Positions 1 to 64,000 of a stretch of 64,000 nucleotides of DNA are shown piece by piece. Within the stretch, counting starts at the first letter, position 1. Every line of letters begins with the position of its first letter. The notes beneath the pieces are model-generated. The model did not search any database. It worked only from the letters and a program-made list of their open reading frames with translations, and was not told the origin of the DNA. A program made the translations under genes and the position numbers. This DNA comes from Synergistaceae bacterium (GTDB lineage: Bacteria > Synergistota > Synergistia > Synergistales > Aminobacteriaceae), in assembly GCA_017450125.1 (NCBI GenBank), contig JAFSWZ010000017.1, forward strand, positions 1 to 64,000, written 5' to 3'.

Positions 1-999
1 AAGGTAGCAACCGGCGACACCAAGCTCCGCGACCTCGACAAGTTCTGGAACTCTGAGGGCGTGTTCATGCTCGATGACCCGAAGACCATCACCCTCAATC
101 AGGGCAATGGCAATAAAGCAAGCGTAACGCTCTACGCCAACGACACGCTTGACGACGTGGCAAAGAAGCTCAACGACGCAGTTGCTGACGGTCTCGGCCA
201 GAAGAACTACGTCGACGACGCTACGAAGTTCGTAACGTTTGTAGGCAACGGCTCGACGACAGACTCTGAGGCAGTTGACGGCACGTTCCTGATCCGTTCA
301 ATCGTTCCCGGCAAGAGCGGCGAAATCACGCTTTCAGGCGACGAGGCGGTTCTTAACGCATTCTCCCTGAACACGATCCAGAAGTCTAAGGAGACCTCCT
401 TCACGGTTGACGTTGAGGATGCACACACCGGCGAGCTCATCAAGCAGGGCGTGAAGATCACCGGCAACGTCGCGAAGGGTCTCATCGACGAGAACGTTGA
501 CGTAGAGTTCAGCGAGCTTTCCGGCATCAGCGCAAAGTGGAACAAGAACACCAACAAGTTCGACTACTCGGCCGCTACGACTGAGACTACGCTCCACCTT
601 GCCGACAACACGACTGTTCTGCAGATCGGTGCAAACGAAGGCGAAGACCTCGCGATGAACATCGGCGACATGAGAAGCCACGCACTTGGACTTGACGGCG
701 TAAACGTCATGAGCCACGACAGGGCGGCACGCTCAATCACCATCATCGACAACGCAATCGACAAGGTAAGCACGCAGAGGGCAAATCTCGGTGCGTACCA
801 GAACAGGTTAGAGTACACGGCCAGCAACCTGACGACCGCAAGCGAGAACCTGAGCAGCGCAGAAAGCCGTATCCGCGACACAGACATGGCGAAGGAAATG
901 ATGAACTTCACGAAGCTCAACATTATGCTTCAGGCTGGCAACTCCATGCTCGCGCAGGCAAACCAGCAGCCTAACAACGTCCTCAGCCTTATCCGCTAG
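1..999 (+). CDS. Flagellin, C-terminal part (5' end outside window)
   Basis: Subunit of the flagellar filament. The frame is open from base 1 with no start, so the N-terminal D0/D1 helices lie upstream of the window; 332 codons remain, ending in TAG. The last 95 or so residues form the flagellin C-terminal D1/D0 helix, with the typical motif SRIRDTDMAKEMMNFTK followed by MLAQANQQPNNVLSLIR. The part before it is a beta-rich outer domain (an SLEDVAKKLN-like segment, then ITLSGDEAVLNAFSLNTIQ) that aligns almost without gaps with residues 608-944 of the complete flagellin at 1647-4481, so the two are tandem paralogs. Codon choice is strongly biased (AAC, AAG, CTC), as expected for a very highly expressed protein. 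Identity is firm; the total length is unknown. Confidence 0.93.
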   Translation, partial: KVATGDTKLRDLDKFWNSEGVFMLDDPKTITLNQGNGNKASVTLYANDTLDDVAKKLNDAVADGLGQKNYVDDATKFVTFVGNGSTTDSEAVDGTFLIRSIVPGKSGEITLSGDEAVLNAFSLNTIQKSKETSFTVDVEDAHTGELIKQGVKITGNVAKGLIDENVDVEFSELSGISAKWNKNTNKFDYSAATTETTLHLADNTTVLQIGANEGEDLAMNIGDMRSHALGLDGVNVMSHDRAARSITIIDNAIDKVSTQRANLGAYQNRLEYTASNLTTASENLSSAESRIRDTDMAKEMMNFTKLNIMLQAGNSMLAQANQQPNNVLSLIR

Positions 1000-1039
1000 G
1001 CCTAAAGCCGCCTAAGTGGTATTCTGAAGTCGCATAACC

Positions 1040-1054
1040 CGTATCGTTGATACG
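1040..1054. repeat. Perfect short inverted repeat after the flagellin
   Basis: CGTATC-GTT-GATACG: a 6-bp perfect stem with a 3-base loop, 41 bases after the flagellin stop. It could be part of the 3' UTR fold that protects the flagellin mRNA, or a protein-binding palindrome. Only the symmetry is seen. Confidence 0.4.
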
Positions 1055-1070
1055 AACGTAAGCAATTAAT

Positions 1071-1105
1071 GGGGGAAGGGGGGAAATCCTCCTCCCCTAT
1101 TTTGA
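1071..1105 (+). terminator. Probable terminator between flagellin and flaG
   Basis: A G-rich arm (GGGGGAAGGGGGG) and a C-rich arm (TCCTCCTCCCC) can pair with G-T wobbles and a small mismatch around an A-rich loop, followed by TATTTTG. It lies in the 144-base gap after the first flagellin gene. The fold is imperfect, so this may be partial termination. Confidence 0.5.
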
Positions 1106-1143
1106 TACACGAATACGGGCTGACATGACGGAAGGCAGGCGGT

Positions 1144-1551
1144 TTGGCAATGGCAGGCGGGATAGAAGTCCCGGTTCCCCGGCAAACCACTGCTGAAGAG
1201 CGGCGTACGGTAACCAAGACCAAGACGCTTGGCCGGATTGGCGAGGCTCGTGAAGACAGTTTCCGGCAGAGGCTGGAAGCCCAGAGACGAAGCCTGAAGC
1301 AAGATCAGGACAGGCAGGAATCCAACGAGCAGGCCGAGAAGCACAAAGAAGCTATGTTCGCGAAGGTCGGGGCACGCCGGCACCTGCAGTACGAGGTGAT
1401 AGAGGATGCCGCTATTGTTCAGGTAAGTGTGATTAATTCTGAGGACGGGACGATAGTGCGCAAGTTTCCTCCAGATACGGTAATCGGGTTCGCAAAGAAG
1501 TTCCGTGCGGCAGGCCGGGCTTCAGGACGCAGGCTCGATATGACAATGTGA
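1144..1551 (+). CDS. flaG: FlaG family flagellar protein
   Basis: A small flagellar protein of the FlaG family, thought to influence filament length or assembly; family members are usually encoded beside flagellin or fliD. The first 75 residues are charged and probably disordered, rich in R, K, E and Q. The last 55 residues carry the FlaG core: LQYEVIEDAAIVQVSVI, then DGTIVRKFPPDTVIGFAKKF, matching the family pattern of a beta hairpin plus IPP-type turn and helix. The TTG at 1144 lies 8 bases after GGAAGG (1130-1135) and is taken as the start; the ATG two codons later (1150) is the alternative. It lies between two flagellin genes, so a flagellar role is well supported by both sequence and context. 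Confidence 0.85.
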   Translation: MAMAGGIEVPVPRQTTAEERRTVTKTKTLGRIGEAREDSFRQRLEAQRRSLKQDQDRQESNEQAEKHKEAMFAKVGARRHLQYEVIEDAAIVQVSVINSEDGTIVRKFPPDTVIGFAKKFRAAGRASGRRLDMTM

Positions 1552-1555
1552 GTTT

Positions 1556-1604
1556 TCCCCCGCATTTGCGGTAAACCCGTAATGTCGGGGGGGTTGTATA
1601 TTTC
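1556..1604 (+). terminator. Terminator-like hairpin after flaG
   Basis: CCCCCG at 1557-1562 pairs with CGGGGG near 1586-1593, enclosing a second hairpin CCGC-ATTT-GCGG. It is followed by GTTGTATATTTC. It lies within the flaG-flagellin gap, so it either ends the flaG transcript or folds in the 5' leader of the flagellin mRNA. Confidence 0.5.
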
Positions 1605-1646
1605 AGGGAAGAGATTTTACACACACTAAGGACGGTGAAGTGAAGC

Positions 1647-4481
1647 ATGTCAATGATAATGAATCACGACATGACCGCAATAATGGGACAGCGCATAATG
1701 CAGAGGAACTCCCTCGCTATGAAGCGTTCCCTCGAGAAGCTGTCGACAGGACTGCGGACAAAGATTGCGGATGTTGACAACACGGCCGGGCTTGCCATAA
1801 GCGAGACGATGATGTCCCGCATTGGCGGCAAGGAAAAGGCTCTGCAGAATGCCCAAGACGGTATCAGCATGATTCAGACGGCGGCAGGCGCGCTGGATCA
1901 GACACAGTCAATGCTGCAGAGGATGCGCGAGCTCAGCGTTCAGGCGGCGAATGACACGCTCACCCAGCAGGACAGGAGCTACATTCAGGTTGAGATAAAC
2001 GAGATTCGCGACGAGATAACCAATCTCGGGAACAACACGCAGTTCAACCGCAAGAATATCCTCAGCGGAGACAACGCGGTCCTGTGGAGCAGCACGAACG
2101 AGAACGTCAAGGCGGTAGTTCACGGAGGACTGCGCTCGATAGACAGTTACGGGCAGAAGTACGCGGTTGACGGCAACTACAGGATTACCGTCAAGGCAGA
2201 GGTCGGCAAAGCACAGGTTCAGAAGACAGACATCCTCAAGATTAAGCACGACAGCACAACCGAGCTCAAGACACTGAACACGAAATCGGGGGTAGTCGGT
2301 GTATCGGCCAGCAATGTACCGTCCGGCGACTACAGCATAACTTTCGCGGAGAGCGCAGAGCCCGCGACAGAAGGAGTCCTCACGGGCTCATACGGCATAG
2401 GCGGGATGCTGAACGGTACGGAGAACGCGGTAACCTTTGCTGAAGAAATAGGCGCGCCTGTAACCAAGATAACCGTAGCGACGACTGACGGCGTGGAGAT
2501 CTGGAGCACGTCAGGTTCAGACCTCTTCCGCAACGTCAGGAACGGAAGTGTTACTACTGCGGCGGATCAGTCAGCGTTCTTTGAGGGCAGGACTGACGTA
2601 ACGAACGGACCGGCTTTCGTAGGAGTGAAGGACGAGGTTATTGCTTCTGCGCGCGAAAAAGGCATAATCCTTTCCGGCTTCGAGGAAGCTGACAGTGAGA
2701 GCGGCTCGCTGAACCTTACAGCACAGAGGCTCAACGGCGACGCGACAGGAATCACAATCTCCTACGAGACCGAAGCACCAGGTGTAGCACCCGTTACGGA
2801 GACGACGGCCGCAGACAGTGTAAGGATTGGTGCGGACGAGGTTTTTGCTGTCGAGGTAACTGACCAGAATTTAGACAACGCAAGCGTTCTCTTCGAGGTT
2901 ACGAACATGGACGCTGTCAATGGCATGGTAACCCTGAAAGCCACAGCAAGCAAGCTCTCACAGGACGGACGAGCCACAACGGCCGTGCAGGACAACATCA
3001 TTCTCACGATGGGAGCGGACGGTGAAACTCCTAACACCGTAAGCCTCTTCAAGCTCTTCGGCGGAACGGACGACAGCCCCGCAGCAACAATAACTCTCGG
3101 CGAGAACGGCACAGTTCCCATCCAGAAGGGCGCAAAGTTCGTGTATTCCATCAAGGCCGGAGCAGAGGCAGAGGGCAACGATAACCCCATACAGCTCAAC
3201 ATCACGTCAACTCCTGAAGGCTCAGACCCTGAAAGCTGGAGCGGCGGAGCTTTCGGCGGACAACAGGTGGAGTATCTCCTCAACGGCGAGACCAACGCGA
3301 GCTCTGAGCTGAACTTCCGGCAGTTCTTCGTGAACAGCGAAAACGGAAGCGTCTCGCAGGGAAACATAACCCTCAGGACAAACGCCAACTTCAAGGCCGC
3401 CGACGCAGGAGGAGAGATCAACCCCGAGAACAACAACGCTGCGGCATCGTTCAGGGCGGGTTACGTCGGGGAAGTTGCGACAAGCTCAACGAAGCTCCGC
3501 GACATCGACAAATTCTGGACGAACGAAGGAATATATGTTCTCGAACAGCCCAAAGAATTGACCCTCACGCAGGGCGACGGCAGGCAGGCTAAGATTATGC
3601 TCTACGGCAACGACACGGTAGGAGACCTCACGCGCAAACTGAATGACGCGGTAGCTAACGGTCTGGGGCAGGCAAAGTACGTTGACGATTCTGGTAATTT
3701 CGTGTCATTCGTAGAAGGTGCGACTCCTGGACAGGAAGGCGTAGAAGGTACGCTGGTAATACGTTCCGTGCTACCGGGCACTAAGGGGGAAATCACGCTC
3801 TCGGGCAATGAAGACCTGCTCAAAACCTTATCCCTCAATACGATTCAGGAGTCTAAGGAGACATCGTATGAAGTTACAGTAAGGGATGCACACGACGGCG
3901 AACTTATAGCACAGAAAGTGAACATCACGGGAAATATGCTCGTCGGCGTGATACACAGCAATATTGACGTGGAGTTCGACCCGATGCTGGACGTAAGCGT
4001 TGCGTGGAACGACAAAACCAAGAGCTTCGACTTCACCAACACGGGCGGCGACAACGGAACTGACGTAGTGCTTCACCTTGCGGACAACACGACAATCTTC
4101 CAGGCCGGAGACAGCGAGGGCGACGACGTTATGGTCGCGATAGGGGACATGAGGGCTCATGCTCTCGGCCTCGACGGAGTGAACGTGATGAGCAGGGATA
4201 GAGCAGCTTACTCGACGACGCTGATTGACGCGGCGATAGACAGGGTATCGATGCAGCAGGCCAAGTTAGGGGCGGCACAGAACCGGCTCGAGCACCACAT
4301 CGGCAACCTCACGAAGGAAACCGAGATGCTCACCGAAGCTAACTCGCGCATTCGTGATGTGGACTACATGACGGAGATCATGAACTTCACGACGCAGAAG
4401 ATTCTGATGGACGCGAATACTGCGATGCTGGCTCAGGCAAACCAGATTCAGCAGAGCACGATAATGAGGCTGTTACCGTAA
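1647..4481 (+). CDS. Flagellin with a large central insertion
   Basis: Filament subunit, 944 aa, about twice the size of ordinary flagellins (270-550 aa). Residues 1-140 are the N-terminal D0/D1 helices (LSTGLRTKIADVDNTAGLAI, then the QAANDTLTQQDRSYIQVEIN segment). Residues about 850-944 are the C-terminal D1/D0 helices (SRIRDVDYMTEIMNFTTQKI, MLAQANQIQQSTIMRLLP). Residues 145-845 form a surface-exposed multidomain insert of beta-rich modules. Within it, residues 268-376 match a domain in the secreted protein encoded at 6165-9554. Residues 608-944 are paralogous to the truncated flagellin at 1-999. The start is ATG 1647, preceded by AAGGACGG. The RqcH gene starts on the base after its stop. 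Family assignment is certain; the function of the insert is unknown. Confidence 0.95.
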   Translation: MSMIMNHDMTAIMGQRIMQRNSLAMKRSLEKLSTGLRTKIADVDNTAGLAISETMMSRIGGKEKALQNAQDGISMIQTAAGALDQTQSMLQRMRELSVQAANDTLTQQDRSYIQVEINEIRDEITNLGNNTQFNRKNILSGDNAVLWSSTNENVKAVVHGGLRSIDSYGQKYAVDGNYRITVKAEVGKAQVQKTDILKIKHDSTTELKTLNTKSGVVGVSASNVPSGDYSITFAESAEPATEGVLTGSYGIGGMLNGTENAVTFAEEIGAPVTKITVATTDGVEIWSTSGSDLFRNVRNGSVTTAADQSAFFEGRTDVTNGPAFVGVKDEVIASAREKGIILSGFEEADSESGSLNLTAQRLNGDATGITISYETEAPGVAPVTETTAADSVRIGADEVFAVEVTDQNLDNASVLFEVTNMDAVNGMVTLKATASKLSQDGRATTAVQDNIILTMGADGETPNTVSLFKLFGGTDDSPAATITLGENGTVPIQKGAKFVYSIKAGAEAEGNDNPIQLNITSTPEGSDPESWSGGAFGGQQVEYLLNGETNASSELNFRQFFVNSENGSVSQGNITLRTNANFKAADAGGEINPENNNAAASFRAGYVGEVATSSTKLRDIDKFWTNEGIYVLEQPKELTLTQGDGRQAKIMLYGNDTVGDLTRKLNDAVANGLGQAKYVDDSGNFVSFVEGATPGQEGVEGTLVIRSVLPGTKGEITLSGNEDLLKTLSLNTIQESKETSYEVTVRDAHDGELIAQKVNITGNMLVGVIHSNIDVEFDPMLDVSVAWNDKTKSFDFTNTGGDNGTDVVLHLADNTTIFQAGDSEGDDVMVAIGDMRAHALGLDGVNVMSRDRAAYSTTLIDAAIDRVSMQQAKLGAAQNRLEHHIGNLTKETEMLTEANSRIRDVDYMTEIMNFTTQKILMDANTAMLAQANQIQQSTIMRLLP
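2448..2774 (+). other. Domain shared with the secreted protein (copy in flagellin)
   Basis: Flagellin residues 268-376, containing APVTKITVATTDGVEIWS and DQSAFFEGRTDVTNGP. They correspond to the segment at 9009-9335 on the other strand. In flagellin this lies in the D2/D3-type insert, which is expected to face outward from the filament. Confidence 0.8.
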
Positions 4482-6113
4482 ATGGCATTCGGCCCGGAAT
4501 ATATTTCAGGACTCGCAGGGGCACTACGAAAGATCTTGCCTCTGCGGGTCAATCGTATTGAGGGGGGCGAGTCGTGGACAGCCCTCAAGTTTTCCGGCGA
4601 ACAGTGGCTGTTATTGTCGTGGAGTTCCGGCGCGGCGGGAATTTGCACGGCCTCACAGAGCGAGATGAACGCCCTCAAGGACATTTCCCCGTCAAAAGCA
4701 TCAATCAGCGAGGCACTGAAGAGCAGGCTAACTCACGGGGGAGAGATTTTCTCCGTCAGGCAGCTCAACAACGACAGAGTGATAGAGCTCGGTGCAAGGC
4801 GGAGGGTTTCTGCGGGCGTGAGCGTGAATTATTATCTTGTGTTAGAGATTACCGAGCCCGTAGCGAATTTCCTTCTGCTTGACGAGAACAGGAAGATAGA
4901 CGAGGCGGCCAGGCATTCAACGCCGGACACAAACCGTTTCAGGACGATACTTCCCGGACACCCGTACACTCCGCCGCCTGTCTTCGAGGGAGTTGACCTC
5001 CACAGCGTCAAGAGCCTGAAGCCTGAAGACGTGCAGAACCTTCGGGGGATAGGCCGTCCGTTAGCGAGGCTGGCCGTGAATCACTGGGAGGAGCACGACG
5101 CTTTGTCGTGGCAGTCCGCGCTGGGCAAACTTCTCGACGAGGACTCCGACGTAATGTGCAGGGTCATCACGAAGAACGGATACATGACGCGGCTGGACTT
5201 TTCCCTTCCCGAGACCGCAGAACTTGGCCGGGACGTGCTGAGGGCTTCGGCACACGGAGTATTGCGGCCTCTGCTGATGAGGGGGCGTGAAAAGAAGCTG
5301 CACGAGATTGACGCGAAGATCAAGCGCGCGGTGAAAGCCAAAGAACGCCACCGGGACGGCATCGCCAAGCAGCTCAAGGAATGCCGGGACGCGGAAGTTT
5401 TCCGGCAGAAGGGAGAAGCTATACTATCGCACATTTACGCGATACCCAAACGCGCTGACACCGTAACCCTCACCGACTGGGACGGAACAGTCCTCACGAT
5501 AGCCCTTGACCCGGAACTCTCGCCTTCGCGCAACGCAGAACGTTACTTCAAGCGTTACCGCAAGGCATCCGGCAACCCTGAGGAGATAAGCGCGAACCTT
5601 GAGGCCATAACGTCGGCGATAGACGAGCTGAAGGAACAGCACGCGCTTCTTGAGGCGGTCGATGACCCGGAAAGTTTCTCTGAGGCAGTTAAGGATCTCG
5701 AGGAGTGGCTGAGCCCTGAACCAGCAAGACACCACCGCAAGAAGCAGGCTTCCTCGCTCCCTCCGCACCTGAACATCACGCGGGACGGGGTTACGATTCT
5801 TGTGGGGCTGTCGGCACGCGGCAACAGGTACGTTACGCTGAAGGCGGCACGGCCGGACGATATTTGGCTTCACGCGCACGAGATGCCTGGTGCACACGTG
5901 ATAATCAGGGGCTTGAAGCGTCAGGAGCTTGAAGGCGAACGGCGGGACATCCTCGAGTACGCGGCAGGACTTGCGGCGGGACATTCGGCGGGGAAAGGCG
6001 CGGGCTCTGTGCCGATTGACTACACGGAGAGGAAGTATGTTCGCTCTGTGCCGGGAACTGTCGCTCTCGTAACCTACACCAACCCGGGAACTCTGAGAGT
6101 TAAGCCGGAATAG
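4482..6113 (+). CDS. rqcH: RqcH/NFACT ribosome quality-control protein
   Basis: Bacterial Rqc2/NEMF homologue (once annotated as fibronectin-binding protein). It binds the 50S subunit carrying a stalled peptidyl-tRNA and recruits tRNA-Ala to add alanine tails. Length 543 aa, normal for the family. NFACT-N occupies about residues 1-175 with the conserved DR pair at 98-99 (NNDRVIELGARR). A helix-hairpin-helix segment follows (LRGIGRPLARLAVNHW, about 187-201). The coiled-coil region (about 268-395) includes ALDPELSPSRNAERYFKRYR. The NFACT-R domain (about 428-535) carries PDDIWLHAHEMPGAHVIIRG. The start ATG abuts the flagellin stop (TAAATG), so translation probably depends on termination of flagellin synthesis; I see no separate ribosome site. 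Having this housekeeping gene directly behind a flagellin gene is unusual. Confidence 0.93.
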   Translation: MAFGPEYISGLAGALRKILPLRVNRIEGGESWTALKFSGEQWLLLSWSSGAAGICTASQSEMNALKDISPSKASISEALKSRLTHGGEIFSVRQLNNDRVIELGARRRVSAGVSVNYYLVLEITEPVANFLLLDENRKIDEAARHSTPDTNRFRTILPGHPYTPPPVFEGVDLHSVKSLKPEDVQNLRGIGRPLARLAVNHWEEHDALSWQSALGKLLDEDSDVMCRVITKNGYMTRLDFSLPETAELGRDVLRASAHGVLRPLLMRGREKKLHEIDAKIKRAVKAKERHRDGIAKQLKECRDAEVFRQKGEAILSHIYAIPKRADTVTLTDWDGTVLTIALDPELSPSRNAERYFKRYRKASGNPEEISANLEAITSAIDELKEQHALLEAVDDPESFSEAVKDLEEWLSPEPARHHRKKQASSLPPHLNITRDGVTILVGLSARGNRYVTLKAARPDDIWLHAHEMPGAHVIIRGLKRQELEGERRDILEYAAGLAAGHSAGKGAGSVPIDYTERKYVRSVPGTVALVTYTNPGTLRVKPE

Positions 6114-6117
6114 CCGC

Positions 6118-6162
6118 ACAAAAAAAGCCCTGCCCTTCGCGGACAGGGTGATTTTTTTTCTC
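6118..6162. terminator. Bidirectional terminator between convergent genes
   Basis: CCCTG and CAGGG arms around CCCTTCGCGGA, with an A-run on the left (AAAAAAAG) and a T-run on the right (ATTTTTTTTC). It can therefore end transcription of rqcH (plus) and of the secreted protein gene (minus). Confidence 0.85.
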
Positions 6163-6164
6163 TG

Positions 6165-9100
6165 CTACTTCTCTACGACAATCACAGGCTCGTACGTTAC
6201 TCCTGCTCTCAGCCACGCATCTACAGTTATTGTGCGGCATGAGGGCACTTCCTCGATAGGTGCTCCGTCCGTGTCGTAGAAGTCCGCGATTCTGTCGTCT
6301 TCGGTCTCTTCCGCGTCCTTCGGGAAGGGAAGGTACACCAGCTTTGCCCCGACCGGCGCGTCCTCGAAAAGCTCCGCAGGCAGCTCGTGCTGTCCCTCTG
6401 TCTCTGACGAAAGCTCGGGCAGTACAGCAACCACAACATACCCCTTGCCCTCAATGAACGCGCGGTGTTCCGGCGAAAGCTGAGCGAGTGTGCGCGGAAC
6501 TCCCAACCTAACAGCCTCATCATAATAAACGTCAACAGTTCCGGCTTCATTGTTGCCGTATGTGCGTGCCTCAGGGGATGATTCGGGAGAACTGCCGCCA
6601 TTGTTCGCTGGAGCACTGGCTTCGTCGGATGTGCTCTTGTTCGCGGCAACGTGAATCGTCATCGTACCGCTCTGTTTGTTGGCGGCGTTCGTGGCCTGAA
6701 CGACAAAGTCATCCTCCTCTGCAGTCAGCTTGTTCTTGGCCAGAGTGAACGTTACCGTTGCTTTGCGTCCCTTGCTCGCGGAATCTGCTTTCACTGAAGC
6801 AGTGATGTTGCTGCTCTGCGGCTTCGAGACCTTCCACGTTATCTTTGTGCTGTCGGAGGTGGGGGCTGTCTCGTCGCTTATCCAGAGAGTGAGCGTACTG
6901 CTGACTTTCGCCGTCTTCGAGCCGGTGAGCGTAACATAAGGCACGCTTCCGCCCGTGCTGAGGTTCATTCCCGTGCGGTCGGTATCAATCTCGGGGACAG
7001 GGTCATTTATCGTCAGGGACAACGTGCCCTTACTCTCCGCACCGATGTTCTCGAGACGCAGAGAGACCTTCGCGTTCTTCGAGGCTTTCAGTCCTCCTTC
7101 TCTGACACGCAGAAGCCCGCAGTTGTAGTACTCACTGCCCGGCAAAGCATCATTCTCGATGAGTTCCAGGCCAAGCGCGGCAAGTGCTTCAGTGTCCTCG
7201 TTCTTGCCCTTCTTGTTCAGGGGAGAGAACTTCACCCTGAAGCCCGCTGTGTCGCTGGAAGTAAGCTCCGTCTTGCCGACCTTCGCCCTCACCACCCCAG
7301 CAATATCGCCTGACCTGAAGGCATCCCTGCTCAGCGTCAGCTTCGTCGTGGCCAGAGACGGCTTCGCGCCGGTAACCGTTACCCACAGACGCGCCCAGTC
7401 GCCTGGACCGTAGCCGTTCGTCGCGTTCACCACGATGTCCAACGACTCGAACTCTCCGGCACTGTTCGTCGTCGGAAGAATGGCGTTTGCGGTTGTCAGA
7501 GCCTTGAGCTTGCCGGTCTTGCTGTCGAACGAGAGCCCAACTCCTGCAAGCACCGCCGCATAATAATCGCTTGTCTCTATGCTGTCATCCTCAAGGTATC
7601 CCTCATCATCGCCGAGCCTCCACGTTATCGTCTTCGAGCCCGCAGCTTTTAGGGTTACAGCAGGAACTTTCCCCGCAGCGACACTCTTCGTCTTCTTCGG
7701 GTCAATGTGCTGAAGGCCGGTCTCGTCTGCCGAGCCGGTCTTGTCCTTGATGGTAGCGCCTATCTTGCCCTCTACGCTGACCTTGAGCGTCGTCTTCTTC
7801 TTCGTGAAAGTGTTTGCCGCCGTTACAGTGAATGCCGTCTTGCTCTCCTTCTCCTGCGCCTCGACGCTGCCGGTGAACTCGACGCTTCCGGGCGTTACGA
7901 CTCCTCCGAACGCGTCAAACTCCGGCTGTGTTACTTCAGCTTCTATGCCGTTCTTCTCCGCAGGCTTCACCGTGATGATGTAGTGCCCTTCCCCGCTCAC
8001 AGTGTAGACCGTCGGGACTGTCGCGCTGTCAAGGTCAGAATCCTCAGACAGCGGAACGGTAACAGCTATTTTGCCCGGAGCGTAAATTTCCGCCTCGCTG
8101 CCGTATTCGTCTAGTGAAGTCATCTTCCAGCGTATCAGCTCAGAAGGCTTGGCACTCAGCTTGAAGGTTTTTGTGGCTGGAGACTTCATCGCGGAGTTCT
8201 GGACGGCAACAGTTAGGGGGAAGTTCGTGAAGGCTGTCTTTGCTCCGTTGAAGGTGATGGTTAAGCTGCTCTCGGCATCCTTCGTGTCCCCGCCGCGCTC
8301 AAAGCCCGTTACGCGGAAAGGAAGCCCGTACTGTATGATGTTCTGTTGCGTGAGGTAGATGTTCTCCTCCGGGACTTCTCCATCCTCACCGGGAAACAGT
8401 GTCTTCGCGTCCTTCCTGGCGATGTACACCCACACGTTAGGGGCAGCTCCCTTGACGGTGATTACTGCGGGCTGATCCCTGAAGTTCCCTGCAGTGAAGT
8501 TCGTCGCAGAGATTGCGGCTATCTTCGCCTTGCCCGCCGTTCCCGGCCCGGGATTGTTCGTCTTGTTCTCGTCGTCGTTCTCGCCAGCGTAGAGGTCAAT
8601 GCCGTCCCAGCCGTCCCGCGTTGGGTCTGAGGCCGTGCCTGCAAGATTGGAGACGTTCAGGCTCACGGGCTGAGTTCCAGCGTCCGAGCCGGGCTCTTCG
8701 TGAACGTCAAAGGATGTGCTCATAACGACAACCGCACTGTTCGCAACAACTCTATAGCCATCGTCATTGACGAGCTCTGCGGTAACCGTAACTTTGCCCG
8801 AAATCCCGCTGGGCTTTGCGGTAAGAACTGTCTCATAGACCGCCGTACCTTCCAGCTCCAGAACGTTGTACTCCGACTTCTCGCTGTCAGTGAGAACTAA
8901 TACGCCATCAGCGTCGCCGACAGAGATTTTGAGGCAGTCAGCCCAGCCGTAAGCATCCGAATCCGTGTCCTCCGTGTATGACAGTGAAGGGTTTGCTCCG
9001 CTTGTGTTGGTCTCGTAGAGAATCCTTATCCCCACTGCCGTATCTTCTTCGGCTTTGGCGTTGAGGGTGAACTTCTTGTGCTCGAGGTCTGCATCACCGA

Positions 9101-9554
9101 AGCCGGAGATTATCACGCCCTCTTTGCGCGCCGCCGCTACAACGTCCTTCTTCACTCCGGCAAAAAGCGGACCGTTCGCGGGGTTGGTCCGTCCCTCGAA
9201 GAAGGCCGCCTGATCCTCCGCAGTCGTTGTTCCTCCGTGCTGGGCACTCTTGAACAGGTCAGTACCCTCCATTGACCACAGCTCGCCGCCCTCCGTCGTC
9301 TCAACCGTAATTCTTGTTACAGGAGCACTGATGCCGTTCCTGAACGTGAGCGTTGAGTCCGTGTCGTAAGGGTAGTAGCGTACGAGTGCCTTGATGTTGA
9401 TGCCGATGTCCTCATCCGTCCTGTTCGCGGCGTTGTAGATGTCCGTCAGGCCTGCCGTGATGCTCTCGATCGTGTAGCCTCCTCCTGCCCAAGCCGAAGC
9501 ACAGAGCAGAAGCATCCCCAAAGCAAGCGCGGAAACGTGAATATATCTCTTCAT
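6165..9554 (-). CDS. Large secreted beta-repeat protein sharing a domain with flagellin
   Basis: An exported protein of 1129 aa and unknown function. The frame is open further upstream, but the start is placed at ATG 9554: it follows AAGGAGG by 9 bases and begins a classical signal peptide (MKRYIHVSALALGMLLL, cleavage after CASAWA). The mature N-terminus has DIYNAANRTDEDIGINIKAL, also recognisable in the paralog at 9718-13035. Residues about 74-182 closely match flagellin residues 268-376. The middle consists of repeated beta-sandwich (Ig-like) modules, for example AAGSKTITW and TGAKPSLATTKLTLS. The C-terminal 115 residues (GVPRTLAQLSPEHRAFIEGK onward) form a domain conserved in the paralog. 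There are no Cys-anchor, LPXTG or SLH motifs. A hairpin terminator upstream (9608-9645) indicates its own transcription. A surface-layer or filament-associated role is inference. Confidence 0.85.
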   Translation of the reverse strand: MKRYIHVSALALGMLLLCASAWAGGGYTIESITAGLTDIYNAANRTDEDIGINIKALVRYYPYDTDSTLTFRNGISAPVTRITVETTEGGELWSMEGTDLFKSAQHGGTTTAEDQAAFFEGRTNPANGPLFAGVKKDVVAAARKEGVIISGFGDADLEHKKFTLNAKAEEDTAVGIRILYETNTSGANPSLSYTEDTDSDAYGWADCLKISVGDADGVLVLTDSEKSEYNVLELEGTAVYETVLTAKPSGISGKVTVTAELVNDDGYRVVANSAVVVMSTSFDVHEEPGSDAGTQPVSLNVSNLAGTASDPTRDGWDGIDLYAGENDDENKTNNPGPGTAGKAKIAAISATNFTAGNFRDQPAVITVKGAAPNVWVYIARKDAKTLFPGEDGEVPEENIYLTQQNIIQYGLPFRVTGFERGGDTKDAESSLTITFNGAKTAFTNFPLTVAVQNSAMKSPATKTFKLSAKPSELIRWKMTSLDEYGSEAEIYAPGKIAVTVPLSEDSDLDSATVPTVYTVSGEGHYIITVKPAEKNGIEAEVTQPEFDAFGGVVTPGSVEFTGSVEAQEKESKTAFTVTAANTFTKKKTTLKVSVEGKIGATIKDKTGSADETGLQHIDPKKTKSVAAGKVPAVTLKAAGSKTITWRLGDDEGYLEDDSIETSDYYAAVLAGVGLSFDSKTGKLKALTTANAILPTTNSAGEFESLDIVVNATNGYGPGDWARLWVTVTGAKPSLATTKLTLSRDAFRSGDIAGVVRAKVGKTELTSSDTAGFRVKFSPLNKKGKNEDTEALAALGLELIENDALPGSEYYNCGLLRVREGGLKASKNAKVSLRLENIGAESKGTLSLTINDPVPEIDTDRTGMNLSTGGSVPYVTLTGSKTAKVSSTLTLWISDETAPTSDSTKITWKVSKPQSSNITASVKADSASKGRKATVTFTLAKNKLTAEEDDFVVQATNAANKQSGTMTIHVAANKSTSDEASAPANNGGSSPESSPEARTYGNNEAGTVDVYYDEAVRLGVPRTLAQLSPEHRAFIEGKGYVVVAVLPELSSETEGQHELPAELFEDAPVGAKLVYLPFPKDAEETEDDRIADFYDTDGAPIEEVPSCRTITVDAWLRAGVTYEPVIVVEK
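9009..9335 (-). other. Domain shared with the flagellin insert (copy in secreted protein)
   Basis: This segment encodes a stretch beginning APVTRITVETTEGGELWS and containing EDQAAFFEGRTNPANGP. It aligns without gaps to flagellin residues 268-376 (bases 2448-2774). By eye about half the residues are identical (59 of about 111), including DLF, FFEGRT, NGP, GVK and SGF. I do not recognise the domain from a named family. Confidence 0.8.
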
Positions 9555-9607
9555 GAGCCATGACCTCCTTTGTCTGCTATAGTTATCGGATAAGTGAAAT
9601 TCTACCA

Positions 9608-9645
9608 TGAAAGAAGCCCTGCCCGGATTTCTCCAGACAGGGCCG
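9608..9645 (-). terminator. Terminator of the upstream secreted-protein gene
   Basis: On the minus strand GCCCTGTCTGG and TCCGGGCAGGGC form a long stem around AGAAA, followed by TTCTTTC. It separates the two large secreted-protein genes into distinct transcripts. Confidence 0.8.
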
Positions 9646-9717
9646 GCTGCCAACCTGTGAGTTTACTTCGTCTTCAGCATGAGCAGATGCCTGGACTCTG
9701 TTTCCTCACGTTTTGCC

Positions 9718-12700
9718 TTACTCCGCTTCGATCGCGATCACCGGTGCGTACTTCACTCCGGCGTTAAGCCACGGAGAGGCTATGATCTTATGGCTTGCAG
9801 GAACTCCTTCAACCGGTGTGCCTGCTTCGTCATAGAAATCAACGATGTCTTCATCATGCGTCGCCTTGTCAGGGAATGCGAACCACAGGAGCTTTGCGCC
9901 CTCAGGAGCATTCTCGTCGAGCTCTGCGCTGATGTCGTACTGGCCGTCCTCTTCGACGGTGATCTCAGGAAGTACCGCGACGACCGTGTAACCATTCTTG
10001 GCGAAGAACGCGTTCTGTTCTGCCGTGAGGTTCGCGAGTGTTCTCGGTGCACCGAAGGTTACTCCGGCTTCCTCGCCCTCTGCGCCGTTCTCAGCCTCTG
10101 CCTTTGCCTTAGTGTCAAGGTATGTCTGGTAGCTCGCGCTGCCGTTCTTGGCCTTGACTCTGACGGGCGTGCTGGCCGTGCTTTCGGGGGCGACATAGAC
10201 TGCCTTCGCGTTTGCAGGAAGTGCGCCGGTGTTGTCAGTACTGGCTTTCGCCGCGATGTTGAGCTCCACTGTGCCCTTGCCTGCTGCGCCGATGTTGTCG
10301 AGCGTAACGTTGATCTTGGCCTTCTTGGTCTCCTTCATCTTGCTGGCGTCCGCAACCCTGATGATGCCCAAGTTCTTGTAGTTCTCGTCAGGCTCGGTGG
10401 TTTCATGGCTGCCCTTCCTCAGCCAGACTGCCGTAATTTCAGCAGGCTGGCTATCAAGGCTGACGTTTATAGCACCGCTTGCGACCTTCTCCGTGTAAGC
10501 ACCGCTGTCATAGACATTCTCCGCAAGGACTGTTTCCTTGTCGCCGCTCAGGAGCTTGTACGGAGTCTTGTCGCCGCTCGGGACTATCTCCATATTGTCT
10601 GTAGCCTCAGTATCGGTGCTCTCCAATGCCATGACACTCTTCCAAGTAATCATCTCAAGGCCGAGTCCCTCGAGTGTTTTCTTGCCTGCCGCATCGGGCG
10701 AAACAATGACGTTCGCTCCTGCCGCGCTGGAGGCTACGGGTTTAGCCTTACCTGCATTGAGCGCAAAGGTCTTGATCGTGCCGTTCACGTACTCATTTCC
10801 GGCGAACTCTACCTTCTTGACGTTGAGGGACGGTTTCGCGCCCGTGATGCCCATCATCGTGTGAACTGAGGCATCTTCTTCACCTCCGACCTCATTAGTG
10901 GCGTAGATTATAACCTCTATAGGCTCATACACGCCGTCATTGGACGTAGGAATAGTGTTCTTAGAGCCCTTCGGGTAATCGATTACCGCACCCTTCTTCT
11001 CGTCGAACGACAGGCCTACTTCGTTGAGAGCTTCCAGATCGTCGACATAGTAGGTTATCGTCTTCGAGCCTATGGCCTTCGGCTTCACACTGGGAACTTT
11101 GCCGGCCTCGACGGGCTTCGTCGTGAACCACCTGTGGTTGTCGTCATCCTTCGAGACGGGGTACTTCTTGACGTCGAACGACGCAGGAACTTTGCCGATT
11201 ACCGTGATCTTCGCGGTGCCCTTCTTCTTGGTCATCGGGTTGGTTACCGTGAGGGTTACGGCAGTCTTGCTCTCCTTGTCGGTCTTCGTGAGCTTTCCGC
11301 CGAACGTTACAGAGCCTATGTTGCCCGTATCTTCGCCCTCGTTGTCCTTGCCGATCTCGCCCCTGTAGTTGAAGTCAGGCGAGGTGATGGTTACCTCGAT
11401 GCCGTTCTTGGTCTTGTCCGCGCCCTTCTGGGTGATGACGAACGGGCCGTAATCTCCGCTGATGTAGTAGGTAAGGAGATGCTCGGCTGCCTCAGAGAGC
11501 TTGCCCAAGTTTTCGTCCCCAGCGACAAGCGGGATGGCGATCTCGAGCTTCTTGTCTGCCGGGTTGCTCTTGGTGTCGATCACGTGGTCATAGGGTTCAT
11601 TATACTCAATATGTGTGCCCGAGACTGTGGCTGTTACGTCAGTCGCATCGCCGACATCATCTGAAACCTTCCATACATAATTCTCAGCATCATAGTAGGC
11701 ATTGCCTGTGCTGAGCGTGAAGGCAAGGTCGCCGCCGTTCACGTAGTCGGTGTAACGAGCTTCCTCATCGAAGCTGATTATCGCGCCAGTGAGCGTATCT
11801 CCTGCCTCAAATTCCCTCGCTGTCCTCACACCTTCAGCATTCTCCGTTACGAGCGGGACGTTGGTAAGTGCTGTCTCCACGTTATGGTAGTCATTGAACC
11901 ACCACTGAGGCGAGTCGGTGTTGGGCTCAACATTGATCTTGACGGCCTTAGCGACAGGCTTTGAGGTCTGCTTGTTCTTCAGGGAGACAGTTACCGGGAA
12001 GCCCTTGTAGCTGAAGTACCCGCCGTTGAAAGCGAGGGTCAGCGTGGAGGACATGTTCTTGGCGGTCTCCTTGTCAGCCTTCTTGCCGTCCTTGTCGGTA
12101 GCACCAGTGAGGCCGGTGTTGCCGCTGAAGTCGTAGCTCGTGATCCTGAAGGGGATCTGGTACTCCGCGATGTTGTCCTGGTCGAGGCGGATGTTCTTCG
12201 TTGAGCCCTTAGGAAGCCAGCCGAGCTTGATGGCATCTTTGGCGGCGACGTAAACGTCAACTTCTGTTACTGGGCCGCTGATGGGGATGGTGAGCTCTCC
12301 GGCGGTGCCTGACGTGAAGGTGAGTGCTTCCTTCTCGATCTTGCCGAGCTTGGGCTTGGCCTTGGCGGTTGCGTTGTTGCCGGGGTCGCTCTCGAAGACG
12401 GGGTCTTTGCCGTCCCACTTGGCACCTTCGGGGTTGGCGGGATCGTTCTCGTAGTCGAACTTTGCGTGAATCTCGATCTCTCCACTTGCATTCTCAGACG
12501 CGTCAACTTTTCTAGCAGTCTCCGCAGCGGCATCAGTAGTAATGATTGAGCCGTTAGTCGTTCCGTCAGAGTTGCAAAGGTATACCTTAACAGGGAAGGT
12601 TCCTGTTGTTTTCAGTAATGTACCGGTTACGTCGATTCTGAGCGTGGTAGGTCCCATAGCAGTATTATCATCAGCGGTAATACCCTTCGTGAACCTATAG

Positions 12701-13035
12701 TAGGACTGATTCGCTGCATTCTGATTCTCTACATCGGTATTGGTAACAGTCGTAGACTTGACAGTGAAGACATCACTATCCGAACCTGTTGATGCACCTG
12801 CGACTTCCCACTTGACGACGTTGGCGTTTTTGTAATACCCGCTTGTTGACGGACTTACACCTGACACAGTTACGTAGAAGGACACCGTTACATCTTGGTT
12901 GACCCTCACGGCAGCGTCATAAATATCGTCAACCTCAACAGAGTCTATCTTGAAGTAATAGTCTGCCATCGCAGGCGCAGCGAACGACAGCAACACCCCG
13001 GCCAAGATAGCCAGCATAAACGCGCTTTTCTTCAT
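9718..13035 (-). CDS. Large secreted beta-repeat protein (paralog)
   Basis: An exported protein of 1105 aa, paralogous to the product of 6165-9554. The signal peptide is MKKSAFMLAILAGVLLSF with cleavage after APAMA. The mature start DYYFKIDSVEVDDIYDAAVR parallels the paralog. The middle is made of beta-sandwich repeats; EAGKVPSVKPKAIGSKTITY and TGAKPSLNVKKVEF occur in both proteins at matching places. The C-terminal domain (FGAPRTLANLTAEQNAFFAK ... VDFYDEAGTPVEGVPASHKI) matches that of the paralog. The region corresponding to the flagellin-like domain is replaced or strongly diverged here. The start ATG 13035 has AAGGAGG 8 bases before it. Directly upstream lie a hairpin and a short leader ORF. 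There is no anchor motif. The size, bias towards common codons and 5' UTR hairpin suggest an abundant surface protein; function unknown. Confidence 0.83.
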   Translation of the reverse strand: MKKSAFMLAILAGVLLSFAAPAMADYYFKIDSVEVDDIYDAAVRVNQDVTVSFYVTVSGVSPSTSGYYKNANVVKWEVAGASTGSDSDVFTVKSTTVTNTDVENQNAANQSYYRFTKGITADDNTAMGPTTLRIDVTGTLLKTTGTFPVKVYLCNSDGTTNGSIITTDAAAETARKVDASENASGEIEIHAKFDYENDPANPEGAKWDGKDPVFESDPGNNATAKAKPKLGKIEKEALTFTSGTAGELTIPISGPVTEVDVYVAAKDAIKLGWLPKGSTKNIRLDQDNIAEYQIPFRITSYDFSGNTGLTGATDKDGKKADKETAKNMSSTLTLAFNGGYFSYKGFPVTVSLKNKQTSKPVAKAVKINVEPNTDSPQWWFNDYHNVETALTNVPLVTENAEGVRTAREFEAGDTLTGAIISFDEEARYTDYVNGGDLAFTLSTGNAYYDAENYVWKVSDDVGDATDVTATVSGTHIEYNEPYDHVIDTKSNPADKKLEIAIPLVAGDENLGKLSEAAEHLLTYYISGDYGPFVITQKGADKTKNGIEVTITSPDFNYRGEIGKDNEGEDTGNIGSVTFGGKLTKTDKESKTAVTLTVTNPMTKKKGTAKITVIGKVPASFDVKKYPVSKDDDNHRWFTTKPVEAGKVPSVKPKAIGSKTITYYVDDLEALNEVGLSFDEKKGAVIDYPKGSKNTIPTSNDGVYEPIEVIIYATNEVGGEEDASVHTMMGITGAKPSLNVKKVEFAGNEYVNGTIKTFALNAGKAKPVASSAAGANVIVSPDAAGKKTLEGLGLEMITWKSVMALESTDTEATDNMEIVPSGDKTPYKLLSGDKETVLAENVYDSGAYTEKVASGAINVSLDSQPAEITAVWLRKGSHETTEPDENYKNLGIIRVADASKMKETKKAKINVTLDNIGAAGKGTVELNIAAKASTDNTGALPANAKAVYVAPESTASTPVRVKAKNGSASYQTYLDTKAKAEAENGAEGEEAGVTFGAPRTLANLTAEQNAFFAKNGYTVVAVLPEITVEEDGQYDISAELDENAPEGAKLLWFAFPDKATHDEDIVDFYDEAGTPVEGVPASHKIIASPWLNAGVKYAPVIAIEAE

Positions 13036-13054
13036 ACCATTAACCTCCTTGTTC

Positions 13055-13080
13055 GTCTCCCCGTCCTTCGCGGGAAAGAC
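13055..13080 (-). promoter_or_regulatory. 5' UTR hairpin just before the ribosome site of the secreted-protein gene
   Basis: On the minus strand GTCTTTCCCG and CGGGGAGAC pair around CGAAGGA, with one bulge, ending a few bases before the AAGGAGG of the gene that starts at 13035. Such a position suits an mRNA-stabilising or translation-modulating stem. Its role is inference. Confidence 0.45.
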
Positions 13081-13104
13081 CTTCGTTAGTTTTCCTTGAG
13101 CACC

Positions 13105-13155
13105 CTACTTCACGAGTGCCCGCCTTCGTGCGCACATTTTCTGGTGTAAACGCAC
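13105..13155 (-). CDS. Possible 16-residue leader peptide upstream of the secreted-protein gene
   Basis: GTG start with GAGGAGG placed 6 bases upstream, then 15 further codons and TAG. The product MRLHQKMCARRRALVK is strongly basic. It lies in the 5' leader, about 70 bases before the large secreted-protein gene, with a hairpin between the two. It is not recognised as any known attenuation peptide, and it could be a chance ORF; the well-placed ribosome site is the only argument for translation. Confidence 0.35.
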   Translation of the reverse strand: MRLHQKMCARRRALVK

Positions 13156-13390
13156 TAACCACCTCCTCAAGTACTGCCGGTCAATTTACACTCACTCCCG
13201 CACAGCTCACACCGAATCTTCATCCGTGAAATGATGTAGCGTTCACTGTTACGCGAGCTTGTTACCCTATTGCTTGGATATGTAATGTTTCGGAGACAAA
13301 GCAGGAAATCTTTAGCGAGTATTCTACAACATGAGGGAAATGGTGAAAATATTTCAGGGTAAGTTGCTCGTGAATGGATGTTTTATACAT

Positions 13391-13419
13391 TAAATCCCCC
13401 TGCAAGATAGCAAGGGGAC
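13391..13419 (-). terminator. Terminator of the HigBA-type pair
   Basis: Minus strand: CCCCTTGC-TATCTT-GCAGGGGG followed by ATTTAATG. The arms pair with one G-T wobble. It lies 18 bases after the antitoxin stop. Confidence 0.75.
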
Positions 13420-13436
13420 GAGAAAAGGTATCTTCT

Positions 13437-13712
13437 TTATGCTGGCAGGAGTTCCGGCTTCAAGCCAAGCACGGAGGCCAGCTTGTGGAAAAGGTTTATT
13501 GTGGATTCCTTGTTCACGTACTCGAAGTCCTCAACCTCTTTCTCCTTAACACCCGCCATCTTCGCGAGCTGCCTGCGGGTCAGGCCTCTGGCTTCACGGG
13601 CTTCGGTTATGGCACGTGCTAACCCTGTCTCGAACTCTAAGGCCTCGTATGCACGACGGAACTCGGGATCCTTCATCTGCTCGTTCAAGAAATCCTGAAA
13701 GTCTACTGACAT
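13437..13712 (-). CDS. HigA-like antitoxin, XRE-family HTH
   Basis: A DNA-binding antitoxin of 91 aa that should neutralise the toxin encoded just upstream and repress the pair's promoter. Residues about 33-85 form an XRE/Cro helix-turn-helix: AREARGLTRRQLAKMAGVKE is helix-turn-helix, followed by FHKLASVLGLKPELLP. The N-terminal part (FLNEQMKDPEFRRAYEALE) is the segment often seen in HigA proteins that accompany Gp49-type toxins. It starts 3 bases after the toxin stop, so the order is toxin first, as in HigBA. The terminator lies directly downstream. Family identity is clear; the cellular role of the pair is not known from sequence. Confidence 0.85.
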   Translation of the reverse strand: MSVDFQDFLNEQMKDPEFRRAYEALEFETGLARAITEAREARGLTRRQLAKMAGVKEKEVEDFEYVNKESTINLFHKLASVLGLKPELLPA

Positions 13713-13715
13713 AAA

Positions 13716-14060
13716 CTAATGCTCCCTTCTGAGATAATCTTCACGGTATCTCTTCGCGCGCTCTATTTCCTGTCTAGGAGTCTTCTGCGTCTTTTTGATG
13801 AAGCCGTGCGTCAAGATTGCCCGCCCATTCACCACAAAGAAATACAGCACCCTTGAGATGTTCCCGCCGAATTGTGCTCTCAGCTCAAATATACCATCTT
13901 GCAGCGGCTTTGAGTAGGGTGCACGAAGTTCGTAACCGCGCTCGCCGAGCATTGATATTGTCCGCAAAAGTTTAGCTTTCATCTCCTTAGTAACGCCATC
14001 CAGAAATTCCTGCACCGGGACTGTGCCGTCCTCAGTCTCGTATAATTTGACTTCAATCAT
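13716..14060 (-). CDS. HigB/RelE-like toxin (Gp49-type)
   Basis: A toxin of 114 aa in the RelE/ParE superfamily, HigB/phage Gp49 branch, whose characterised members cleave mRNA on the ribosome. Typical features are the N-terminal strand and helix (VPVQEFLDGVTKEMKAKLLR), LGERGYELRAPYSKPLQDGI, the strand pair FELRAQFGGNISRVLYFFVV and the C-terminal LTHGFIKKTQKTPRQEIERA motif that characterises this branch. ATG 14060 begins the pair; the antitoxin gene follows after 3 bases. Upstream, a metallophosphoesterase gene on the same strand ends 10 bases away, so the pair may be partly read through from it. Confidence 0.88.
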   Translation of the reverse strand: MIEVKLYETEDGTVPVQEFLDGVTKEMKAKLLRTISMLGERGYELRAPYSKPLQDGIFELRAQFGGNISRVLYFFVVNGRAILTHGFIKKTQKTPRQEIERAKRYREDYLRREH

Positions 14061-14070
14061 TCATGAGCTC

Positions 14071-15186
14071 CTACTCTCCGTGCAAGGTGAACAGCGAGAT
14101 CTCCGACGGGTCGAACAGCCGGATGATAAACCCGTCCCACTGCGACGTTCCCGGGCTGTTGTAGAGCTTCATTCCCGCAACGTCATACCATCCACGCACA
14201 AAGCCTCCGTTCGCCCTCGCGGTGAGCTGCTTTATTCCCGGCATCTGCCCGCCGTGCGTGTGTCCCGAAAGCTGGAGGGTTACGCCCAGCTTCGTGTTCT
14301 CGTGCGCAAAACGCGGCTGGTGATCCATAAGGATTATCGGCGTGCCGTCAGGAATCCCCTCGAGCGCACGGGGAGTGTCCCTGTTTCCGCCCGTCGGGTC
14401 AGGCACTCCCGCAACCGCAAGCCGTGAGTCCCCGCTCTCAAGGATTACGTGTTCGTTCTCTAGCCACTTCACCCCGAAGCCAGCAATCGTCTTCAGCCAG
14501 CCGTCAAGGTCGTAATAATATTCGTGGTTGCCGGTTACCGCGAGAACGCCGTACTTCGCGCGCAAGTCCTTCAAGGGTTCAAGGTCTCCGCTCCTGTTCC
14601 TGACCTGTCCGTCAACAAAGTCGCCCGGAATCAGAATAACGTCAGGGCTGAGAGCGTTCGTCTTTTCCACAACTGCACTCACGAAGTCCCTGCGGTTCAC
14701 GCTCCCGACGTGAATATCTACCAGCATTGCGACTTTCAGGCCGTCGAAGTCTTGGCCGAGCCCCGCTATCTTCACCTCGTGATGCACAACGTCAGGGACT
14801 CTCGTGCCCTGATACGCTCCCCACAACGTTGCGCAGACCGCAATCACCAGCACGGACAGCGACGCGTAATGTGCACTGAACTGCTGGCGGACAACTGCCT
14901 TCCAGACGAGATAGATTACGTCCTTCACAAGAAGCATAAACAGTGCGCAGACCATGAAGCTGAACAGTGCGGAGAGCAGCAGTGCAACAGGTCTCGGAAG
15001 CTCGTACACGTCAAAGCCAGCTGGAGTCATTCTTAGCAGAAAGATTTTCAGCAGGCCGCAGGCAAGAACCAGAGCCAGAAGGATTTTTGCCCACACTGGA
15101 ACTCTCAGCGGGCATATCATGCTGAGTATGTCATAGAGACAGATCAGGCACGGCATCAGTACAAAAGGGTTAAACATTCTGAACAA
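14071..15186 (-). CDS. Membrane-anchored metallophosphoesterase (YkuE-like)
   Basis: A calcineurin-type phosphoesterase facing outward, about 371 aa. Three or four N-terminal membrane segments (to about residue 125) precede the catalytic domain. All dimetal motifs are present: DIHVG, GDFVD, GNHEYYY, the DHQP histidine and GHTHGGQ. This arrangement resembles YkuE and related enzymes proposed to act on cell-envelope phospho-substrates; the substrate here is unknown. The frame opens at GTG 15195, but the ribosome site AAGGAG overlaps that codon. The TTG codons at 15189 and 15186 (5 and 8 bases from it) are better starts, and 15186 is used. ATG 15177 is a further possibility. Confidence 0.85.
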   Translation of the reverse strand: MFRMFNPFVLMPCLICLYDILSMICPLRVPVWAKILLALVLACGLLKIFLLRMTPAGFDVYELPRPVALLLSALFSFMVCALFMLLVKDVIYLVWKAVVRQQFSAHYASLSVLVIAVCATLWGAYQGTRVPDVVHHEVKIAGLGQDFDGLKVAMLVDIHVGSVNRRDFVSAVVEKTNALSPDVILIPGDFVDGQVRNRSGDLEPLKDLRAKYGVLAVTGNHEYYYDLDGWLKTIAGFGVKWLENEHVILESGDSRLAVAGVPDPTGGNRDTPRALEGIPDGTPIILMDHQPRFAHENTKLGVTLQLSGHTHGGQMPGIKQLTARANGGFVRGWYDVAGMKLYNSPGTSQWDGFIIRLFDPSEISLFTLHGE

Positions 15187-15204
15187 CAATATCACTCCTT
15201 CGAT

Positions 15205-15236
15205 AAAAATATCCCCCTGCTTTACGGCAAGGGGAC
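15205..15236 (-). terminator. Terminator of the rnf operon
   Basis: Minus strand: CCCCTTGCCGTAAAGCAGGGGG folds into a stem with one wobble and is followed by ATATTTTTATC. It lies 17 bases after the rnfB stop and is nearly the same hairpin as that at 13391-13419. Confidence 0.8.
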
Positions 15237-15253
15237 AAGGTTATTTCACTGTG

Positions 15254-16087
15254 TTACGCCGATTTCTCGACAACTACGAACTTTTCTCCCTGCTTGATGC
15301 ACTTTGCGGGGCAGACCTTCGCGCAGATACCGCACTTCACGCACAAATCCTGATTGATGACAGCGAGGTCATGATCCATCGTGATGGCCTTCTTCGGGCA
15401 CTTCTTCTCGCACAGCGTGCACCCGATGCATCCAGCACTGCACACGCTCTTGACCGCAGGGCCCTTCCAGTGTGAAGCACACGCGACGATGACATCAGCA
15501 GTTACAGGCACGAGCACGAAGAGTCCCTTCGGGCAGTTCTCGACACACGCACCGCACCCGACGCACTTGCTCACGTCGACCTTCGGGAGTCCGTCCTCAC
15601 CCATCGAGAGCGCGCCGAACTGGCAGACACTTACGCACGTACCCATTCCGACACAGCCGAACGGGCAGGCATTCGGCGAACCGCCAGGAATCGTTACCGC
15701 ACTCCGGCAGTCGTTTATGCCGTCGTAGTTCAGCGTTCTCGGGGAAGCCTCGCACGTGCCCTTGCACCTCAGGAATGCACGTACAGGAACGCCAGCTCCT
15801 GCGTCAACGCCCATTATCGCCGCGATTGCCTCAGCAACCTTCGCACCGCCGGGAGCGCACTTGTTGACAGGAGCTCCGCCCTCTACAACGCCCGACGCGT
15901 AGCCGTCGCAACCGGGATAGCCGCAGCCTCCGCAGTTCGCACCGGGAAGAGCCGCACGCACAAGGCCTATCCTCTCGTCCTGATGAACACGGAACACTAT
16001 CGATGCTATCGCGAGCAGAACTCCAAACACTCCGCCCATAATTCCCATTAACGCAAGGGGAGCTACCATTACATGTCCTACATCCAT
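15254..16087 (-). CDS. rnfB: Rnf complex subunit B, multi-cluster ferredoxin-like protein
   Basis: RnfB, 277 aa, accepts electrons from reduced ferredoxin and passes them within the membrane Rnf complex. An N-terminal membrane helix (VAPLALMGIMGGVFGVLLAI) is followed by the Fe-S motif GANCGGCGYPGCDGYASG. Next are the four-Cys segment around CPFGCVGMGTCVSVC and several ferredoxin-type 4Fe-4S motifs: CVGCGACVENCPKG, CIGCTLCEKKCPKK and CVKCGICAKVCPAKC. It is the last gene of rnfCDGEAB, 13 bases after rnfA. The gene order and all Cys motifs are intact, so the complex should be functional. Confidence 0.96.
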   Translation of the reverse strand: MDVGHVMVAPLALMGIMGGVFGVLLAIASIVFRVHQDERIGLVRAALPGANCGGCGYPGCDGYASGVVEGGAPVNKCAPGGAKVAEAIAAIMGVDAGAGVPVRAFLRCKGTCEASPRTLNYDGINDCRSAVTIPGGSPNACPFGCVGMGTCVSVCQFGALSMGEDGLPKVDVSKCVGCGACVENCPKGLFVLVPVTADVIVACASHWKGPAVKSVCSAGCIGCTLCEKKCPKKAITMDHDLAVINQDLCVKCGICAKVCPAKCIKQGEKFVVVEKSA

Positions 16088-16100
16088 AGTTACACCCTCC

Positions 16101-16688
16101 TTACTTTATGATGCCGTTGAAGCCCATGAAGGCAATTGACATCAGGCCTGCAGTGATTAACGCCATCGGAAGCCCCTTGAGGCTGTCGGGAATGCCCTCG
16201 TTAGTCTCGATGCGCTCGCGTATTCCGGCCATGAGTGAGATTGCGAGCAGGAAGCCCAGCGACGAGCCAAGAGCATTAACCAGTGCCGCCGCAAGTCCGT
16301 AGCCTTCATTCATGTTGAGGACTGCAACACCGAGAACTGCGCAGTTCGTCGTGATTAACGGGAGGAAGATTCCCAGAGACTTATACAGCACGGGGTTGAG
16401 CTTCTTCAGCGCAAGTTCCACGAACTGAACGAGAGCCGCAATCACAAGGATGAAGGAGAGCGTGTACAGGTACTCGAGGTGCAGAGGAACAAGAAGGTAG
16501 TTGTACGTGAGCCACGTCATGCACGACGCAAGAACGATGACGAACACGACAGCCGCGCCCATTCCCTGAGCAGTCTTGAGCTTGGAGCTTACTCCCATGA
16601 ACGGGCAGCACCCCAAGAAGCGCGACAGCAGGATGTTGTGCACGAAGATTGAGCTGATGAACAGCAGGAATAATTCTGTTATGGACAT
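16101..16688 (-). CDS. rnfA: Rnf complex subunit A, integral membrane protein
   Basis: RnfA, 195 aa from the chosen start, one of two homologous six-helix subunits (A and E) that form the ion path and hold a 2Fe-2S site between them. MSITELFLLFISSIFVHNIL and RFLGCCPFMGVSS are typical; the Cys in the CPFMGVS segment matches the conserved Fe-S ligand region. Later NCAVLGVAVLN is the second half-repeat signature. ATG 16688 overlaps the rnfE stop as TAATG and has GGAGG 10 bases upstream, so it is preferred over an in-frame ATG at 16709 that would overlap rnfE by 22 bases. Confidence 0.95.
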   Translation of the reverse strand: MSITELFLLFISSIFVHNILLSRFLGCCPFMGVSSKLKTAQGMGAAVVFVIVLASCMTWLTYNYLLVPLHLEYLYTLSFILVIAALVQFVELALKKLNPVLYKSLGIFLPLITTNCAVLGVAVLNMNEGYGLAAALVNALGSSLGFLLAISLMAGIRERIETNEGIPDSLKGLPMALITAGLMSIAFMGFNGIIK

Positions 16689-17395
16689 TACTGCTTCGCC
16701 TCCCCGCATTCTTCTGCGTCTCTCTGGCAGAACTTAGCCATTATGCACGAACCGCACCCCGCAGGACGTGCCTCAGCAGGTGTTGCCGCAAGCCCCTTGA
16801 ACTTGGCCGCACGTGCCTGAATTGCGCGGAAGAGCCCCATACTGCACCCGAGAATGATGAACCCGCCCGGAGCTAACACAACCAGCATTGCAGGGTCAAA
16901 GCTCACGACAGGATTACCCATCCACGTTCCAGCACCGAGAATCTCGCGCACCGAGCCCAGAAGGGACAGCGCAACCGTGAAGCCCAAGCCCATACCGATG
17001 CCGTCAAGCGCGGAATCAAACACTCCGTTCTTCGACGCGAAGGCTTCTGCTCTGGCCAAGATTATGCAGTTCACGACAATTAACGGGATGAAGATTCCCA
17101 GCGACTTGTTCAGCTCGGGGGCAAATCCCTTCATCAGGAACTCTATAACCGTAACGAATCCAGCGATTACCACGATGAAAATCGGTATGCGTATCTCGTC
17201 GGGAACTATCTTGCGCAGAATGGAGATTACGATGTTTGACGCAGTGAGGACGAACGTTGCCGCTATGCCCATGCCGATGCCGTTAGCTACGCTGGTCGTC
17301 GTCGCAAGCGTAGGGCACAGGCCGATGCACTGAACGAACGTCGGGTTGTCCGTAAGTATTCCGTTGGTGATTATCTTCAGCTTGTTCTGGCTCAT
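16688..17395 (-). CDS. rnfE: Rnf complex subunit E, with Cys-rich C-terminal tail
   Basis: RnfE, 235 aa, partner of RnfA in the membrane core. MSQNKLKIITNGILTDNPTF, VQCIGLCPTLATTTSVANGI and FIPLIVVNCIILARAEAFAS are the classical RnfE/NqrD signatures, including the two Cys-containing half-helices. After the last membrane segment (about residue 200) a soluble tail contains four Cys (GCGSCIMAKFCQRDAEECGE). I would not count this tail as part of the conserved core; it might bind a metal or cluster. It starts 5 bases after the rnfG stop and overlaps rnfA by one base. Confidence 0.95.
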   Translation of the reverse strand: MSQNKLKIITNGILTDNPTFVQCIGLCPTLATTTSVANGIGMGIAATFVLTASNIVISILRKIVPDEIRIPIFIVVIAGFVTVIEFLMKGFAPELNKSLGIFIPLIVVNCIILARAEAFASKNGVFDSALDGIGMGLGFTVALSLLGSVREILGAGTWMGNPVVSFDPAMLVVLAPGGFIILGCSMGLFRAIQARAAKFKGLAATPAEARPAGCGSCIMAKFCQRDAEECGEAKQ

Positions 17396-17400
17396 AGAGT

Positions 17401-17991
17401 CTAGTTACCCCCTTTCAGGTTCTTGCTCCAGTAATTCACAGCCGCATTCACGCCGTCGGTTACTGCGGTTGATGTTATTGTTGCGCCGGAGATTGCAGCT
17501 ATCTCGTCGGGATTGCTCGCACCGTTCTTCACGACCTTAAGCGGAAGAGCCGTCTTGTCCGTGAACTGTCCGTAGAACTCAGGCTCAGTTGCCCTTGCTC
17601 CGAGTCCCGGAGTGTCGGAATGGCTCAGAATGTTTACCGCCTTCACCGTGCCTTCCTTAGTGATGCCGGCAATGAACTGCAGAGGCCCGCCGTAACTCTT
17701 GGTCTCGACGGTCATGCACCAGCCCACAACATTATCTCCGTCTTTTGCCTGCACAATATCAATGACCCAGTCATCATCTGCTTTGTCGACAGCCTCGAAG
17801 GTCTGGGCTATGGGCATAACGTTTTTGAACGCCTCGTTCTTGGCCGCAAGCTCAACCTGTTTTATCGCCGCGCTAGTGTAGTGCTCGACGACACCGAGAA
17901 TTATTCCCGTTACTGCGGTAACCGCCAGCAGCGTCCCGCCCAAGTGTATTGCCTTCTTGATGTAATCGGCAGCTGATACGTTATCGCTCAT
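17401..17991 (-). CDS. rnfG: Rnf complex subunit G, covalent-FMN protein
   Basis: RnfG, 196 aa, with one N-terminal membrane helix (GGTLLAVTAVTGIILGVV) and an outward soluble domain. The flavin-attachment motif SGATITS is present; its second Thr receives FMN as a phosphoester. LSHSDTPGLGARATEPEFYG is the family signature around the isoalloxazine pocket. It is third in rnfCDGEAB, 2 bases after the rnfD stop. Attachment needs an ApbE flavin transferase, for which no gene is in this window. Confidence 0.95.
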   Translation of the reverse strand: MSDNVSAADYIKKAIHLGGTLLAVTAVTGIILGVVEHYTSAAIKQVELAAKNEAFKNVMPIAQTFEAVDKADDDWVIDIVQAKDGDNVVGWCMTVETKSYGGPLQFIAGITKEGTVKAVNILSHSDTPGLGARATEPEFYGQFTDKTALPLKVVKNGASNPDEIAAISGATITSTAVTDGVNAAVNYWSKNLKGGN

Positions 17992-17993
17992 GA

Positions 17994-18953
17994 CTATTTC
18001 CCTCCTGTCCTCTGAAAGTATCCGTTCTTCGGCGCGCCGAATACTCTCGGTGAAGTGTACCTGTCGATTAACGGAACTGCGATGTTCATGATAAGGATTG
18101 AGAACGACACGCCTTCAGGATAGCCGCCCCACGTACGGATTAACGCAGTGAGAAGCGCGCACCCTGCCGCGTAAATGTACTGTCCCTTCTCGCTCATGGG
18201 TGATGTCGTGTAGTCCGTAGCCATGAATATTGCTCCGATTAACAGTCCGCCCGTAAGCATCTCGTGAATCGGGAACATCCCGCCTCCGTGATTGAACAGT
18301 GCAGACAGAATCGCCGTCGTCAGAATGTACGTTAAGGGTATGCGCGCGGAGATTACTCTTTCCCAGACGAGGTAAGCCCCGCCCAGAATCAGGAGCAGTG
18401 ATGAAGTCTCGCCGATGCATCCTGCCATGTTGCCGGTCAGCATGTCGAACAGTGAGGGCATCCCTGCTGTCGTTCCGGCCTTCATCGCCGCAAGAGGTGT
18501 CGCGCCGGAAATTCCGTTGAGCGTCCAGGTGGTCATTGCCGTCGGCCAAGAGATGAGCATCATTGCACGTGCGGCTAACGCGGGGTTGACGATGTTGCAG
18601 CCTATTCCGCCGTAGAACTGCTTGACGATGATTATCGCGAACAAGCTCCCGACTACAGCCATCCAAATCGGAATCGTCGGAGGAAGGTTATACGCGAGAA
18701 GAAGCCCCGTAACTACAGCCGAGAGGTCGCAGATTGTGGACTTTGTGTGCATGACGAACTTCTGCCACGCCCATTCGCCCAAGACAGAAGCAATGATGCA
18801 GGCAGCTATAACTCCGAGCGAACGGAGGCCGAGAAAATACACTCCCATGATTCCCGCAGGCACAAGAGCATAAATCACCATGCCCATGATATTGCGGGTG
18901 GTGAACTCCGAATGTATGTGCGGGGAAGTTGATACGGTTAATTTCGTGTCCAT
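17994..18953 (-). CDS. rnfD: Rnf complex subunit D, covalent-FMN membrane protein
   Basis: RnfD, 319 aa, a polytopic membrane subunit related to NqrB. The second covalent FMN site appears as SGATPLAA, where the Thr is the attachment residue. Other signatures are FYGGIGCNIVNPALAARAMM and DYTTSPMSEKGQYIYAAGCA. It is thought to form part of the ion-translocation path together with RnfA, E and G. The gene lies 3 bases after the rnfC stop, and all subunits needed for ferredoxin:NAD oxidoreduction coupled to Na+ or H+ export are present. The sequence does not settle which ion is used. Confidence 0.96.
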   Translation of the reverse strand: MDTKLTVSTSPHIHSEFTTRNIMGMVIYALVPAGIMGVYFLGLRSLGVIAACIIASVLGEWAWQKFVMHTKSTICDLSAVVTGLLLAYNLPPTIPIWMAVVGSLFAIIIVKQFYGGIGCNIVNPALAARAMMLISWPTAMTTWTLNGISGATPLAAMKAGTTAGMPSLFDMLTGNMAGCIGETSSLLLILGGAYLVWERVISARIPLTYILTTAILSALFNHGGGMFPIHEMLTGGLLIGAIFMATDYTTSPMSEKGQYIYAAGCALLTALIRTWGGYPEGVSFSILIMNIAVPLIDRYTSPRVFGAPKNGYFQRTGGK

Positions 18954-18956
18954 GAC

Positions 18957-20339
18957 TTATTTCGCCTCCGCCGGCTTAGCCGGTTTTTCCGTTACGTTTG
19001 CTTTTGCCGCCGCAGCTGCCTTGCGCCTGTTTGCGGTTACGGTAGCTTTGCCGTCCTTGTAGCTCTGAACGAGATGCCGTGATGCCGGGCAGGTGTACGC
19101 ACAGCTTCCGCACTCTATGCAGTTCATTCCGCCGAGTGCCTCGAACTCCGCGTAGTCCCTGCGCCTCACAGCGTGGTCAAGGCTCGTGGGCTCGAGGTGC
19201 ATCGGGCAGGCTTCAACGCACTTTCCGCACCTTATGCACGCGCTCTCTTCGGCAAAGTAGGCTGACTTCTTCGTGAGGGCTAAGATTCCTGACGTGCCCT
19301 TGACGACGGGGACATCAATTGAACGCATAGCAATTCCCATCATCGGCCCGCCGGAGATTACCTTCACGGGTTCTTCGACAAAACCTCCGCACTCGTGGAT
19401 AAGGTCTCTCATGCTCAGGCCCAGCGGAACGAGGAGGTTCTTGGGTTCAGCGATTGCGTCTCCTGTTACAGTGATTATCCGTTCGTGAACAGGAAGCCCC
19501 TTCTCGATTGCCGCCCAGATCTGCCAAGCAGTGCGCGTGTTCAGGACAATGCACCCCACATCTGCGGGAAGGGCGGGAACTAACGGAACTTCCTTGCCGG
19601 TTACTGACCAGATGAGCATCTTCTCTGCGCCTTGAGGGTACTTGACCTGCAGGGGCATTACCTTAATGCGCGGGTTCTTGTTGTGCGCGGTCATAGTTGC
19701 GATGGCTTCGGGTTTGTTGTTCTCGATGCCGATTACGCCTTCAGCCTCAGGGAAAATCTCCAGCACGAACTCCAAGCCTTTAAGCACCTCGTCAGGCTCC
19801 TCGATCATCAGCCTGTTGTCGCAGTTCAGGAACGGTTCGCACTCTGCAGAATTGATGATGATGTGCTTGATGGGCTTGTCCTTCGGAGGAGACAGCTTTA
19901 CGTGCGTCGGGAAACAAGCTCCACCGCTCCCGACAATGCCGGCCTCGCGGATTAGTTTCACGTAGTCGGCAGGTGTCGGCTTGTGGCCAAGTGCTTCGTG
20001 CAGTGAAGGAGCTGGGGTATATTGCCCGTCGCTCTCGACAACCACGCACATTTCCATTGCGCCGGTGTAGACCATGCGGGGCTCTACGGCTTTGACTGTC
20101 CCGGACACTGCGGAATACTTCGGGGCTGAGACGAACGCATCAGTGTCGCCGATTTTCTGTCCCGCAAGAACAGCATCACCCTTTTTCACGAGCGGCTGGC
20201 ACGGCGCACCGATGTGCAGTCCCATAGGATAGACGAACTCCATCACATCCGTCGGCTTGAGGATTTCGACGGGCTTGCTCTCGGTGAGAGATTTGCCTTC
20301 AGGCGGATGCACACCGCCTAAAAACGTCGGCAGGTTCAT
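18957..20339 (-). CDS. rnfC: Rnf complex subunit C, NADH/FMN and Fe-S protein
   Basis: RnfC, 460 aa, the peripheral subunit that exchanges electrons with NAD. The N-terminal part contains a biotinyl-like fold (HIGAPCQPLVKKGDAVLAGQ). The NAD/FMN-binding segment begins near GIVGSGGACFPTHVKLSPP, followed by INSAECEPFLNCDNRLMIEE. Two 4Fe-4S motifs close the core: CIRCGKCVEACPMHLEP and CIECGSCAYTCPASRHL. A lysine- and alanine-rich tail follows. It is the first gene of the operon; a GAGGGGAG ribosome site and a TATAAT box on the minus strand (20395-20400) precede it. Confidence 0.96.
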   Translation of the reverse strand: MNLPTFLGGVHPPEGKSLTESKPVEILKPTDVMEFVYPMGLHIGAPCQPLVKKGDAVLAGQKIGDTDAFVSAPKYSAVSGTVKAVEPRMVYTGAMEMCVVVESDGQYTPAPSLHEALGHKPTPADYVKLIREAGIVGSGGACFPTHVKLSPPKDKPIKHIIINSAECEPFLNCDNRLMIEEPDEVLKGLEFVLEIFPEAEGVIGIENNKPEAIATMTAHNKNPRIKVMPLQVKYPQGAEKMLIWSVTGKEVPLVPALPADVGCIVLNTRTAWQIWAAIEKGLPVHERIITVTGDAIAEPKNLLVPLGLSMRDLIHECGGFVEEPVKVISGGPMMGIAMRSIDVPVVKGTSGILALTKKSAYFAEESACIRCGKCVEACPMHLEPTSLDHAVRRRDYAEFEALGGMNCIECGSCAYTCPASRHLVQSYKDGKATVTANRRKAAAAAKANVTEKPAKPAEAK

Positions 20340-20394
20340 AGTGATACAGCACTCCCCTCAAAATAGATTGTGTGTTAAAAGTGTGAATGCTTGT

Positions 20395-20400
20395 ATTATA
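20395..20400 (-). promoter_or_regulatory. Probable -10 box of the rnf operon
   Basis: TATAAT on the minus strand, 56 bases before the rnfC start, in the A+T-rich 106-base gap shared with divergent cobT. No good -35 hexamer stands 16-18 bases upstream, so the assignment is tentative. Confidence 0.45.
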
Positions 20401-20445
20401 TCGTAATTGGTGCAAAAATTTTCCCGCTAGCAGATAGGAGACATA

Positions 20446-21480
20446 ATGAACTTTCCACATATAACACCACTAGACACACAGGCAATGAACGAAGCACGGA
20501 CTCTGATTGACGGCAAGGTCAAGCCGCCCGGCAGTCTCGGAGCTCTCGAGGATATCGCGATACAGCTCGCAGGAATAACCGGCCGAGCGCATAACGCCTT
20601 CACTCGCAAGGTCATCTGTCTGTTCGGGGCAGACAACGGCATCTACGAAGAAGGTGTGTGCTCATCACCCCAAGACTTCACGCGGAGATTAATGCACGTC
20701 TACGCAGAGAGGCAGGACGGCGGGATAAACGTTCTCGCACGTCAGGCAAGGGCTGAGCTCAGACTCTATGATTTGGGCGTGAAAGGCCTCGCGCCTCACC
20801 GCAATATCATCACCCGAAAGTTCCTTCCCGACGGTACGGCGAACTTCCTTCACGGACGCGCAATGACTGCTGAGCTCACAGAAGAGGTTATAGCGTTAGG
20901 GGTTGATGTTGTTAGGGAGCTGAAGTCGGAGGGAGCTGACGTAATAGGCACGGGAGAAGTCGGGATGGGCAACACAACCACAGCCTGTGCGTGCATTATG
21001 GCGGCTACGGGTTCTCGTGATGTTTCGCTCGTCGGAAGAGGGGCGGGGCTCGACGACGAAGGACTTGCACGGAAACGGAAGGTGATTCTCGAGGCACTTG
21101 CTTTTCACGCTACTAATCTCACTGACCCGATGAACATCCTCTCGTGCGTCGGAGGTCTGGACATTGCCGCGATAACAGGAGTCTTTCTCGGCGGAGCAAT
21201 CTACCGCGTGCCTGTTCTTGTCGACGGGGTAATCTCGATAGCGGGCGCACTCTTGGCCAGCCAGCTTGAGCCTCTCGCGCGAATGTTCATGCTAGCCTCG
21301 CACAAGTCGCCGGAGCCTGCATTTATGCATGCGGCCAAGTTCCTGAACCTCAAGCCGTCGTTGAAGCTGGGAATGAGGCTCGGTGAAGGGACGGGGGGTG
21401 CAGTTATGATGCAGATAATTGACGACGCACTAGCTATAATTAACGGCATGGGAGATTTCGTCTCCCTGAAAGGAGAATGA
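20446..21480 (+). CDS. cobT: Nicotinate-nucleotide:dimethylbenzimidazole phosphoribosyltransferase
   Basis: CobT, 344 aa, transfers ribose phosphate from nicotinate mononucleotide to a benzimidazole base to make the lower ligand of cobalamin. Motifs: KPPGSLGALEDIAIQLAGI at the N-terminus, FGADNGIYEEGVCSSPQDFT, GTGEVGMGNTTTA (phosphate loop) and LGMRLGEGTGGA near the C-terminus, where the Glu is the catalytic base of the family. The ribosome site ATAGGAG precedes ATG by 8 bases. Its stop overlaps the next gene, a nicotinamidase fusion that could supply nicotinate, so the two may share pyridine-nucleotide chemistry; this link is inference. No other cobalamin genes or cobalamin riboswitch are seen here. 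Confidence 0.93.
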   Translation: MNFPHITPLDTQAMNEARTLIDGKVKPPGSLGALEDIAIQLAGITGRAHNAFTRKVICLFGADNGIYEEGVCSSPQDFTRRLMHVYAERQDGGINVLARQARAELRLYDLGVKGLAPHRNIITRKFLPDGTANFLHGRAMTAELTEEVIALGVDVVRELKSEGADVIGTGEVGMGNTTTACACIMAATGSRDVSLVGRGAGLDDEGLARKRKVILEALAFHATNLTDPMNILSCVGGLDIAAITGVFLGGAIYRVPVLVDGVISIAGALLASQLEPLARMFMLASHKSPEPAFMHAAKFLNLKPSLKLGMRLGEGTGGAVMMQIIDDALAIINGMGDFVSLKGE

Positions 21481-21482
21481 CC

Positions 21483-22577
21483 ATGAAAGATATACTCGTA
21501 ATCGATTGCCAGTATGACTTCATCGACGGAACATTAGCCTGTGCACACGCGGAAGAGGCCGTGAAGAACATCATCACCTACATCAACGCCCACCCTGACG
21601 CTCGGGTATTCTACTCTGCGGACTGGCACGGCCCGAAACACTGCAGCTACATTCCCAACGGCGGAACGTGGCCGGTGCACTGCCAAGCGGGAACTCACGG
21701 TGCTGAGCTTCACGCGTCGTTCAGCACGGACATCGTGAACCCTGCACAGCGTCCCAACGCCACGAACGTCTACCGCAAGGGCGAGGACGACGACCTCGAA
21801 GAATATTCTGCCTACGAAGCCTGGAACGAAGCAGCAAAGAAGACACTCAGTGAAGTCGTCGGGCAGGACGTGCTGATCTGCGGAATAGCTACGGAGTTCT
21901 GCGTCAAGGAGACCGTGTTAGCGTTTGCAGGCTCTTGGAGGAACATTGAGATATCTGCGTCGCTCTTGGGCTGGGTTGACGGCGAAGGCCACAAGAAAAC
22001 TCTCGAGGAACTCTCCGAACTCGGGGAAGGACTCGGCAGGTTCAGCACCGTAATCTTCGGAGGGAGCTTCGGGGATTCGCTTGTAGTAAAGTGCTGCTAC
22101 GGAGCACTATGGAGTGTGTTTCACAAAGGAGAGGAGATCAAGCCTGCACAGAGCATCATTGAAAGAATATCCAAGTCAGCATTCGGGGAAGAATGGGGAG
22201 AAGGCGAGCCCTCAAAACTCCTTGCCACCGCAATATCTGCCGCACCAGAACGTGAACAGGAACTGCGTGATGCTTTCGCTTCTCTCGGCTCGAGGCCAAA
22301 CGCTCCGTTGTGGGCTGCCTTGCTCAAGGACAAGGGCTGCAGAGTCGTGTGCATGTCGAAATACCCTGCCGTGTCTGGAACAATTGAGTTCGTCAAGCCG
22401 CAAGCTCCGGGAGACATTGAAGGAGTCATTCCGGCCAAGAGCATATTTGCCGCAGACGACGAGAAGGCTTGCGAGGCCGCAAAGGAAGCCGGATTTTACG
22501 TTATATGCCCGCCATACCTCAGGGATGCCGCAAAAATGCTGGGCAAGATGTTAATCGGGGTTGACGTTCATGATTAG
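21483..22577 (+). CDS. Nicotinamidase fused to a degenerate HAD-like domain
   Basis: 364 aa. Residues 1-185 are a nicotinamidase/isochorismatase-fold hydrolase: catalytic triad Asp8 (VIDCQYDF), Lys99 (VYRKGEDDD) and Cys140 (GIATEFCVKET), with metal ligands Asp47, His49 and His66 (SADWHG, WPVHC). This is the PncA pattern, so it should convert nicotinamide to nicotinate. Residues about 188-364 align along their whole length with the HAD phosphatase encoded next, but the nucleophile motif FDIGGVL is changed to FGGSFGDSL and SNYS to SKYP, so this half is probably catalytically dead. Two starts are possible; ATG 21483 is 8 bases from AGGAG and preferred over 21477, which overlaps that site. The stop overlaps the HAD gene by 8 bases. 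Confidence 0.85.
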   Translation: MKDILVIDCQYDFIDGTLACAHAEEAVKNIITYINAHPDARVFYSADWHGPKHCSYIPNGGTWPVHCQAGTHGAELHASFSTDIVNPAQRPNATNVYRKGEDDDLEEYSAYEAWNEAAKKTLSEVVGQDVLICGIATEFCVKETVLAFAGSWRNIEISASLLGWVDGEGHKKTLEELSELGEGLGRFSTVIFGGSFGDSLVVKCCYGALWSVFHKGEEIKPAQSIIERISKSAFGEEWGEGEPSKLLATAISAAPEREQELRDAFASLGSRPNAPLWAALLKDKGCRVVCMSKYPAVSGTIEFVKPQAPGDIEGVIPAKSIFAADDEKACEAAKEAGFYVICPPYLRDAAKMLGKMLIGVDVHD

Positions 22578-23175
22578 CACGATAATCTTCGATATCGGCG
22601 GAGTACTGATAGATTTTGACTGGGACGGGTTCATTCACAGGATGTTTCCCGGCCGTGAAGAACTGATCGACGAGCTTGATGAGGCAGTCTGGGGAAGCAG
22701 ACGCTGGGACAGGCTCGATGCGGGCGACGAACCTGAAGAAGTCTTCGCGAACATTATTGCCCACGCACCGCACCACGAGGCCGAACTCCGCAAAGTCTTC
22801 GAGAACGTCGGCGACACGCTCAAGAAGAGGCCTGCGACTCCGGGCTGGCTGAAGGACTTGAAGGCGCACGGTTACCGTCTGCTGTACCTGTCGAACTACT
22901 CACGCTACGTGATGGCCAAGAACCCGGACGTTCTGGACTTCCTGCCGCTTCTGGAAGGAGGAGTCTTCTCGTGCGACGTTCGGCTGATAAAACCCGACCG
23001 CAAAATCTACCAGTGCATAGCCGACAAGTTCAGCCTCAACCCGCCGGAATGCGTGTTCATCGACGACATAGAACGCAACGTGAAGGCGGCAAGGGAGTTC
23101 GGGTTTAAGGCGATACAGTTCGGGACATTGCAGCAAGTACAGCGTGAACTTGATTCACTGTTGAAGGAGGAATAG
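22570..23175 (+). CDS. HAD-family phosphatase (YihX-like)
   Basis: HAD subfamily IA hydrolase of 201 aa. Motif I is FDIGGVLIDFDW with nucleophile Asp8, motif II LLYLSNYS, motif III the Lys of LIKPDRKIY and motif IV FIDDIERNVKAAREFG. The order and spacing match YihX-type sugar-phosphate phosphatases, but the substrate cannot be read from sequence. ATG 22570 overlaps the end of the nicotinamidase fusion by 8 bases; the frame continues two or three codons upstream without a better start. The fused C-terminal half of the preceding gene is a degenerate copy of this protein, which suggests duplication followed by fusion. Confidence 0.9.
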   Translation: MISTIIFDIGGVLIDFDWDGFIHRMFPGREELIDELDEAVWGSRRWDRLDAGDEPEEVFANIIAHAPHHEAELRKVFENVGDTLKKRPATPGWLKDLKAHGYRLLYLSNYSRYVMAKNPDVLDFLPLLEGGVFSCDVRLIKPDRKIYQCIADKFSLNPPECVFIDDIERNVKAAREFGFKAIQFGTLQQVQRELDSLLKEE

Positions 23176-23177
23176 AC

Positions 23178-23690
23178 ATGAGAGATTTCCGCATCAACTG
23201 CTTCATCACTGGAGCAATAATGCTTGTGCTCGGAGGTTTCGCGTTCTCGCGGCCGGTTGAAGCCCTCGTTACGGTAGGGTTCTTCATGGGGCTTGGCCTG
23301 ATTGCGTCGGGGATAAACTACTTCAGCGCGTTCTACTTCTTCGGCCTCAAGAGGTTTATCCTGCTCGGGCTTCTGGATTTCGTTGCTGGACTGTACATGG
23401 CCTTTCAGCCCGGAGCTGCCGCACTGGTGATACCGTTCGTTGTCGGGCTGTGGCTGGTGAGTGTAGGGTTCTCGCGCGTCGGAATGTCCCTGTGGCTCGG
23501 AGGCGCAAGAGTGCGCGGATGGTGGCTGATGCTGCTTCACGGAGTCGTGCTCGTCGTGCTGGGCGGGGTAATGTTCATGTCTCCGCTGAACGTCTCGCTG
23601 TCGGTGATGTTCATGATGATAATGGCGGGTACGCTGGCGGTTATGGGAGTATTGACGATCCTTGAAGGTTGTATAATGTGCAGGCAGTAA
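23178..23690 (+). CDS. HdeD-like (DUF308) membrane protein
   Basis: A small polytopic membrane protein, 170 aa, with about six hydrophobic segments. Paired repeats typical of the DUF308/HdeD family are visible: GAIMLVLGGFAFSRPVEALV, LLDFVAGLYMAFQPGAAALV and GVVLVVLGGVMFMSPLNVSL. HdeD is linked to acid resistance in enterobacteria, but the function in other groups is not established. It starts 2 bases after the HAD stop, so it is the last gene of the cobT-nicotinamidase-HAD-hdeD-like operon. Confidence 0.83.
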   Translation: MRDFRINCFITGAIMLVLGGFAFSRPVEALVTVGFFMGLGLIASGINYFSAFYFFGLKRFILLGLLDFVAGLYMAFQPGAAALVIPFVVGLWLVSVGFSRVGMSLWLGGARVRGWWLMLLHGVVLVVLGGVMFMSPLNVSLSVMFMMIMAGTLAVMGVLTILEGCIMCRQ

Positions 23691-23717
23691 ATTTCTGTTC
23701 AGGAGGTTTTCTTCACG

Positions 23718-24794
23718 ATGGAACTCGGAAAAATCGAAGCCCTCTTAGGTTCAGAGGCGGAGTCCCTTCTTACTCACAAGTGCGAGACAATCAGCAAGGA
23801 TATGCTCTCACTTCCCGGCCCGGACTTTGTTGACCGCGTAATCAGCATGTCTGACCGTCCCATACCCGTAATGCGCGCAATGCAGACGCTGTTCTCACAC
23901 GGCAGGCTTGCGGACACGGGGTACATCTCGATTCTGCCGGTAGATCAGGGCATTGAGCATTCAGCGGGAGCGTCCTTCGGGCCGAACCCGATATACTTTG
24001 ACCCGGAGAACATCATCAAGCTGGCGATGGAGGCAGGGTGCAACGCAGTAGCCACGACGCTGGGAGTTCTCGGCGCAACAGCAAGGAAGTACGCGCACAA
24101 GATTCCGTTCGTGCTCAAGCTCAACCACAACGAGCTTCTGACGTACCCCAACCAGTTCGACCAGGTGTTATTTGCGTCGGTCGAGCAGGCCTACAATCTC
24201 GGAGCAGTAGCAGTCGGAGCAACAGTATACTTCGGCAGCCCCGAGTCGACGCGTCAGATTCAGGAGATCTCTAAGGCATTCCACGCGGCGCACGAAATGG
24301 GAATGGCGACGATTCTGTGGTGCTACCTGAGGAACTCAGCCTTCAAGGTGAAGAGGGACGACAAGGTTACGGACTACCACGCGAGTGCGGACCTTACGGG
24401 ACAGGCGAATCACTTGGGCGTAACGATTGAGGCGGACATCATCAAGCAGAAGCTCCCCGAGAACAACGGCGGGTACATGGCGATGGGCAAAGGTTACGGC
24501 AAAACATCGCACGAGATATACGACAAGCTGACGACTGACCACCCGATAGACTTGGCGCGCTATCAGGTGGCGAACTGCTACATGGGGCGTGCAGGGCTCA
24601 TCAACTCCGGCGGAGCTTCCGGCGGGGCGAGCGACCTCAGCGAGGCAGTACGTACTGCGGTCATCAACAAGAGGGCCGGCGGAATGGGACTGATTCTCGG
24701 GAGGAAGGCGTTCCAGCGTCCGATGAGCGAGGGAGTGCAGATAATCAACGCTGTGCAGGATGTGTACCTGTGCAGGGACGTAACTATAGCGTAG
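23718..24794 (+). CDS. fbaB: Class I fructose-bisphosphate aldolase, DhnA/FbaB type
   Basis: A glycolytic and gluconeogenic enzyme of 358 aa that cleaves fructose 1,6-bisphosphate through a Schiff base. It is the bacterial/archaeal class I type, not the Zn-dependent class II. Signatures: [31 protein letters not shown] and [19 protein letters not shown], where Lys243 occupies the Schiff-base position; the phosphate-binding end is [13 protein letters not shown] and [21 protein letters not shown] stands 12 bases before ATG. A hairpin terminator follows at 24811-24845. gpmA lies 10 kb away on the same strand. Confidence 0.92.
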
Positions 24795-24810
24795 AGAAAG
24801 ATTTGATGAT

Positions 24811-24845
24811 GCCTCCTGCTGGTTAATGGCGGGGGGCTTATTTAT
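24811..24845. terminator. Terminator after the aldolase gene
   Basis: GCCTCCTGC and GGCGGGGGGC pair with wobbles around TGGTTAAT, followed by TTATTTAT. It overlaps the stop codon of the convergent restriction enzyme gene. Confidence 0.7.
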
Positions 24846-25708
24846 ACAGTTAAGTCCAGCGGCAAATCTGATATATCCTTGAGGCGTTTCCCATCAATGA
24901 GAGTGTGAAGCATCTCTGCTGAATCGTCAGAAGCACATTCATTCACAGCCTGTTCAAGTTCGTACAGTGCAAAGTGATACACGCAGTCAATATCTCCCGT
25001 TCCCAGTGCAATTGAAGCCAGTCTTCCCGGCATGGGCTCGGCGGTAACCACCACAATATGCGGAAGATGCCCCTTCCTGTTGCGTATGAGGTTCAGTGCT
25101 TCCGTCCGGCTGTTCTGTGCTCTGTCGCTCCTTATCGTGTACTTGGCCGAAATGCTGGCATGAAGTATCGGTGCTCTCCCGCTGGTCTCCCTTATGTCAG
25201 AAGCACAGGCTGAGCTGCCATCTACAAGCTGTTCATGTGAATTAAGCTCTTCATTGCTGTAACGTTCCCTGTATATCACAATGTCAGGTGCTATGACGTA
25301 ATCATTGCCCAGTACCGCCGCAAGCTGTGCGTTCCTGCTGATGAGTTTTCCCAGTTCTGCAAGATGCTCGTACTGCGCAAAACTGCTCACCTCTGCGCCT
25401 GAACACGTAATCCCCCATTTGCCCGGACGTATGCTGTCCAGCCGCAAAAACGTATTCCGCAGAAACTCCGACACAAGAACTTCGAACTGTCTTCCGAGCG
25501 TCTGACCAGCCGCTTTGTTCATGACGTTAATTCTGCACCCGCAGTTATCGGATATGATTTCTGCTGTCCGTAATGCCACAGCCTTTGAGGACGCGCTCGA
25601 TGAATCAGCGTTTGAAGCTGTGCCTTCTTTCGTAACGGTTAATGTGCTGCTCTCTAGCATGTGCCGGTGAAACATCTTTTTTGCTTCCGAGATTAAAGCC
25701 TCACTCAT
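24842..25708 (-). CDS. Type II restriction endonuclease, NgoMIV family
   Basis: 288 aa, the size of NgoMIV (which cuts GCCGGC). The active-site residues stand at equivalent positions: Asp142 in APDIVIY, then Ser187 and Lys189 in SISAKYTIRSD, with Glu203 in NSRTEALNLIRNRKG. From memory of NgoMIV (Asp140, Ser185, Lys187, Glu201) each is shifted by two. SAKYTIRSDRAQNSRTEALN is the most conserved block of that family. ATG 25708 overlaps the methyltransferase stop by 8 bases; a TTG one codon upstream is also open. The partner methyltransferase is directly upstream. Recognition of GCCGGC is inferred from family membership only. Confidence 0.82.
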   Translation of the reverse strand: MSEALISEAKKMFHRHMLESSTLTVTKEGTASNADSSSASSKAVALRTAEIISDNCGCRINVMNKAAGQTLGRQFEVLVSEFLRNTFLRLDSIRPGKWGITCSGAEVSSFAQYEHLAELGKLISRNAQLAAVLGNDYVIAPDIVIYRERYSNEELNSHEQLVDGSSACASDIRETSGRAPILHASISAKYTIRSDRAQNSRTEALNLIRNRKGHLPHIVVVTAEPMPGRLASIALGTGDIDCVYHFALYELEQAVNECASDDSAEMLHTLIDGKRLKDISDLPLDLTV

Positions 25709-26645
25709 CAATCAAGCACTCCCTTATCTTTCGTCCCACAGCTTCAGCCACAGCAGGGGGAAAAGCATTCCCTATCATCCGGCAGGCCGCAGTCTTCTTA
25801 CCGCTGAACTCCCAATCGTCCGAAAAACCCTGCAATCTAGCCAGCATTCTAGGTGTCAGACGGATAAGCCCTGCGTGTCCGGGTTCAGGAGCTTCGTCGG
25901 CGACTCCTCTTCCGTCAACTCCGAGCAGTTCCCACGCCCTCCGTGCCCTCACAGGCCCCAAGTCCGCCCCTCCGTGCTTCTTCGAGCCGCCGACAACCGC
26001 AGGAGCAGGACTGTCCGCAAGTTCCGCCCATTCGTCCGCACCTTCCCAGCCTCCTGCAGAGACCAAGTCCCGTAGAGCCGTGCCGACGCTCACAGTCTCA
26101 GAGCTTCCTTCTGGGTATGTGAACAATGTGTGCTGGTCATTGCGTATTGCAACAATTACAGCCCGAAGCCTCTTCTGAGGAACTCCAAACCGCGAAGCAT
26201 CCATCAGTCTAACGTGAACCGTATACCCTTGCAACTCCATATCTTTCAGGATTTCCCCCCTGTAGGTGTCGAATTTCCTGTCAAAGAATCCCCTGACGTT
26301 CTCAAGCATTACGGCACGGGGCTTAATTTCACGCACAAGCCTCAACGCTTCCGGAAACAAGTCGCGCTCGTCGTTTCTGCCTAGCTGTTTTCCCGCAGAA
26401 CTGAACGGCGGACACGGAACGCCTCCGGCCAAGAGGTCAGTTCCCTTATATTCTCTGCCGTCAAACTCTCGCACGTCCCTGCAGATTACGTTCCAGTTCA
26501 GACGGTTGCGCTTAAGGACTGCGCAGTATTCCGGCTCAATCTCCACAAGCACAGAATGCCTGAAGCCCGCACGTTCAAGCCCTATCGCTTGACCTCCTGC
26601 ACCTGCGCATATTTCGACACAGGTAAAAACTTTATTACGGTTCAT
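25701..26645 (-). CDS. DNA (cytosine-5) methyltransferase
   Basis: C5 methyltransferase of 314 aa, partner of the adjacent endonuclease. Motif I CVEICAGAGGQAIGLERAGF binds AdoMet, motif IV GGVPCPPFSSAGKQ holds the catalytic Cys78, motif VI is MLENVRGF, motif VIII RFGVPQKRLRAV, and motifs IX-X are MLARLQGFSDDWEF and CRMIGNAFPPAVAEAVG. The variable region between VIII and IX is about 80 residues, enough for one recognition domain. The start lies 3 bases after the DUF362 gene stop, without a clear ribosome site of its own, so translation may be coupled. Placing the modification gene before the endonuclease suits safe establishment of the pair. Confidence 0.93.
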   Translation of the reverse strand: MNRNKVFTCVEICAGAGGQAIGLERAGFRHSVLVEIEPEYCAVLKRNRLNWNVICRDVREFDGREYKGTDLLAGGVPCPPFSSAGKQLGRNDERDLFPEALRLVREIKPRAVMLENVRGFFDRKFDTYRGEILKDMELQGYTVHVRLMDASRFGVPQKRLRAVIVAIRNDQHTLFTYPEGSSETVSVGTALRDLVSAGGWEGADEWAELADSPAPAVVGGSKKHGGADLGPVRARRAWELLGVDGRGVADEAPEPGHAGLIRLTPRMLARLQGFSDDWEFSGKKTAACRMIGNAFPPAVAEAVGRKIRECLIDE

Positions 26646-26648
26646 AGG

Positions 26649-27776
26649 CTATCGCGTGAAGAAATTCACCAGCCTCACAAGCCCGCTCTCCTGAAACTTT
26701 ATCGCCTTCACCGGGCACATCTCATGGCAGCAGTAGCACCGAATGCACTTCCCGTAATCGAAGTACAGGTGTTTGTTCTCGTGCCTCAATGCTCCTGCCG
26801 CACAAACAGCCGCACATCGCCCGCACCCTATGCACAGCTCGGGAATGTGCACAGGCCTCGAGGTCATCAGACGCTCGATGAACGGCAGGCGCGGAAGAAG
26901 CCGCATTGTCCGTGTCTTGGGGAGCTTCACATCAGGGAAAACGTGTTCAGCGGAAAAATCTCCCTCAACATCAGCGGGGTTAAGCTTGCACTCGGGGAAG
27001 CCTCTCTTCTTTGCGGCCATGTACAAAGGATAATCTTCCAGCTTTGCGCCGAGCATCCTGCAGAGGTGAAAATCCATAGTCAGCGCGTCAGCACTTCCCC
27101 CAATCAGCCCGAACGGGTACGGGTCTCCGCTAGTCGGGCCGTCGCCGTCCATCCCTATAACGCCGTCAAGAAGCGTGAAGCACGGCCTTACTCCCCTGTA
27201 AATGTCCAGCAGGAGTGATGCGAACTTCTCGCGGTTCAAGCCTACGTTGTAATGCCAGCCGGCTTTGAGACGGCCGGGAATTGTCCCGAAGAGGTTTTTT
27301 GTGCCCATCGTCAGGTACATCTGCCCGTGCGTCTTGAGTTTGGCCAAGCTGATGACTTTATCTGCTTCCAGCACCTGCCTGCTCACCTGAATACGTTTGA
27401 AGTCCGCTCCCTCGCTTGCCGGGAGGTCAACCGGGTCTGTGAGCTCGCGGCACTCAATGCCCAGCTCCTCAGCTACCCCGACGAAACCTGCTTTCTCTGC
27501 GGCTTTGCGGAAATTGTCGATGCCGGGACTGTCCGCGATGAAGGGAACTCCTCCAGCATCAATCACCAGCTTTGCGGCTGCACGGACTATTGCGGGGTCT
27601 GTCGTAACCCTCCGCGCAATGTCGTGCCCTGAGACGAGATTCACCTTCAGGAGAACGCGCTCGCCCTTCTTCACGAACTCAGATATTCCCCCGAAGTGCT
27701 CAAAGACTCTCCTTACTGCCGAGTCTATTCCTGCCTGCTCGTAATCGTTTTGTCGTGCAAAAAATACCTTGCTCAT
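26649..27776 (-). CDS. DUF362 protein with C-terminal ferredoxin domain
   Basis: 375 aa. The DUF362 domain covers about residues 1-290 (VLLKVNLVSGHDIARRVTTD, AKLVIDAGGVPFIADSPG, ISLAKLKTHGQMYLTMGTKN, DGVIGMDGDGPTSGDPYPFG). Two 4Fe-4S motifs follow at the C-terminus: CIGCGRCAAVCAAGAL and CIRCYCCHEMCPVKAI. Such proteins are common in anaerobes and are assumed to take part in redox chemistry, but no reaction is established. There is no strong ribosome site. It lies between hppA, from which a hairpin separates it, and the restriction-modification genes, which follow 3 bases later and may have been inserted into its operon. Confidence 0.88.
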   Translation of the reverse strand: MSKVFFARQNDYEQAGIDSAVRRVFEHFGGISEFVKKGERVLLKVNLVSGHDIARRVTTDPAIVRAAAKLVIDAGGVPFIADSPGIDNFRKAAEKAGFVGVAEELGIECRELTDPVDLPASEGADFKRIQVSRQVLEADKVISLAKLKTHGQMYLTMGTKNLFGTIPGRLKAGWHYNVGLNREKFASLLLDIYRGVRPCFTLLDGVIGMDGDGPTSGDPYPFGLIGGSADALTMDFHLCRMLGAKLEDYPLYMAAKKRGFPECKLNPADVEGDFSAEHVFPDVKLPKTRTMRLLPRLPFIERLMTSRPVHIPELCIGCGRCAAVCAAGALRHENKHLYFDYGKCIRCYCCHEMCPVKAIKFQESGLVRLVNFFTR

Positions 27777-27789
27777 GATGTCAGTAACG

Positions 27790-27825
27790 AAATCGGGAGA
27801 TGCCCCAGCTCAGGACACCTCCCGC
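27790..27825 (-). terminator. Probable terminator after hppA
   Basis: Minus strand: GGGAGGTG pairs with CATCTCCC (one G-T wobble), with a short CC/GG pairing inside the loop, followed by GATTTCGTT. The T-run is weak, so some read-through into the DUF362 gene is likely. Confidence 0.55.
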
Positions 27826-27849
27826 AACCTTTTCGCGAAATTATTTCTC

Positions 27850-29973
27850 CTAGAACAGCGGAGCAAGCACCAGCGCAACAACCGTCATCAGCTTGATGAG
27901 GATGTTCAGCGCAGGACCGGCCGTGTCCTTGAACGGGTCGCCTACTGTGTCGCCGACAACTGCCGCCGCGTGGTTCGGCGAGCCCTTGCCGTTGTAATGC
28001 CCTTCCTCGATGTACTTCTTCGCGTTGTCCCACGCACCGCCGGAGTTCGACATGAACAGTGCCATCATTACGCCCGTAACGATTGAGCCGCCCAGAAGTC
28101 CGCCGAGTGCCTCTTTGCCGAGCGTGAAGCCGACAATCACGGGAACTGCGATAGCCATCACGCCAGGAATAATCATCTGCGTAAGCGCGGCGTGTGTCGA
28201 GATTGAGACGCAGCGTTCATAGTCAGGTTTGCCCGTGCCCTCCATGATGCCGGGAATCTCGCGGAACTGTTTACGGACTTCCTCAATCATTGAGCCTGCC
28301 GCCTTGCTGACCGCGTCAATCGACAGCGAGCAGAAGATGAACGGAAGCATTCCGCCGATGAGCAGTCCGACGATGACGTAGGGGTTCATGATGTCGATCT
28401 TGTCGATTTTGGCCGCCTGCGAGTACGCCACGAACAGAGCCAGTGCAGTAAGTGCCGCTGAACCAATCGCTAAGCCCTTGCCCATTGCCGCCGTCGTGTT
28501 GCCGATTGCGTCGAGGTGGTCGGTAATCTTGCGCACGCCTTCAGGAAGCTCGCTCATCTCAGCGATGCCGCCCGCGTTGTCGGAGATAGGGCCGTATGCG
28601 TCAACACTCAGGGAAATTCCCGTGATTGAGAGCATTCCTACTGCGGAGACCGCAACGCCGAACATTCCGGCCAAGTAGTAGCTGATGAGCGTCGCAAGGC
28701 AGATAAGCAGCACAGGGATACCCGTCGACATCATACCCAGCGAAATGCCGGAAAGAATGACGGTAGCACTGCCTGTGTCTGACGTTGCCGCAACGTTCTT
28801 CACGAAGTGGTAATCACCCGACGTGTAGATTTCCGTAACGTTGCCGATAAGGATTCCGGCGATAACTCCCGACGTAACCGACAGGAACACGCTCATTGAG
28901 TTCGAGAAGAAGAACAGGATGCTGAGAATGAACGTACCTGCGATCATAAGTCCGCCTGCTACGAACGTTCCGGTTCTGAGCGCGAATGCAGCATCACCCT
29001 CGTCAATGCGCTTCATTACGTTGGGAAGGAGCTTGCAGGCAACTGACCTGACGACTGATGCACCGGCAGCCTTCTGTGAAATCATCATGCATCCGATGAT
29101 TGACGCGAGAACTCCCAGAGCCGACAGGAACATCGGGAAGCCGATTCCCCACAGGCCAAGTGCTTCGCCGCCCTTTGTGAACGAGAAAGTTGCACCGATG
29201 GCCATAGCCGCAAGAATTGAGTTGACGTAGCTCTCGAAGAGGTCTGCACCCATTCCTGCGATGTCGCCTACGTTGTCGCCTACGTTGTCAGCGATTGTTG
29301 CGGGGTTGCGCGGGTCATCCTCAGGGATTCCTGCCTCAACCTTGCCGACAAGGTCTGCTCCTACGTCCGCCGCCTTAGTGTAGATGCCTCCGCCGACACG
29401 TGCGAACAGTGCGATTGAGCTCGCTCCCATTCCGAACGCAGTCAGTGCAGTTACGTCGTTGAGGAACAGATACGCGACACTGAGGCCGATAAGTCCCAGA
29501 CCTACGACGACCATTCCGACGATGCTTCCGCCGGAGAACGCAACCTCGAGGGCATCACCGGCAGCACTCGAGAGAACGCCGTCTCCCTCCGGCTCGCTCT
29601 TGTCGAGGGCAACTTTCTCCTGTGCCTCGATTCCGGCAAGGGCAGCGTAGGTTGTGCGTCCGTTGGAGTTGGTTGCTACGTACATGCCGATCCATCCGGC
29701 TGTTGCACTGCAGGCAGCTCCGAGAACGAACGCGAACGCCGCTCCGAGACCGAGCGCAGAAATCAGCAGGACTGCTACGACTCCGACGAACGGGGCAAGC
29801 CATGAGTACTCCTTCTTGAGGAATGCCATAGCTCCCTGATGAATGATTGAGGATAATTCAGCTACGCGGGGATGACCTATCTGGGTCTCTTCGAGCTTCT
29901 GGTAGACCGTCCATGCGTACAGTCCGGCCAGAACGCCGAAGACCAGAGTAACGAATACTAGGAAAAGCCACAT
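27850..29973 (-). CDS. hppA: Ion-translocating membrane pyrophosphatase, K+-dependent type
   Basis: 707 aa with about 16 membrane helices. It couples pyrophosphate hydrolysis to export of H+ or Na+. The substrate-binding loop motif [20 protein letters not shown] is intact, as are the acidic [20 protein letters not shown] segment and the C-terminal [20 protein letters not shown]. The [10 protein letters not shown] segment has Ala where K+-independent enzymes have Lys, so it should need K+. The Glu in DLFESYV fits K+-dependent Na+ or H+ pumps; the ion is not decidable by eye. With Rnf it would give the cell two primary pumps independent of respiration. Ribosome site GGAGG is 11 bases before ATG. 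Confidence 0.95.
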
Positions 29974-30018
29974 GAAAATCTTTACCTCCCTGAATGAGTA
30001 AAATATTAGGATTGTTCA

Positions 30019-30024
30019 ATTATA
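30019..30024 (-). promoter_or_regulatory. Probable -10 box of hppA
   Basis: A perfect TATAAT on the minus strand, 45 bases before the hppA start. The -35 region is A+T-rich without a clear hexamer, so the assignment rests on the -10 and its position. Confidence 0.45.
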
Positions 30025-30044
30025 GCCTAAAGCCTGAATAATTT

Positions 30045-30884
30045 TTACGCGGAAAATTGACGGATTAAGCCAGCAATCTCTTTACAGCATGACTCCAGCG
30101 CAAAGTGCCCGCTGTTCACAAAATGAATCTGTGCATCAGGTACGTCCCTCCTGAATGCCTCAGCCCCTGCAGGAATGAATGACGGGTCATTTTTCCCCCA
30201 CACAGCTAACAGCTTGGGCTTGTACGTTCGCAGGTACTCCTGAAACTTTGGGTACAGCTTCACGTTGTTCTGATAGTCGTAGATTAGGTCAGACTGTATT
30301 TCGTCGTAGCCCGGCCTTTGCGTGTAATGAATGTCCAGAGTGTAACCGTCCGGCGAAACGCTGCCTTCTTCTGTGCCGAAGGTGTACTGTCCGATTATCG
30401 TTTCGGGTGCAAACGCGCTCTTGTACTGCTCGCGGAGTTCGGGTGTCGGGTGTGCCCAGTATTCCGCGCGGGCTTCCCACTTTTTGCCGCGACCTTCTGC
30501 GTAAACGTTGCCGTTCTGGCTGATTATTCCCAGAATGGAGGAAGGGTGCTTCATGGCGATTCGGAAGCCTATCGGTGCTCCGTAGTCGAACACGTACATG
30601 TAGAACTTGCTGATGTTCAGGGCAGAGATGAACCCGTCAACAACTTCCGCGAGGTTGTCGAAAGTGTATGTGAACTCTCCGCGTGAAGGCATGTCAGACT
30701 GTCCGAAGCCCGGATAATCCGGCGCAACAAGGTAGAACTTGTCCTCGAGCATCGGCATCAGGTCGCGGAACATGTGGCTTGCGGAAGGAAAGCCGTGAAG
30801 GAGGAGCATTGCGGGTTTTGCCGGGTCTCCTGCCGTGCGGTAAAAGATATTGAGGCCGTCGATGGATATTCTGTTATACTTCAT
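30045..30884 (-). CDS. Alpha/beta hydrolase with Asp nucleophile (epoxide hydrolase / dehalogenase type)
   Basis: 279 aa. The frame is open far upstream, but the real start is ATG 30884 (MKYNRISIDGLNIFYRTAG), 9 bases after GGAG. Oxyanion loop LLLHGFPSASHMFRDL; nucleophile elbow VFDYGAPIGFR with Asp in place of the usual Ser; acid Asp in AVWGKNDPSFIP; catalytic His in NSGHFALE. An Asp-Asp-His triad is characteristic of epoxide hydrolases and haloalkane dehalogenases. The cap region (YAEGRGKKWEARAEYWAHPT) is that of a large uncharacterised bacterial group. The substrate is unknown. It stands alone, convergent to nothing close and divergent from the CGGC gene, with only 36 bases between starts. 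Confidence 0.85.
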   Translation of the reverse strand: MKYNRISIDGLNIFYRTAGDPAKPAMLLLHGFPSASHMFRDLMPMLEDKFYLVAPDYPGFGQSDMPSRGEFTYTFDNLAEVVDGFISALNISKFYMYVFDYGAPIGFRIAMKHPSSILGIISQNGNVYAEGRGKKWEARAEYWAHPTPELREQYKSAFAPETIIGQYTFGTEEGSVSPDGYTLDIHYTQRPGYDEIQSDLIYDYQNNVKLYPKFQEYLRTYKPKLLAVWGKNDPSFIPAGAEAFRRDVPDAQIHFVNSGHFALESCCKEIAGLIRQFSA

Positions 30885-30920
30885 AAAATCATCTCCAACT
30901 GAAAGGATGTGCAGATTATA

Positions 30921-31352
30921 ATGCAGTCTGCAAAAATTGATGACGCGCCGGAACTTGTTGTGATTATACAGTGTGAAGATGTCGTAAAGAGGTGCTCTGG
31001 CTTCCTGTGCATGAGAGATTTCTACGACAAGGCCGGGAAGTTCGCGGGCTACCCGCCGGAGACACGGTACATGACGATAACCTGCGGAGGATGCTGCGGG
31101 AATCTCCTCACCCCCAAGCTCGAGAATCTCGGAATGCGTCTGCGCAAGGAAGGAATCCAGAAGGAAGATGTTGCAGTGCACTTTGCGTCGTGCGTGTGCT
31201 CGGACAATGCACACCGCCAGCCCTGCCCGTTCATGAACAGGATGAAGATGCTCTTAGTCCGCAAGGGCTTCGCTAACATTGTGCTGGGAACTCACATTTC
31301 GCAGAAGGCGCAGGCCAAGAGGGACGCGGGGATCTACCGTCAGTGGGAGTGA
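30921..31352 (+). CDS. CGGC domain protein
   Basis: 143 aa, a CGGC (DUF1847-neighbour type) putative metal-binding protein. Cysteines are arranged as in the family: QCEDVVKRCSGFLCM near the start, the name motif ITCGGCCGNLLTPKLENLG, and FASCVCSDNAHRQPCPFMN. Ten or so Cys suggest binding of a metal or Fe-S cluster; no reaction is known. ATG 30921 is used (AAAGGA 13 bases upstream); a GTG four codons earlier lies too close to that site. larE begins 5 bases after its stop, so the two form a small operon, and a shared role in sulfur or metal handling is possible but unproved. Confidence 0.78.
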   Translation: MQSAKIDDAPELVVIIQCEDVVKRCSGFLCMRDFYDKAGKFAGYPPETRYMTITCGGCCGNLLTPKLENLGMRLRKEGIQKEDVAVHFASCVCSDNAHRQPCPFMNRMKMLLVRKGFANIVLGTHISQKAQAKRDAGIYRQWE

Positions 31353-31357
31353 GATAA

Positions 31358-32176
31358 ATGAAGGACAAGTATACTGTTCTGCGTGAATACATAGCCTCAT
31401 TAGGGAGCGTTGCAGTTGCGTTCTCTGGGGGAGTTGACTCGACGCTTCTGCTCCGTGTCGCTCATGACGTGCTGGGTGATAAGGCCGTCGCTGTAACAAT
31501 GGTTTCATCTCTTTTCCCCCACAGGGAGCTTGAGGAAGCACGGGCTTTCTGCAGTGCGCTCGGTGCTGAGCAGATAATTCTGACTGTCGACGAACTTGCT
31601 ATAGACGGCTTCAGGGACAATCCCCCCGACAGGTGCTACCTCTGTAAGCGTTCTCTGTTCACGAACCTTCTGGAGACTGCGAGGGAGCACGGACTCTCTC
31701 ACGTAGTAGAGGGCTCGAACGTTGATGACTTGGGCGATTACCGTCCCGGCCTCCGCGCAATCGAGGAGCTCGGCATCAAAAGCCCCCTGCGTCATGCCGG
31801 ACTAACCAAGAACGAGATACGCTCTCTCTCCCGCGAACTTGGCCTGTCGACGTGGGAGAAGCCTTCTTATGCGTGCTTAGCCTCACGTTTCGTTTACGGC
31901 GAGAGGATCACGCCCGAGAAGCTCATCATGGTTGAACGCGCGGAAAGCTTCCTGATAGGTCTAGGGTTCAGGCAGATGAGGGTCAGGCTTCACGGTACGC
32001 TTGCACGCATCGAGGTTCTGCCTGAAGATTTCAGGAAGGCTGTTGAACTGCGCACACAAATTTACGACGAGCTTAAGGGTTTGGGGTTCTCGTATGTTAC
32101 CCTTGACCTGCAGGGCTACAGGACCGGCAGCATGAATGACGCTCTCCGCAGTCAGAGCACAGCCCCGCAGTCCTGA
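31358..32176 (+). CDS. larE: LarE, ATP-dependent sacrificial sulfur transferase
   Basis: 272 aa. A PP-loop enzyme that adenylates the pyridine carboxylates of the nickel-pincer precursor and, in single-Cys forms, donates sulfur from its own Cys. The PP-loop SGGVDSTLLLR is at residues 23-33, PDRCYLCKRSLFTNLLE follows, and KPSYACLASRF places the sacrificial Cys at 173, equivalent to Cys176 of the Lactobacillus enzyme. Only one Cys is seen there, so the Cys-sacrificing mode is more likely than the 4Fe-4S mode. larB, larC and a lactate racemase gene are not in the window. The 3' end overlaps the convergent DUF501 gene by 80 bases. Confidence 0.9.
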   Translation: MKDKYTVLREYIASLGSVAVAFSGGVDSTLLLRVAHDVLGDKAVAVTMVSSLFPHRELEEARAFCSALGAEQIILTVDELAIDGFRDNPPDRCYLCKRSLFTNLLETAREHGLSHVVEGSNVDDLGDYRPGLRAIEELGIKSPLRHAGLTKNEIRSLSRELGLSTWEKPSYACLASRFVYGERITPEKLIMVERAESFLIGLGFRQMRVRLHGTLARIEVLPEDFRKAVELRTQIYDELKGLGFSYVTLDLQGYRTGSMNDALRSQSTAPQS

Positions 32177-32699
32177 GCCATTCCCCGCCGGGATGTCGGC
32201 CGAGCGCAATCATTGAGGCAGCCTGAAGGTGCAGGCACTTGACGTTTACGCCGTCAGTCTGCTTCATTCCGCCGATGCCCGAACGCATAACCGAACGGTA
32301 AACGCTGGCACGGTACTTCTGCATGAACCTCCGCTGAACTTTTCCCGCAAGCCCGAGCCGTATAACCTGATGAAGCATGTTGTAGCGTCTCCACTCGTGA
32401 ACGTCCTTTATCGATTTCTCGAGCTCACTTACTCCTCCGCGAGATTCGAGAGTTCCCGCCAGCTTCGTGAGGTACGGGCACACGAGCCAGAACGTCGTCG
32501 GGAAAATACGTTTCCCCGTGAACGGACGGCAAACCAGAACCTGAATCCCTCCGAACCTGCACCGCACGCATCCCGCAATCAATGACGGGTCAAACCTCTG
32601 CTTGTTGTCCGAGTACCGCGCCGATAACTCTCTGAGCTCCACAGCAAAAACGGGAGACACCCGAAGGCATCCCCCGCAAAAGTTCTTCTTCCTCGTCAT
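32097..32699 (-). CDS. DUF501 family protein
   Basis: 200 aa, a conserved family without known function. Diagnostic segments are IQVLVCRPFTGKRIFPTTFW, LVCPYLTKLAGTLESRGGVS and VKCLHLQAASMIALGRHPGG. Additional Cys at the start (FCGGCLRV) and end (CSDCGERHSCC) could bind a metal. The C-terminal 27 residues extend into the antisense of larE; the stop at 32097 is the first in frame. ATG 32699 overlaps the stop of the S1-domain gene as TGATG, so the two are translationally coupled, and DUF501 is the last gene of a four-gene operon beginning at 34436. Confidence 0.82.
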   Translation of the reverse strand: MTRKKNFCGGCLRVSPVFAVELRELSARYSDNKQRFDPSLIAGCVRCRFGGIQVLVCRPFTGKRIFPTTFWLVCPYLTKLAGTLESRGGVSELEKSIKDVHEWRRYNMLHQVIRLGLAGKVQRRFMQKYRASVYRSVMRSGIGGMKQTDGVNVKCLHLQAASMIALGRHPGGEWLRTAGLCSDCGERHSCCRSCSPAGQG

Positions 32700-33271
32700 C
32701 AGTAGTCCCGACCGCCCTGCCTCCGCCTTGACGGACGGCCTGACCTCGATGAATTTCGTGTGTTCAGATCCGTTATCTTGGCCTCGCTGGTCTTCAGGAA
32801 CGATGCCATCTTCTTCTCGAAAGTGTCGGCTTCTTCCGGGCTGGTCTCGCGGAAAGTCTCCTGCATCGCGCGGAAATCCCTTGTGTCCCGGAACTCACGC
32901 TCTCTGGGAGGCCTGCCTTCGCGCGGAGTGAAATCCCTTCCCGACGGACGGGACGGCCGCGACGGAGCAGAACCCGTGCGCTGTGTCCTGTGCTGGAAAC
33001 CGCCTGCGTGAGCCTGAGGCTGCGGCTGTGTCTGCTTAATGGAAAGGTCTATGCGGCCTCTCTCGTCTATCTTGATCACTTTCGCCTGAACCTTATCCCC
33101 TATGTTCAGGACATCAGATATGTTCTTCACGAAGCTGTACGACAGCTCGGAAATGTGTATCATCCCCTTGCGCCCGTTCTTCGCAATTCTCACAAAAGCT
33201 CCGTAAGGCATTATCTGCTCAACGGTGCAGTCCACTATTTCCCCTACGCTCAAAATGTCGGCCTCTCCCAT
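32699..33271 (-). CDS. S1 RNA-binding domain protein
   Basis: 190 aa. Residues 1-78 are one S1/OB-fold domain: VGEIVDCTVEQIMPYGAFVR, KGMIHISELSYSFVKNISDV, and VQAKVIKIDERGRIDLSIKQ. The rest is a low-complexity tail rich in Q, P, R and S (Arg-Gly/Arg-Pro segments) ending in a basic RSGRPSRRRQGGRDY. This layout is that of the small S1 proteins such as YugI/CvfD of Firmicutes, which bind ribosomes or RNA. AAGGAG is 7 bases before ATG. Operon: two unrecognised genes upstream, DUF501 downstream. Confidence 0.88.
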   Translation of the reverse strand: MGEADILSVGEIVDCTVEQIMPYGAFVRIAKNGRKGMIHISELSYSFVKNISDVLNIGDKVQAKVIKIDERGRIDLSIKQTQPQPQAHAGGFQHRTQRTGSAPSRPSRPSGRDFTPREGRPPREREFRDTRDFRAMQETFRETSPEEADTFEKKMASFLKTSEAKITDLNTRNSSRSGRPSRRRQGGRDY

Positions 33272-33303
33272 GAGAAACTCCTTAATAGTTCGTCAAAGAT
33301 TGG

Positions 33304-33885
33304 TTACACCCAACGCCACTCAGGTTTTGCCTGCCCCAGACGGCGGATGAGGTAAAGTCCTTTGGCTTTGCCGTGCCGACTTCCGGGCTTGTACCAGACA
33401 AGAAGAGTGCCGCGCTGTTTGTTCAACGCTAATTTTATCACGGCGTTATCAACTATAGGCCAGTACCACGCAATAATAACCTCGTTGCGCAGGACAGCGG
33501 GTCTGTTCCTCTGGAACTTCAGCTTGTCTTCCAGCTCTATGGGCATTGCCTGCATCCTCTTCAAGCCTGAAAAGATATTAGTCTTCCGTCTCGGAGGAAG
33601 TCCGCGAACCTTCGCGTCATGCTTGGTGTACAGCTTCACCCTGAAGCCCCGCGCAGAAACATCCCCGCGCTTGACCTTGAAGCCCGAGACCGTGCACTTG
33701 TGGTCGGCGTGAAGATCTGCTGTGTGGACGGCAACCGCCGTGTCCTGAGTGAGCGTGTACGTGCTGACCGCGCGGCGTGTGGTTCGTGCCTCGACGAGCT
33801 CAGTAACGAACGCTTCATCGAGCGTGTGAACCTCGACGTGCTGAGAGGCTTTGCGTGCGATGTAGCCTCTGACGTTGCCGAGCAT
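33304..33885 (-). CDS. Unrecognised basic protein in the S1/DUF501 operon
   Basis: 193 aa, not assigned to any family. It has no signal peptide or membrane helix and no clear catalytic motif. It is strongly basic in its second half (VRGLPPRRKTNIFSGLKRMQ, KPGSRHGKAKGLYLIRRLGQ), which suits an RNA- or ribosome-associated protein, in keeping with its S1-domain neighbour 32 bases downstream. ATG 33885 overlaps the stop of the upstream gene as TGATG, so it is almost certainly translated. The function is unknown. Confidence 0.7.
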   Translation of the reverse strand: MLGNVRGYIARKASQHVEVHTLDEAFVTELVEARTTRRAVSTYTLTQDTAVAVHTADLHADHKCTVSGFKVKRGDVSARGFRVKLYTKHDAKVRGLPPRRKTNIFSGLKRMQAMPIELEDKLKFQRNRPAVLRNEVIIAWYWPIVDNAVIKLALNKQRGTLLVWYKPGSRHGKAKGLYLIRRLGQAKPEWRWV

Positions 33886-34436
33886 CAGTCAGCTCCTGCG
33901 GCAAGGGCGGACATCAGACGCTGTATTCTCGTGAAGGGCTCGAGCAGGGTCATCGTCTGCGCGCACTCGGTGAGGATTGCTCCGACGGCCTGAACCTCAT
34001 CCGAGCGTACTCCGTCCGGGAACTCTGCACGTAACGGGTTGCCGTGAGGGTCTGCCTGAATCAGGAACGCTCCGGGCTCTGCAGTGTTCTCGATGCTTCC
34101 TGCGGCATCAAGCGGCACGTGAGGAGATTCCTCGAGCAGTACAGTCCTGACCTTCGAGAGCTCGCGCAGAGAGTTGAGGATGTCGCTGTCCTGGCAGATC
34201 CACAGGCCGGGTGCTTCTATCGCGTCAAGAAGGCTCTCTAGGATTATCTCCTGCTTGAAGTAAGTGTCCCACGAGTCGCCGTAAAGTATCCGCTCCAGCT
34301 TCTTGGGACGAATCAGGTCTGTGTACCGAAAGTCTATTGGTATTCCCCTCGCGTCAGCAACCAGCGCGATGCCTCTGAGCTGTCCTTCTCCTCCCTCAAT
34401 GACCATGTAGCCGAGAGTATTATTCTGTGAAGCCAT
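33885..34436 (-). CDS. Unrecognised soluble protein, first gene of the S1/DUF501 operon
   Basis: 183 aa from ATG 34436; the frame continues 10 codons upstream, but AAGGAG lies 10 bases before this ATG. It begins with a beta-rich segment (NTLGYMVIEGGEGQLRGIAL, then GIPIDFRYTDLIRPKKLERI) and has no membrane helix, signal peptide or cofactor motif. I do not recognise the family. The segment LIRPKKLERILYGDSWDTYF is the most motif-like part and would be a good search query. The next gene overlaps it by TGATG, so the pair probably acts together. Confidence 0.7.
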   Translation of the reverse strand: MASQNNTLGYMVIEGGEGQLRGIALVADARGIPIDFRYTDLIRPKKLERILYGDSWDTYFKQEIILESLLDAIEAPGLWICQDSDILNSLRELSKVRTVLLEESPHVPLDAAGSIENTAEPGAFLIQADPHGNPLRAEFPDGVRSDEVQAVGAILTECAQTMTLLEPFTRIQRLMSALAAGAD

Positions 34437-34504
34437 GAATGCCTTTCTCCTTAGTGTGGTATGCATAGATTATAACCCTGAGAGCGTGAAAAAATTGTGA
34501 GGCT

Positions 34505-34532
34505 TTGAATTTTTCGAACTTTCTGCTAATCT
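34505..34532 (+). promoter_or_regulatory. Probable sigma-70 promoter of gpmA
   Basis: -35 TTGAAT (34505-34510) and -10 TAATCT (34527-34532) with 16 bases between them, about 42 bases before the gpmA start. Confidence 0.6.
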
Positions 34533-34574
34533 TACCTGCAAAATTCTACAGACAAACAGGAGGATAAATCAATC

Positions 34575-35324
34575 ATGTACGAAATCGTGTTAATACGCCA
34601 CGGCGAGTCAGCATGGAACAAAGAGAACCGCTTCACCGGCTGGACAGACGTACCGCTCTCGGAAAAGGGCATAGAGGAAGCACGTTCCGCAGGCCGTCTG
34701 CTTAAGGCTGAGGGTTTCGCGTTCGACTACGCGTTCACGTCGGTGCTGAAGAGAGCAATCAAGACTCTGTGGCTCGTCCTTGAGGAGATGGACAGGATGT
34801 GGATTCCCGTACAGCACTCGTGGAAGCTCAACGAGAGGCATTACGGAGCGTTACAGGGCCTCAACAAGGCGGACACTGCGGCCAAGTACGGCGACGCTCA
34901 GGTGAAGATCTGGCGGCGAAGCTACGACATTCAGCCCCCAGTGCTCACGAAGGAGGACGAGCGTTATCCCGGACATGACCCGCGCTATACCGGCCTCACT
35001 GAAGCAGAACTTCCGCTCACAGAGTGCCTCGCCGACACAGTAGCCCGTGTTGTGCCTTTCTGGCAGGAGAGCATCGTGCCTGCGATAAAGTCCGGCAGGA
35101 AGATTATCATTGCGGCACACGGAAACTCACTGCGCGCCCTCGTGAAGTACCTCGACAACATTTCGGAGAAGGACATTCTCGAGCTCAACATCCCGACCGG
35201 CGTGCCTCTGGTGTACGAGCTTAATGATGACCTTAAGCCGATTTCACACCGCTATCTTGGTGATGCGGCGGCAATCGCGGCGGCACAGGCAGCAGTAGCC
35301 TCGCAGGGCAGCGCAAAGAAGTAG
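34575..35324 (+). CDS. gpmA: 2,3-bisphosphoglycerate-dependent phosphoglycerate mutase
   Basis: 249 aa, a glycolytic enzyme interconverting 3- and 2-phosphoglycerate through a phosphohistidine. The catalytic [20 protein letters not shown] holds the phosphorylated His near residue 8; [20 protein letters not shown] and [17 protein letters not shown] carry the second His. The length and motifs are those of the dPGM type and not of the PhoE/CobC-like short forms. AGGAGG lies 11 bases before ATG and a sigma-70-like promoter is further upstream. The aminotransferase gene follows after 17 bases. Confidence 0.95.
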
Positions 35325-35341
35325 CGCAAGGAGGAAGCATC

Positions 35342-36553
35342 ATGCATTTTTCCGACAGAATACAGGCGTTGAAGATCTCGCCAATCCGCAGGCTGATACC
35401 TTATGCGGACGCGGCGAAGGCGAAGGGCAAGAAGGTTTATCACCTGAACATAGGACAGCCCGACATCAAGACTCCTGCAGGATACTTTGAGGCAATCCAC
35501 AACTTCACGACGGACACGATAGCCTACCAGCCCTCGCAGGGTATTCTTCCTCTGCGCGAAGAAGTCGCGAAGTACTATAACGCTCTGGGTGTTCCCTTTG
35601 AGCCGAACGACATCTACATCACCTGCGGAGGAAGCGAAGCACTGTCATTCGCGGTGAACATTCTCTGCGATCCCGGCGACGAGCTGTTAGTTCCCGAACC
35701 TTTCTACGCGAACTACAACACCTTTGCGCGCCTGTCCCTCGCAAAAATCGTGCCGATTCCGACGAAGGCAGAGACGGGTTTCCACCTTCCGCCTGAAGAA
35801 GTCGTCGAGAGCCTGATTACCCCGAGAACCCGCGCGTTCTGGGTGTCGCATCCCTGCAACCCTACGGGAGTTGTGTACACGCCGGATGAAGTCCACATGC
35901 TGTGCCGTCTCGCGAAGAAGCACGACCTCTTCGTGATTGCGGACGAGGCTTACCGTGAGTTTGTGTACGAGGCTGATGATTATGTGAGCTTCGGGCAGGT
36001 TGAGGACGCACGGGACAGGGTGATAATGATCGACTCTGTGTCGAAGCGTTACAGCGTGTGCGGTGCGCGTATAGGCTGGATAGCCATAAAGAACAAGGAG
36101 TTCAACGCGCAGGTGATGAAGCTGTGTCAGGGCAGGCTGAGCGTCTCTGAGGTCGAACAGGTAGGAGTTGCCGCGCTGTACAGGACTACCCCGAAGAGCT
36201 ACCTTCAGGAGGTCAACAAGGAGTACAAGATGCGCCGCGACGTGATGTACAAGGGGCTTCTTGCAATTGACGGCGTTGTGTGCCACGAGCCTAAGGGAGC
36301 ATTCTACACGATGGTGAAGCTGCCGGTTGATGACTCGGAGAAGTTCATAATCTGGATGCTGGAGAATTTCGACATTGACGGAGAAACCACGATGGCCGCA
36401 CCAGGAAGCGGATTCTATGCGCAGCCCGGTCTTGGCCTCGATGAAGTTAGAATGGCATATGTCCTCAAGAAGGAAGACATAGAGAGGGCGTTATACATTC
36501 TGAAGAACGCTATAGCTGCTTACCCGGGAAGGGCAGAAGCAATAAGAGCATAG
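35342..36553 (+). CDS. Class I/II aminotransferase, AspC-like
   Basis: 403 aa, PLP-dependent aminotransferase of fold type I. Residues: NIGQPDIKTPAGYFEA (substrate Gly), FWVSHPCNPTGVVYTPDE (Asn/Pro of the PLP site), VIADEAYREFVYE (Asp binding the pyridine N), DSVSKRYSVCGARIGW with the Schiff-base Lys, and the C-terminal Arg in LGLDEVRMAYVL that binds the substrate carboxylate. The sequence groups with aspartate or aromatic aminotransferases annotated broadly in anaerobes; the exact amino acid is not decidable. CAAGGAGG precedes ATG by 8 bases. It is probably cotranscribed with gpmA, and a terminator follows. Confidence 0.9.
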   Translation: MHFSDRIQALKISPIRRLIPYADAAKAKGKKVYHLNIGQPDIKTPAGYFEAIHNFTTDTIAYQPSQGILPLREEVAKYYNALGVPFEPNDIYITCGGSEALSFAVNILCDPGDELLVPEPFYANYNTFARLSLAKIVPIPTKAETGFHLPPEEVVESLITPRTRAFWVSHPCNPTGVVYTPDEVHMLCRLAKKHDLFVIADEAYREFVYEADDYVSFGQVEDARDRVIMIDSVSKRYSVCGARIGWIAIKNKEFNAQVMKLCQGRLSVSEVEQVGVAALYRTTPKSYLQEVNKEYKMRRDVMYKGLLAIDGVVCHEPKGAFYTMVKLPVDDSEKFIIWMLENFDIDGETTMAAPGSGFYAQPGLGLDEVRMAYVLKKEDIERALYILKNAIAAYPGRAEAIRA

Positions 36554-36562
36554 CAATCACTA

Positions 36563-36592
36563 ATCCCCGTCTGAAACATGGCGGGGAATTTC
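36563..36592 (+). terminator. Terminator after the aminotransferase gene
   Basis: CCCCGTC and GGCGGGG pair (one G-T wobble) around TGAAACAT, followed by AATTTCTG. Confidence 0.65.
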
Positions 36593-36614
36593 TGTACAAA
36601 GGAGGTTTACACGA

Positions 36615-36656
36615 ATGCGCGAAGTCTGTATAATTTCGCAGTTCGCAGTAGCTTAG
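36615..36656 (+). CDS. 13-residue ORF with a strong ribosome site (leader or gene remnant)
   Basis: AAAGGAGG stands 9 bases before an ATG followed by 12 codons and TAG: MREVCIISQFAVA. It is 43 bases upstream of the glycosyltransferase gene. The start resembles the opening of thiolase-type proteins (MREVxIxSAVRT), so it may be the stump of a lost gene; alternatively it may be a leader peptide. Nothing further in that frame continues a thiolase. Confidence 0.35.
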   Translation: MREVCIISQFAVA

Positions 36657-36699
36657 TCTGTCTTTTCACCGTTTCTTCATTTGCGGAGGGACTTCCGCG

Positions 36700-38022
36700 A
36701 TGAAGATAGCCCTTCACCTACACGATTACAGCAATAACATACCTTCTTTCCGCAATACAGACTTCAGGAATCCTCAGCTCGGCAATCCCGGAATATGTGG
36801 GACGAGATACGAGTTTATCATGCTGTCCTATGCTCTCGCCAGATTCTCTGATGCTGAAGTCAATCTGTACTGCCATGAAGACAGCAACATCTACCCTGAC
36901 GGCGTGAAAGTTCATGTTGTCAGCGGCAACCCAGACCTTATCAGGCAGGTCAAGGCCGACGGAAATGATGTAGTTATTCTCAGGGCACAGCCTACTCCCG
37001 CGTTCTATGACTTATACGAACGTGCTGCGGAAGCCGGAATCAAGGTTGTCGCTTGGTCTCATAACTACATGCCCTACGACTTGATAAGCTATCTCGGCAG
37101 GACAGAGGCGATAAGGCGGATCGTAATGGTCGGACGTGAACACTATGATTATTACCTCGACCATCCTGCTATCATGAAGTCAACGTACATTCACAACATG
37201 TATGACGGACGGCACTGCAGGCTGAGGGAGCTTCCGCAGGAACCTGCAGTAGTTTATACAGGCGGGCTGTACGCGGACAAGAGCTTCCACGTCCTAGCCG
37301 CAATGTGGAAGGATATTCTGCATGAAGTGCCAGACGCAAAATTCTACGTTATAGGCAGCGGCAGGCTCTATAACAAGTACGCGGAGCTAGGGCCTTACAG
37401 GCTGGCTGATGCGAAGTATGAGGCTGTGTTCATGAAGTACCTGACTGAAAGCGGAGAGATACTGCCGTCAGTCAAGTTCATGGGGAATCTCGGAACTGAT
37501 AAGGTGGAAGTGTATTACAGAACCAGCGTAGGGATCGCCAATTTCGGGATGGAAACGTTCTGCCTTAGTATGCTCGAAATGGAAGGCTGCGGTCTTCCCG
37601 TCGTCAATATGGCACATGGAGGTGTGCAGGACGTAATCAAACACGGAACTACAGGTTATCTTGGCCGGAACACGGATGAGATAAAGAAGTACATAATACT
37701 TCTGCTGAAGGACAGGGATCTCAACATAAGGCTGGGCAGGCAGGCGAAAGAGTTTGCGGAGAAGGCGTTTTTGCCGGAAGTTCTCGTGAAGCGGTGGCTG
37801 AAGCTCTTTGATGATGTCATCAATGGCAGGCCTTGCGAGTACATTCCTCCGTCGGAGCACCGAACAGAACTCAAACGCCTCAAGATCGCCAACCGCTGGC
37901 TGAGGCTTCATCATGTTCCAACTGTACCTGTGTCGTCTCTATCCCTCCCTAACATCAAGCATTTCATTAGGAAGCTGCTGCCCGGACCGTATGATATGCT
38001 GAAGAGGCTCGTCAAAGGATAA
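36700..38022 (+). CDS. Glycosyltransferase, GT4-like
   Basis: 440 aa, GT-B fold. The C-terminal nucleotide-sugar half shows PAVVYTGGLYADKSFHVLAA, VKFMGNLGTDKVEVYYRTSV and the conserved E-x7-E region GMETFCLSMLEMEGCGLPVV, followed by GGVQDVIKHGTTGYLGRNTD. The N-terminal half holds a sugar- or lipid-acceptor domain with no recognised specificity. There is no signal peptide or membrane helix, so it acts on the cytoplasmic face, probably in surface-glycan or protein (possibly flagellin) glycosylation; the acceptor is inference. Codon use is slightly richer in A+T than the neighbours, so recent acquisition is possible. The GGAGGG ribosome site is 9 bases before ATG. Confidence 0.85.
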   Translation: MKIALHLHDYSNNIPSFRNTDFRNPQLGNPGICGTRYEFIMLSYALARFSDAEVNLYCHEDSNIYPDGVKVHVVSGNPDLIRQVKADGNDVVILRAQPTPAFYDLYERAAEAGIKVVAWSHNYMPYDLISYLGRTEAIRRIVMVGREHYDYYLDHPAIMKSTYIHNMYDGRHCRLRELPQEPAVVYTGGLYADKSFHVLAAMWKDILHEVPDAKFYVIGSGRLYNKYAELGPYRLADAKYEAVFMKYLTESGEILPSVKFMGNLGTDKVEVYYRTSVGIANFGMETFCLSMLEMEGCGLPVVNMAHGGVQDVIKHGTTGYLGRNTDEIKKYIILLLKDRDLNIRLGRQAKEFAEKAFLPEVLVKRWLKLFDDVINGRPCEYIPPSEHRTELKRLKIANRWLRLHHVPTVPVSSLSLPNIKHFIRKLLPGPYDMLKRLVKG

Positions 38023-38028
38023 AGAACA

Positions 38029-38060
38029 TCCCCCCGCTCATCAAGGGCAGGGGGATTATT
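38029..38060. terminator. Bidirectional terminator after the glycosyltransferase gene
   Basis: CCCCCC and GGGGG arms with an inner GCTC/GGGC pairing, flanked by AAAGAACAT on the left and ATTATTGTTG on the right. It serves the plus-strand glycosyltransferase and the minus-strand zinc-ribbon gene. Confidence 0.7.
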
Positions 38061-38070
38061 GTTGTCTTGC

Positions 38071-38328
38071 CTACTTGTTGGTTGCCTCGTCGATAGCCGC
38101 GTTCATTGCGCAGACCGCACACTTCTCCTTCTTGCTGTGGGTTGAACCGCACTTCGGGCACGTAACGAGATCGCTCTCCGCCGCAAAAAGCTCTATCCTC
38201 TCGCACTCCGGGCACTCGTAGATGTCCACGTGAACCCTGTCAGCTTTCAGGAGCGCGCTTCCCATAGGGTAACCGGCTTCCTTGAGCTTCAACGGTTTAT
38301 GACAATACACACAGGTTTTTTCTGCCAT
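38071..38328 (-). CDS. Small zinc-ribbon protein
   Basis: 85 aa with four CxxC knuckles: CVYCHKPL, CPECERIE, CPKCGSTH and CAVCAMNA, so two zinc ribbons are likely. The segment between them (KADRVHVDIYECPECERIEL) resembles the nucleic-acid or protein-interaction ribbons seen in many small DUF proteins. ATG 38328 (MAEKTCVYC) is preferred, 9 bases after GGAAG; the frame runs 12 codons further upstream without a good start. Not assigned to a named family. Confidence 0.78.
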   Translation of the reverse strand: MAEKTCVYCHKPLKLKEAGYPMGSALLKADRVHVDIYECPECERIELFAAESDLVTCPKCGSTHSKKEKCAVCAMNAAIDEATNK

Positions 38329-38378
38329 TTCACAAATCTTCCTTCCCAGTGAAATTTTGTGCAATTATATCACACGGA

Positions 38379-38663
38379 TTATCTGCGCTTAGGATTTCGC
38401 GGAAACCATCCCTTTGCGACACGCTCTTCCTGCTTCTTCAGCTCCCCTATGCTCCACAACGAACAGCACCCGAACACCCCCGCAACTCCCGACAGAATCA
38501 CGTCCTCAACCACGAGCGACACTCCCAACCCTGCCAGTCCCAGCACCAGAAACACCGGCCAGACCCGCGCGCCAAAGTAATACTCGCACTTGATTACGAC
38601 GGGGTGAAAGATGCCGATTATCACGAAGCATGACAGCCCGATGACCACGCCCGCTACGTTCAT
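38379..38663 (-). CDS. DUF4491 membrane protein
   Basis: 94 aa. VAGVVIGLSCFVIIGIFHPV, VIKCEYYFGARVWPVFLVLG and the C-terminal SLWSIGELKKQEERVAKGWF followed by PRNPKRR are the diagnostic parts of DUF4491, a small three-helix membrane protein common in gut anaerobes. Function unknown. The start follows the DUF4405 gene stop by one base, so the two are coupled. Confidence 0.88.
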   Translation of the reverse strand: MNVAGVVIGLSCFVIIGIFHPVVIKCEYYFGARVWPVFLVLGLAGLGVSLVVEDVILSGVAGVFGCCSLWSIGELKKQEERVAKGWFPRNPKRR

Positions 38664-38664
38664 G

Positions 38665-39369
38665 CTAGAACATCGCCTCCTGAAGCCCTAGACACACAAC
38701 AAGTACCGCGAACACTCCCAGTGCAACAGCAACACTTACTGCCGGACGCAGGAATTTTCCCGAGAGAATACGTCCTGCCTGATAGCCCGCAAGAGTCCAG
38801 AAAGACAGCATAGCAATATTTTCTGCGAGGACCAACAGAGGATTCTTGTCGTAGTCGATGAAGGCGAACTCGTTAATCAAGAATATGTACTCGTAAAGCC
38901 TAAGGTTCATGAACACATACAATCCCCAGCCCGCAAGCGCGCTCCCGAGAAGTCCGCGCCAAGCAGAACTTATCCTGCCCGCAATCATTCCCCAGTGCAG
39001 GCCGAGATGTACTCCCATCAGGACAAAGCTCAGGTACGAGCAGCACAGGTGTGCCGTCCGCGCAAACGACGTGAGAGCCTCGACGTTGAGGAACAGGAAC
39101 TCTTCAGAGATTATGATGCCGCTTAATGCAGTCATCACGAACGACACTAGCAGCGAGAGATTCACGAGCACAGAGAGAACCCGTGCGGGCGTATACCTGC
39201 CCCTGAAGATTGCTCCGTACCACCGGCGGTTGAGGTACTGGTGGACGAGGAACAGCACGAACATTGTGATTCCGATGTATTCATGTCCTGCCTGCTCGGT
39301 GATCTGCTTCGACATCAGCAGCATTAAGGCAATGGTCATAAGAATGTCTATTAATCGTCTTGGATTCAT
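38665..39369 (-). CDS. DUF4405 / cytochrome b-like membrane protein
   Basis: 234 aa with six or seven membrane helices. Histidines in helices (ITEQAGHEYIGITMF, LFLVHQYLNRRW, FARTAHLCCSYLSFVLMGVH, LGLHWGMIAG) are spaced as heme b ligands in DUF4405 and cytochrome b561-like proteins. It is therefore probably a heme-binding membrane redox protein; the electron partner is unknown. It starts 118 bases from the divergent flgM gene and is followed by DUF4491. Confidence 0.78.
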   Translation of the reverse strand: MNPRRLIDILMTIALMLLMSKQITEQAGHEYIGITMFVLFLVHQYLNRRWYGAIFRGRYTPARVLSVLVNLSLLVSFVMTALSGIIISEEFLFLNVEALTSFARTAHLCCSYLSFVLMGVHLGLHWGMIAGRISSAWRGLLGSALAGWGLYVFMNLRLYEYIFLINEFAFIDYDKNPLLVLAENIAMLSFWTLAGYQAGRILSGKFLRPAVSVAVALGVFAVLVVCLGLQEAMF

Positions 39370-39405
39370 AAATGCAATTATACATTAACAAAACGCGTAA
39401 GCTGT

Positions 39406-39433
39406 TAAAGATAATCGCGGGAATCACCGAGAA
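39406..39433 (+). promoter_or_regulatory. Probable sigma-28 (FliA) promoter of flgM-flgN-flgK-flgL
   Basis: TAAAGATA (39406-39413), 12 bases, ACCGAGAA (39426-39433). Each half matches 6 of 8 positions of the flagellar sigma-28 consensus (TAAAGTTT-N11-GCCGATAA). It stands 54 bases before flgM, the gene for the anti-sigma-28 factor, as expected for a class 3 flagellar operon. Confidence 0.6.
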
Positions 39434-39487
39434 TTATTGCAACACTTGGGGCGTTATGAATCTCACGAAGAAGGAGGAAAAACAGAG

Positions 39488-39781
39488 ATGATTGGCAGAA
39501 TATCAGGGCAGTATTCAACCGAAGCCCTCAACCGCAGAAAATCAAGGCACAATGTCTCCTACGGAAGCGGATACCAGCAGGAATCCGACAACGCAGACAT
39601 CAGTTCGTTCGGCTCACTGCTCTCGAGAGTGAATGCCGAGTTCAGGAACATCCCCGAAATCCGTGAAGACAGAGTAGCTGCCCTGAAAGCACAGGTAGAA
39701 TCCGGCAGCTATAATCCTCCGCTGGACAAAGTGGCGAATGCGCTGTACATAGCCGGTATTCTCGACGCGACGGAAGAATAA
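39488..39781 (+). CDS. flgM: FlgM, anti-sigma-28 factor
   Basis: 97 aa. It binds and holds FliA until the hook is finished and is then exported. The C-terminal half carries the FlgM core: IPEIREDRVAALKAQVESGS followed by YNPPLDKVANALYI. The N-terminal half is charged and probably disordered, as usual. ATG 39488 (MIGRISGQYS) follows AAGGAGG by 13 bases; the frame is open 17 codons further upstream but without a ribosome site. It is first in flgM-flgN-flgK-flgL, behind a sigma-28-like promoter, so it would feed back on its own synthesis. Confidence 0.9.
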   Translation: MIGRISGQYSTEALNRRKSRHNVSYGSGYQQESDNADISSFGSLLSRVNAEFRNIPEIREDRVAALKAQVESGSYNPPLDKVANALYIAGILDATEE

Positions 39782-39787
39782 CATGCT

Positions 39788-40243
39788 ATGCGTGCCGAAG
39801 TTGAGGAGCTTATTGATGCTGTTGCCGGGACGGCGGACTGCATAGATGACCTTATAGATGCCATACGCGAACAGCGCGAGGCAATGACTGAACGCGACAT
39901 CGACTCCGTGAATGCTCTCATGGATGAGACGCGCGATATATTTTTCGAGACACAGACGCAGGACGCACTCCGCAATGACCTAGCGCACAAGTTAGCCGCA
40001 AAGTTTTCCTGCGAACCTACAGCGAGTTCTCTTGCGTCAAAGATGGATAATGATGAACGTGCAATCTTCAACGGGGCTGCGGACAGACTCACGCAGTCCG
40101 TTTTTGTGTTGAAGAGCGAAATGATTATACTTAACGGCCTGATAGACCAGAACGAACAGTATACGTCAATGCTGCTCTCTGAATGGCAGAGGCTTAACGG
40201 GGACAGGGTTTCGCAGTCTGGCGGGGCTGATTTCAGGGGGTAG
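39788..40243 (+). CDS. flgN: FlgN-like chaperone for FlgK and FlgL
   Basis: 151 aa, all helical, acidic, with the heptad character of FlgN-type export chaperones (VEELIDAVAGTADCIDDLID, ALMDETRDIFFETQTQDALR, VFVLKSEMIILNGLIDQNEQ). Sequence conservation in this family is low, so the assignment leans on position: between flgM and flgK, 6 bases after the former and 5 before the latter, where flgN stands in many bacteria. It would guard the hook-filament junction proteins before secretion. Confidence 0.78.
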   Translation: MRAEVEELIDAVAGTADCIDDLIDAIREQREAMTERDIDSVNALMDETRDIFFETQTQDALRNDLAHKLAAKFSCEPTASSLASKMDNDERAIFNGAADRLTQSVFVLKSEMIILNGLIDQNEQYTSMLLSEWQRLNGDRVSQSGGADFRG

Positions 40244-40248
40244 ATAGA

Positions 40249-43200
40249 ATGAGCAGTACATTCGGCGGCATGGAAATGGGCAGGAGCGCGCTTAACGCCT
40301 TCCGCTTGGGGATGCAGACAGTAGGGCACAACATCTCCAACATGAACACGGAGGGTTATTCACGACAGCGCACTGTGTTCAAGACGGTTACTCCTGAGGA
40401 CATTCCGAACGTAGGACAGCTCGGGCAGGGGATGAACGTTGCGGAGATCGAGAGAATCCGTGATGAGTTCCTCGATTTCCAGTTCCGGGACGAACAGGCG
40501 ACGCTGGGCTACTGGACGAAGGTTAATGACCTATACGACTCGATACAGACCTACATCTCAGAGCCGGCATCTTCCGGGATACGCTCGGCGATGGATACGT
40601 TCTTCACGAACATTCAGACCCTCCAGCAGACACCCGAAGACACATCGGCGCGTCAGGCTCTCGTAACTTCCGCGAACTCTCTGGGCATGATGCTCGGCAA
40701 CCTCGTCGACAGCTTCAACACCTACAATGAGCGCATAAACATGGAGCTGAAGCAGTCCGTTGACGAGGCGAACACAATGCTACGCAACCTTGCCATGATA
40801 AACCTCAAGATATCCAACGCAGAGGCACTCGGCCAGAATGCCAACGATCTTTACGACCAGAGAGACCTCATCCTCGACAAGCTATCCAGCATGATGGACA
40901 TCTCCTACAACGAACCGCTTGAACGCGACGGCATCAAGGGAGAGTTCTTTCTGTCAGTGAACGGCAGGGTACTCGTGCAGGGAACTCACGTGAGGGAGCT
41001 GGCGGCTCATGCGTTCATGTGGGACGAGCAGGTGTACTATGACGTTCAGGTGTCGGAGAACGAGTTTGACATTGTTAGCAACCCCAGCGTAGCTGATGCT
41101 CTGGCGACGGGCCCGGACGGGACATATCAGCTCATTGTTGACCGTGTGGCTAACGGCGTTGAGTGGACGGCGGGCGGCGGAAACGCGCACTGCATAGAGA
41201 CTTACGCGGTGCGGACTTCAGCCTTCAACAACGGAATAATCCTCGACGCGAACTCTGAGGACATACCCTACAAGCTGCAGTTCAGGACGCTTAATGAGGA
41301 CAGGACTCCTGTGGTGCTGAACATCAAGATAGACAAGACAGAATCTGGCACGTGGATGCTGAGGGCAGAGGCGGACGGTGTTGCGATGGACGACATGACC
41401 ACCGATACAGGAGCGGCTACGCTCACGACGACTGACTTGGAGGCGTTCATCACTAATGCTGCGGCCAATGCGGGCGAAGACGGGATGAACCTCTCTGTTG
41501 AGGAAGTGCAGATGAGCGAAGACCCCGACACCTACGCGCTTATGTTCACGGCTGATTACGACTCGCCCGTCGAGCTCACGGACTACAGCGGGATGCTGGG
41601 CGGACTGACTGAGGCCAGGCGCGAACTCACCGGCGTAAACATGAGGGTAACCCCCGCGCACGTGGAAGACGCACTGAACTTGTCCGGGTCATTCAGGATT
41701 CAGGTAGGAACTCAGGGAACGCGCGTAACCTCAAACAACTTCAAGGAGAACGGCGGCAAGAAGCTCGGCGAGGGAGAGATTCTGAATCCCGGCCAAGCAG
41801 GCGACAAGTACACCTTCAGGGTCGGAGTGTCGGGAGACCAGGCGGATTTCTCCGTGTCGTGGAACAACTCATTAGGCAAGTGGGTGCTGAACTCTGACCT
41901 GAGCACTGAGAGCAGAATAGTCGACAGCGTCAACAGCGAAGGCGAGCACGTTCTTACAGTGAAGGATCTGACGGACTTCATCTCGCAGACGTTCATTGAT
42001 GCGTCGAACGCAGACAACCCTGCTCTTGCGGGAATGAGAGTCGTAACCGGCAAGGCATCATCAGGAACGATAACACAGTTCTACCTCGAGTCGAATGATA
42101 ACTATCTGCTGTCGATCTCCGACGTTGAAGGTAACTTGGCCGAACAGCTCGGTATCGCCAATCCCAACCCCATAATCACGATTGACGTAGAGAACACCGA
42201 CAGCCTTATAACCATACGCAACAAGATAAACGAGAAGTATCAGGAGGAGTTCGGCCTCACAGAGCCCGAGCAGTGGGTACATGCCTCTGTAGACAACGGA
42301 TACCTAGAGATTTCCGCGAACGTTGCGGGCGAGGCGCAGAGGATTACGCTGATGGGCAGCACGGACGGAAACATGCAGGTATTGCGCCGTCTTGGCCTGA
42401 CTGCGAACCAGAGAATAGCTACCGACATAACCGACGACGAAGGCAATGCACTCTTCAGCTACAGGGAGATAGCCTACATCCCGGAGTCAGGTGTTGCGCG
42501 TGATGCGTCGTTCACCTTGAACAACGTGCGCTATCTCTCGTCGGACAACAAGTTCAACCGGGCAAGAAGAATCCCCGCACTCACCGGCGATTCACGGGAA
42601 CGTTACAGCGGCAAGGAACTCAGCGAAGTCAGCGAGGGAATGTGGCTGAACCTGAAGGCCGCAGGCTCAACGACAATCAACGTTCGGCATCACATCCGGG
42701 ACGGCTCGATGAAGGCACTCGAGGAGATCCGCGACGGAATAATACCCGACCTCAAAGACAACCTCGATAGCATGGCTTACGGTCTGGCCAAGCACGTGAA
42801 CGCCTACCAGTATTCCGGCTACGGTGTCGGAGGGGACATTACGACGACGGGCGTTGCGTTCTTCAACACGCTGAACACTAAGGCAGGAGCGGCAGAGAAG
42901 CTCAGCGTTGATGACAGGGTGTCGGCTGACCCGTCGCTCATCGGTGCGGCAATGGGCAAAAAGAACGCTGACGGCCTCGCACTCACCGGCACAACGGGCG
43001 GAAGCGGAGACGGCACAAACGCTTCACGCATGGTCAGCCTGAACTTCAGCAAGATTCTCGAGAACCACACCCTGAGCGTCGGCGGAATGTATGACGCAAT
43101 GCTCTCACAGATAGGCACTGAGGCGGCGAGCGCAAAGCTCATGTACACCACACAGGCTACCGTCGCGGAACAGATTAACTCACAGCGTCAGGCATGTTCG

Positions 43201-43335
43201 GGCGTAAACCTTGACGAGGAACTCATGGACATGGTGATTCTCAATAGGGCGTTCGGCGCAATGTCGAGGTACATTACGACGTATGATGAGATGCTCGACA
43301 AGATAATTAACGGTTTCGGTCTTGTAGGCCGATAA
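40249..43335 (+). CDS. flgK: FlgK, hook-filament junction protein 1, enlarged
   Basis: 1028 aa, about twice the usual size. The N-terminus is classical (FGGMEMGRSALNAFRLGMQT, VGHNISNMNTEGYSRQRTVF, VAEIERIRDEFLDFQFRDEQ), as is the C-terminus (LDEELMDMVILNRAFGAMSR, TTYDEMLDKIINGFGLVGR). Between about residues 230 and 850 lies a chain of beta-rich modules, several with the pattern ...DSLITIRNKINEKYQ, related to flagellin-hook IN motifs. It connects hook and filament outside the cell and is exported by the flagellar apparatus with FlgN help. The extra domains should project from the junction. Confidence 0.93.
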   Translation: MSSTFGGMEMGRSALNAFRLGMQTVGHNISNMNTEGYSRQRTVFKTVTPEDIPNVGQLGQGMNVAEIERIRDEFLDFQFRDEQATLGYWTKVNDLYDSIQTYISEPASSGIRSAMDTFFTNIQTLQQTPEDTSARQALVTSANSLGMMLGNLVDSFNTYNERINMELKQSVDEANTMLRNLAMINLKISNAEALGQNANDLYDQRDLILDKLSSMMDISYNEPLERDGIKGEFFLSVNGRVLVQGTHVRELAAHAFMWDEQVYYDVQVSENEFDIVSNPSVADALATGPDGTYQLIVDRVANGVEWTAGGGNAHCIETYAVRTSAFNNGIILDANSEDIPYKLQFRTLNEDRTPVVLNIKIDKTESGTWMLRAEADGVAMDDMTTDTGAATLTTTDLEAFITNAAANAGEDGMNLSVEEVQMSEDPDTYALMFTADYDSPVELTDYSGMLGGLTEARRELTGVNMRVTPAHVEDALNLSGSFRIQVGTQGTRVTSNNFKENGGKKLGEGEILNPGQAGDKYTFRVGVSGDQADFSVSWNNSLGKWVLNSDLSTESRIVDSVNSEGEHVLTVKDLTDFISQTFIDASNADNPALAGMRVVTGKASSGTITQFYLESNDNYLLSISDVEGNLAEQLGIANPNPIITIDVENTDSLITIRNKINEKYQEEFGLTEPEQWVHASVDNGYLEISANVAGEAQRITLMGSTDGNMQVLRRLGLTANQRIATDITDDEGNALFSYREIAYIPESGVARDASFTLNNVRYLSSDNKFNRARRIPALTGDSRERYSGKELSEVSEGMWLNLKAAGSTTINVRHHIRDGSMKALEEIRDGIIPDLKDNLDSMAYGLAKHVNAYQYSGYGVGGDITTTGVAFFNTLNTKAGAAEKLSVDDRVSADPSLIGAAMGKKNADGLALTGTTGGSGDGTNASRMVSLNFSKILENHTLSVGGMYDAMLSQIGTEAASAKLMYTTQATVAEQINSQRQACSGVNLDEELMDMVILNRAFGAMSRYITTYDEMLDKIINGFGLVGR

Positions 43336-43365
43336 TTTCTGCAGACCCGTTGAAGTTTTCGAGAC

Positions 43366-43400
43366 AAACCCTCCGAAGGATGCGGGGGGTATATTTGTAT
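43366..43400 (+). terminator. Hairpin between flgK and flgL (attenuator-like)
   Basis: ACCCTCCG and CGGGGGGT pair with one wobble around AAGGATG, followed by ATATTTGTAT. Because flgL needs the same proteins as flgK, the hairpin is more likely a partial terminator or mRNA-processing stem than a full stop. Confidence 0.5.
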
Positions 43401-43415
43401 AAGGAGAAAGTTATC

Positions 43416-46400
43416 ATGTACAGCCGTCTAACTACAGCAACAATGTACGGGAGCTTGATGGACTCGTTACAGCAGAACCAGAAAATGATTCAGGATCTGC
43501 AGAGACAGATAGCTTCCGGGAACAAATACACTAATCTTGCGGACAACCCTTCGGCGGTTGCGCGTTCTCTTCAGGTGCAGTCCGCTCTGAACGCCAATGC
43601 ACAGTATGCACAGAACACCGTCAACGCGGTAACGATGCTGCGCTACGCTGACGGGGCACTGAACAACGTTCTCGACGCGGCGCAGGCGATACGTTCATTA
43701 ATCATACAGGCAGGGAACGGCTCATTAGACAGCAGCCAGCTCAAGGACATCACGGCGCAGATTGAGGCGAACAAAAAGATAATGCTCGACAACCTCAACA
43801 CGCGGGTTGCGGGACAGTATATCTTCGGTGGAACGGACACAACAACCCCGCCTTTCGTCGAGAAGCCGGACGGCAGCATAGTCTATCAGGGTTCGGACGA
43901 GCGCATAAAGTACGCAGTGAGCGACGGGCTGCTGGGGGATGTTACGTTTGCGGGGAGCGACATTGTGCCGACAGACGACGACTCGTACTTCATATGCTCG
44001 CACAATGTCCCTATAGACTGGACGTGGCAGGGACGCGAGGAGAAGGTACAGATCACCGTAGGGAGCAGGACGCTTTCAGTGTTCATTCCCGAAGACTGGA
44101 GCGACATCGACACCACAAAGACCAGCACAAGAGACATCAACTACACCGACTACAACCAGTTCAGAGACCCGCGCGAACACACAGGCATAACCCTCGATGA
44201 CTTGGCCGAAATCGTGAACAGATCCCTTGAGGAGCAGGGAGCTGACATGCTGGTGAAAGTTACCGTAGAGAAGGACATGGAGGCCGGAACGCAGCAGCTC
44301 ATCATGAAGTCCAACACCGGCGAGAAGATAGGTATAACTGGCTGGCCTGACACTGACTACATGCCGATACCCGCGACGGCAACCAGCAAGACCTTCGCGG
44401 ACGATGATTCTTCGTGGAAGACAGGCGGAGAGGGAAGCGTCAACGGCCTCATGGGCAAGACGAACATCCTCAGCTGGAAGGGCACTTCCGGAACAATGAC
44501 TATTACCGCCGGAGACAGAACGGAGACGTTCAACCTGTCGTCGATGGCATCATCAACCGACCTCGTGAAGGCCATCAACGAGGAGTTCTCGGGAATCTCT
44601 GACGGGACACCTTTTGCGTCGCTGTCGTCAGGAAACCTTCAGGGGCGGCTTGTGCTTCAGTCGGAAGAAGGAGAAATCACGGTCTCCGGGAACATCGGCG
44701 AGCTCTTCGGCAAGGAAGGCACAATCTCAAGCACGACCTCATCACTGACAATAAACGTCGGCGGCAAAGAGGAAGGCACAACAAAGATATTCATCAACGA
44801 CGACGACTCTCTTGAGGACGTTGCGGAGAAGATTAACGGCATAGGCGGACTGTTCTCGCGGACAAACGCTGACGGAACGAGCCTCACGGTGATTGCGCAG
44901 AGGATAGGCGATGCTCCTGAAGACAGGCTCGCGAACAACGACGCGGCGGAAGAGCTGCATTACCCTGCGATGACGATTACGGGCGAAGGCGGAGCTGCTG
45001 AACTGTTCGACTTCCCGGAAGGCGAGAACTCACTAAAGGCGACAGCGACGCGCAGGCAGCTTGACCATAGCCACATGGACGTGTTCGACGTTCTGGGGAT
45101 GGAAACCGCGATGAAGAGCAGGGAATTTGACCCTACGGAAACTCTTGAGGTCAAGGCCGGAACAGAGCTTCACTGGCGCGTAATCAGCGGAGGACGGAGC
45201 GCGGACATCAAGCTGAACGGAGGAATGTCCTACACGCTCGAGCAGCTCGCGGACCGGCTCAAGAATGCCGGTGCGGGATGGCTTGAAGTTACGCTAGAGG
45301 AAGATTCTACGGAGACAGGCCTTACAGCAAACATCACTGACGGCGAGGCCAAGACACAGAGAATCGTTATGCGTGGCTTCGACGGCGAGCAGGTCATAAT
45401 GCTGGACATGAACGAGTACAACTACGCGGATCAGGCCGGGCTGTCTACGGTTCTGCGGACAGACGGCTACACCAGCAGCATGGCGGGAACGGGCACTAAG
45501 TGCGTGAACTTCCCCTCTGCTCCGTGCGTTGACGACAACGTAGGAATACCGCTCAGGGTGCAGATGAACTGCGGAATGTACTACGACATAAACATCAAGA
45601 GGGCAGAAGTCATCAACGTAAAGACGGGCTTTGTTGACCGCACAAAAGTGATGCGGGCGATTGTCGACGAGGTGAACGCTCAGGAAGGCCATGAAGTTAT
45701 GGGTTGCACGGTTCACCTTGACGCGGCGGGAGAGGAGATAGCGGACTCGAGCGCAATATACTTCCTGTCTGGCGAAGCCTTCACCGTCGTGGATATGCCC
45801 TTCAACGACCCTGAATGGAACGACTATTCAGGCGGAATAGCGGCGCAGATGGGCATTCACGGCGGAGTAACCTCGAACTTGGCCAAGACCGAACAGCCCA
45901 TAAAGGACAACGATACTTTTGGTGCAGTTGTTGAGGACTTCAGGGGCGGGACGATACGTTTCGCGAACCTTTCGCACAGCGTAGAAATCGACGTAGGAGA
46001 GAGCGACACGGTGAAGGACGTTCTGGACAGGCTTCGCACTCAGGCCGGAGAGTGGCTGTACGTGAACTACTACGATCAGCACATGGGGCAGGACGCAACC
46101 CGCAACACCGGCGACTACCCGATAATCTCGCTCTCGTCGAAGGATGGTTCTGCGGTGAGCGTTCTCGATGTGAAGGGGCATGTAGCGCAGGACAATCTAG
46201 GACTGAGCACCGGCATTCAGACGCGTCTTAACCCCGACGGCACAGGAGAAGGCATAATGTCTGACAGCTTCGTGTGGGACATTGAGAACGATAGCTTCCC
46301 CGCGACAGAACTCACGCTCACTGTGGCGGGCTACTCTCACACGATTGACCTTACGGAGATTCGGAGCGTTACGCCTGACCCCGACGGACTGATTCAGGCG

Positions 46401-47042
46401 GACGACATCGCGGAGTTCATCAATGCCAGAATGCAGGACTACGACGTTCGCGCAGAGGTCAACAGGGACAACGAGCTGATGATATGGTCATTGCGCGGGT
46501 ACTCCGTAGAGGCGGAGTTCACAAATAACGGGTCTGATGTTACAGCAACGTTTCTCGGCGAGGAGTCTTCGTCGCGGAGCTACTACAGAGGAGGGTACAA
46601 CCTCGAGGGCGGAGCTCAGACGCGCGGGATTGACGCTAACGACATGTACAGCACGGGAATGCACGGCCAGAACGCAACGATACGGAGCGGCGCGAACACT
46701 ATGCGTCAGAACGGCTTCGGAGTGATCAACGACATTATTGCGGCGATAGAGTCGGGCAACAGGGACGACTTGTCCAGCAAGATGCTCCCGAAGATTGACG
46801 ACTTCATCAGCAACCTGCTTTCTGTGATGTCGGAGGACGGAGCACTTCAGGCGCGCTACACCTACAACGGCGAACGCCTCACGCAGGAGAATGCGATAAT
46901 GGAGGAGACGTACGATAGTCTGGCGAAGATTGACCCTGCGGACGCGATAAGCCAGCTGATGATGGCGGATTACATGTATCAGGCGAATCTTGCGGTGATA
47001 GCGAGACTGATTCAGCCGAGCCTTCTGGATTTCCTGAGGTAG
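43416..47042 (+). CDS. flgL: FlgL, hook-filament junction protein 3, giant
   Basis: 1208 aa, compared with 300-550 in most bacteria. N-terminus: MYSRLTTATMYGSLMDSLQQ, QIASGNKYTNLADNPSAVAR. C-terminus: LTQENAIMEETYDSLAKIDP, DAISQLMMADYMYQANLAVI. These define FlgL. The insert (about residues 150-1100) is built of repeating modules, including DDSLEDVAEKINGIGGLFSR and DTVKDVLDRLRTQAGEWLYV, which recall the flagellin-hook IN motif and parts of the flagellins here. Start ATG 43416 follows ATAAGGAG by 10 bases; the longer frame from 43350 has no ribosome site and crosses the hairpin. With FlgK and flagellin it shows that all exposed filament parts in this organism are enlarged. Confidence 0.92.
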   Translation: MYSRLTTATMYGSLMDSLQQNQKMIQDLQRQIASGNKYTNLADNPSAVARSLQVQSALNANAQYAQNTVNAVTMLRYADGALNNVLDAAQAIRSLIIQAGNGSLDSSQLKDITAQIEANKKIMLDNLNTRVAGQYIFGGTDTTTPPFVEKPDGSIVYQGSDERIKYAVSDGLLGDVTFAGSDIVPTDDDSYFICSHNVPIDWTWQGREEKVQITVGSRTLSVFIPEDWSDIDTTKTSTRDINYTDYNQFRDPREHTGITLDDLAEIVNRSLEEQGADMLVKVTVEKDMEAGTQQLIMKSNTGEKIGITGWPDTDYMPIPATATSKTFADDDSSWKTGGEGSVNGLMGKTNILSWKGTSGTMTITAGDRTETFNLSSMASSTDLVKAINEEFSGISDGTPFASLSSGNLQGRLVLQSEEGEITVSGNIGELFGKEGTISSTTSSLTINVGGKEEGTTKIFINDDDSLEDVAEKINGIGGLFSRTNADGTSLTVIAQRIGDAPEDRLANNDAAEELHYPAMTITGEGGAAELFDFPEGENSLKATATRRQLDHSHMDVFDVLGMETAMKSREFDPTETLEVKAGTELHWRVISGGRSADIKLNGGMSYTLEQLADRLKNAGAGWLEVTLEEDSTETGLTANITDGEAKTQRIVMRGFDGEQVIMLDMNEYNYADQAGLSTVLRTDGYTSSMAGTGTKCVNFPSAPCVDDNVGIPLRVQMNCGMYYDINIKRAEVINVKTGFVDRTKVMRAIVDEVNAQEGHEVMGCTVHLDAAGEEIADSSAIYFLSGEAFTVVDMPFNDPEWNDYSGGIAAQMGIHGGVTSNLAKTEQPIKDNDTFGAVVEDFRGGTIRFANLSHSVEIDVGESDTVKDVLDRLRTQAGEWLYVNYYDQHMGQDATRNTGDYPIISLSSKDGSAVSVLDVKGHVAQDNLGLSTGIQTRLNPDGTGEGIMSDSFVWDIENDSFPATELTLTVAGYSHTIDLTEIRSVTPDPDGLIQADDIAEFINARMQDYDVRAEVNRDNELMIWSLRGYSVEAEFTNNGSDVTATFLGEESSSRSYYRGGYNLEGGAQTRGIDANDMYSTGMHGQNATIRSGANTMRQNGFGVINDIIAAIESGNRDDLSSKMLPKIDDFISNLLSVMSEDGALQARYTYNGERLTQENAIMEETYDSLAKIDPADAISQLMMADYMYQANLAVIARLIQPSLLDFLR

Positions 47043-47050
47043 AGAAAGAG

Positions 47051-47086
47051 TTTCCCCCTCTGCACGAATCAGGGGGGGATTGTTTT
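47051..47086. terminator. Bidirectional terminator between flgL and the bicupin gene
   Basis: CCCCCTCTG and CAGGGGGGG pair with one wobble around CACGAAT. ATTGTTTTAC follows on the plus strand and an A-rich run precedes it for the minus strand. Confidence 0.75.
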
Positions 47087-47927
47087 ACTTCTTGAGGGCG
47101 TGGTTCTGTGCGATGAGGTCAATGAAGATTAGGTTCTCGCTGCCGGTGTTCTCTAGGGCATGGGACTGTCCCGGTCCGGCAAGAGTTACGCTCTGAGGCC
47201 CTACGACGTATTCTCCGCCGTCCCCGTCAGTGAACATTCCTTCGCCCGACAGAATAATGTACGTGTCCTCGTTGTCCGCGTGTGAATGAAGGCTGATGCT
47301 GTCTCCCGGCCTGAGCGTCATCATTCCGATTTCCTTGATGGCCTGATTTGGTGTTGCGTCCTCGCGGCGGAAGGCAAACTTCCCGTAAAGAGTTCCCTTG
47401 CCCGCTCCTCCTGCGTTCTGCTTGTTGAGCTTGCGTAGTCTTTCGGCAGGGAAAACCTGCGGAGTCGGATTAGCCTTGAGTGCTTCGAGGTCTGCGCTGG
47501 CGTTCTTGGCGATGATGTCGAGGAACACGAGGTCTTCACCGAAAAGGTTTGCGAGCCCGTGAGACTGCCCGGGACGGGCTATCGTCATGTCTCCGGCTTT
47601 GACCGTCCAAGAGTTGCCTTCTCCGTCGGTGAAGATTCCTGTTCCCGAAAGTATCAGGTACGCGTCTTCGTTGTCGGCGTGGGCATGAAGGCCGATGAAG
47701 TCGCCGTGCTTGAGGGTCATGAAGCCGATCTCCTTGATGGCCCAGTCGTCTCCGGCTTTGTCGCGCGTGTAGGCGAACTCCCCGTAGAGCGTTCCGCGTC
47801 CTCCGGCTACGTCCTGCTTGTTGAGGACTGTGAGCTCCTCGAGATCCCAGCACTGTTCGCGGGGTTCGGCGTGGGCGAACGAAGCCAGAAGCAGGAGAGA
47901 CAGTGATAGTGCGATAAGTTTTCTCAT
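47085..47927 (-). CDS. Secreted two-domain cupin protein
   Basis: 280 aa. It starts at ATG 47927 with a signal peptide (MRKLIALSLSLLLLASFAHA) and GGAGG 11 bases upstream. Two tandem cupin domains follow, about residues 25-150 and 160-278, clearly duplicates: EIGFMTLKHGDFIGLHAHAD then NEDAYLILSGTGIFTDGEG, and EIGMMTLRPGDSISLHSHAD then NEDTYIILSGEGMFTDGDG. The HxH...E and later His (RPGQSHGLAN, GPGQSHALEN) metal ligands are present in both. It is extracellular or periplasmic; the substrate is unknown. Duplication inside one gene and export are the notable points. Confidence 0.87.
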   Translation of the reverse strand: MRKLIALSLSLLLLASFAHAEPREQCWDLEELTVLNKQDVAGGRGTLYGEFAYTRDKAGDDWAIKEIGFMTLKHGDFIGLHAHADNEDAYLILSGTGIFTDGEGNSWTVKAGDMTIARPGQSHGLANLFGEDLVFLDIIAKNASADLEALKANPTPQVFPAERLRKLNKQNAGGAGKGTLYGKFAFRREDATPNQAIKEIGMMTLRPGDSISLHSHADNEDTYIILSGEGMFTDGDGGEYVVGPQSVTLAGPGQSHALENTGSENLIFIDLIAQNHALKK

Positions 47928-47965
47928 GATGAATGATTCCTCCTTTGTGCCCGAATGATAGCACA

Positions 47966-48289
47966 TCAGCCTAAGTGTGCCTCTTCCGTCTTTATCTCCC
48001 AGTGAATCAGGAACGTCAATGCTCCCCTCAGCACGATTATTGCCCCGAGAATCGCTAGCTCGCTCCACTCACGGACAATAACCGTCCTCAAGACCTCCCC
48101 GCCCAGCTTGAACTCCAGCGCAAGCGCAATCCCCTGCGCAAGCGTCAGCCTCACGTGAGGGTCTCTCTTCAGGCAGCCCCAGATACTTTTGAAGGTTGTT
48201 ACCATGAGGACAGTAACACCTACGCACTCCATCAGCAGAACTCCCAGCTGTACGGTTATCTCGAAAATCTCTTCAATGTCCGCAATCAT
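47966..48289 (-). CDS. DUF1622 membrane protein
   Basis: 107 aa with three hydrophobic segments. IFEITVQLGVLLMECVGVTV, then VRLTLAQGIALALEFKLGGE and VLRTVIVREWSELAILGAII, are characteristic of DUF1622 proteins, whose function is unknown. It begins 13 bases after the stop of the NuoL-like gene and is probably cotranscribed with it. Confidence 0.87.
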   Translation of the reverse strand: MIADIEEIFEITVQLGVLLMECVGVTVLMVTTFKSIWGCLKRDPHVRLTLAQGIALALEFKLGGEVLRTVIVREWSELAILGAIIVLRGALTFLIHWEIKTEEAHLG

Positions 48290-48302
48290 TCTTTCTCCCT
48301 CC

Positions 48303-50276
48303 TTATGCCATCATGAACGCAATCACGAACAGCAGCCCCGCCGCAAACGTCATCAGCCCGTAAGCCAGGCTCGACGGCAGCAGTTTCCCCGCAGTCTCTC
48401 CCTTCGGCCCTTCCTGGTAGTACCCGAAATCTGTGTCCTCCGGCGGACGAACGAACTTCACGCGCGAAGCCCTCGACAGCATCCACGACACCGGCCCGGC
48501 CGTGAACAGGTCAACAACATGCGCGAACAATGCCCCGATGAACGGCAGAATCGTCCCTATTACCGGGCGGAATAACGCGTTCTCAATGTTCAGCTTCTCC
48601 GGCCACAGGTCAAGGTAGACGACATTATCGCCCCTGCGTTCAAGAAGGAAGTGTTGTATCAGCAGGAAGTAGACCGCTATGCCGATGCCGATCGAGATTA
48701 TCGCCCCCTCGAGGCATTCGGAGGAGAAGTAGCGGATTATGTGGTGATGACCCGTGCTGTTCATGAACGGTGCTCCGAGAATGCTTATCTTGTCGCCGAC
48801 ACTGTACGGCATCATTCCGATGACCGGCAGCAGCAGAGCAGAGAACGCGAGGATGAAGGCATTGCTGCGGGAGATGTAGATGTCCTTCTGGTGCATTGAC
48901 GGCGACGGCGAAGCGACGAACAGCGCAACGAAGAGCTTGATGACGTAAGCGGTTGTGAGGCCGCCCGAGATCAGGAACAGCCACTCGCACACGCTGAAGA
49001 GTGCCGCCTCTCCTCCCGCTGTCATGAACGGCAGAGTTCCCGACGCTCCGCGCATTACGTTTCCGAGCTCGTGGATGTGCTCGACAATTGCGTCGTGGAT
49101 GAGTGTTTTTCCTAAGTACCCGTTCCAGAATGGAGCACCCATCAGGCCAAGCCCCCCCATGACGAACGCGAACATCAGCGTCTTCTTGCCCTTGCCGAAA
49201 CCCTTAATGTCGTTGAGGTTGAGCTGGTGAGTGTTCATGTGTACGACACCTGCGCAGAGGAACAGAACGAGTTTCACGAGCGAGTGCCCGACCATGTAGA
49301 GGATTGTTCCTCGTATCGCGAGGTCGTTGTCCTTGCCCAAGAAGCACTGCATCGCTATGCCCGTCAGGATGAAGCCGAGCTGGGACATCGACGAACACGC
49401 AAGGGTGCGCTTGATGTTGACGGAGAAGACGGCCAGGACAGCCCCGAGCACCATCGTAATCACCGCAAGAATGAGCAGCATGAACCCCCACAGCGGGTCA
49501 TGAAGGAACGGCCCTGCAGACAGCACGATGATTCCGAACAGTCCTGACTTCGTGAGCAGGCCTGAGAGCAGTGCGCTTGAAGGTGCAGGAGCGGCAGTGT
49601 GTGCGGTCGGAAGCCAGATGTGCGACGGGAAGATCGCTGCCTTCGCCGCAAAACCTATGAACACCAGCACTCCGGCCAAGTACAAGCCGCTTCTGTCCTC
49701 GAGGCGGTAGAGTGCCGCGATGTCAAGCGTGCCGGTCTTAGCGTAGAGCAGCACCAGCCCCGTCAATGTCGCGAGGCCTCCGATTATCGCAATGGCCAGG
49801 TAGGTTTCGGCGGCTCTCTGGGCTTCAGGTGTCTCGTCCTGAACAACCATGATGTACGAGAACAGCGACATCATCTCGAAGAATATGAACGTTGTGTAGA
49901 GATCCGCAGACAGGAACACTCCCATTATGCTCCCGAGCGTCAAGAGAACGTAAAGGTAGTAGCGGTTGCGGTTTCTGTGCCCCTTGAGGTACTCGCGCGA
50001 AAAGATTGTCGTTGCCGCCCACATGAAGGCGATGATCAGCGCGTAGATGAACCTGAAGCCGTCAAGCGTGAACTTTATGCCAAGCCCGCAGACTCCCGGA
50101 AGTTCGAGCTCCGAGCCTATGTGCTTGTAGAGCGTCAGGACTGCGGCGAGCTCAACGAGGCAGACGGCATCTGCGGCGTAATCGCGGACTTTCCGGCTGT
50201 AGCGTCCTGCTACGTAGGAGAGTAGTCCTCCGAACATCGGCCAGAGAACCAGAAACAGCAGCGTGTAATTCTTCAT
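48303..50276 (-). CDS. Solitary NuoL/Mrp-like proton-conducting membrane subunit
   Basis: 657 aa with about 14 or more membrane helices, of the complex I/Mrp antiporter-like (proton_antipo_M) family. The conserved Glu in TM5 (FIFFEMMSLFSYIMV), the TM7 Lys region (GFAAKAAIFPSHIWLPTAHT then APAPSSALLSGLLTKSGLFG) and the second Lys/His region (TILYMVGHSLVKLVLFLCAG) are present, so it should conduct protons. ATG 50276 follows GGGAGGTG by 9 bases; the frame runs 21 codons further up. No NADH dehydrogenase, hydrogenase or other Mrp subunit is encoded next to it, only DUF1622, so its partners are elsewhere or it works alone. Confidence 0.85.
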   Translation of the reverse strand: MKNYTLLFLVLWPMFGGLLSYVAGRYSRKVRDYAADAVCLVELAAVLTLYKHIGSELELPGVCGLGIKFTLDGFRFIYALIIAFMWAATTIFSREYLKGHRNRNRYYLYVLLTLGSIMGVFLSADLYTTFIFFEMMSLFSYIMVVQDETPEAQRAAETYLAIAIIGGLATLTGLVLLYAKTGTLDIAALYRLEDRSGLYLAGVLVFIGFAAKAAIFPSHIWLPTAHTAAPAPSSALLSGLLTKSGLFGIIVLSAGPFLHDPLWGFMLLILAVITMVLGAVLAVFSVNIKRTLACSSMSQLGFILTGIAMQCFLGKDNDLAIRGTILYMVGHSLVKLVLFLCAGVVHMNTHQLNLNDIKGFGKGKKTLMFAFVMGGLGLMGAPFWNGYLGKTLIHDAIVEHIHELGNVMRGASGTLPFMTAGGEAALFSVCEWLFLISGGLTTAYVIKLFVALFVASPSPSMHQKDIYISRSNAFILAFSALLLPVIGMMPYSVGDKISILGAPFMNSTGHHHIIRYFSSECLEGAIISIGIGIAVYFLLIQHFLLERRGDNVVYLDLWPEKLNIENALFRPVIGTILPFIGALFAHVVDLFTAGPVSWMLSRASRVKFVRPPEDTDFGYYQEGPKGETAGKLLPSSLAYGLMTFAAGLLFVIAFMMA

Positions 50277-50384
50277 TGTGATTTGCACCTCCCGAGATGA
50301 GGCGATTATACAATAACGTGGGCTATAATTATTCTGCAAAGCCTGAGAAGACGGCCAAGAAAAATGATAAAGGAGGAAACATCA

Positions 50385-50741
50385 GTGAAGCGTATACTTT
50401 CAGCGTTGCTGCTGGTCGCGGTGCTCGCAGGTTCAGCGTACGGCCTCAGCGACAAGGATTACACGAGGATGAAGAGGGAGAGCAGCGTCTTCCGCGAGGC
50501 AGACAGGAAGCTCGGCGCAGTATGGCACAGAATCGAGGACGAAATCACTAAGCCTGCACGTTCTGTGTTCGAGATGCTTAAGGCGGAACAGCGCGACTGG
50601 ATAAAGTCCGGGCGGGACAGAGCCGCGAGGAAGTACATGAATGACGGCTTTGACGACTACAATGCATACGCTATAGCGACGTATGAGCGCATCGGATACC
50701 TCGAGGGATGGGAAGCTGTGATGTTCAACGATGACGATTGA
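50385..50741 (+). CDS. Small secreted LprI-like (DUF1311) protein
   Basis: 118 aa from GTG 50385, 8 bases after AAAGGAGG (the frame is open 7 codons further upstream, but the ribosome site lies within that part). Signal peptide: hydrophobic LSALLLVAVLAGSAYG. The mature part (FREADRKLGAVWHRIEDEIT, FEMLKAEQRDWIKSGRDRAA) has the QRxWxxxRD-type motif of lysozyme-inhibitor LprI N-terminal domains, but the Cys pair common in that family is absent. Role in envelope or lysozyme defence is only suggested by the family. Confidence 0.68.
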   Translation: MKRILSALLLVAVLAGSAYGLSDKDYTRMKRESSVFREADRKLGAVWHRIEDEITKPARSVFEMLKAEQRDWIKSGRDRAARKYMNDGFDDYNAYAIATYERIGYLEGWEAVMFNDDD

Positions 50742-50801
50742 CAGCGTCAGAGGACTTCCCCGCCCTCTTGAATTTTTCCCGCAGGAAAGGAGGAGACAGC
50801 G

Positions 50802-51065
50802 TTGGCAGTGGCGGTCTTGCGTTCACATTCACAGATAACAATTCCTGCTTCTGTTATCTCAAGTCTGGGGCTGAAAGAGGGCGACCAGCTCGAAATTTTT
50901 GCTGACAACGGAACAATAAGCATGATACCTGTAGCAGTTTACCCCGTTGATTACGTTGAACAGCTCCGCAAAGAGACGGCAGAACTCAGAGATAACATAT
51001 CTTCAGGGAAACAGCCTGTGTTCGATAGCGTTGACGCGATGATTGAGGCTCTGGAGAAGTCCTGA
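50802..51065 (+). CDS. AbrB/MazE-type antitoxin
   Basis: 87 aa from TTG 50802 with AAAGGAGG 10 bases upstream. The N-terminal swapped-hairpin DNA-binding fold is seen in SHSQITIPASVISSLGLKEG and DQLEIFADNGTISMIPV. The C-terminal 35 residues (VEQLRKETAELRDNISSGKQ then SVDAMIEALEKS) should wrap around the toxin. It overlaps the toxin start by one base (TGATG), which enforces joint translation. Confidence 0.85.
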   Translation: MAVAVLRSHSQITIPASVISSLGLKEGDQLEIFADNGTISMIPVAVYPVDYVEQLRKETAELRDNISSGKQPVFDSVDAMIEALEKS

Positions 51066-51328
51066 TGCTGAAAATCACTTACTCTGAACGTTTCCAGAAG
51101 CACTACAAGAAACTTTCAGCGGACGAGAAAGCTCAATTCAGGCGGAAGCTCGATGTGTTTGCGGATAATCCACTTCACCCTTCGCTGAGAACGAAACACA
51201 TTAAGGGTACTGACGGATTATTTGAGTTCAGCGTCAACATGGATATTCGAGTCATCTGGTTTTACGAGGGAGAAAATCTAGTTGCTCTTGTTGACATAGG
51301 GCATCACGACATCCTGAAAAACTTTTGA
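51065..51328 (+). CDS. RelE/YafQ-like toxin
   Basis: 87 aa. ITYSERFQKHYKKLSADEKA, HPSLRTKHIKGTDGLFEFSV, DIRVIWFYEGENLVALVDIG and a C-terminal HHDILKNF follow the RelE/YafQ/ParE fold, with the basic residues and the terminal His of the mRNA-interferase branch. It probably cleaves mRNA in the ribosome when the AbrB-type antitoxin is lost. Pairing of a RelE-type toxin with an AbrB-type antitoxin is a known mixed arrangement. The gene ends 6 bases before the repeat-containing promoter at 51334-51404. Confidence 0.87.
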   Translation: MLKITYSERFQKHYKKLSADEKAQFRRKLDVFADNPLHPSLRTKHIKGTDGLFEFSVNMDIRVIWFYEGENLVALVDIGHHDILKNF

Positions 51329-51333
51329 GTTCT

Positions 51334-51404
51334 GCGCGAAAGTTGATTTTCCTGCGTGAACGTTCTCTCCGCCGATTGAATTTCCCCGCAAAACCGGCGA
51401 TAAT
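51334..51404 (+). promoter_or_regulatory. Promoter with two 11-base direct repeats (operon of surface protein and peptide cassette)
   Basis: Repeat 1 GCGCGAAAGTT (51334-51344) and repeat 2 GCGTGAACGTT (51354-51364) start exactly 20 bases apart. Eleven bases later come -35 TTGAAT (51376-51381), a 17-base spacer and -10 GATAAT (51399-51404). The same layout stands before the sensor operon at 58306-58377. Direct repeats two helical turns apart just upstream of -35 are typical of activator sites such as response-regulator boxes. Confidence 0.72.
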
Positions 51405-51440
51405 TCACCCATGAATCCCACACAGAAAGGATTGACACAA

Positions 51441-53123
51441 GTGAATGATACTCGGTATAATGGCTCACGGCTCACGGTCAAACTATACTCTCCACACTGT
51501 AACTTCCCGCAATTCCTGAGGCATATTGCGCTCGTCATCGTACTGTTCCTAGCGTCATCCGGCACGGCTTGGGCGACGACGACCTCGACCATCACCGTAA
51601 GCGGCACGGACTACCTGCTGTTCACGGGCTTCACCGCTACGGGCGGAAACGGCAAGAACTACGCTAAGCTTGTGGACGGCAATACCAATACCGACTGGAG
51701 TGCATTGAAAAATTACGACGATGGGACAACGAATGATTTCGCAGGCGGCACGGAAGACCCCGCATTTGTGGAGTTCCACGCCGATTCGCCTGTCATACCG
51801 AAGGGCTATGTCCTGACCTGCGACAGTGAGAACGCCGGCTTCTGGAAACCCGTGCAGTGGGCGTTCAAGGCGAAACTGAACGAGGGCGACGAATGGACTG
51901 CCATTCATTCCTCAACGACAACGCTCGGTGCGGGAAAGACTTTCGAGATTGCCTGCACCAACGACGCGGGCAATCAGTATCAGTATTTCCGATTTGAGGT
52001 TTACGAAGTCGGCACAACAATGAAGGTGGACTTGGACGAAGTGCAGATTTATGCCCAGTTTACATATACCCCTGTATCCGCAAGGGCTGCGACCTGCACG
52101 GAATACGGTCTGTCGAGTGGCGGCTATCTGCGAAACGACGGCAAGTATTTCTCGGATGCAAACGGTACTACTGAGCTGACCGTAGGCAACGGCCTCATTG
52201 ATAAGATTCCCCACACAGGCGTACACCACGAAGCAGACGCGAATCATATTGAGTATTGGCAATGCTCCGTGTGCAGCAAGTATTTCACCGATGAAGCCTG
52301 CACTCATGAAGTTACGGCGGACGAAGTGCTGAAAACCGTCTTCGGAACGCTGACCGCCGGGACAAACGGCGCAAGCGGTTACTACACCCTCGAAAGCAAG
52401 ACCTATACGCTGACAGAAGATGTCAACACCGCCGGATATATCTACGTTCCTGAAGGCGTTACGGCTGCAATCGACCTTGCCGGGCATACTATTGACCGTG
52501 GGCTGACAAGTGCCATAACGAACGGAATGGTTATCCGGGTTGAGGGCAGCCTGACGGTTACAGACAGCGGCACGGGCGGCACGATAAAGGGCGGCATGGA
52601 CTCCAGCACTGAACATGTTTCCTGCGTTTTGGTTTACAGTGAGAATAGCAACCCCGTATTCACCCTGCAAGGCGGTACGCTTATCGGAAACACGAGCAAT
52701 CAATATAACAGTGCGGTTTTGGCCCCTAATAATTCGAACATTACCATTTCCGGCGGAAAGATTACCGGTGATGTATATGGTATTCATTCATATGGCAATG
52801 TTGCGGTATCCGGCGGTGAAATCAGCGGCAACACTACGGGAATATGGTCGCAGACCAACAGCGTTTCCGTGTCAGGCAATCCTGTCATCGCGAATAATAC
52901 CAACGCAAATGTCATGCTGTATTATGGCGACGCTTCTGTCTTGACCATTGCGGGCGAATTGACCGCTGGAGCAAATATCGGTATCACGGAAGGTGGCGGC
53001 AGCATACCCACCGACAATGCGCCCGTTACGATCACAAGCGGCTATGGCACATATCACAGCAATATATCGCTCGGCACATACTTTTCGCTTGACAACAACG
53101 GCCAAACGCTCGTAATGGGCTAG
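51441..53123 (+). CDS. Secreted beta-helix/repeat protein, N-terminal part before an in-frame amber
   Basis: 560 aa up to TAG 53121-53123. The predicted transcription start is near 51411, so ATG 51411 would have no leader; GTG 51441, about 9 bases after AAAGGA, is preferred. The signal peptide is hydrophobic (IALVIVLFLASSGTAWA). Next is a discoidin-like beta-sandwich (LVDGNTNTDWSALKNYDD ... YQYFRFEVYEVGTTMKVDLD), then a Cys-containing insert (HIEYWQCSVCSKYFTDEACT). Then follow right-handed beta-helix repeats of the type ITISGGKITGDVYGIHSYGN and VAVSGGEISGNTTGIWSQTN. The frame continues without frameshift after the TAG into the ORF at 53160-55742, so this is one 1433-codon gene split by a nonsense codon. 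Confidence 0.8.
   Translation: MNDTRYNGSRLTVKLYSPHCNFPQFLRHIALVIVLFLASSGTAWATTTSTITVSGTDYLLFTGFTATGGNGKNYAKLVDGNTNTDWSALKNYDDGTTNDFAGGTEDPAFVEFHADSPVIPKGYVLTCDSENAGFWKPVQWAFKAKLNEGDEWTAIHSSTTTLGAGKTFEIACTNDAGNQYQYFRFEVYEVGTTMKVDLDEVQIYAQFTYTPVSARAATCTEYGLSSGGYLRNDGKYFSDANGTTELTVGNGLIDKIPHTGVHHEADANHIEYWQCSVCSKYFTDEACTHEVTADEVLKTVFGTLTAGTNGASGYYTLESKTYTLTEDVNTAGYIYVPEGVTAAIDLAGHTIDRGLTSAITNGMVIRVEGSLTVTDSGTGGTIKGGMDSSTEHVSCVLVYSENSNPVFTLQGGTLIGNTSNQYNSAVLAPNNSNITISGGKITGDVYGIHSYGNVAVSGGEISGNTTGIWSQTNSVSVSGNPVIANNTNANVMLYYGDASVLTIAGELTAGANIGITEGGGSIPTDNAPVTITSGYGTYHSNISLGTYFSLDNNGQTLVMG
53121..53123 (+). other. In-frame amber codon splitting the surface-protein gene
   Basis: GGC TAG AAT GAG: the codon before and all 12 codons between it and the next ATG (53160) are in the same open frame as the downstream 860-codon ORF. 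A single G-to-A change of TGG (Trp) would create it. TAG ends many other genes in the window, so general amber recoding is unlikely. Confidence 0.85.
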
Positions 53124-53159
53124 AATGAGGACAGAACGGAGATTGCTGTCGGAACAGCC

Positions 53160-55742
53160 ATGAGAACCGTAACCTTTGACCTTCAAGGGCACGGCTCTGC
53201 TATTGAAGCGGTAAGCCTGTTAAGCGGCTATAAGCTGGTTGAACCGACTGAGCCGACAGCCGAGGGCTGGAGCTTTGGCGGATGGTACACCGATGAGGAC
53301 TTCACGGATGGTAATGAGTGGGACTTTGACAGCAGCGTTACTTCTGATATGACGCTGTACGCACTGTGGACGCAGGGGCAGATGTATCGTGTAACTCTGC
53401 CTGAGAATATGATTATCGTCAGTGCTGACAATGCGGCGGTCGGCGGTAAATATCCGTCAGGTACAAATATCAGATTCAAGGCTGCGCCGGATTATGTGGT
53501 TGACGGCGACGTAAAGAATGGAACTGAAACGCTGACCGCAGACGAAGACGGTATTTATACTGTAGCTTTAGGAAATGCAGACATCACCATTACCGCCACG
53601 ATAAAGAAAGCTGCTGAACCGAACAAGACCCTTTCGGGAAGCGAGAGTTATACGGCACAGAACGGCGACGTGCTGACAGGTTCGACCTCCGGCACGGTAA
53701 CGATTCCCGACGGAGCAAGCATTACGCTTTCCGATGTGAGCATTGGCGGCGGCATAGTCTGCAACGGCACGGCTACGATTACCCTCGTCGGTACGAACAG
53801 TGCGACGGGCGCAACCCAAAAGGCAGGTATCGAGGTCGGCGGAGAGAACACAACGCTCACTATCAAGGGCAACGGCTCGCTGACGGCAACCGGCGGCCAA
53901 CATTCAGCAGGGATCGGCCTTAGTCGTGCTTGGGATCCTGCCAATGATGTCATCGGCGGCGATATTATCATCGAGGGCGGAACTATCACTGCAAACGGCG
54001 GCTATTGGGGCGCAGGTATCGGCACGGGCGTTATCTATGGTAACGGCAGCGCGAAGACCGCAAGACTCGGCAACATCACCATCAAGGGCGGCACGGTAAA
54101 GGCAACAGGCGGCACTGATGCAGACGGAATCGGAACAGGATACACCTACAGCCCATGCACAAACGCAATCGGAACAGTAACGGTTTATGACGGCATCGAC
54201 AAGGTTGACGCTTCGAGCATCAAGGACTTCACCAGCGTGGTCTATATGCACAGCGAGACCAACGTAACCGCCAACAAGACCGACTACTTCACCATCAGCG
54301 AGGACGGCGACCGCAGAGTCATCACACAGAAGCACTACACTATCACCGTTGCTGGCGGCATTGAGAATGGCAGAGTTACTGCGGGCAAGTCCGGGGCTGT
54401 CGAGGGTGATACTGTTACCCTGACTATTACGCCCGTCGATGGCTACAGCATCGGCACGGTGAGCTATAACGACACGGAAATAACCGCTAATAACGGTGTC
54501 TATTCGTTCACGATGCCTGCTGTCAGCGTAACTATATCCGTAACGTTTACGCCAATCCCCTACACAATCACGTACAACCTTGACGGCGGCAGTCTTGCAG
54601 ACGGCGTGAGCAACCCCGCGAGCTACACGGTCGAGGACACACCCATAACCCTGACGAACCCCGCGAAGGACGGTTACACCTTCAAGGGCTGGACTGGTAC
54701 AGACCTCACCGAAGCAACACAGACCGTAACGATTGCGCAGGGCTCGACGGGAAACCGCGCGTATTCCGCAGTGTGGGAGCAGAACGGCGGAACATCACCA
54801 GAGTCCGGCGCGCCTAAGTTCAAGTATCAGGCTCTCGTGCTCGACGGGAAGATAGCGGTCAGGTTCGCGATGGATCTATCTTCACTTGATGAGACGGTGC
54901 GTTCAGGAAGCTATATGATGTTCGACATCAGCGGCGACAGAACCTCAAACAACCGCAAGCCTTTCTATGAGACCGACAGCTTCACCGACGGGACGGGCAA
55001 ATATTACTACTTCGACTGCGGAATCAAGTCCATCGAGATGGCGAACAACATCAGAGCCGAGTTCTATTACGGTGATGGTCTGGTCGTCAGCAAGGATTAC
55101 ACGGCGAGGCAGTACCTCAACGACATGCTCGCAGATGAGAAGTATGCAGGGAATGATGATTACAGCGTCGCAGTCCGAAACCTGATGAAGGCAATCAAGG
55201 ATTACGGGCATTACGCACAGCTGATGCTCTCTGCGTACAGGGGCTGGAGTCTCGGCGGGGATTATGCTCCGATCGAGAACGAGAACACTTACGCGAGCAG
55301 TGATGTAACTCTAGTGAACAGCATTAAGTCGGCGACGGAGCAATACGCTTTCCGCAAGACTATCAGCGGCTCTGACATTGAAGAAGTAACTTTCAGCCTT
55401 GCGCTGGACTCGTACACGACCATCAATGTACTGGTGAACTCGGCCTCAGAGGTAACAGCGTCCCTCAAGAACGGAGGCGGGCTTCAGGTCGTGCCTCAGG
55501 ACAATAACCGTTATCTTATCGAGCTGGACAACATACCTGCCCACGAACTCACCAAGACATTCGATGTTGTGATAAACGCCGGAAACAGCTCGTGCGAAGT
55601 GAACGTGTCGGCAATGTCGTACGTTTACGCCGTTCTGACGGACAGCACTGATTATGCGTATGAGCCGGAGCTTGCTGCTGCACTGTACAAGTATTACGAG
55701 GCGAATCAGGCCTACAGGACAGCGGCAGGGTATTCGGACTAG
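53160..55742 (+). CDS. Secreted repeat protein, C-terminal part after the amber codon
   Basis: 860 aa from ATG 53160, though the same frame extends to 53124 and no ribosome site precedes the ATG, so independent translation is doubtful. It contains an InlB-type B-repeat (VTFDLQGHGSAIEAVSLLSG ... GWSFGGWYTDEDFTDGNEWD), a carbohydrate-binding-like beta-helix with GIEVGGENTTLTIKGNGSLT and GGTITANGGYWGAGIGTG, a second B-repeat (YTITYNLDGGSLADGVSNPA) and a C-terminal alpha/beta domain (YQALVLDGKIAVRFAMDLSS onward) also common on gut-bacterial surface proteins. There is no LPXTG or membrane anchor. The peptide gene starts 21 bases after its stop. The bottom half of this ORF is a good candidate for horizontal origin, judging by domain content. 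Confidence 0.75.
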   Translation: MRTVTFDLQGHGSAIEAVSLLSGYKLVEPTEPTAEGWSFGGWYTDEDFTDGNEWDFDSSVTSDMTLYALWTQGQMYRVTLPENMIIVSADNAAVGGKYPSGTNIRFKAAPDYVVDGDVKNGTETLTADEDGIYTVALGNADITITATIKKAAEPNKTLSGSESYTAQNGDVLTGSTSGTVTIPDGASITLSDVSIGGGIVCNGTATITLVGTNSATGATQKAGIEVGGENTTLTIKGNGSLTATGGQHSAGIGLSRAWDPANDVIGGDIIIEGGTITANGGYWGAGIGTGVIYGNGSAKTARLGNITIKGGTVKATGGTDADGIGTGYTYSPCTNAIGTVTVYDGIDKVDASSIKDFTSVVYMHSETNVTANKTDYFTISEDGDRRVITQKHYTITVAGGIENGRVTAGKSGAVEGDTVTLTITPVDGYSIGTVSYNDTEITANNGVYSFTMPAVSVTISVTFTPIPYTITYNLDGGSLADGVSNPASYTVEDTPITLTNPAKDGYTFKGWTGTDLTEATQTVTIAQGSTGNRAYSAVWEQNGGTSPESGAPKFKYQALVLDGKIAVRFAMDLSSLDETVRSGSYMMFDISGDRTSNNRKPFYETDSFTDGTGKYYYFDCGIKSIEMANNIRAEFYYGDGLVVSKDYTARQYLNDMLADEKYAGNDDYSVAVRNLMKAIKDYGHYAQLMLSAYRGWSLGGDYAPIENENTYASSDVTLVNSIKSATEQYAFRKTISGSDIEEVTFSLALDSYTTINVLVNSASEVTASLKNGGGLQVVPQDNNRYLIELDNIPAHELTKTFDVVINAGNSSCEVNVSAMSYVYAVLTDSTDYAYEPELAAALYKYYEANQAYRTAAGYSD

Positions 55743-55763
55743 CAGGAAGGAGGTGAATTAAGA

Positions 55764-55874
55764 ATGGAGCATAAAGCAGAGTACAAGAGGCTTGAGATTG
55801 AGGTCGTAGATTACGAGTACGAAGACGTGATCACGACAAGCGACGGAGCTACTACTACTCCTTATCATGGATAA
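55764..55874 (+). CDS. Candidate 36-residue precursor peptide of the modification cassette
   Basis: A small gene with the strongest ribosome site in the window (GGAAGGAGGTGAA, 10 bases before ATG). The product is 36 aa, acidic and Tyr-rich: the leader-like part MEHKAEYKRLEIEVVDYEYE, then DVIT, then a core-like TSDGATTTPYHG with Ser and four Thr. The arrangement Y-K-x-x-x-I-E-V-V-x-Y-x-x-E-D-V-I-T-T-S recalls short precursor-like peptides that I remember in Clostridia beside PqqD genes; this is recollection, not a search. It overlaps the kinase gene start by 8 bases, so it is coupled to it. Phosphorylation of the Ser/Thr core by the kinase would be the simplest hypothesis. Confidence 0.72.
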   Translation: MEHKAEYKRLEIEVVDYEYEDVITTSDGATTTPYHG

Positions 55875-56568
55875 GGTTTACCGTATAGCAGACAGGAACA
55901 TACGGATCAGCTCGCTGTTCTCGTTCATTCACGTTTACTGCGCTGAATACCAGACGGACAGCGAGCCTGATTTTGAGGTGGAGACAACGTATGCGGACAT
56001 TGAGGCCGAACGCAGGACGGTAAGCGCGGAAGTTGCGGGCGGATGGGCGGAGGTCTCTGCGGTGTTCAGGAAGATAGCGGAGAGAATGCCGGAGTACAGT
56101 ACGTTCATGCTTCACGGCTCTGCAGTTGCTGTTGACGGGGAAGGTTACTTGTTCACGGCGAAGAGCGGGACGGGGAAATCAACGCACGCGAGGCTGTGGC
56201 GCGAACTTCTGGGAGGCCGGGCCGTGATGGTGAACGACGACAAACCGTTTGTCAGGGTTGCCGACGGTGAAGCGATAGTCTGCGGAAGCCCGTACAGCGG
56301 GAAGGAAGGCCTGAACACGAACATATCAGTACCGTTGAAGGCAGTCTGCGTTCTTGAGCGTTCGGAGACTAACAGCATCAGAGAGGCGGGCTTCAGCGAG
56401 GTGTACCCAGTGCTTCTCCAGCAGACTTATCACCCGTCGGACAGAATGATGCTCGGCAGGACTCTGGAGCTTCTGGACGGTCTTGGCCAAGCTGTGAGGT
56501 TCTACAGGCTCTCCTGCAATCAGGAGCTGGAGGCGGCGGAAATGTCTTACAGCGCGATGAAAGGATAG
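55867..56568 (+). CDS. HPr-kinase-like ATPase (lasso-kinase-like peptide kinase)
   Basis: 233 aa. The C-terminal domain is that of HPr kinase/phosphorylase: P-loop FTAKSGTGKSTHARLW (residues 96-111), acidic NDDKPFVR (Asp124, Asp125), GSPYSGKEGLNTN, and a Cys- and Tyr-containing end. The HPrK N-terminal domain and the phosphorylase signature are absent, as in the kinases of paeninodin-type lasso peptide clusters, which phosphorylate a Ser of the precursor. It starts inside the last codons of the peptide gene and is followed after 3 bases by the PqqD gene. A peptide Ser/Thr kinase role is inferred from family and context. Confidence 0.82.
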   Translation: MDKVYRIADRNIRISSLFSFIHVYCAEYQTDSEPDFEVETTYADIEAERRTVSAEVAGGWAEVSAVFRKIAERMPEYSTFMLHGSAVAVDGEGYLFTAKSGTGKSTHARLWRELLGGRAVMVNDDKPFVRVADGEAIVCGSPYSGKEGLNTNISVPLKAVCVLERSETNSIREAGFSEVYPVLLQQTYHPSDRMMLGRTLELLDGLGQAVRFYRLSCNQELEAAEMSYSAMKG

Positions 56569-56571
56569 ACT

Positions 56572-56838
56572 ATGAGGTTAAGGGATGAATTTCTGACCCA
56601 CACGAGCGGCGGTGAAGCGTACTTAGTGCCGTCGGGAAACGTTGAGTTTCGGGGATTAGTGAGGGGCAATGAATCACTCGGTGAAGTCATCGAGCTCTTG
56701 AAGACTGACACGACAGAAGCGGAAATCGTTAAGGCTCTGCGTGAAAAGTACAGCGCGCCGGACGGAGCAATAGAGCTTGATGTCAGGAAAGCAGTAGAAG
56801 TTCTGCGGAGCGTGGGGGCATTAATTGAGCAGCCTTGA
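56572..56838 (+). CDS. PqqD-family peptide chaperone (RiPP recognition element)
   Basis: 88 aa, PqqD-like: three N-terminal strands (FLTHTSGGEAYLVPSGNVEF) and a helical half (SLGEVIELLKTDTTEAEIVK then YSAPDGAIELDVRKAVEVLR) in the winged-helix order of peptide-binding RRE domains. Such proteins bind the leader of a ribosomal peptide and present it to modifying enzymes. It stands third in the cassette; its last 14 bases overlap the peptidase gene. Its presence is the main argument that the cassette modifies a peptide. Confidence 0.9.
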   Translation: MRLRDEFLTHTSGGEAYLVPSGNVEFRGLVRGNESLGEVIELLKTDTTEAEIVKALREKYSAPDGAIELDVRKAVEVLRSVGALIEQP

Positions 56839-57241
56839 ACAATACCTGTCAGAACACGGACGCGTAATCTCCGCGAATGTCGGAGTGAGTATGCTGCCGC
56901 TTTTGCGTGAAGGGAAGGATCTATTCTTCTTAGAGAAGAAGGGGGCTGAACGCTGCAGAGCCGGTGATGTGGTTCTTTACCGCCGGAAGCGTCAGTACGT
57001 GCTTCACCGTGTAATTGAGGTTCGGGAGAAGGATTATGTTATTCTTGGCGACAACTGCACGGCGAAGGAGTACGGCATTCAGGACGGCGACATTCTGGCA
57101 GTGATGACCTCATTCATCCGCAGCGGCAGAGAACACAGCGTGAAGGAGTTTGCGTACAGGGTATATTCGTTCGTGTGGCTGAAGATTGCTCCTCTGCGGA
57201 TATTCTTGAAGCGTTCAGTGAAGGGGCTGATCGGGCGATGA
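56825..57241 (+). CDS. Soluble S24/S26-type serine peptidase
   Basis: 138 aa from TTG 56825. The signal-peptidase box GVSMLPLLREGKDLFFLEKK places Ser22 as nucleophile. VLYRRKRQYVLHRVIEV has His61 where bacterial type I signal peptidases have Lys, as in the SipW/ER type, and VILGDNCTAKEYGIQDGDIL gives the Asp76. The N-terminal membrane anchor of true signal peptidases is missing, so it is probably cytoplasmic or only loosely bound through the hydrophobic C-terminus (VYSFVWLKIAPLRIFLK). In this cassette it is a candidate for cutting the leader from the precursor, replacing the transglutaminase-like B2 protease of lasso clusters. Confidence 0.82.
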   Translation: MSSLEQYLSEHGRVISANVGVSMLPLLREGKDLFFLEKKGAERCRAGDVVLYRRKRQYVLHRVIEVREKDYVILGDNCTAKEYGIQDGDILAVMTSFIRSGREHSVKEFAYRVYSFVWLKIAPLRIFLKRSVKGLIGR

Positions 57242-58311
57242 TAACAGGCACGGCGGAGGCGGTGATATACCTCGCTTCCTGTGCGGTGAACGGTACGAAG
57301 CCGGATGCAGAGAGGCTCGCAGGAGCAGACTTCGGAGCGTTGCTGTCGTTCGCGTCGTATCACATGCTGGGTGCGGTTGTCGCGATGGGGCTCGAAGATG
57401 CAGGGTTCACGGGCAGGGACATTCGGAAGCATATAGCGTTCTCGGTGAGGAAGAGCGTATGCTTTGAGGCGGCGAACCGTGAAGTTCTTGCTGGTCTTGA
57501 GGAAGCGGGGATCTGGTACATGCCGCTGAAAGGTGCTGTGCTGAAAGATTACTATCCGCGCTTCGGAATGCGCGAGATGTCCGACTACGACATACTGATT
57601 GACACTACACGCGCCCACGACGTGAGGAGGATAATGCAGTCTCTGGGGTTCAGGACTGAGGAGTTCGGCTGGGGAACTCATGACGTGTATTACCGCGAGC
57701 CGCTCTGCAACTTCGAGATGCACAGGGAGCTGTTCGAGGCCTCGTTTGATGAGCACCTGCACTCCTGCTATTCCAGCGTGAAAAGCAGACTGATAAAGGA
57801 TGACGGGAATAATTACGGCTACCATTTCACCCCTGAAGATTTCTACCTGTACATTACAGCCCACGAGTACAAGCATTATTCGCTGGGAGGTACAGGACTG
57901 CGCTCGCTGCTTGATGTTTATGTGCTCCTGAGGAGGTTCGAGGGACAGCTTGATTTCGGCTATGTATTGAGTGAGGCGGAGAAGCTGGGGCTCTCGGAGT
58001 TCGAGGCCAAGAATCGCGGGCTCGCACTGAACCTTTTCGGGAACAGGGAACTGACTGACGGGGAACAGGAGATGCTTGAATATATCGTTCAGTCAGGAGT
58101 TCACGGCAACGTAGAGATCAGCGTACGCAACGGCCTGAAGAAATGCGGCGGTGGCAAGATAAAGTACCTGCTCTCGAGAATATTTCCTTCCATGAATAGC
58201 ACCAAGCACAAAATCTATTACCCTGCTCTGATAATTTTCCGCCTGCTGAGAGCATTAACCCTGAAACGGCACAAAATCCTGCTCGAGCTCCGGCATCTGT
58301 TCTCCGCGTAA
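57238..58311 (+). CDS. Nucleotidyltransferase-family protein (NTP_transf_5)
   Basis: 357 aa from ATG 57238, which overlaps the peptidase stop as ATGA; the frame is open 21 codons upstream within the peptidase gene. The nucleotidyltransferase fold appears as YMPLKGAVLKDYYPRFGMRE followed by MSDYDILID, with Asp116 and Asp118 as the metal-binding pair; NFEMHRELFEASFDEHLHSC and PEDFYLYITAHEYKHYSLGG follow the family pattern. Members occur in some lasso and lantibiotic clusters, where a role in nucleotidylating or glycosylating the peptide has been proposed. It is the last gene of the cassette; no transporter gene follows. Confidence 0.83.
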   Translation: MITGTAEAVIYLASCAVNGTKPDAERLAGADFGALLSFASYHMLGAVVAMGLEDAGFTGRDIRKHIAFSVRKSVCFEAANREVLAGLEEAGIWYMPLKGAVLKDYYPRFGMREMSDYDILIDTTRAHDVRRIMQSLGFRTEEFGWGTHDVYYREPLCNFEMHRELFEASFDEHLHSCYSSVKSRLIKDDGNNYGYHFTPEDFYLYITAHEYKHYSLGGTGLRSLLDVYVLLRRFEGQLDFGYVLSEAEKLGLSEFEAKNRGLALNLFGNRELTDGEQEMLEYIVQSGVHGNVEISVRNGLKKCGGGKIKYLLSRIFPSMNSTKHKIYYPALIIFRLLRALTLKRHKILLELRHLFSA

Positions 58312-58377
58312 AAGTTGCTTCTCTTTCGTGAATGTTGCTCCGAATACCTGTAATCTTGGCCTGAAATCTGCAATAAT
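58306..58377 (+). promoter_or_regulatory. Promoter with two direct repeats before the BMP/sensor operon
   Basis: Repeat 1 GCGTAAAAGTT (58306-58316) and repeat 2 TCGTGAATGTT (58326-58336) again start 20 bases apart. -35 TGTAAT (58349-58354) and -10 AATAAT (58372-58377) are 17 bases apart. The layout equals that at 51334-51404. The first repeat overlaps the last codons of the nucleotidyltransferase gene. Confidence 0.72.
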
Positions 58378-58406
58378 TAGCAGACCTTAGGGAAGTGAGG
58401 CAGTCT

Positions 58407-59498
58407 ATGAGGAAAATCATCTTTATCGCGTTCTTTCTCCTTTTCGCCGCCATCGCAGGAATCTACCTGATACACGATATACAGGTGAACACTGATGTTA
58501 CGGCCAAGACCACGAAAGTAGGCGTACTGATAAACGGAAGCCGCTACGACCACAGCTATTGCCAGGCACATTATGAGGCACTAGAGGCCATCAAGGACGA
58601 GCTTAACCTCGAGTACGTCTATCTGGAGCATGTGCCTATGAACTGCTATAAAGACATTGTCAGCCTCATACGCGACAAGGACTGCAAGATTATTATCGGT
58701 GTATCGTTCGAGTTCGGCATTGACATGATGAAGGCGGCGGAAAAGTTCCCAAGCATTTACTTTCTCCACGCGTCAGGAGTAAATCACCGTAAAAATTTCT
58801 CCTCATTCTTCGGCAGAATGTATCAGGCACGTTATCTTTCTGGCATCGCTGCGGGCATGAACACCAAAACAGGAGAACTCGGCTACGTTGCGGCGTTCCC
58901 CATCTCGGAGGTCATCAGGGGCATCAACGCCTTCACTCTCGGAGTCAGGAGCGTACGGCCGGACGCTGTCGTTCATGTGCGTTACTGCAACGCGTGGCAG
59001 GGGGACGAAGTAGCCGGAGAAGTCTGCCGCAAACTGCTGGAGCTTCATCCCATTGACGTTGTGGCAATGCACACAGATTCACTACAGCCACACATAGAAG
59101 CCGACGCTAGAGGGATATGGTCTGTCGGCTACAACATCAACAACGCCGCTATGTTCCCGGATACCTATCTGACCGCCTGCATCTGGAAGTGGGAAGTGTA
59201 TTACCGCAAGCAGATACTTAACTGCCTGCAGGGGAAATTCATCGGGCATCATGATTTGATGGAGATGGATGAAGGCATTGTTGCTCTCTCGGGATTGTCC
59301 GAACATGCAGACCCGCAGACGAAAGCCAAAGTCCAGGCCGCAGACGAAAAGCTCCGTACTCTGGAATTTGACGTGTTCTACGGCCCGATTACGGACAACG
59401 CGAACATTCTGCGCATCGATGAAGGAGAATCCATGCCCGACGACGAGATGTTCAACCGCTTTTACTGGTATGTGGAGGGCGTGAATGTTGAAGAGTAG
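58407..59498 (+). CDS. Membrane-anchored BMP/PnrA-type binding protein 1
   Basis: 363 aa. An N-terminal membrane helix without lipobox Cys (MRKIIFIAFFLLFAAIAGIY) is followed by a basic-membrane-protein (BMP, PnrA-like) periplasmic binding fold: KVGVLINGSRYDHSYCQAHY, IIIGVSFEFGIDMMKAAEKF, RMYQARYLSGIAAGMNTKTG, ELGYVAAFPISEVIRGINAF, VVAMHTDSLQPHIEADARGI. Characterised BMP proteins bind purine nucleosides for ABC uptake; no transporter is here. Instead it overlaps a second BMP gene and a sensor kinase gene, so it is probably a ligand sensor component. ATG 58407 is chosen because transcription should start near 58384. Confidence 0.85.
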   Translation: MRKIIFIAFFLLFAAIAGIYLIHDIQVNTDVTAKTTKVGVLINGSRYDHSYCQAHYEALEAIKDELNLEYVYLEHVPMNCYKDIVSLIRDKDCKIIIGVSFEFGIDMMKAAEKFPSIYFLHASGVNHRKNFSSFFGRMYQARYLSGIAAGMNTKTGELGYVAAFPISEVIRGINAFTLGVRSVRPDAVVHVRYCNAWQGDEVAGEVCRKLLELHPIDVVAMHTDSLQPHIEADARGIWSVGYNINNAAMFPDTYLTACIWKWEVYYRKQILNCLQGKFIGHHDLMEMDEGIVALSGLSEHADPQTKAKVQAADEKLRTLEFDVFYGPITDNANILRIDEGESMPDDEMFNRFYWYVEGVNVEE

Positions 59499-60588
59499 GA
59501 AATGGGCGGTGCATGACCTGCCTCTGCTGCTTGCGGGGATTATCTGCGTTGTGCTGGTCGTCGTGATTCAGAGCTTCCAGCTGCCGGAGACGGGACGGCG
59601 TATTGTCGTAGGCTGTGTCCTTGTAGGCGATAGAGACGACAAGGGCTGGAACGAGAGCCACTGCATCGGTCTGCTGAATGCCTGCCGCACTTACGACTGC
59701 GGCTTTATGGCGTGGGAACGTGTTGCTGAGAGCGAGCCCACTGTGTCCGCCGCTGTCAGGGAGCTCGTGAATAACGGTGCTAACGTAATCTTTCTGACAA
59801 GTTTCGGCTACGGCCAGTACATGGACGAGATTGCACGGAAATATCCGCGTGTAGCATTCTTCGGGATTTCCGGCGAAGGTGCGGCCAAGAACTCGACAAC
59901 GTATTTTGCACGGCTGTATCAGGCACGGTATATCGCAGGTATAATCGCCGGAGCAGAAAGCAGGACAGGCATTCTCGGCTACGTTACTTCCGCGCCGAAC
60001 CCTCAGGTGAACCGCAGCATCAACGCCTACGCTATGGGTATGCGCCTCGCTAATCCGAAGGCACGGCTCATCGTCCGATTCACAGGAAGCTGGGAGAACA
60101 AAGCGGCTGAACGTGAAAGCGTAGTCCTGCTCGCGGAGAAGGGAGCTGATGTCATAACCTACCATGAGGACAGACCCTACGCCGTGCAAGAAGCCGAGAA
60201 GCTCGGGCTTATGAGCATAGGCTATGATGCTGTGTACGAGAAATATTCTGATAAGTTCCTGACAGCCGCATTGTACAACTGGAAGGTTCTCTACGAGAAA
60301 GTGCTCGGGGATTACACCAGCGGAAGGTCTAACTTCTCCAGCAGCTACTGGCTCGGCTTCGAGGAAGATGCTGTAGCCCTGTATCCGTTCTCGCCGCGAG
60401 TGTCAGAGAAAGCCGCGTCTCTGGCTTCTGCGGGGAAAGAAAGAATCATGAATTACAGCAGCGTCTTTTCCGGCGTAATTTACGACAATCAGGGGATGCT
60501 TCGCTGCAACAAGGACGAACGAATCAGCGACCATGAACTTTTTACGGGTATGGAGTGGTTCGTAGAAGGAGTAGAGATTTATGACTAA
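59485..60588 (+). CDS. Membrane-anchored BMP/PnrA-type binding protein 2
   Basis: 367 aa, paralog of the preceding protein and overlapping it by 14 bases. Anchor helix LLLAGIICVVLVVVIQSF; BMP motifs GCVLVGDRDDKGWNESHCIG, RLYQARYIAGIIAGAESRTG, ILGYVTSAPNPQVNRSINAY and FTGSWENKAAERESVVLLAE. The C-terminal end (ELFTGMEWFVEGVEIYD) matches that of protein 1 (EMFNRFYWYVEGVNVEE), a conserved end that may touch the kinase sensor domain. It overlaps the kinase gene by 8 bases. Confidence 0.85.
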   Translation: MLKSRKWAVHDLPLLLAGIICVVLVVVIQSFQLPETGRRIVVGCVLVGDRDDKGWNESHCIGLLNACRTYDCGFMAWERVAESEPTVSAAVRELVNNGANVIFLTSFGYGQYMDEIARKYPRVAFFGISGEGAAKNSTTYFARLYQARYIAGIIAGAESRTGILGYVTSAPNPQVNRSINAYAMGMRLANPKARLIVRFTGSWENKAAERESVVLLAEKGADVITYHEDRPYAVQEAEKLGLMSIGYDAVYEKYSDKFLTAALYNWKVLYEKVLGDYTSGRSNFSSSYWLGFEEDAVALYPFSPRVSEKAASLASAGKERIMNYSSVFSGVIYDNQGMLRCNKDERISDHELFTGMEWFVEGVEIYD

Positions 60589-63346
60589 GCGAATATCCAT
60601 GCTCGTGATTAGCAAAGGCTCTGTCTTGGTGACGGCGGTCTTCGGAGTACTGCTGCTTTTCGTGGGAGTGATGTTCAATGTGCGAATGGACGAGCTCCTG
60701 ACAGCCTACACCGAGAACCAGACAGAACGTCAGGCGGAAACCCTCGCGGAGAAGGCCGCAGAAACTCTCGGGACTGAGCTTAAGACGCTCGCCTATGTTG
60801 CCTCAAAGATTGAAGCCAACCCCGCAGCAATCCGCCTGCTGATGCCTCTGCTCTTCAACGAAAAAGGAGTACGGCAGGGACTTCTGGCCATCGACGGTCA
60901 TGCAGTGTACGGGGACGCGCTTTCCCTGCGGACATATAGCGGCATAAAGACGGCGTTTCGCGGCACAAGTGCCATCACTTTCGCCAGAGAGGCAGGACTC
61001 CTCTTTACCTGCCCGGTATTTCACGGCAAGAACGTCAAGTACGTCCTCTATCGGCTGTACCCGCTTAAGTCTATTGCTGAACGTTTCTCCATAACTTGCT
61101 ATGACGACATCGGAAAGATTCTGATTGTTACGCGGGACGGTGATATAGTCGTTCCGTTCGCGGAAAATGCCTCTAAGGATGTAGCCTTCATGCAGAGCAA
61201 TGAAGTCAAGGGCTTCTACCGCTCCATGCATAGGGAAATGGAAGTATCGGTGGCGGCCGCACGTTCCTTCAGGACGATACGCGGGGAAATGCTGCTGTTC
61301 GAGGCGGAAATTCCCGGCACGGACTATATACTGATGGGGTTCGTACCCAAGATGAAAGCCTCTGAGGGCATCGAGAATATCACGCTCTTAGTGGTGTGGG
61401 TGTTCGGACTGCTTATGCTGCTGGTTGCTTTGGGGTGTATGTATCTGGTTCGCGTTCGTGTGCAGATTCAGGAGAGCGAAGAACTGAGGGAGGCGAAGGC
61501 GGCGGCAGAGTATGCGTCTCAGGCAAAGAGCGTGTTCCTGTCCAACATGTCGCACGAGATTCGTACGCCGATTAATGCGGTGCTCGGCATGAATGAGATG
61601 ATTCTGCGTGAGAGTGAAGAACGTAACATTCTCGAGTACTCCGAGAACATTCGCACGGCAGGTACTACGTTGCTGGGGCTCATCAATGACATCCTCGACT
61701 TCAGCAAGATCGAGGCCGGCAAGATGGACATTATCCCCGTAACTTATGACCTGTCCTCCGTCATCAATGACCTCGTCAACATGATACAGGCACGCGCAGA
61801 CAAGAAGGGGCTTCTGCTAAAGCTCGACTTTGACGGCAATATCCCGAAGATGCTTCACGGCGACGAGGTACGAATCAAGCAGGTTGTTACGAACATCCTC
61901 ACCAACGCCGTAAAATACACCGAGAAAGGCAGCGTAACTTTCCGAATCGGCTATGAAGCTGACGGTTCAGACGGCGTGTTTCTGGACTTCGCTGTGATTG
62001 ATACGGGAATAGGGATAAAGCCTGAAGACATGGCCAAGCTGTTCTCAGAGTTCGAGCGCATCGAGGAGAAACGCAACCGCAGCATTGAGGGCACGGGCTT
62101 AGGGATGAACATCACCAAACGGCTGCTCGAGATGATGGGTACGTCGCTGAAGGTTGAGAGCGTTTACGGCAAGGGTTCAACGTTCTCGTTCCGGCTTCGG
62201 CAGGGGGTCATAAAGTGGGACGCGCTGGGAGATTACGAGGCGGCTCACAGAGCTTCTCTGCTCTCGATGAAGAAGTATAAGGAGAGGTTCACTGCTCCTG
62301 ACGCACGCGTCCTTGTTGTTGACGATACGCCGATGAACCTGACGGTGTTCAAGGGGCTGCTCAAGAAGACGCTCATAAGGATTGACACGGCCGACAGCGG
62401 GATGCAGGCCCTCTCGCTCGCGGGGGAGAAGAAGTACGATGTTATCTTTGTCGACCACATGATGCCCAACATGGACGGCATAGAGACGCTCCAAAGGTTA
62501 CGGGCTGATACTGCAGGGCTGAACTTCACGACACCCGCTATATGCCTGACAGCCAACGCAATTTCCGGTGCGCGTGAAGAGTATCTCGCCGCAGGGTTCG
62601 ACGACTACCTGAGCAAGCCCATTGATGCCGTGAAACTCGAGGACATGCTGACGCGATACCTTCCGCCGGAGAAAATTCTTGCCCCTAGCGACGCTGAGCC
62701 CGCACATAACACCTCTCTTCCCGAGTGGTTGTACGGCATTGAGGAGCTGGATGTTAGGGCAGGGCTGAAACACTGCGGCGACGAGGAAGCATATCTCGAT
62801 ACCCTCAAAATCTATGGTAGCTACTCAGCGGCAGGAGCGGACGAGATTGCGGGGTTCTGGACTTCACGGGACATCGCCAACACTACGGTGAAGGTTCACG
62901 CCCTCAAGAGTACTTCACGTGCTATCGGTGCGGAGGATCTGGGGGCTCTGGCGGAGAAGCTCGAGTTTGCCGGCAAGGCTGGTGATGCGGCTGTGCTTGA
63001 CGCGGACTTGGCCGGACTGCTCGAACGTTACAGGGCTTTAGGGGCGGCGTTGTCCCCGCTGTACGCTCCCGCGAAAAATGCTCAGGATGAAGCGGAGCTT
63101 CCGCCGGTCCCTGAAGACGAACTGCGCAAAGCATATAATTCTGTCCGTGAGTGCGCGGAAAATCTTGACGTTGACGGCGCGCTCTCTGCGCTGGACTGCC
63201 TGAAGGGGTTTCGACTGCCTGAGAGCGAGAAGCAACGGGTTGAACAGCTCCGCAGTGCGGTAGACGAGTTCGACTGGGACAGCGTAAACGAAATTTTAGG
63301 AGGTATTCATGACAATGGAGAAGAAACAGATTCTGCTCGTGGATGA
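60581..63346 (+). CDS. Hybrid sensor histidine kinase with receiver and HPt domains
   Basis: 921 aa. Membrane helices at about 14-32 and 266-290 bracket a 230-residue outside sensor domain (Cache-like by position). Then HisKA with SNMSHEIRTPINAVLGMNEM (His325), HATPase_c (NILTNAVKYTEKGSV, VIDTGIGI, SIEGTGLGMNITKRLLEMMG), a receiver domain with phospho-acceptor Asp625 in VIFVDHMMPNMDG and Lys679, and an HPt domain with VHALKSTSRAIGA (His773). The C-terminal 100 residues are helical without a named domain. It forms an operon with two BMP proteins and a receiver-only protein; signal flow is probably His325 to Asp625 to His773 to the separate regulator. Confidence 0.93.
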   Translation: MTKRISMLVISKGSVLVTAVFGVLLLFVGVMFNVRMDELLTAYTENQTERQAETLAEKAAETLGTELKTLAYVASKIEANPAAIRLLMPLLFNEKGVRQGLLAIDGHAVYGDALSLRTYSGIKTAFRGTSAITFAREAGLLFTCPVFHGKNVKYVLYRLYPLKSIAERFSITCYDDIGKILIVTRDGDIVVPFAENASKDVAFMQSNEVKGFYRSMHREMEVSVAAARSFRTIRGEMLLFEAEIPGTDYILMGFVPKMKASEGIENITLLVVWVFGLLMLLVALGCMYLVRVRVQIQESEELREAKAAAEYASQAKSVFLSNMSHEIRTPINAVLGMNEMILRESEERNILEYSENIRTAGTTLLGLINDILDFSKIEAGKMDIIPVTYDLSSVINDLVNMIQARADKKGLLLKLDFDGNIPKMLHGDEVRIKQVVTNILTNAVKYTEKGSVTFRIGYEADGSDGVFLDFAVIDTGIGIKPEDMAKLFSEFERIEEKRNRSIEGTGLGMNITKRLLEMMGTSLKVESVYGKGSTFSFRLRQGVIKWDALGDYEAAHRASLLSMKKYKERFTAPDARVLVVDDTPMNLTVFKGLLKKTLIRIDTADSGMQALSLAGEKKYDVIFVDHMMPNMDGIETLQRLRADTAGLNFTTPAICLTANAISGAREEYLAAGFDDYLSKPIDAVKLEDMLTRYLPPEKILAPSDAEPAHNTSLPEWLYGIEELDVRAGLKHCGDEEAYLDTLKIYGSYSAAGADEIAGFWTSRDIANTTVKVHALKSTSRAIGAEDLGALAEKLEFAGKAGDAAVLDADLAGLLERYRALGAALSPLYAPAKNAQDEAELPPVPEDELRKAYNSVRECAENLDVDGALSALDCLKGFRLPESEKQRVEQLRSAVDEFDWDSVNEILGGIHDNGEETDSARG

Positions 63347-63686
63347 TGATGTTACGTTCCTGAAGATGATGCAGACTTGGCTGTCGGCAGATTACCGCGT
63401 CGCCGCCGCTCGTACAGGCATGCAGGCTCTAAAGTATCTGGCTGAACATTCGGCTGACCTCATCCTTCTGGATTACGAGATGCCGCTTATGGACGGCCCG
63501 AAAATCCTTGAAGCACTACGCAGCAAGCCGGGAACCGCGAGCATTCCCGTTATCTTCCTGACTGGCAAGAGCGATCCTGAGAGCGTCAGGAACGTCATGA
63601 GCCTGAAACCCGCAAGTTACCTCCTGAAGTCCAAGAACAAAGAAGAGATACTGGAATCGCTGAGCAGTTTCTTCATCAATCACTAG
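63309..63686 (+). CDS. Single-domain response regulator (CheY-like)
   Basis: 125 aa receiver domain: acidic pocket LLVDDDVTFL, phospho-Asp in LILLDYEMPLMDG, Thr in PVIFLTGKSD, Lys in SYLLKSKNKEE. It lacks an output domain. ATG 63309 follows TTAGGAGG by 5-6 bases and lies inside the last 38 bases of the kinase gene. It would receive phosphate from the kinase HPt domain, or act as a phosphate sink. If the operators at 51334 and 58306 answer this pathway, the DNA-binding protein must be encoded elsewhere. Confidence 0.92.
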   Translation: MTMEKKQILLVDDDVTFLKMMQTWLSADYRVAAARTGMQALKYLAEHSADLILLDYEMPLMDGPKILEALRSKPGTASIPVIFLTGKSDPESVRNVMSLKPASYLLKSKNKEEILESLSSFFINH

Positions 63687-63789
63687 GAGGAACATAACTA
63701 GCGCAGTGCAAAGCTGAACTTCGGAAGATAGACGGGGTTTATGACGTATAATACTCTCATTCATAACAATAAGACGGAGGAACAATAAC

Positions 63790-64000
63790 TTGTCTCTCAG
63801 AAAAGGCCTCGTAATCTTCATACTCCTCGCTTTCGGGATGAGCGCGCTGATAATCTTCCGAAGCGTTGACCATCATACAATACGCTCGCTTCTTCACGCC
63901 AGCAAACCCAAGCTCCTGCTGGCACTCCTTGTAGTGTTCGCGGCCTGGCTCTGCGACGCGGGGAGATTCTGCGCCCTCGCACGTGCCGCACATGAACACG
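63790..64000 (+). CDS. Flippase-like membrane protein (LPG synthase TM type), 5' part
   Basis: Open frame from TTG 63790 to the window end (70 codons), preceded by GACGGAGGAAC 10 bases upstream. The product begins LSLRKGLVIFILLAFGMSAL, continues with KPKLLLALLVVFAAWLCDAG and RFCALARAA. This is the start of the lysylphosphatidylglycerol-synthase-TM / AglD-type flippase family (UPF0104), whose members move or attach lipid-linked groups in the membrane. The C-terminal part is outside the window. A TATAAT (63741-63746 region) upstream could be its -10. Confidence 0.72.
   Translation, partial: MSLRKGLVIFILLAFGMSALIIFRSVDHHTIRSLLHASKPKLLLALLVVFAAWLCDAGRFCALARAAHEH

Follow-up and report, generated by a model that had tools for sequence, protein, structure and literature searches.

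A folded segment of about 140 residues occurs in a flagellin and again in a Sec-exported protein encoded nearby, and the locus thus raises the question of how one domain came to stand in two proteins that leave the cell by different routes. The window, i.e. the whole stretch of DNA that was analysed, comprises 64,000 nucleotides and is part of contig C17 in a 2.16-Mb draft genome of 43 contigs from a Synergistaceae bacterium. In named collections the congeners appear as uncultured Synergistaceae or Synergistales. Almost all come from the digestive tract of goat, sheep, deer or reindeer, and one of them carries the label Fretibacterium sp. The flagellin gene fla2 (1647–4481, plus strand) encodes 944 residues, and its product is identified by Pfam matches to Flagellin_N (2.8e-31) and Flagellin_C (2e-21). 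It is the second gene of a tandem pair, of which the upstream member fla1 is divided between two contigs: its 3' part lies at 61–999 (plus strand), its 5' part is found at the end of contig C10, and the adjacency of the two is taken from gene order in congeners. Downstream of fla2 follows a gene that we take to be NFACT/RqcH-like (4482–6113, plus strand), and then, on the minus strand, the gene of the secreted protein, here called SEC (6165–9554, 1129 residues). Three genes of this one locus, fla1, fla2 and SEC, bear the shared segment, which we refer to as the module.

The shared segment is a complete domain

A preliminary description of the window had reported, by eye, that a flagellin stretch beginning at base 2448 and a stretch at 9009–9335 on the opposite strand are about half identical. 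Both stretches translate as claimed, since codon 268 of the flagellin starts at base 2448 and 9009–9335 (minus strand) lies within the open reading frame 6165–9653, and the similarity is wider than noted. BLASTP aligns flagellin residues 258–408 with SEC residues 65–216 (numbered from the ATG) at 131 bits and E = 6e-35, with 70 of 152 residues identical (46%) and a single gap, and chance is thereby excluded. In the core of 109 residues the identity is 55%, and the alignment did not break down under proper scoring. A third copy in the same genome, that of fla1 on contig C10, is 49% identical to the SEC copy.

The boundaries of the module were delimited by aligning flagellins of 18 genomes, where it stands out as a separate insert of about 140 residues in the outer region. 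Flagellins of the long type (roughly 915–985 residues) have it, and it is cleanly missing from the short tandem paralogues of about 785–805 residues, eight of which were aligned. In fla2 it covers residues 252–392 (2400–2822, plus strand). The shared piece is thus the complete domain, as the SEC copy matches positions 5–139 of the 140-position module profile with E = 7.6e-59, a value obtained with a profile that itself included the SEC copy.

A profile search across 185 Synergistota genomes found the module in 24 of the 43 that belong to the genus; the 142 others, which represent 61 other genera, gave no match. Thirty-two of the 34 occurrences were confirmed in flagellin reading frames; one of the remaining two (G063) is known as a flagellin-sized frame only, and the other is SEC. 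No copy was found in phage, plasmid or viral-contig collections, and the module has no match among Pfam and NCBIfam models or, by sequence, among the solved structures of the PDB. The widespread generic domain that the preliminary description had named as an alternative was therefore not what the search returned: the module is limited to the flagellins of this genus and SEC. It also differs from the flagellin hook IN motif (PF07196). Two other flagellins of the source genome match that motif weakly in their C-terminal halves, but 12 module sequences gave no match to its HMM at E up to 10, and hhalign gave a probability of 0.6% for the module against the flagellin's own IN-like region. We also considered an origin by internal duplication of flagellin outer segments, and rejected it because hhalign comparison with the other outer segments of the flagellin gave nothing. 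When the next outer segment of the flagellin and a beta-helix insert were used as queries, the matches were mostly in flagellin-sized frames; the frames that were fetched are flagellins, one of them known from its C-terminal region alone. Such beta-helix inserts (PF18889, with GGxITAxGG..GAGIGGG repeats) occupy the outer region of three other flagellins of the source genome (L030, 1118–3997; L031, 1000–3624; L033, 1068–4004), and similar inserts occur in 28 of the 43 genus genomes, the fetched examples again being flagellins.

As the preliminary description had proposed, the structure was predicted. AlphaFold2, run on the module with 22 sequences, returned a confident independent domain (pLDDT 85.6, pTM 0.80) of alpha/beta type, with three strands, helices and then four strands, and the model of the full-length flagellin, which is of moderate confidence (pTM 0.44), repeats this order of elements with the module as a discrete segment. 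Foldseek found no PDB match with E below 0.001. In VIA-align, about 20 of the 50 best rows are outer domains of flagellin, FliD or FlgK, which is suggestive of a predicted fold of the flagellar outer-domain type (D2/D3), but phage sheath proteins come first with Z up to 6.9, and all these values lie in the tool's noise band (Z below 8). The likeness to D2/D3 of FliC (Pseudomonas aeruginosa 4nx9 and 8erm; S. maltophilia 9atl) and of FliD (5xlk, 5h5w) is weak, with Z up to 6.0, and is not accompanied by sequence similarity; phage tail-sheath domains score as well.

The secreted host protein and the insertion site

The probable start of SEC is the ATG at 9554, which is preceded by AGGAGG and followed by a clear signal peptide (MKRYIHVSALALGMLLLCASAWA). 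Repeats of the Ig-like type come next, and a C-terminal domain, about 115 residues long (6168–6512, minus strand), closes the protein. SEC has no Pfam match, and its frame lacks matches to the D0/D1 models Flagellin_N and Flagellin_C, so that it is not a flagellin; with both a signal peptide and the C-terminal domain, it belongs to a secreted family defined by these two features. This C-terminal domain, which has no Pfam or NCBIfam match, occurs at 11 sites in the source genome (another copy in the window being at 9721–10065) and in 42 of the 43 genus genomes, with up to 18 proteins per genome. The carriers otherwise bear He_PIG repeats, leucine-rich repeats or a papain-like protease, and those seen here, a papain-like protease included, have signal peptides. 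The domain probably serves surface retention or sorting, perhaps as a genus-specific anchor. The He_PIG repeat proteins have signal peptide and C-terminal domain in common with SEC, but no other member that we found bears the module.

SEC was compared with seven relatives that come from three genomes, among them the adjoining SEC2 (9718–13035, minus strand), which provides an "empty" counterpart, and all seven are without the module. Once the module (SEC residues 63–203; 8946–9368, minus strand) is cut out, the N-terminal domain of SEC aligns with the seven relatives across the insertion point, where "...INIKALVRY" and "ADCLKISVGD..." on the two sides of the SEC junction are aligned to "...ISLRAYVRA..EATKVKWSVSG..." of the relatives. 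The module is therefore lodged inside a loop of SEC's N-terminal domain, which is beta-rich and probably Ig-like. Members of the family that lack the module are present in nearly all congeners. A secreted protein that bears it was found in the source genome only, one of the 43 congeneric genomes, and a conserved pairing of the two genes, for which the preliminary description had proposed a check in related genomes, was thus not borne out; the lack of such conservation also argues against an essential joint function.

We consider it probable (about 0.78) that a rare, real domain capture took place, in which an outer domain of flagellin was copied into the secreted protein and kept by selection. 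In the ancestry of the source genome, ectopic recombination would have copied the whole domain from the outer surface of the tandem flagellins, in frame, into the nearby gene of a secreted repeat protein, and purifying selection would then have retained it as a folded domain in a loop of the beta-rich N-terminal domain. A compact alpha/beta insertion domain can enter a loop without disturbing its host. The most likely outcome is a double display, in which one binding surface would be presented on the filament after flagellar export and, after Sec export and retention by the C-terminal domain, on an envelope or released protein. That both copies bind one ligand, for example a glycan or mucus component, is a guess to which we give clearly less than even odds. 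The capture rests on a single case, as there is one genome and no second secreted copy for comparison.

Selection on the secreted copy

In a two-ratio codon model with nine sequences and 135 codons, omega was 0.27 on the SEC branch compared with 0.20 in the flagellins. Equality of the two was not rejected (2dlnL 0.5), and omega = 1 on the SEC branch was rejected (2dlnL 12.0). As judged from these codon substitutions, the SEC copy is under purifying selection, with the reservation that part of the SEC branch may predate the capture, which weakens the test. The copy keeps 16 of the 21 aligned columns that are invariant in flagellins, and the five changes are K/R, D/E, E/D, K/E and I/V.

Such constraint could arise in the absence of any binding role, if the insertion was tolerated and its fold is maintained only to keep the insert from disrupting SEC. 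Constraint on folding alone would yield a conserved core pattern, and the SEC branch is indeed fast (0.81 changes per column), no other copy in its clade having diverged as far. However, omega in SEC is near that of the flagellin copies, and FFEGRT, W31 and Y118 are retained, so that conservation goes beyond small buried residues. We therefore regard a mere passenger as a serious but doubtful alternative.

It is also conceivable that the SEC module acts on the flagellum itself, either by binding the filament through self-association of the outer domain or as a decoy that diverts flagellum-binding phages or host antibodies. Outer domains of other flagellins dimerise or form networks along the filament (PMC8931119, PMC10256154), SEC is encoded two genes from the flagellins, and its module is constrained. 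The pair of modules is found in one species only, however, the high divergence of the SEC copy speaks against such a role, and a sigma-28 promoter common to the tandem flagellins and SEC was looked for within 260 bases upstream and none was seen. A partner or decoy role is thus unlikely, and we consider it slightly more improbable still that the module is a transferable cassette for binding or self-association that spreads between neighbouring genes and thereby made SEC a filament partner or a phage or antibody decoy.

Direction of transfer and mobility of the module

In the module tree, the SEC copy sits in a clade of 13 members together with 12 flagellin modules (support 98/99). This tree is unrooted and does not by itself fix the position of the root, and a flagellin backbone tree was therefore built without the module and rooted on other flagellins. 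It contains two paralogues, fla1, in which every member has the module, and fla2, which is mixed. Eight fla1 members of the SEC-module clade nest among other fla1 proteins in the backbone tree, and the root of the module tree therefore lies outside the SEC clade. The branching order of the sequences supports passage of the module from flagellin to the secreted protein, not the reverse.

The opposite course, in which the module was born in secreted proteins and inserted into flagellins, leaving SEC as a relic of the donor, would fit the well-documented uptake of domains by the hypervariable regions of flagellins, such as the enzymes of flagellinolysins (PMC5595980), and the unrooted module tree alone would permit it. 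Yet flagellin modules occur in 24 genomes and the secreted one in a single genome, SEC-family members without it are found in nearly all congeners, and fla1 bears the module in all genomes examined, with the backbone tree rooting outside the SEC clade, so that we hold this course to be very improbable. A chimeric contig that fused a flagellin piece to another gene, as might be feared in a draft of 43 contigs broken at tandem flagellins (C10/C17), can be dismissed almost entirely. A fused piece should hardly differ from some real flagellin, whereas no available flagellin module is more than about 55% identical to that of SEC; the SEC copy also keeps the reading frame on both sides, and its GC3 agrees with that of the host gene (0.67 versus 0.68).

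Capture from a flagellin, the reading that we prefer, would have followed earlier moves of the same kind between the tandem paralogues. The fla2 modules depart from the fla2 backbone, as their grouping together was rejected, if only modestly (p-AU 0.02), and this conflict indicates repeated transfer of the module between the tandem genes. The module closest to the SEC copy is not that of the adjacent gene but that of fla1 in another species (G023). Recombination within the locus would nevertheless be the natural route. With third codon positions close to saturation (about 40% identical), neither breakpoints nor age can be read, and the case for a nearby flagellin as the donor is circumstantial. 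Of the proposals in the preliminary description, the shared domain, the contrast of flagellar and Sec export, and a transfer, now with a direction, hold; the filament-surface interaction, antigenic mimicry or shared binding partner that it suggested would be conceivable consequences.

Relation to known systems

Flagellin hypervariable regions are known to contain 61 domain families, including the metallopeptidases of certain flagellins (PMC5595980), and outer domains of flagellins in other bacteria contribute to adhesion, immune escape and filament stability (PMC10256154). Like our module, insertions of the flagellinolysin type are folded domains in the surface-exposed centre of flagellin (PMC5595980). 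They brought a foreign domain into flagellin, whereas in SEC a flagellin-specific domain has gone out to a Sec-exported protein, and the capture is thus the mirror image of the known domain gain by flagellin. In the literature searched, no case of domain export from flagellin to a Sec-exported protein is described. The SEC case indicates that an outer domain can persist outside the filament, and the SEC module offers a natural single-domain construct with which ligands of the outer domain can be addressed free of polymerisation. Shuffling of the module among tandem flagellins is one way in which filament surfaces vary in gut Synergistaceae. The weight of these points is limited by the single case and the uncultured organism.

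Further features of the locus

Tandem flagellin repeats fragment these assemblies. The 3' part of fla1 is 99% identical in a congener (L100), where it also stands at a contig start, the break falling in the same gene as in the window (61–999). A perfect sigma-28 box (TAAA-N15-GCCGATAA) was seen only at a flagellin gene on contig C7 (L027, upstream of 3377, minus strand); fla1 and fla2 are without a perfect box. The SEC locus is variable and contains zero, one or two SEC-type genes across the species compared, and beside it, at 13437–14060, lies a small gene pair of the HTH/RelE-like toxin–antitoxin type, named by eye. The presumed NFACT/RqcH-like gene is a conserved neighbour of fla2 and starts 0–12 bases past the fla2 stop, both in the window (4478–4490) and in at least eight congeners (L098, L100, L103–L106, L118 and L126), so that a ribosome quality-control factor and a flagellin apparently form a conserved, coupled pair.

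Follow-up and report, generated by a model that had tools for sequence, protein, structure and literature searches.

The two operator–promoter sites in the window (the whole 64,000-nucleotide stretch analyzed, from the genome of a Synergistaceae bacterium) are members of one genus-wide operator class. Judging from the sequence, both are likely LytTR operators, at which the regulator would activate transcription in relatives. In the window's own genome, they are most likely orphans, or sites whose link to this regulator was recently severed. From two promoter look-alikes, the analysis arrives at the prediction of a regulon and names its regulator family, in a phylum of little-studied regulation. 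The open-access literature searched yielded no description of LytTR regulation in Synergistaceae or Synergistetes.

Layout and rarity of the two sites

The unit starts are 20 bp apart in both sites, unit 2 is followed by the –35 hexamer after 11 (operator 1) or 12 bases (operator 2), and 9 bases lie between AAAGTTG and CGTGAAYGTT (Table 1). The coordinates, unit spacing, block distance and 17-base promoter spacers reported in the first-pass annotation were confirmed in the sequence. Its consensus, GCGYRAANGTT, does not fit unit 2 of operator 2, which begins with T. The proposed –35/–10 hexamers hold as a layout at both sites, but the –35 of operator 2 is poor: a simple promoter scan listed the promoter of operator 1 and missed that of operator 2. 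CTGTAA with an 18-nt spacer is an alternative reading of the latter. The perfect TTGACA-18-TATAAT close to operator 1 could drive transcription without any activator. An ATG at 51411 lies just 6 bases beyond the operator 1 –10; in the related genome G016, the frame from this ATG soon hits a stop codon, and the start matching 51441 stays open over the available stretch. No RNA family was matched in an Rfam search of 50300-58700, so the reading of the sites as RNA elements is not supported.

Table 1. Operator–promoter elements and neighboring genes in the window
Feature	Position	Strand	Details
Operator 1, unit 1	51334..51344	+	GCGCGAAAGTT; core CGCGAAAGTT, 51335-51344
Operator 1, unit 2	51354..51364	+	GCGTGAACGTT; core CGTGAACGTT, 51355-51364
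Operator 1 promoter	51376..51404	+	TTGAAT 51376-51381, 17-nt spacer, GATAAT 51399-51404
Probable ribosome site	51426..51431	+	AAAGGA, by eye; before GTG start 51441 of surface protein
Promoter-scan match	51432..51461		TTGACA-18-TATAAT
Secreted/surface protein, first part	51441..53123	+	in-frame TAG end 53121-53123
Surface protein, second part, same frame	53160..55742	+	List_Bact_rpt and InlB B-repeat domains
36-aa peptide gene, possible precursor	55764..55874	+	no family match
HPr-kinase-like protein	55867..56568	+	weak match
PqqD-family protein	56572..56838	+	family match
Signal-peptidase-I-like protein	56825..57241	+	below curated cut-off
NTP_transf_5 nucleotidyltransferase	57175..58311	+	stop codon inside operator 2 unit 1
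Operator 2, unit 1	58306..58316	+	GCGTAAAAGTT; core CGTAAAAGTT, 58307-58316
Operator 2, unit 2	58326..58336	+	TCGTGAATGTT; core CGTGAATGTT, 58327-58336
Operator 2 promoter	58349..58377	+	TGTAAT 58349-58354, 17-nt spacer, AATAAT 58372-58377
BMP/PnrA-like binding protein 1	58395..59498	+	
BMP/PnrA-like binding protein 2	59485..60588	+	
Hybrid histidine kinase	60581..63346	+	HisKA, HATPase_c, receiver, weak Hpt
Stand-alone receiver domain	63309..63686	+	no DNA-binding domain found

A genome-wide scan of the kind suggested earlier returned just the two window sites: AAAGTTG-N8..10-CGTGAAYGTT has 2 matches in the 2.16-Mb genome, and the reversed-pattern control has 0. The lone unit SCGYRAANGTT occurs 12 times in the window against 1.3 expected; 3 of these belong to the two pairs, and the remaining nine form no 20-bp pair. 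The viral contigs contained no exact consensus-site match. A first genus-wide exact pattern was discarded, since its matches in two genomes (G017 and G042) fell within the coding sequence of a conserved gene and were unrelated to promoters.

Profile R1 was built from 26 sites of relatives, with none from the window's genome. These were hand-picked from the listed matches, mostly at places with T-rich spacers (27 sites found there; the distal pair of a three-unit site in G021:C123 was dropped). The T-rich spacer is therefore partly a selection effect, while the –10 played no part in picking. Within the window, R1 matched just the two sites, with E values of 3e-12 and 1e-10 (43.0 and 38.1 bits). 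Across the whole genome, they alone were above chance among the candidates scored, the next best reaching 17.4 bits. At most 108 candidates passing strict filters were scored per genome, making all operator counts lower bounds.

The operator class in the genus

Using R1, sites of at least 25 bits were found at 91 or more places in at least 31 of the 43 genus genomes. Among the 91 sites listed at this threshold, the 20-bp register, readable as 9-nt repeats with an 11-nt gap, occurs in 89, and the –10 lies 44-46 nt from unit 2 in 79. The downstream genes were surveyed for 92 sites of at least 24 bits; at 5 of them, the contig ended without a further reading frame. Class sites precede the same BMP operon in 3 other genomes; the upstream regions of the BMP genes were aligned with MAFFT, and an arrangement like that of operator 2 stands before the orthologs of G004 and G021. 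Sites in relatives also precede a related surface protein and adjoin the same toxin–antitoxin pair as in the window's genome. Beside this pair, the promoter stretch of operator 1 is strongly conserved in G016:C83. Further targets in relatives comprise secreted or surface proteins, an Na:alanine symporter fusion, an aspartokinase-like gene and the LytTR regulator's own operon.

For each window site, sister genomes have a separate counterpart at the corresponding gene, which bears out the earlier claim that the pair is not a recent duplication. Although the sites lie less than 7 kb apart and are the sole two in their genome, chance resemblance, or recent copying of one promoter to a second place, is scarcely credible given the E values obtained with an independent profile. 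Moreover, outside the repeats, each site resembles by eye the corresponding-gene site of other genomes more than its window twin.

The candidate regulator and published LytTR sites

One operator target in relatives is a LytTR response regulator (PF00072 and PF04397), followed by an AgrC-like GHKL kinase (PF14501). A GHKL kinase is also the partner in the plantaricin and AgrA systems. An operator lies within 150 bp upstream of 13 of 43 strong regulator genes and within 4 kb of 30 of 43. Operators were found in 28 of 29 regulator-positive genomes versus 3 of 14 others (operator counts being lower bounds and shared ancestry ignored). This co-occurrence weakens to 19/29 versus 3/14 without the regulator-linked sites (p 0.008, shared ancestry again ignored).

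The LytTR half-site core is given as [AT][AC][AC]GTT; it is present in unit 1 of 37 and in unit 2 of 11 of the 91 sites listed. Published LytTR sites have 9-11-nt repeats with an 11-13-nt gap just upstream of the –35. The window sites agree with this description, their 11-nt gap being at the lower edge of the range. PMC6193735 places the direct repeats 4-11 bp upstream of the –35, often 10; those of the window, at 11 and 12 bases, likewise stand directly upstream. LytTR sites have no common consensus according to PMC4847170. Since the regulator is among its own targets and the length, gap and position of the repeats are as published, a LytTR response regulator is the likely activator. The prediction of a response regulator as binder thus appears sound, the operator class fitting one of the LytTR type.

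An alternative is that another regulator class, for example, OmpR- or AraC-type, binds the repeats and that the LytTR link reflects shared ancestry only. Direct repeats are indeed used by other families, such as the OmpR type. In one genome (G026), two operators (plus another one scoring 24.7 bits) and a GHKL kinase are present, yet no regulator was found, and another (G003) has two strong regulator genes but no operator found in the R1 scan. We consider this alternative quite unlikely: the OmpR-type repeats in the published account are 11 bp apart, not 20, the operator stands directly before the LytTR gene in the 13 cases above, and no operator was found in 11 of the 14 genomes without a strong regulator.

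Sites of the class consist of a direct repeat pair, each unit ~10 nt long (CGYRAANGTT), in a 20-bp register. The –35, which is weak, lies 11-12 bp downstream of the pair and is followed by an AATAAT-like –10. The 20-bp spacing puts both repeats on the same helix face. In relatives, the pair is most likely bound by a dimer of the LytTR response regulator, whose partner is the AgrC-like GHKL membrane kinase, and the bound regulator would recruit RNA polymerase to target promoters. By switching on its own operon, it may generate positive feedback. We infer activation rather than repression from position alone.

The plantaricin (PlnC/PlnD) and AgrA promoters also have two direct repeats just upstream of the –35. 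For plantaricin, these lie on one helix face in an autoregulated operon, and AgrA shares the mis-spaced promoters. However, plantaricin has 9-nt repeats with a 12-bp gap, giving a 21-bp register rather than 20 bp, and the repeat sequence and targets of the Synergistaceae class differ from both systems. Of the Agr parts, relatives have the AgrA-like receiver-LytTR regulator and the AgrC-like kinase; AgrB (PF04647) was found in none of the 43 genomes, against a weak control in which 1 of 14 control genomes matched and none exceeded the cut-off. The Streptococcus mutans HdrRM and BrsRM systems have direct repeats 4-11 bp upstream of the –35 with gaps of 12 or 11 bp, as well as positive autoregulation, which is predicted here. 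The partner of each regulator there is an inhibitory membrane protein, in contrast to the receiver-LytTR response regulator and GHKL kinase of the genus studied here. Escherichia coli YpdB is a LytTR response regulator with a 10-nt direct repeat pair, but its repeat sequence is different and its kinase partner is LytS-type.

The regulator remnant in the window's genome

The LytTR regulator of the window's genome is a remnant with deletions (G000:C19:28027-28538), located on a contig other than that of the window, and its partner kinase gene is likewise a remnant with deletions. A PF04397 search of this genome gave no match; with a LytTR profile specific to the family, at E values up to 5, just the remnant and no other LytTR domain was found. 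By eye, a truncated operator is discernible at the remnant locus, where the operator model had 0 matches. With both genes reduced to remnants, the window sites are probably either orphans or under a regulator that the assembly lacks. The first-pass annotation had proposed one activator for both operons. This fits the ancestral design; for current function, the probable cognate regulator being a remnant on another contig makes a shared activator acting today doubtful. Nor is the probable cognate regulator part of the neighboring sensor system, whose only stand-alone regulator (63309-63686) is a receiver domain in which no DNA-binding domain was found.

If an intact family regulator lay in an unassembled part of the genome, the regulon would be live and both operons co-activated. 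The assembly is 97.14% complete in 43 contigs, several relatives have two or more regulator copies, and the window operators, at 38-43 bits, are within the range of regulator-positive genomes. Nevertheless, this is unlikely in view of the two domain searches above and of just 2 operators left here versus up to 12 in a relative. For the preferred reading, orphaned or recently uncoupled sites, both operators persist despite the loss of the intact regulator, which argues against simple loss of use.

Tentatively, sensor operons, surface proteins and peptide cassettes across rumen Synergistaceae may be run by a previously unreported regulon for cell-to-cell signalling, of LytTR/GHKL type, whose operators form a class of their own with a 20-bp register; its signalling core would have decayed in the window's species, with two operators surviving, either outliving the regulator or being rewired. 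The genus also offers a natural experiment: some sister species have the regulator, others lack it, and one retains operators while its regulator is broken. The operator model is ready for use in scans. The source bacterium is a ruminant-gut organism whose relatives appear to use the class for many surface and signalling genes.

Two operators in the window and their counterparts

Re-reading the sequence bore out the layout described in the first-pass annotation: it holds for both repeat pairs, for their 20-bp register and 9-base gap, and for where the -35 and -10 hexamers lie. Unit 2 of site 2 has T as its first base. The -35 of site 2 is poor, and a promoter scan of the window lists site 1, not site 2. 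A 36-aa peptide gene and the HPr-kinase-like, PqqD, signal-peptidase-like, and NTP_transf_5 genes behind it resemble a cassette for peptide modification, of the kind that accompanies lasso peptides; no cyclase was found among them. The long surface-protein frame under operator 1 is divided in two by an in-frame TAG.

Coordinates of the features discussed (window positions unless a contig is named)
Feature	Position	Remark
MazE-like/YafQ-ParE-like toxin-antitoxin pair	50802-51328	
Operator 1, repeats	51334-51344, 51354-51364	starts six bases past the stop codon of the YafQ/ParE-like toxin gene
Operator 1, promoter	51376-51404	
TTGACA-18-TATAAT	51432-51461	overlaps the ribosome site and the probable surface-gene start
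Surface-protein frame	51441-55742	
In-frame TAG	53121-53123	
Peptide and cassette genes	55764-58311	
Operator 2, repeats	58306-58316, 58326-58336	the NTP_transf_5 stop codon falls within it
Operator 2, promoter	58349-58377	
BMP protein 1	58395-59498	
Stretch with an aspartokinase-like gene (L136)	G026:C11:20763-23500	
Regulator remnant	G000:C19:28027-28538	gene in pieces

Genome-wide scans of the kind proposed in the annotation found the repeat pair only in the window. AAAGTTG-N8..10-CGTGAAYGTT had two matches in the genome under study (G000, in which the window is C17:1-64000), sites 1 and 2, and a stricter 31-nt pattern with three mismatches allowed returned only the same two. A sequence-only operator profile, built from 26 sites of relatives, scored them at 43.0 and 38.1 bits; the next-best score in G000 was 17.4 bits among the candidates listed. 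Over the window they were the sole matches up to E 10.

A simple recent duplication had been considered unlikely, and the relatives agree. A counterpart of site 2 precedes the BMP ortholog in G004 (55.5 bits), G015 (50.9 bits), and G021 (55.2 bits) and was not found before it in G018, G020, and G032; with G000 counted, the operator stands before the BMP gene in four of the seven genomes having an ortholog of at least 80% identity. The counterpart of site 1 in G016:C83 adjoins the same antitoxin-toxin pair, with a nearly identical promoter and leader start, and that in G011:C145 lies ahead of a surface protein whose N-terminus is related (63% over 35 residues). Each site has its own counterparts, so sites 1 and 2 belong to one class and were inherited separately. 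In G016:C83 the toxin-antitoxin pair is flanked by two operators; in the window it has one, on the downstream side.

A BMP protein 81–88% identical to that of the window is encoded in metagenome genomes of Synergistaceae/Synergistales sampled from sheep and from the rumen, reticulum, and omasum of goats. Selenomonas ruminantium and further Firmicutes of the rumen have relatives of BMP protein 1 at 54–64% identity, which suggests gene exchange within the rumen.

The operator class in the genus

With the operator profile, at least 91 sites reached at least 25 bits, in 31 of the 43 genomes. The 20-bp register is kept in 89 of these 91, and a -10 hexamer lies 44–46 nt from the start of unit 2 in 79, a figure partly built into the profile. 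The hand-picked sites also share a -10 at a fixed distance, the -10 not being part of the search. A pattern search of nine genomes (two mismatches) showed T-rich spacers at many sites, and three repeat units stand in series in G021:C123.

First genes were tallied by eye for the 92 sites scoring 24 bits or more, with domains taken from representatives only. The LytTR regulator comes first at 13 sites (including a truncated one in G040), an aspartokinase-like gene at 12, a fusion of a Na:alanine symporter with a binding protein at seven (L163, L158, and L159 among them), the BMP operon at four, and a TMEM43-like gene at two. Small secreted or large surface proteins come first at many others, and at five no frame precedes the contig end. 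The aspartokinase-like gene (AA_kinase + ACT), present at L136 and 11 further sites, stands ahead of the LytTR regulator or kinase in some cases. The partner of the symporter is a family-3 solute-binding domain; in G025 and G014 the fusion is followed by a long membrane protein, sensor-like in look. The NTP_transf_5 gene occurs in 11 of the 43 genomes, G000 included. In G025, G021, and G011 its counterparts lie downstream of an operator on the same contig and strand, and in G041 the upstream site is a weak one of 21.8 bits; no operator link was seen in the other six genomes having the gene.

Association with a LytTR regulator

Some operators lead into an operon in which a receiver-LytTR regulator precedes a membrane-bound GHKL kinase (membrane segments by eye). 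The regulator family has 43 strong genes (at least 288 bits) in 29 genomes. Thirteen of them have an operator no more than 150 bp upstream (one operator at 21.7 bits); for 21 there is one on the same strand no more than 4 kb upstream, and for 30 there is one within 4 kb in either direction. Of the 29 regulator-positive genomes, 28 have operators (all but G003), as do three of the 14 without a strong regulator (one-sided Fisher test: p = 7e-7 with a threshold of 25 bits, 0.0002 with 30 bits, and 0.004 with both 35 and 40 bits). With sites close to a regulator gene excluded, the comparison became 19/29 versus 3/14 genomes (p = 0.008); all these p values ignore common descent. The three are G000, G040, which has a truncated regulator directly behind an operator together with a second, divergent homolog, and G026, where one operator leads to the aspartokinase-like gene and a GHKL-type kinase, and no regulator was found in the stretches examined. 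The two window sites belong to a predicted regulon.

LytTR sites are described as repeats of 9–11 nt with 11–13 nt between them and no common consensus (PMC4847170), and as repeats with gaps of 11–13 lying 4–11 bp upstream of the -35, with autoregulation (PMC6193735). Plantaricin sites have 9-nt repeats, a 12-nt gap, and the -35 directly downstream (PMC2714321); AgrA sites lie upstream of poorly spaced promoters (PMC4227749). The present class agrees in length, register, and position. A LytTR half-site consensus fits only some of the operator sites. The one solved relative found by sequence is a response-regulator domain (3d6w, E 2e-5).

Most likely, the GHKL kinase would sense a signal and phosphorylate the regulator, which would bind both repeats as a dimer and help the polymerase at a weak -35. 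AgrB was not found in the 43 genomes, a search with a weak control, so a peptide as the signal is speculation.

The control core in G000

The annotation had predicted one activator for both operons. It was right in kind, a response regulator, but the probable regulator gene lies elsewhere, on contig C19, and is broken. Apart from receiver-only matches, the regulator-family profile found only pieces there, among the matches listed, and a LytTR-only profile (E up to 5) found the same remnant alone; PF04397 had no match in G000. In translation, the remnant lacks about 35 residues of the receiver domain, which hold the phosphorylation site in relatives, and has a second gap, with a frameshift, within the LytTR domain. 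The kinase gene behind it is in pieces. The G000 counterpart of an operator-driven gene of G020 has one unit-like stretch upstream without a -10 (by eye) and no match to the operator profile. The control core thus appears to have decayed on C19, with the two operators of the window still in place. The apparent decay may instead be an assembly error in this 2.16-Mb, 43-contig, 97.14%-complete genome, or a regulator gene may lie in the roughly 3% missing from the assembly.

If the core has decayed, both operons would now run at a basal level or from other promoters. For the surface gene, this could be the perfect TTGACA-18-TATAAT found in the promoter scan; a similar stretch is present in G011:C7 and G016:C83.

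Follow-up and report, generated by a model that had tools for sequence, protein, structure and literature searches.

Probable phosphorylation and trimming of a short peptide by a gut bacterium's enzyme set, with gene pairing that suggests that such peptides work as partners of surface proteins with a shared C-terminal domain

The window, a stretch of 64,000 nucleotides from a Synergistaceae contig (JAFSWZ010000017.1), carries a five-gene operon that encodes a short peptide, a kinase, an RRE, a peptidase and a nucleotidyltransferase (Table 1). A reading of the DNA letters without database searches (the sequence-only reading) had proposed this operon, and every gene was found where it had been placed. 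One start was revised: the nucleotidyltransferase had been assigned a GTG at 57175 and most likely begins at the ATG at 57238, in an ATGA overlap with the peptidase stop that leaves no exporter gene between the two. Polysaccharide genes do not flank the locus, in line with the earlier view that the enzymes serve a peptide and not polysaccharide synthesis. A large secreted protein is encoded just upstream of the operon, and the window holds one secreted protein-peptide pair adjoining the enzyme set. The two ORFs of the secreted protein share a reading frame and are separated by a single in-frame TAG (53121-53123), which could stem from an error in sequencing or from true decay of the gene.

Table 1. 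Features of the locus (positions in the window)
Feature	Position	Strand	Remarks
Partner protein, N-terminal part (signal peptide, beta-helix-like)	51411..53123	+	signal-like stretch FLRHIALVIVLFLASSGTAWA
Secreted/surface partner protein	53160..55742	+	InlB-type (Flg_new) repeats and conserved tandem Ig-like C-terminal domain
C-terminal domain, profile A2, ~290 aa	54840..55739	+	two Ig-like sandwiches, helices after each (AlphaFold model)
Full Shine-Dalgarno AAGGAGGTGA of the peptide gene	55747..55756	+	equivalents precede most homologous peptides
Precursor peptide gene, 36 aa	55764..55874	+	leader EYKRLEIEVVDYEYEDVITTS, tail DGATTTPYHG; candidate phosphosite S26
HprK-like peptide kinase (LppK-like)	55867..56568	+	H83, Walker A GKS, D124 and D125 invariant
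PqqD-type discrete RRE (LppB-like)	56572..56838	+	N33, D70 invariant
Soluble SPase-I-like serine peptidase (LppS-like), Ser22-His61	56825..57241	+	S22, H61, D76 invariant
NTP_transf_5 nucleotidyl/glycosyltransferase-like protein (LppN/PsmN-like)	57238..58311	+	E 4e-40; D116-x-D118 invariant

The four enzymes matched their families with very different strength and retained their catalytic residues. The kinase matched Hpr_kinase_C weakly (E 5e-4); the invariance of H83, of the Walker A lysine and serine (SGTGKST in the window) and of D124-D125 was established on an alignment with 18 relatives. The RRE matched PqqD at E 1e-7, above the Pfam cut-off, and its two invariant residues were constant in 15 RREs. 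The peptidase fell below Pfam and TIGRFAM cut-offs (TIGR02228, E 1e-10), and its structural model (pLDDT 94) matched SPase I, SEC11, LexA and UmuD. No membrane anchor was apparent in it. Its serine, histidine and D76 are invariant in the aligned relatives, with 39 residues from Ser to His. The match of the last enzyme to NTP_transf_5 was strong, and its DxD pair was invariant in 7 aligned sequences. Sequence searches of the PDB with kinase, RRE and peptidase returned weak or chance matches only, and the LppB structure 9x8z was not matched in them.

The peptide gene is under strong purifying selection in its leader: among congeners pN/pS was 0.00-0.22, with synonymous sites often saturated. A chance ORF was ruled out by this selection. 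Among paralogues the leader is conserved and the tail is hypervariable after a conserved Ser; in one genome, four copies have a near letter-identical leader and four unrelated tails. Read from the sequences, a conserved leader followed by a hypervariable tail is the hallmark of RiPP precursors. The leader consensus of the family is [YF]xxPxxEVIxFxxEDVITxS. The window peptide, YKRLEIEVVDYEYEDVITTS, retains the Tyr and the border Ser and has Leu in place of Pro (YxxL); Pro is retained in 23 of 34 family peptides. All 34 have Y or F at the position of the Trp in the lasso WxxP motif, and none of them has WxxP itself. The invariance of the Ser partly reflects selection by the profile, and at least one paired peptide has Thr in its place (L148, IITAT).

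The closest described system is that of the linear polyphosphorylated peptides (LPPs), made by lppA-K-B-S-D-N of Paenibacillus alginolyticus (Nat Commun, May 2026; PMC13381572). There, experiments in vitro and in a heterologous host established phosphorylation and SPase-I-like cleavage: core Ser receives as many as four phosphates from the kinase, a YxxP leader is bound by the RRE through contacts that include N33 and D70, of which D70 binds the leader Tyr, and LppS, an SPase-like Ser-His peptidase with catalytic S29/H68/D93, cuts the leader in an RRE-dependent manner (PMC13381572). The paper gives neither a role for N nor a biological purpose for the LPPs, and its authors state that LPPs are restricted to Bacillota (PMC13381572).

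The window locus has the genes of this system in the same order, A-K-B-S-(D)-N, minus the exporter gene D, and its precursor, kinase, discrete RRE, peptidase and NTP transferase are co-localised as in the LPP core set. N33 and D70 of the RRE stand at the residue numbers given for LppB in the paper, by which they were compared. The Ser-His spacing of the peptidase equals that of LppS S29-H68. For the catalytic Asp two residues come into question: D76, which is invariant, and D87 at H+26, which the window peptidase has and which is not invariant. The leaders also resemble each other in their Tyr-based motif and in the conserved Ser at the leader/core border, and two candidate cleavage points, VIT/TS and VI/TTS, both fit the LPP analogy.

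Several features set the locus apart. The MsbA-like exporter LppD is missing from the set. The published leader consensus, YxxPxVLxHQxIxFETxxS (PMC13381572), ends in FETxxS, which is absent from the window peptide, where the leader ends FxxEDVITxS and YxxL replaces YxxP. The hosts are Synergistota, with one Bacteroidota locus, in contrast to the stated restriction to Bacillota. One enzyme set can be accompanied by as many as 9 unlinked precursors, the genome of the window has no lasso cluster, and the precursor genes are paired with domain-bearing secreted proteins. Since some LPP-defining features are lacking, we class the locus as an LPP-like variant, without counting it as a member of the family. 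The enzyme cassette is not new; it is of a recently described kind, now in a new phylum, which widens the LPP family beyond Bacillota. The sequence-only reading had suggested that what are accessory genes in some lasso clusters may form a pathway of their own, acting on a peptide without lasso enzymes. This core idea held, though for a family that had already been described.

More unusual, it seems, is the pairing of peptide and surface protein, which that reading missed; in the open-access literature searched we found no description of such pairs combined with a single enzyme set. The kinase is present in 12 of 37 genomes of the genus. A search of 61 genomes with the peptide profile (A1) detected the peptide family in 11 of these 12 genomes and in 0/25 kinase-less ones (p=1.4e-8); one marginal match (E 0.07) was left out of the count. 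In five genomes of the genus the enzyme genes have no adjacent peptide gene (B-K-S-N in four, K-S-N in the fifth). Loss of the peptide from relatives that keep the enzymes had been named as evidence against a peptide pathway; all five do carry peptides of the family elsewhere, in up to 9 unlinked copies.

In several genomes, up to 9 peptide genes are scattered away from a single enzyme set, so that one set, presumably acting in trans, accompanies many precursors. Nearly all of the scattered genes start a few tens of nucleotides after the gene for a large secreted protein. Most of these upstream proteins share the ~290-aa C-terminal domain of the window protein, and their N-terminal parts are unrelated. 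A domain gene lies directly upstream of 40 of 49 peptides, against ~0.13% expected at a random place, and a peptide follows 38 of 54 domain genes. The domain occurred in 10 of the 12 kinase-bearing genomes, all of them with the peptide, versus 0/25 without the kinase (p=1.9e-7). Distances between domains and between peptides are correlated within genomes (p=0.006), which is what joint duplication and divergence of the two genes would produce. Against the pairing, 16/54 domain genes have no detected peptide, including those beside the five enzyme sets without one, and one genome (G023) has 4-5 tandem peptides and no domain protein.

The pairing extends beyond the genus. Relatives of the kinase were found mostly in rumen and gut Clostridia, with one locus in Paludibacteraceae. 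The peptide was present in 30 of 45 genomes of these relatives, often behind a secreted protein, and the domain profile built on Synergistaceae only recognised those upstream proteins at E 9e-76 to 2e-10. In these kinase-selected genomes roughly every second Clostridial peptide locus lacked the upstream domain, which we count against the explanation preferred below. An independent sample was an even draw of 120 Bacillota genomes from the family to which one Clostridial carrier belongs. A strong kinase match was obtained in 16 genomes and a peptide in 12, with both in 11 (p=4e-11). A domain ORF lay 16-167 nt upstream of 13 of 17 peptide loci, three of the 13 being recognised only with the domain profile extended by Clostridial members. 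This pairing of LPP-type precursors with a specific secreted domain in two phyla provides a concrete, testable lead to the role of LPPs.

The domain (profile A2) recurs in surface proteins of rumen and gut bacteria and has no Pfam model; no convincing PDB sequence match was found for it. Its AlphaFold model, of pLDDT 69, was based on 6 sequences, and Foldseek and VIA searches with it returned generic antibody-type folds only, for which reason we claim no functional analogue. In QhpC, the small subunit of quinohemoprotein amine dehydrogenase, a peptide is modified and freed of its leader in the cytosol and then joins a larger exported protein as its subunit. The proposed peptides would resemble it in being modified in the cytosol and working with a bigger, exported partner; QhpC differs in its radical SAM chemistry and in belonging to one enzyme complex only.

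By analogy with the LPP and pseudomycoidin papers, the cassette would be an LPP-like RiPP pathway of the form A-K-B-S-N, its exporter lost or supplied from elsewhere. The RRE would hold the peptide leader, the kinase would then (poly)phosphorylate the conserved S26 at the leader/core border, and the peptidase would cut the leader off in the cytosol. The phosphate may receive a sugar or a nucleotide from the NTP_transf_5 protein; in pseudomycoidin the homologue of this protein, PsmN, is linked to a hexose on phospho-Ser (PMC9266682). The product would be a linear modified peptide that reaches the cell surface, and the genomic arrangement suggests as its partner the large secreted protein whose gene directly precedes the operon. 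In the relatives, many scattered protein-peptide pairs would be served by one enzyme set. We think it rather probable that a single LPP-like machine works in trans on many peptides, each of them the partner of its own surface protein. Most likely, the peptide would act together with its partner's tandem Ig-like C-terminal domain, as a modified small subunit, clamp or anchor. More tentatively, and with less confidence than an even chance, the whole may be a RiPP pathway for finishing surface proteins, in which one enzyme set phosphorylates, perhaps also glycosylates, and trims the peptide expressed with each adhesin-like protein and delivers it to its domain as a small subunit or anchor; if true, the pathway would serve the completion of surface proteins and not the release of a natural product. 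Three further points count against maturation of the peptide as partner of its surface protein: the Leu for Pro in the leader, the in-frame TAG of the partner gene, and the fact that no export route for the peptide is evident in this genome, where the closest exporter homologue is a generic ABC transporter of 26% identity.

The strongest alternative is an ordinary LPP-type natural product: a free secreted phosphopeptide acting as signal, toxin or biofilm factor, with the surface-protein gene a merely co-regulated and co-duplicating neighbour. One congener (L014) has an MsbA-like exporter between S and N, a likeness to the LPP clusters that also speaks for this alternative, as do such exporters in several Clostridia; that most Synergistaceae sets have none counts against it. 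The hypervariable tails resemble combinatorial RiPPs, the tandem peptides of G023 stand without domain proteins, and LPP clusters of Bacilli, which have no known role, are reported beside capsule genes (PMC13381572). A mere neighbour fits less well with the recurrence of the same domain in two phyla behind unrelated N-terminal parts, with the 25 kinase-less congeners that have neither domain nor peptide, and with the joint divergence of domain and peptide. We regard the natural-product explanation as somewhat unlikely, and prefer a peptide that works with its surface protein.

Far less probable is a small ORF that is only a regulatory leader (upstream ORF), while the enzymes have surface glycans or the secreted protein's C-terminal domain as their direct targets. 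The five relatives in which K-S-N or B-K-S-N follows the domain gene with no peptide between them speak for it. The peptides nevertheless have their own ribosome sites and lasso/LPP-type leaders, and they occur as tandem and unlinked copies under purifying selection at the amino-acid level. The domain proteins carry signal peptides; none is apparent in the kinase, the RRE or the peptidase.

A degenerate lasso cluster of the paeninodin type, with cyclase and B2 protease acting from elsewhere in the genome, shares kinase, RRE and NTP_transf_5 components with the locus (PMC7533575) and has a similar RRE profile, and is the least credible reading, with hardly any probability left to it. The absence of lasso cyclase, B2 protease and exporter from the locus had been reported at the outset and was borne out. 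Nor was a lasso enzyme acting from a distance encountered: the B2 protease (PF13471) was found in 0/37 genomes (that of the window and 36 relatives), and the 47 genomes reached through kinase loci gave weak partial matches only, mostly in large ORFs. PF00733 matched two proteins of the genome (359 and 301 aa). They are encoded on other contigs, one of them beside a LicD-like gene. Both are below full cyclase length and lack RiPP context, and no macrolactam cyclase was found. A dedicated SPase-like leader peptidase stands in place of B2. The lasso reading was rejected on the lack of B2 and of a lasso-like cyclase.

Likeness to paeninodin and pseudomycoidin (PadeK/ThcoK, PsmK, PsmN; PMC9266682) lies in the HprK-like Ser kinase, the NTP_transf_5 protein and the discrete PqqD-type B1. 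Macrolactam cyclase and B2 cysteine protease are absent here, YxxP/YxxL replaces WxxP, and the window peptide presumably stays linear. SynChlorMet (ScmC, TIGR04249) and HPr-rel-A (TIGR04352/04353) systems have distantly similar HprK-like and PqqD-like proteins (E 1e-5 and 0.02), and TIGR04352, TIGR04353 and TIGR04249 scored far below cut-off in the window (13.8/200, 13.3/35 and 24.6/125 bits). These systems differ from the window locus, which has no radical SAM enzyme; some Clostridial relatives have one. In some Oscillospiraceae, a SPASM radical-SAM maturase gene lies behind the peptide gene, and further chemistry is therefore likely there.

Among peptides of the Synergistaceae pairs, 25 of 37 carry an aromatic residue within the last three positions (e.g., SLY, FNLF, SSWF), which possibly constitutes a C-terminal signal. 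In G023, a genome of the same genus, four to five precursor peptides lie in tandem adjoining the enzyme set (L107:766-1336), their tails differing and one copy lacking a start codon. Despite these tandem precursors, the domain protein was not found in the G023 genome.

Within the enzyme set, kinase and RRE are naturally fused as a single 323-aa ORF at two loci (L014:1935-2906, in the same genus, and L015:2364-3335).

The secreted partner is encoded by a single ORF in relatives, whereas in the window an in-frame TAG leaves it in two pieces; this codon may reflect either sequencing error or decay. At loci L139 and L153, the secreted partner upstream of the peptide has a divergent C-terminal end, and the peptides paired with it are closely similar, with TTPRIP tails.

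At four loci of Clostridial relatives (L199, L205, L208 and L211), the gene immediately downstream of the peptide encodes a SPASM radical-SAM peptide maturase; that of L199, the only one of the four tested, scored under every NCBIfam equivalog cut-off. The window's own genome also encodes a SPASM-like radical-SAM protein of 475 aa (L088, G000:C34), which carries a PqqD domain at its N-terminus and is apparently unrelated to the enzyme-set locus.

The gene group at the window's far end is likely a ligand-sensing module.

Secreted partner gene and other genes in the window
Feature	Position	Basis
AbrB-like antitoxin and RelE/YafQ-like toxin genes, overlapping	50802-51328	translations
Secreted partner gene, first piece	51411-53123	
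In-frame TAG	53121-53123	
Secreted partner gene, second piece	53160-55742	
Two Bmp/PnrA-like binding proteins, directly followed by 921-aa hybrid histidine kinase and response regulator	58395-63686
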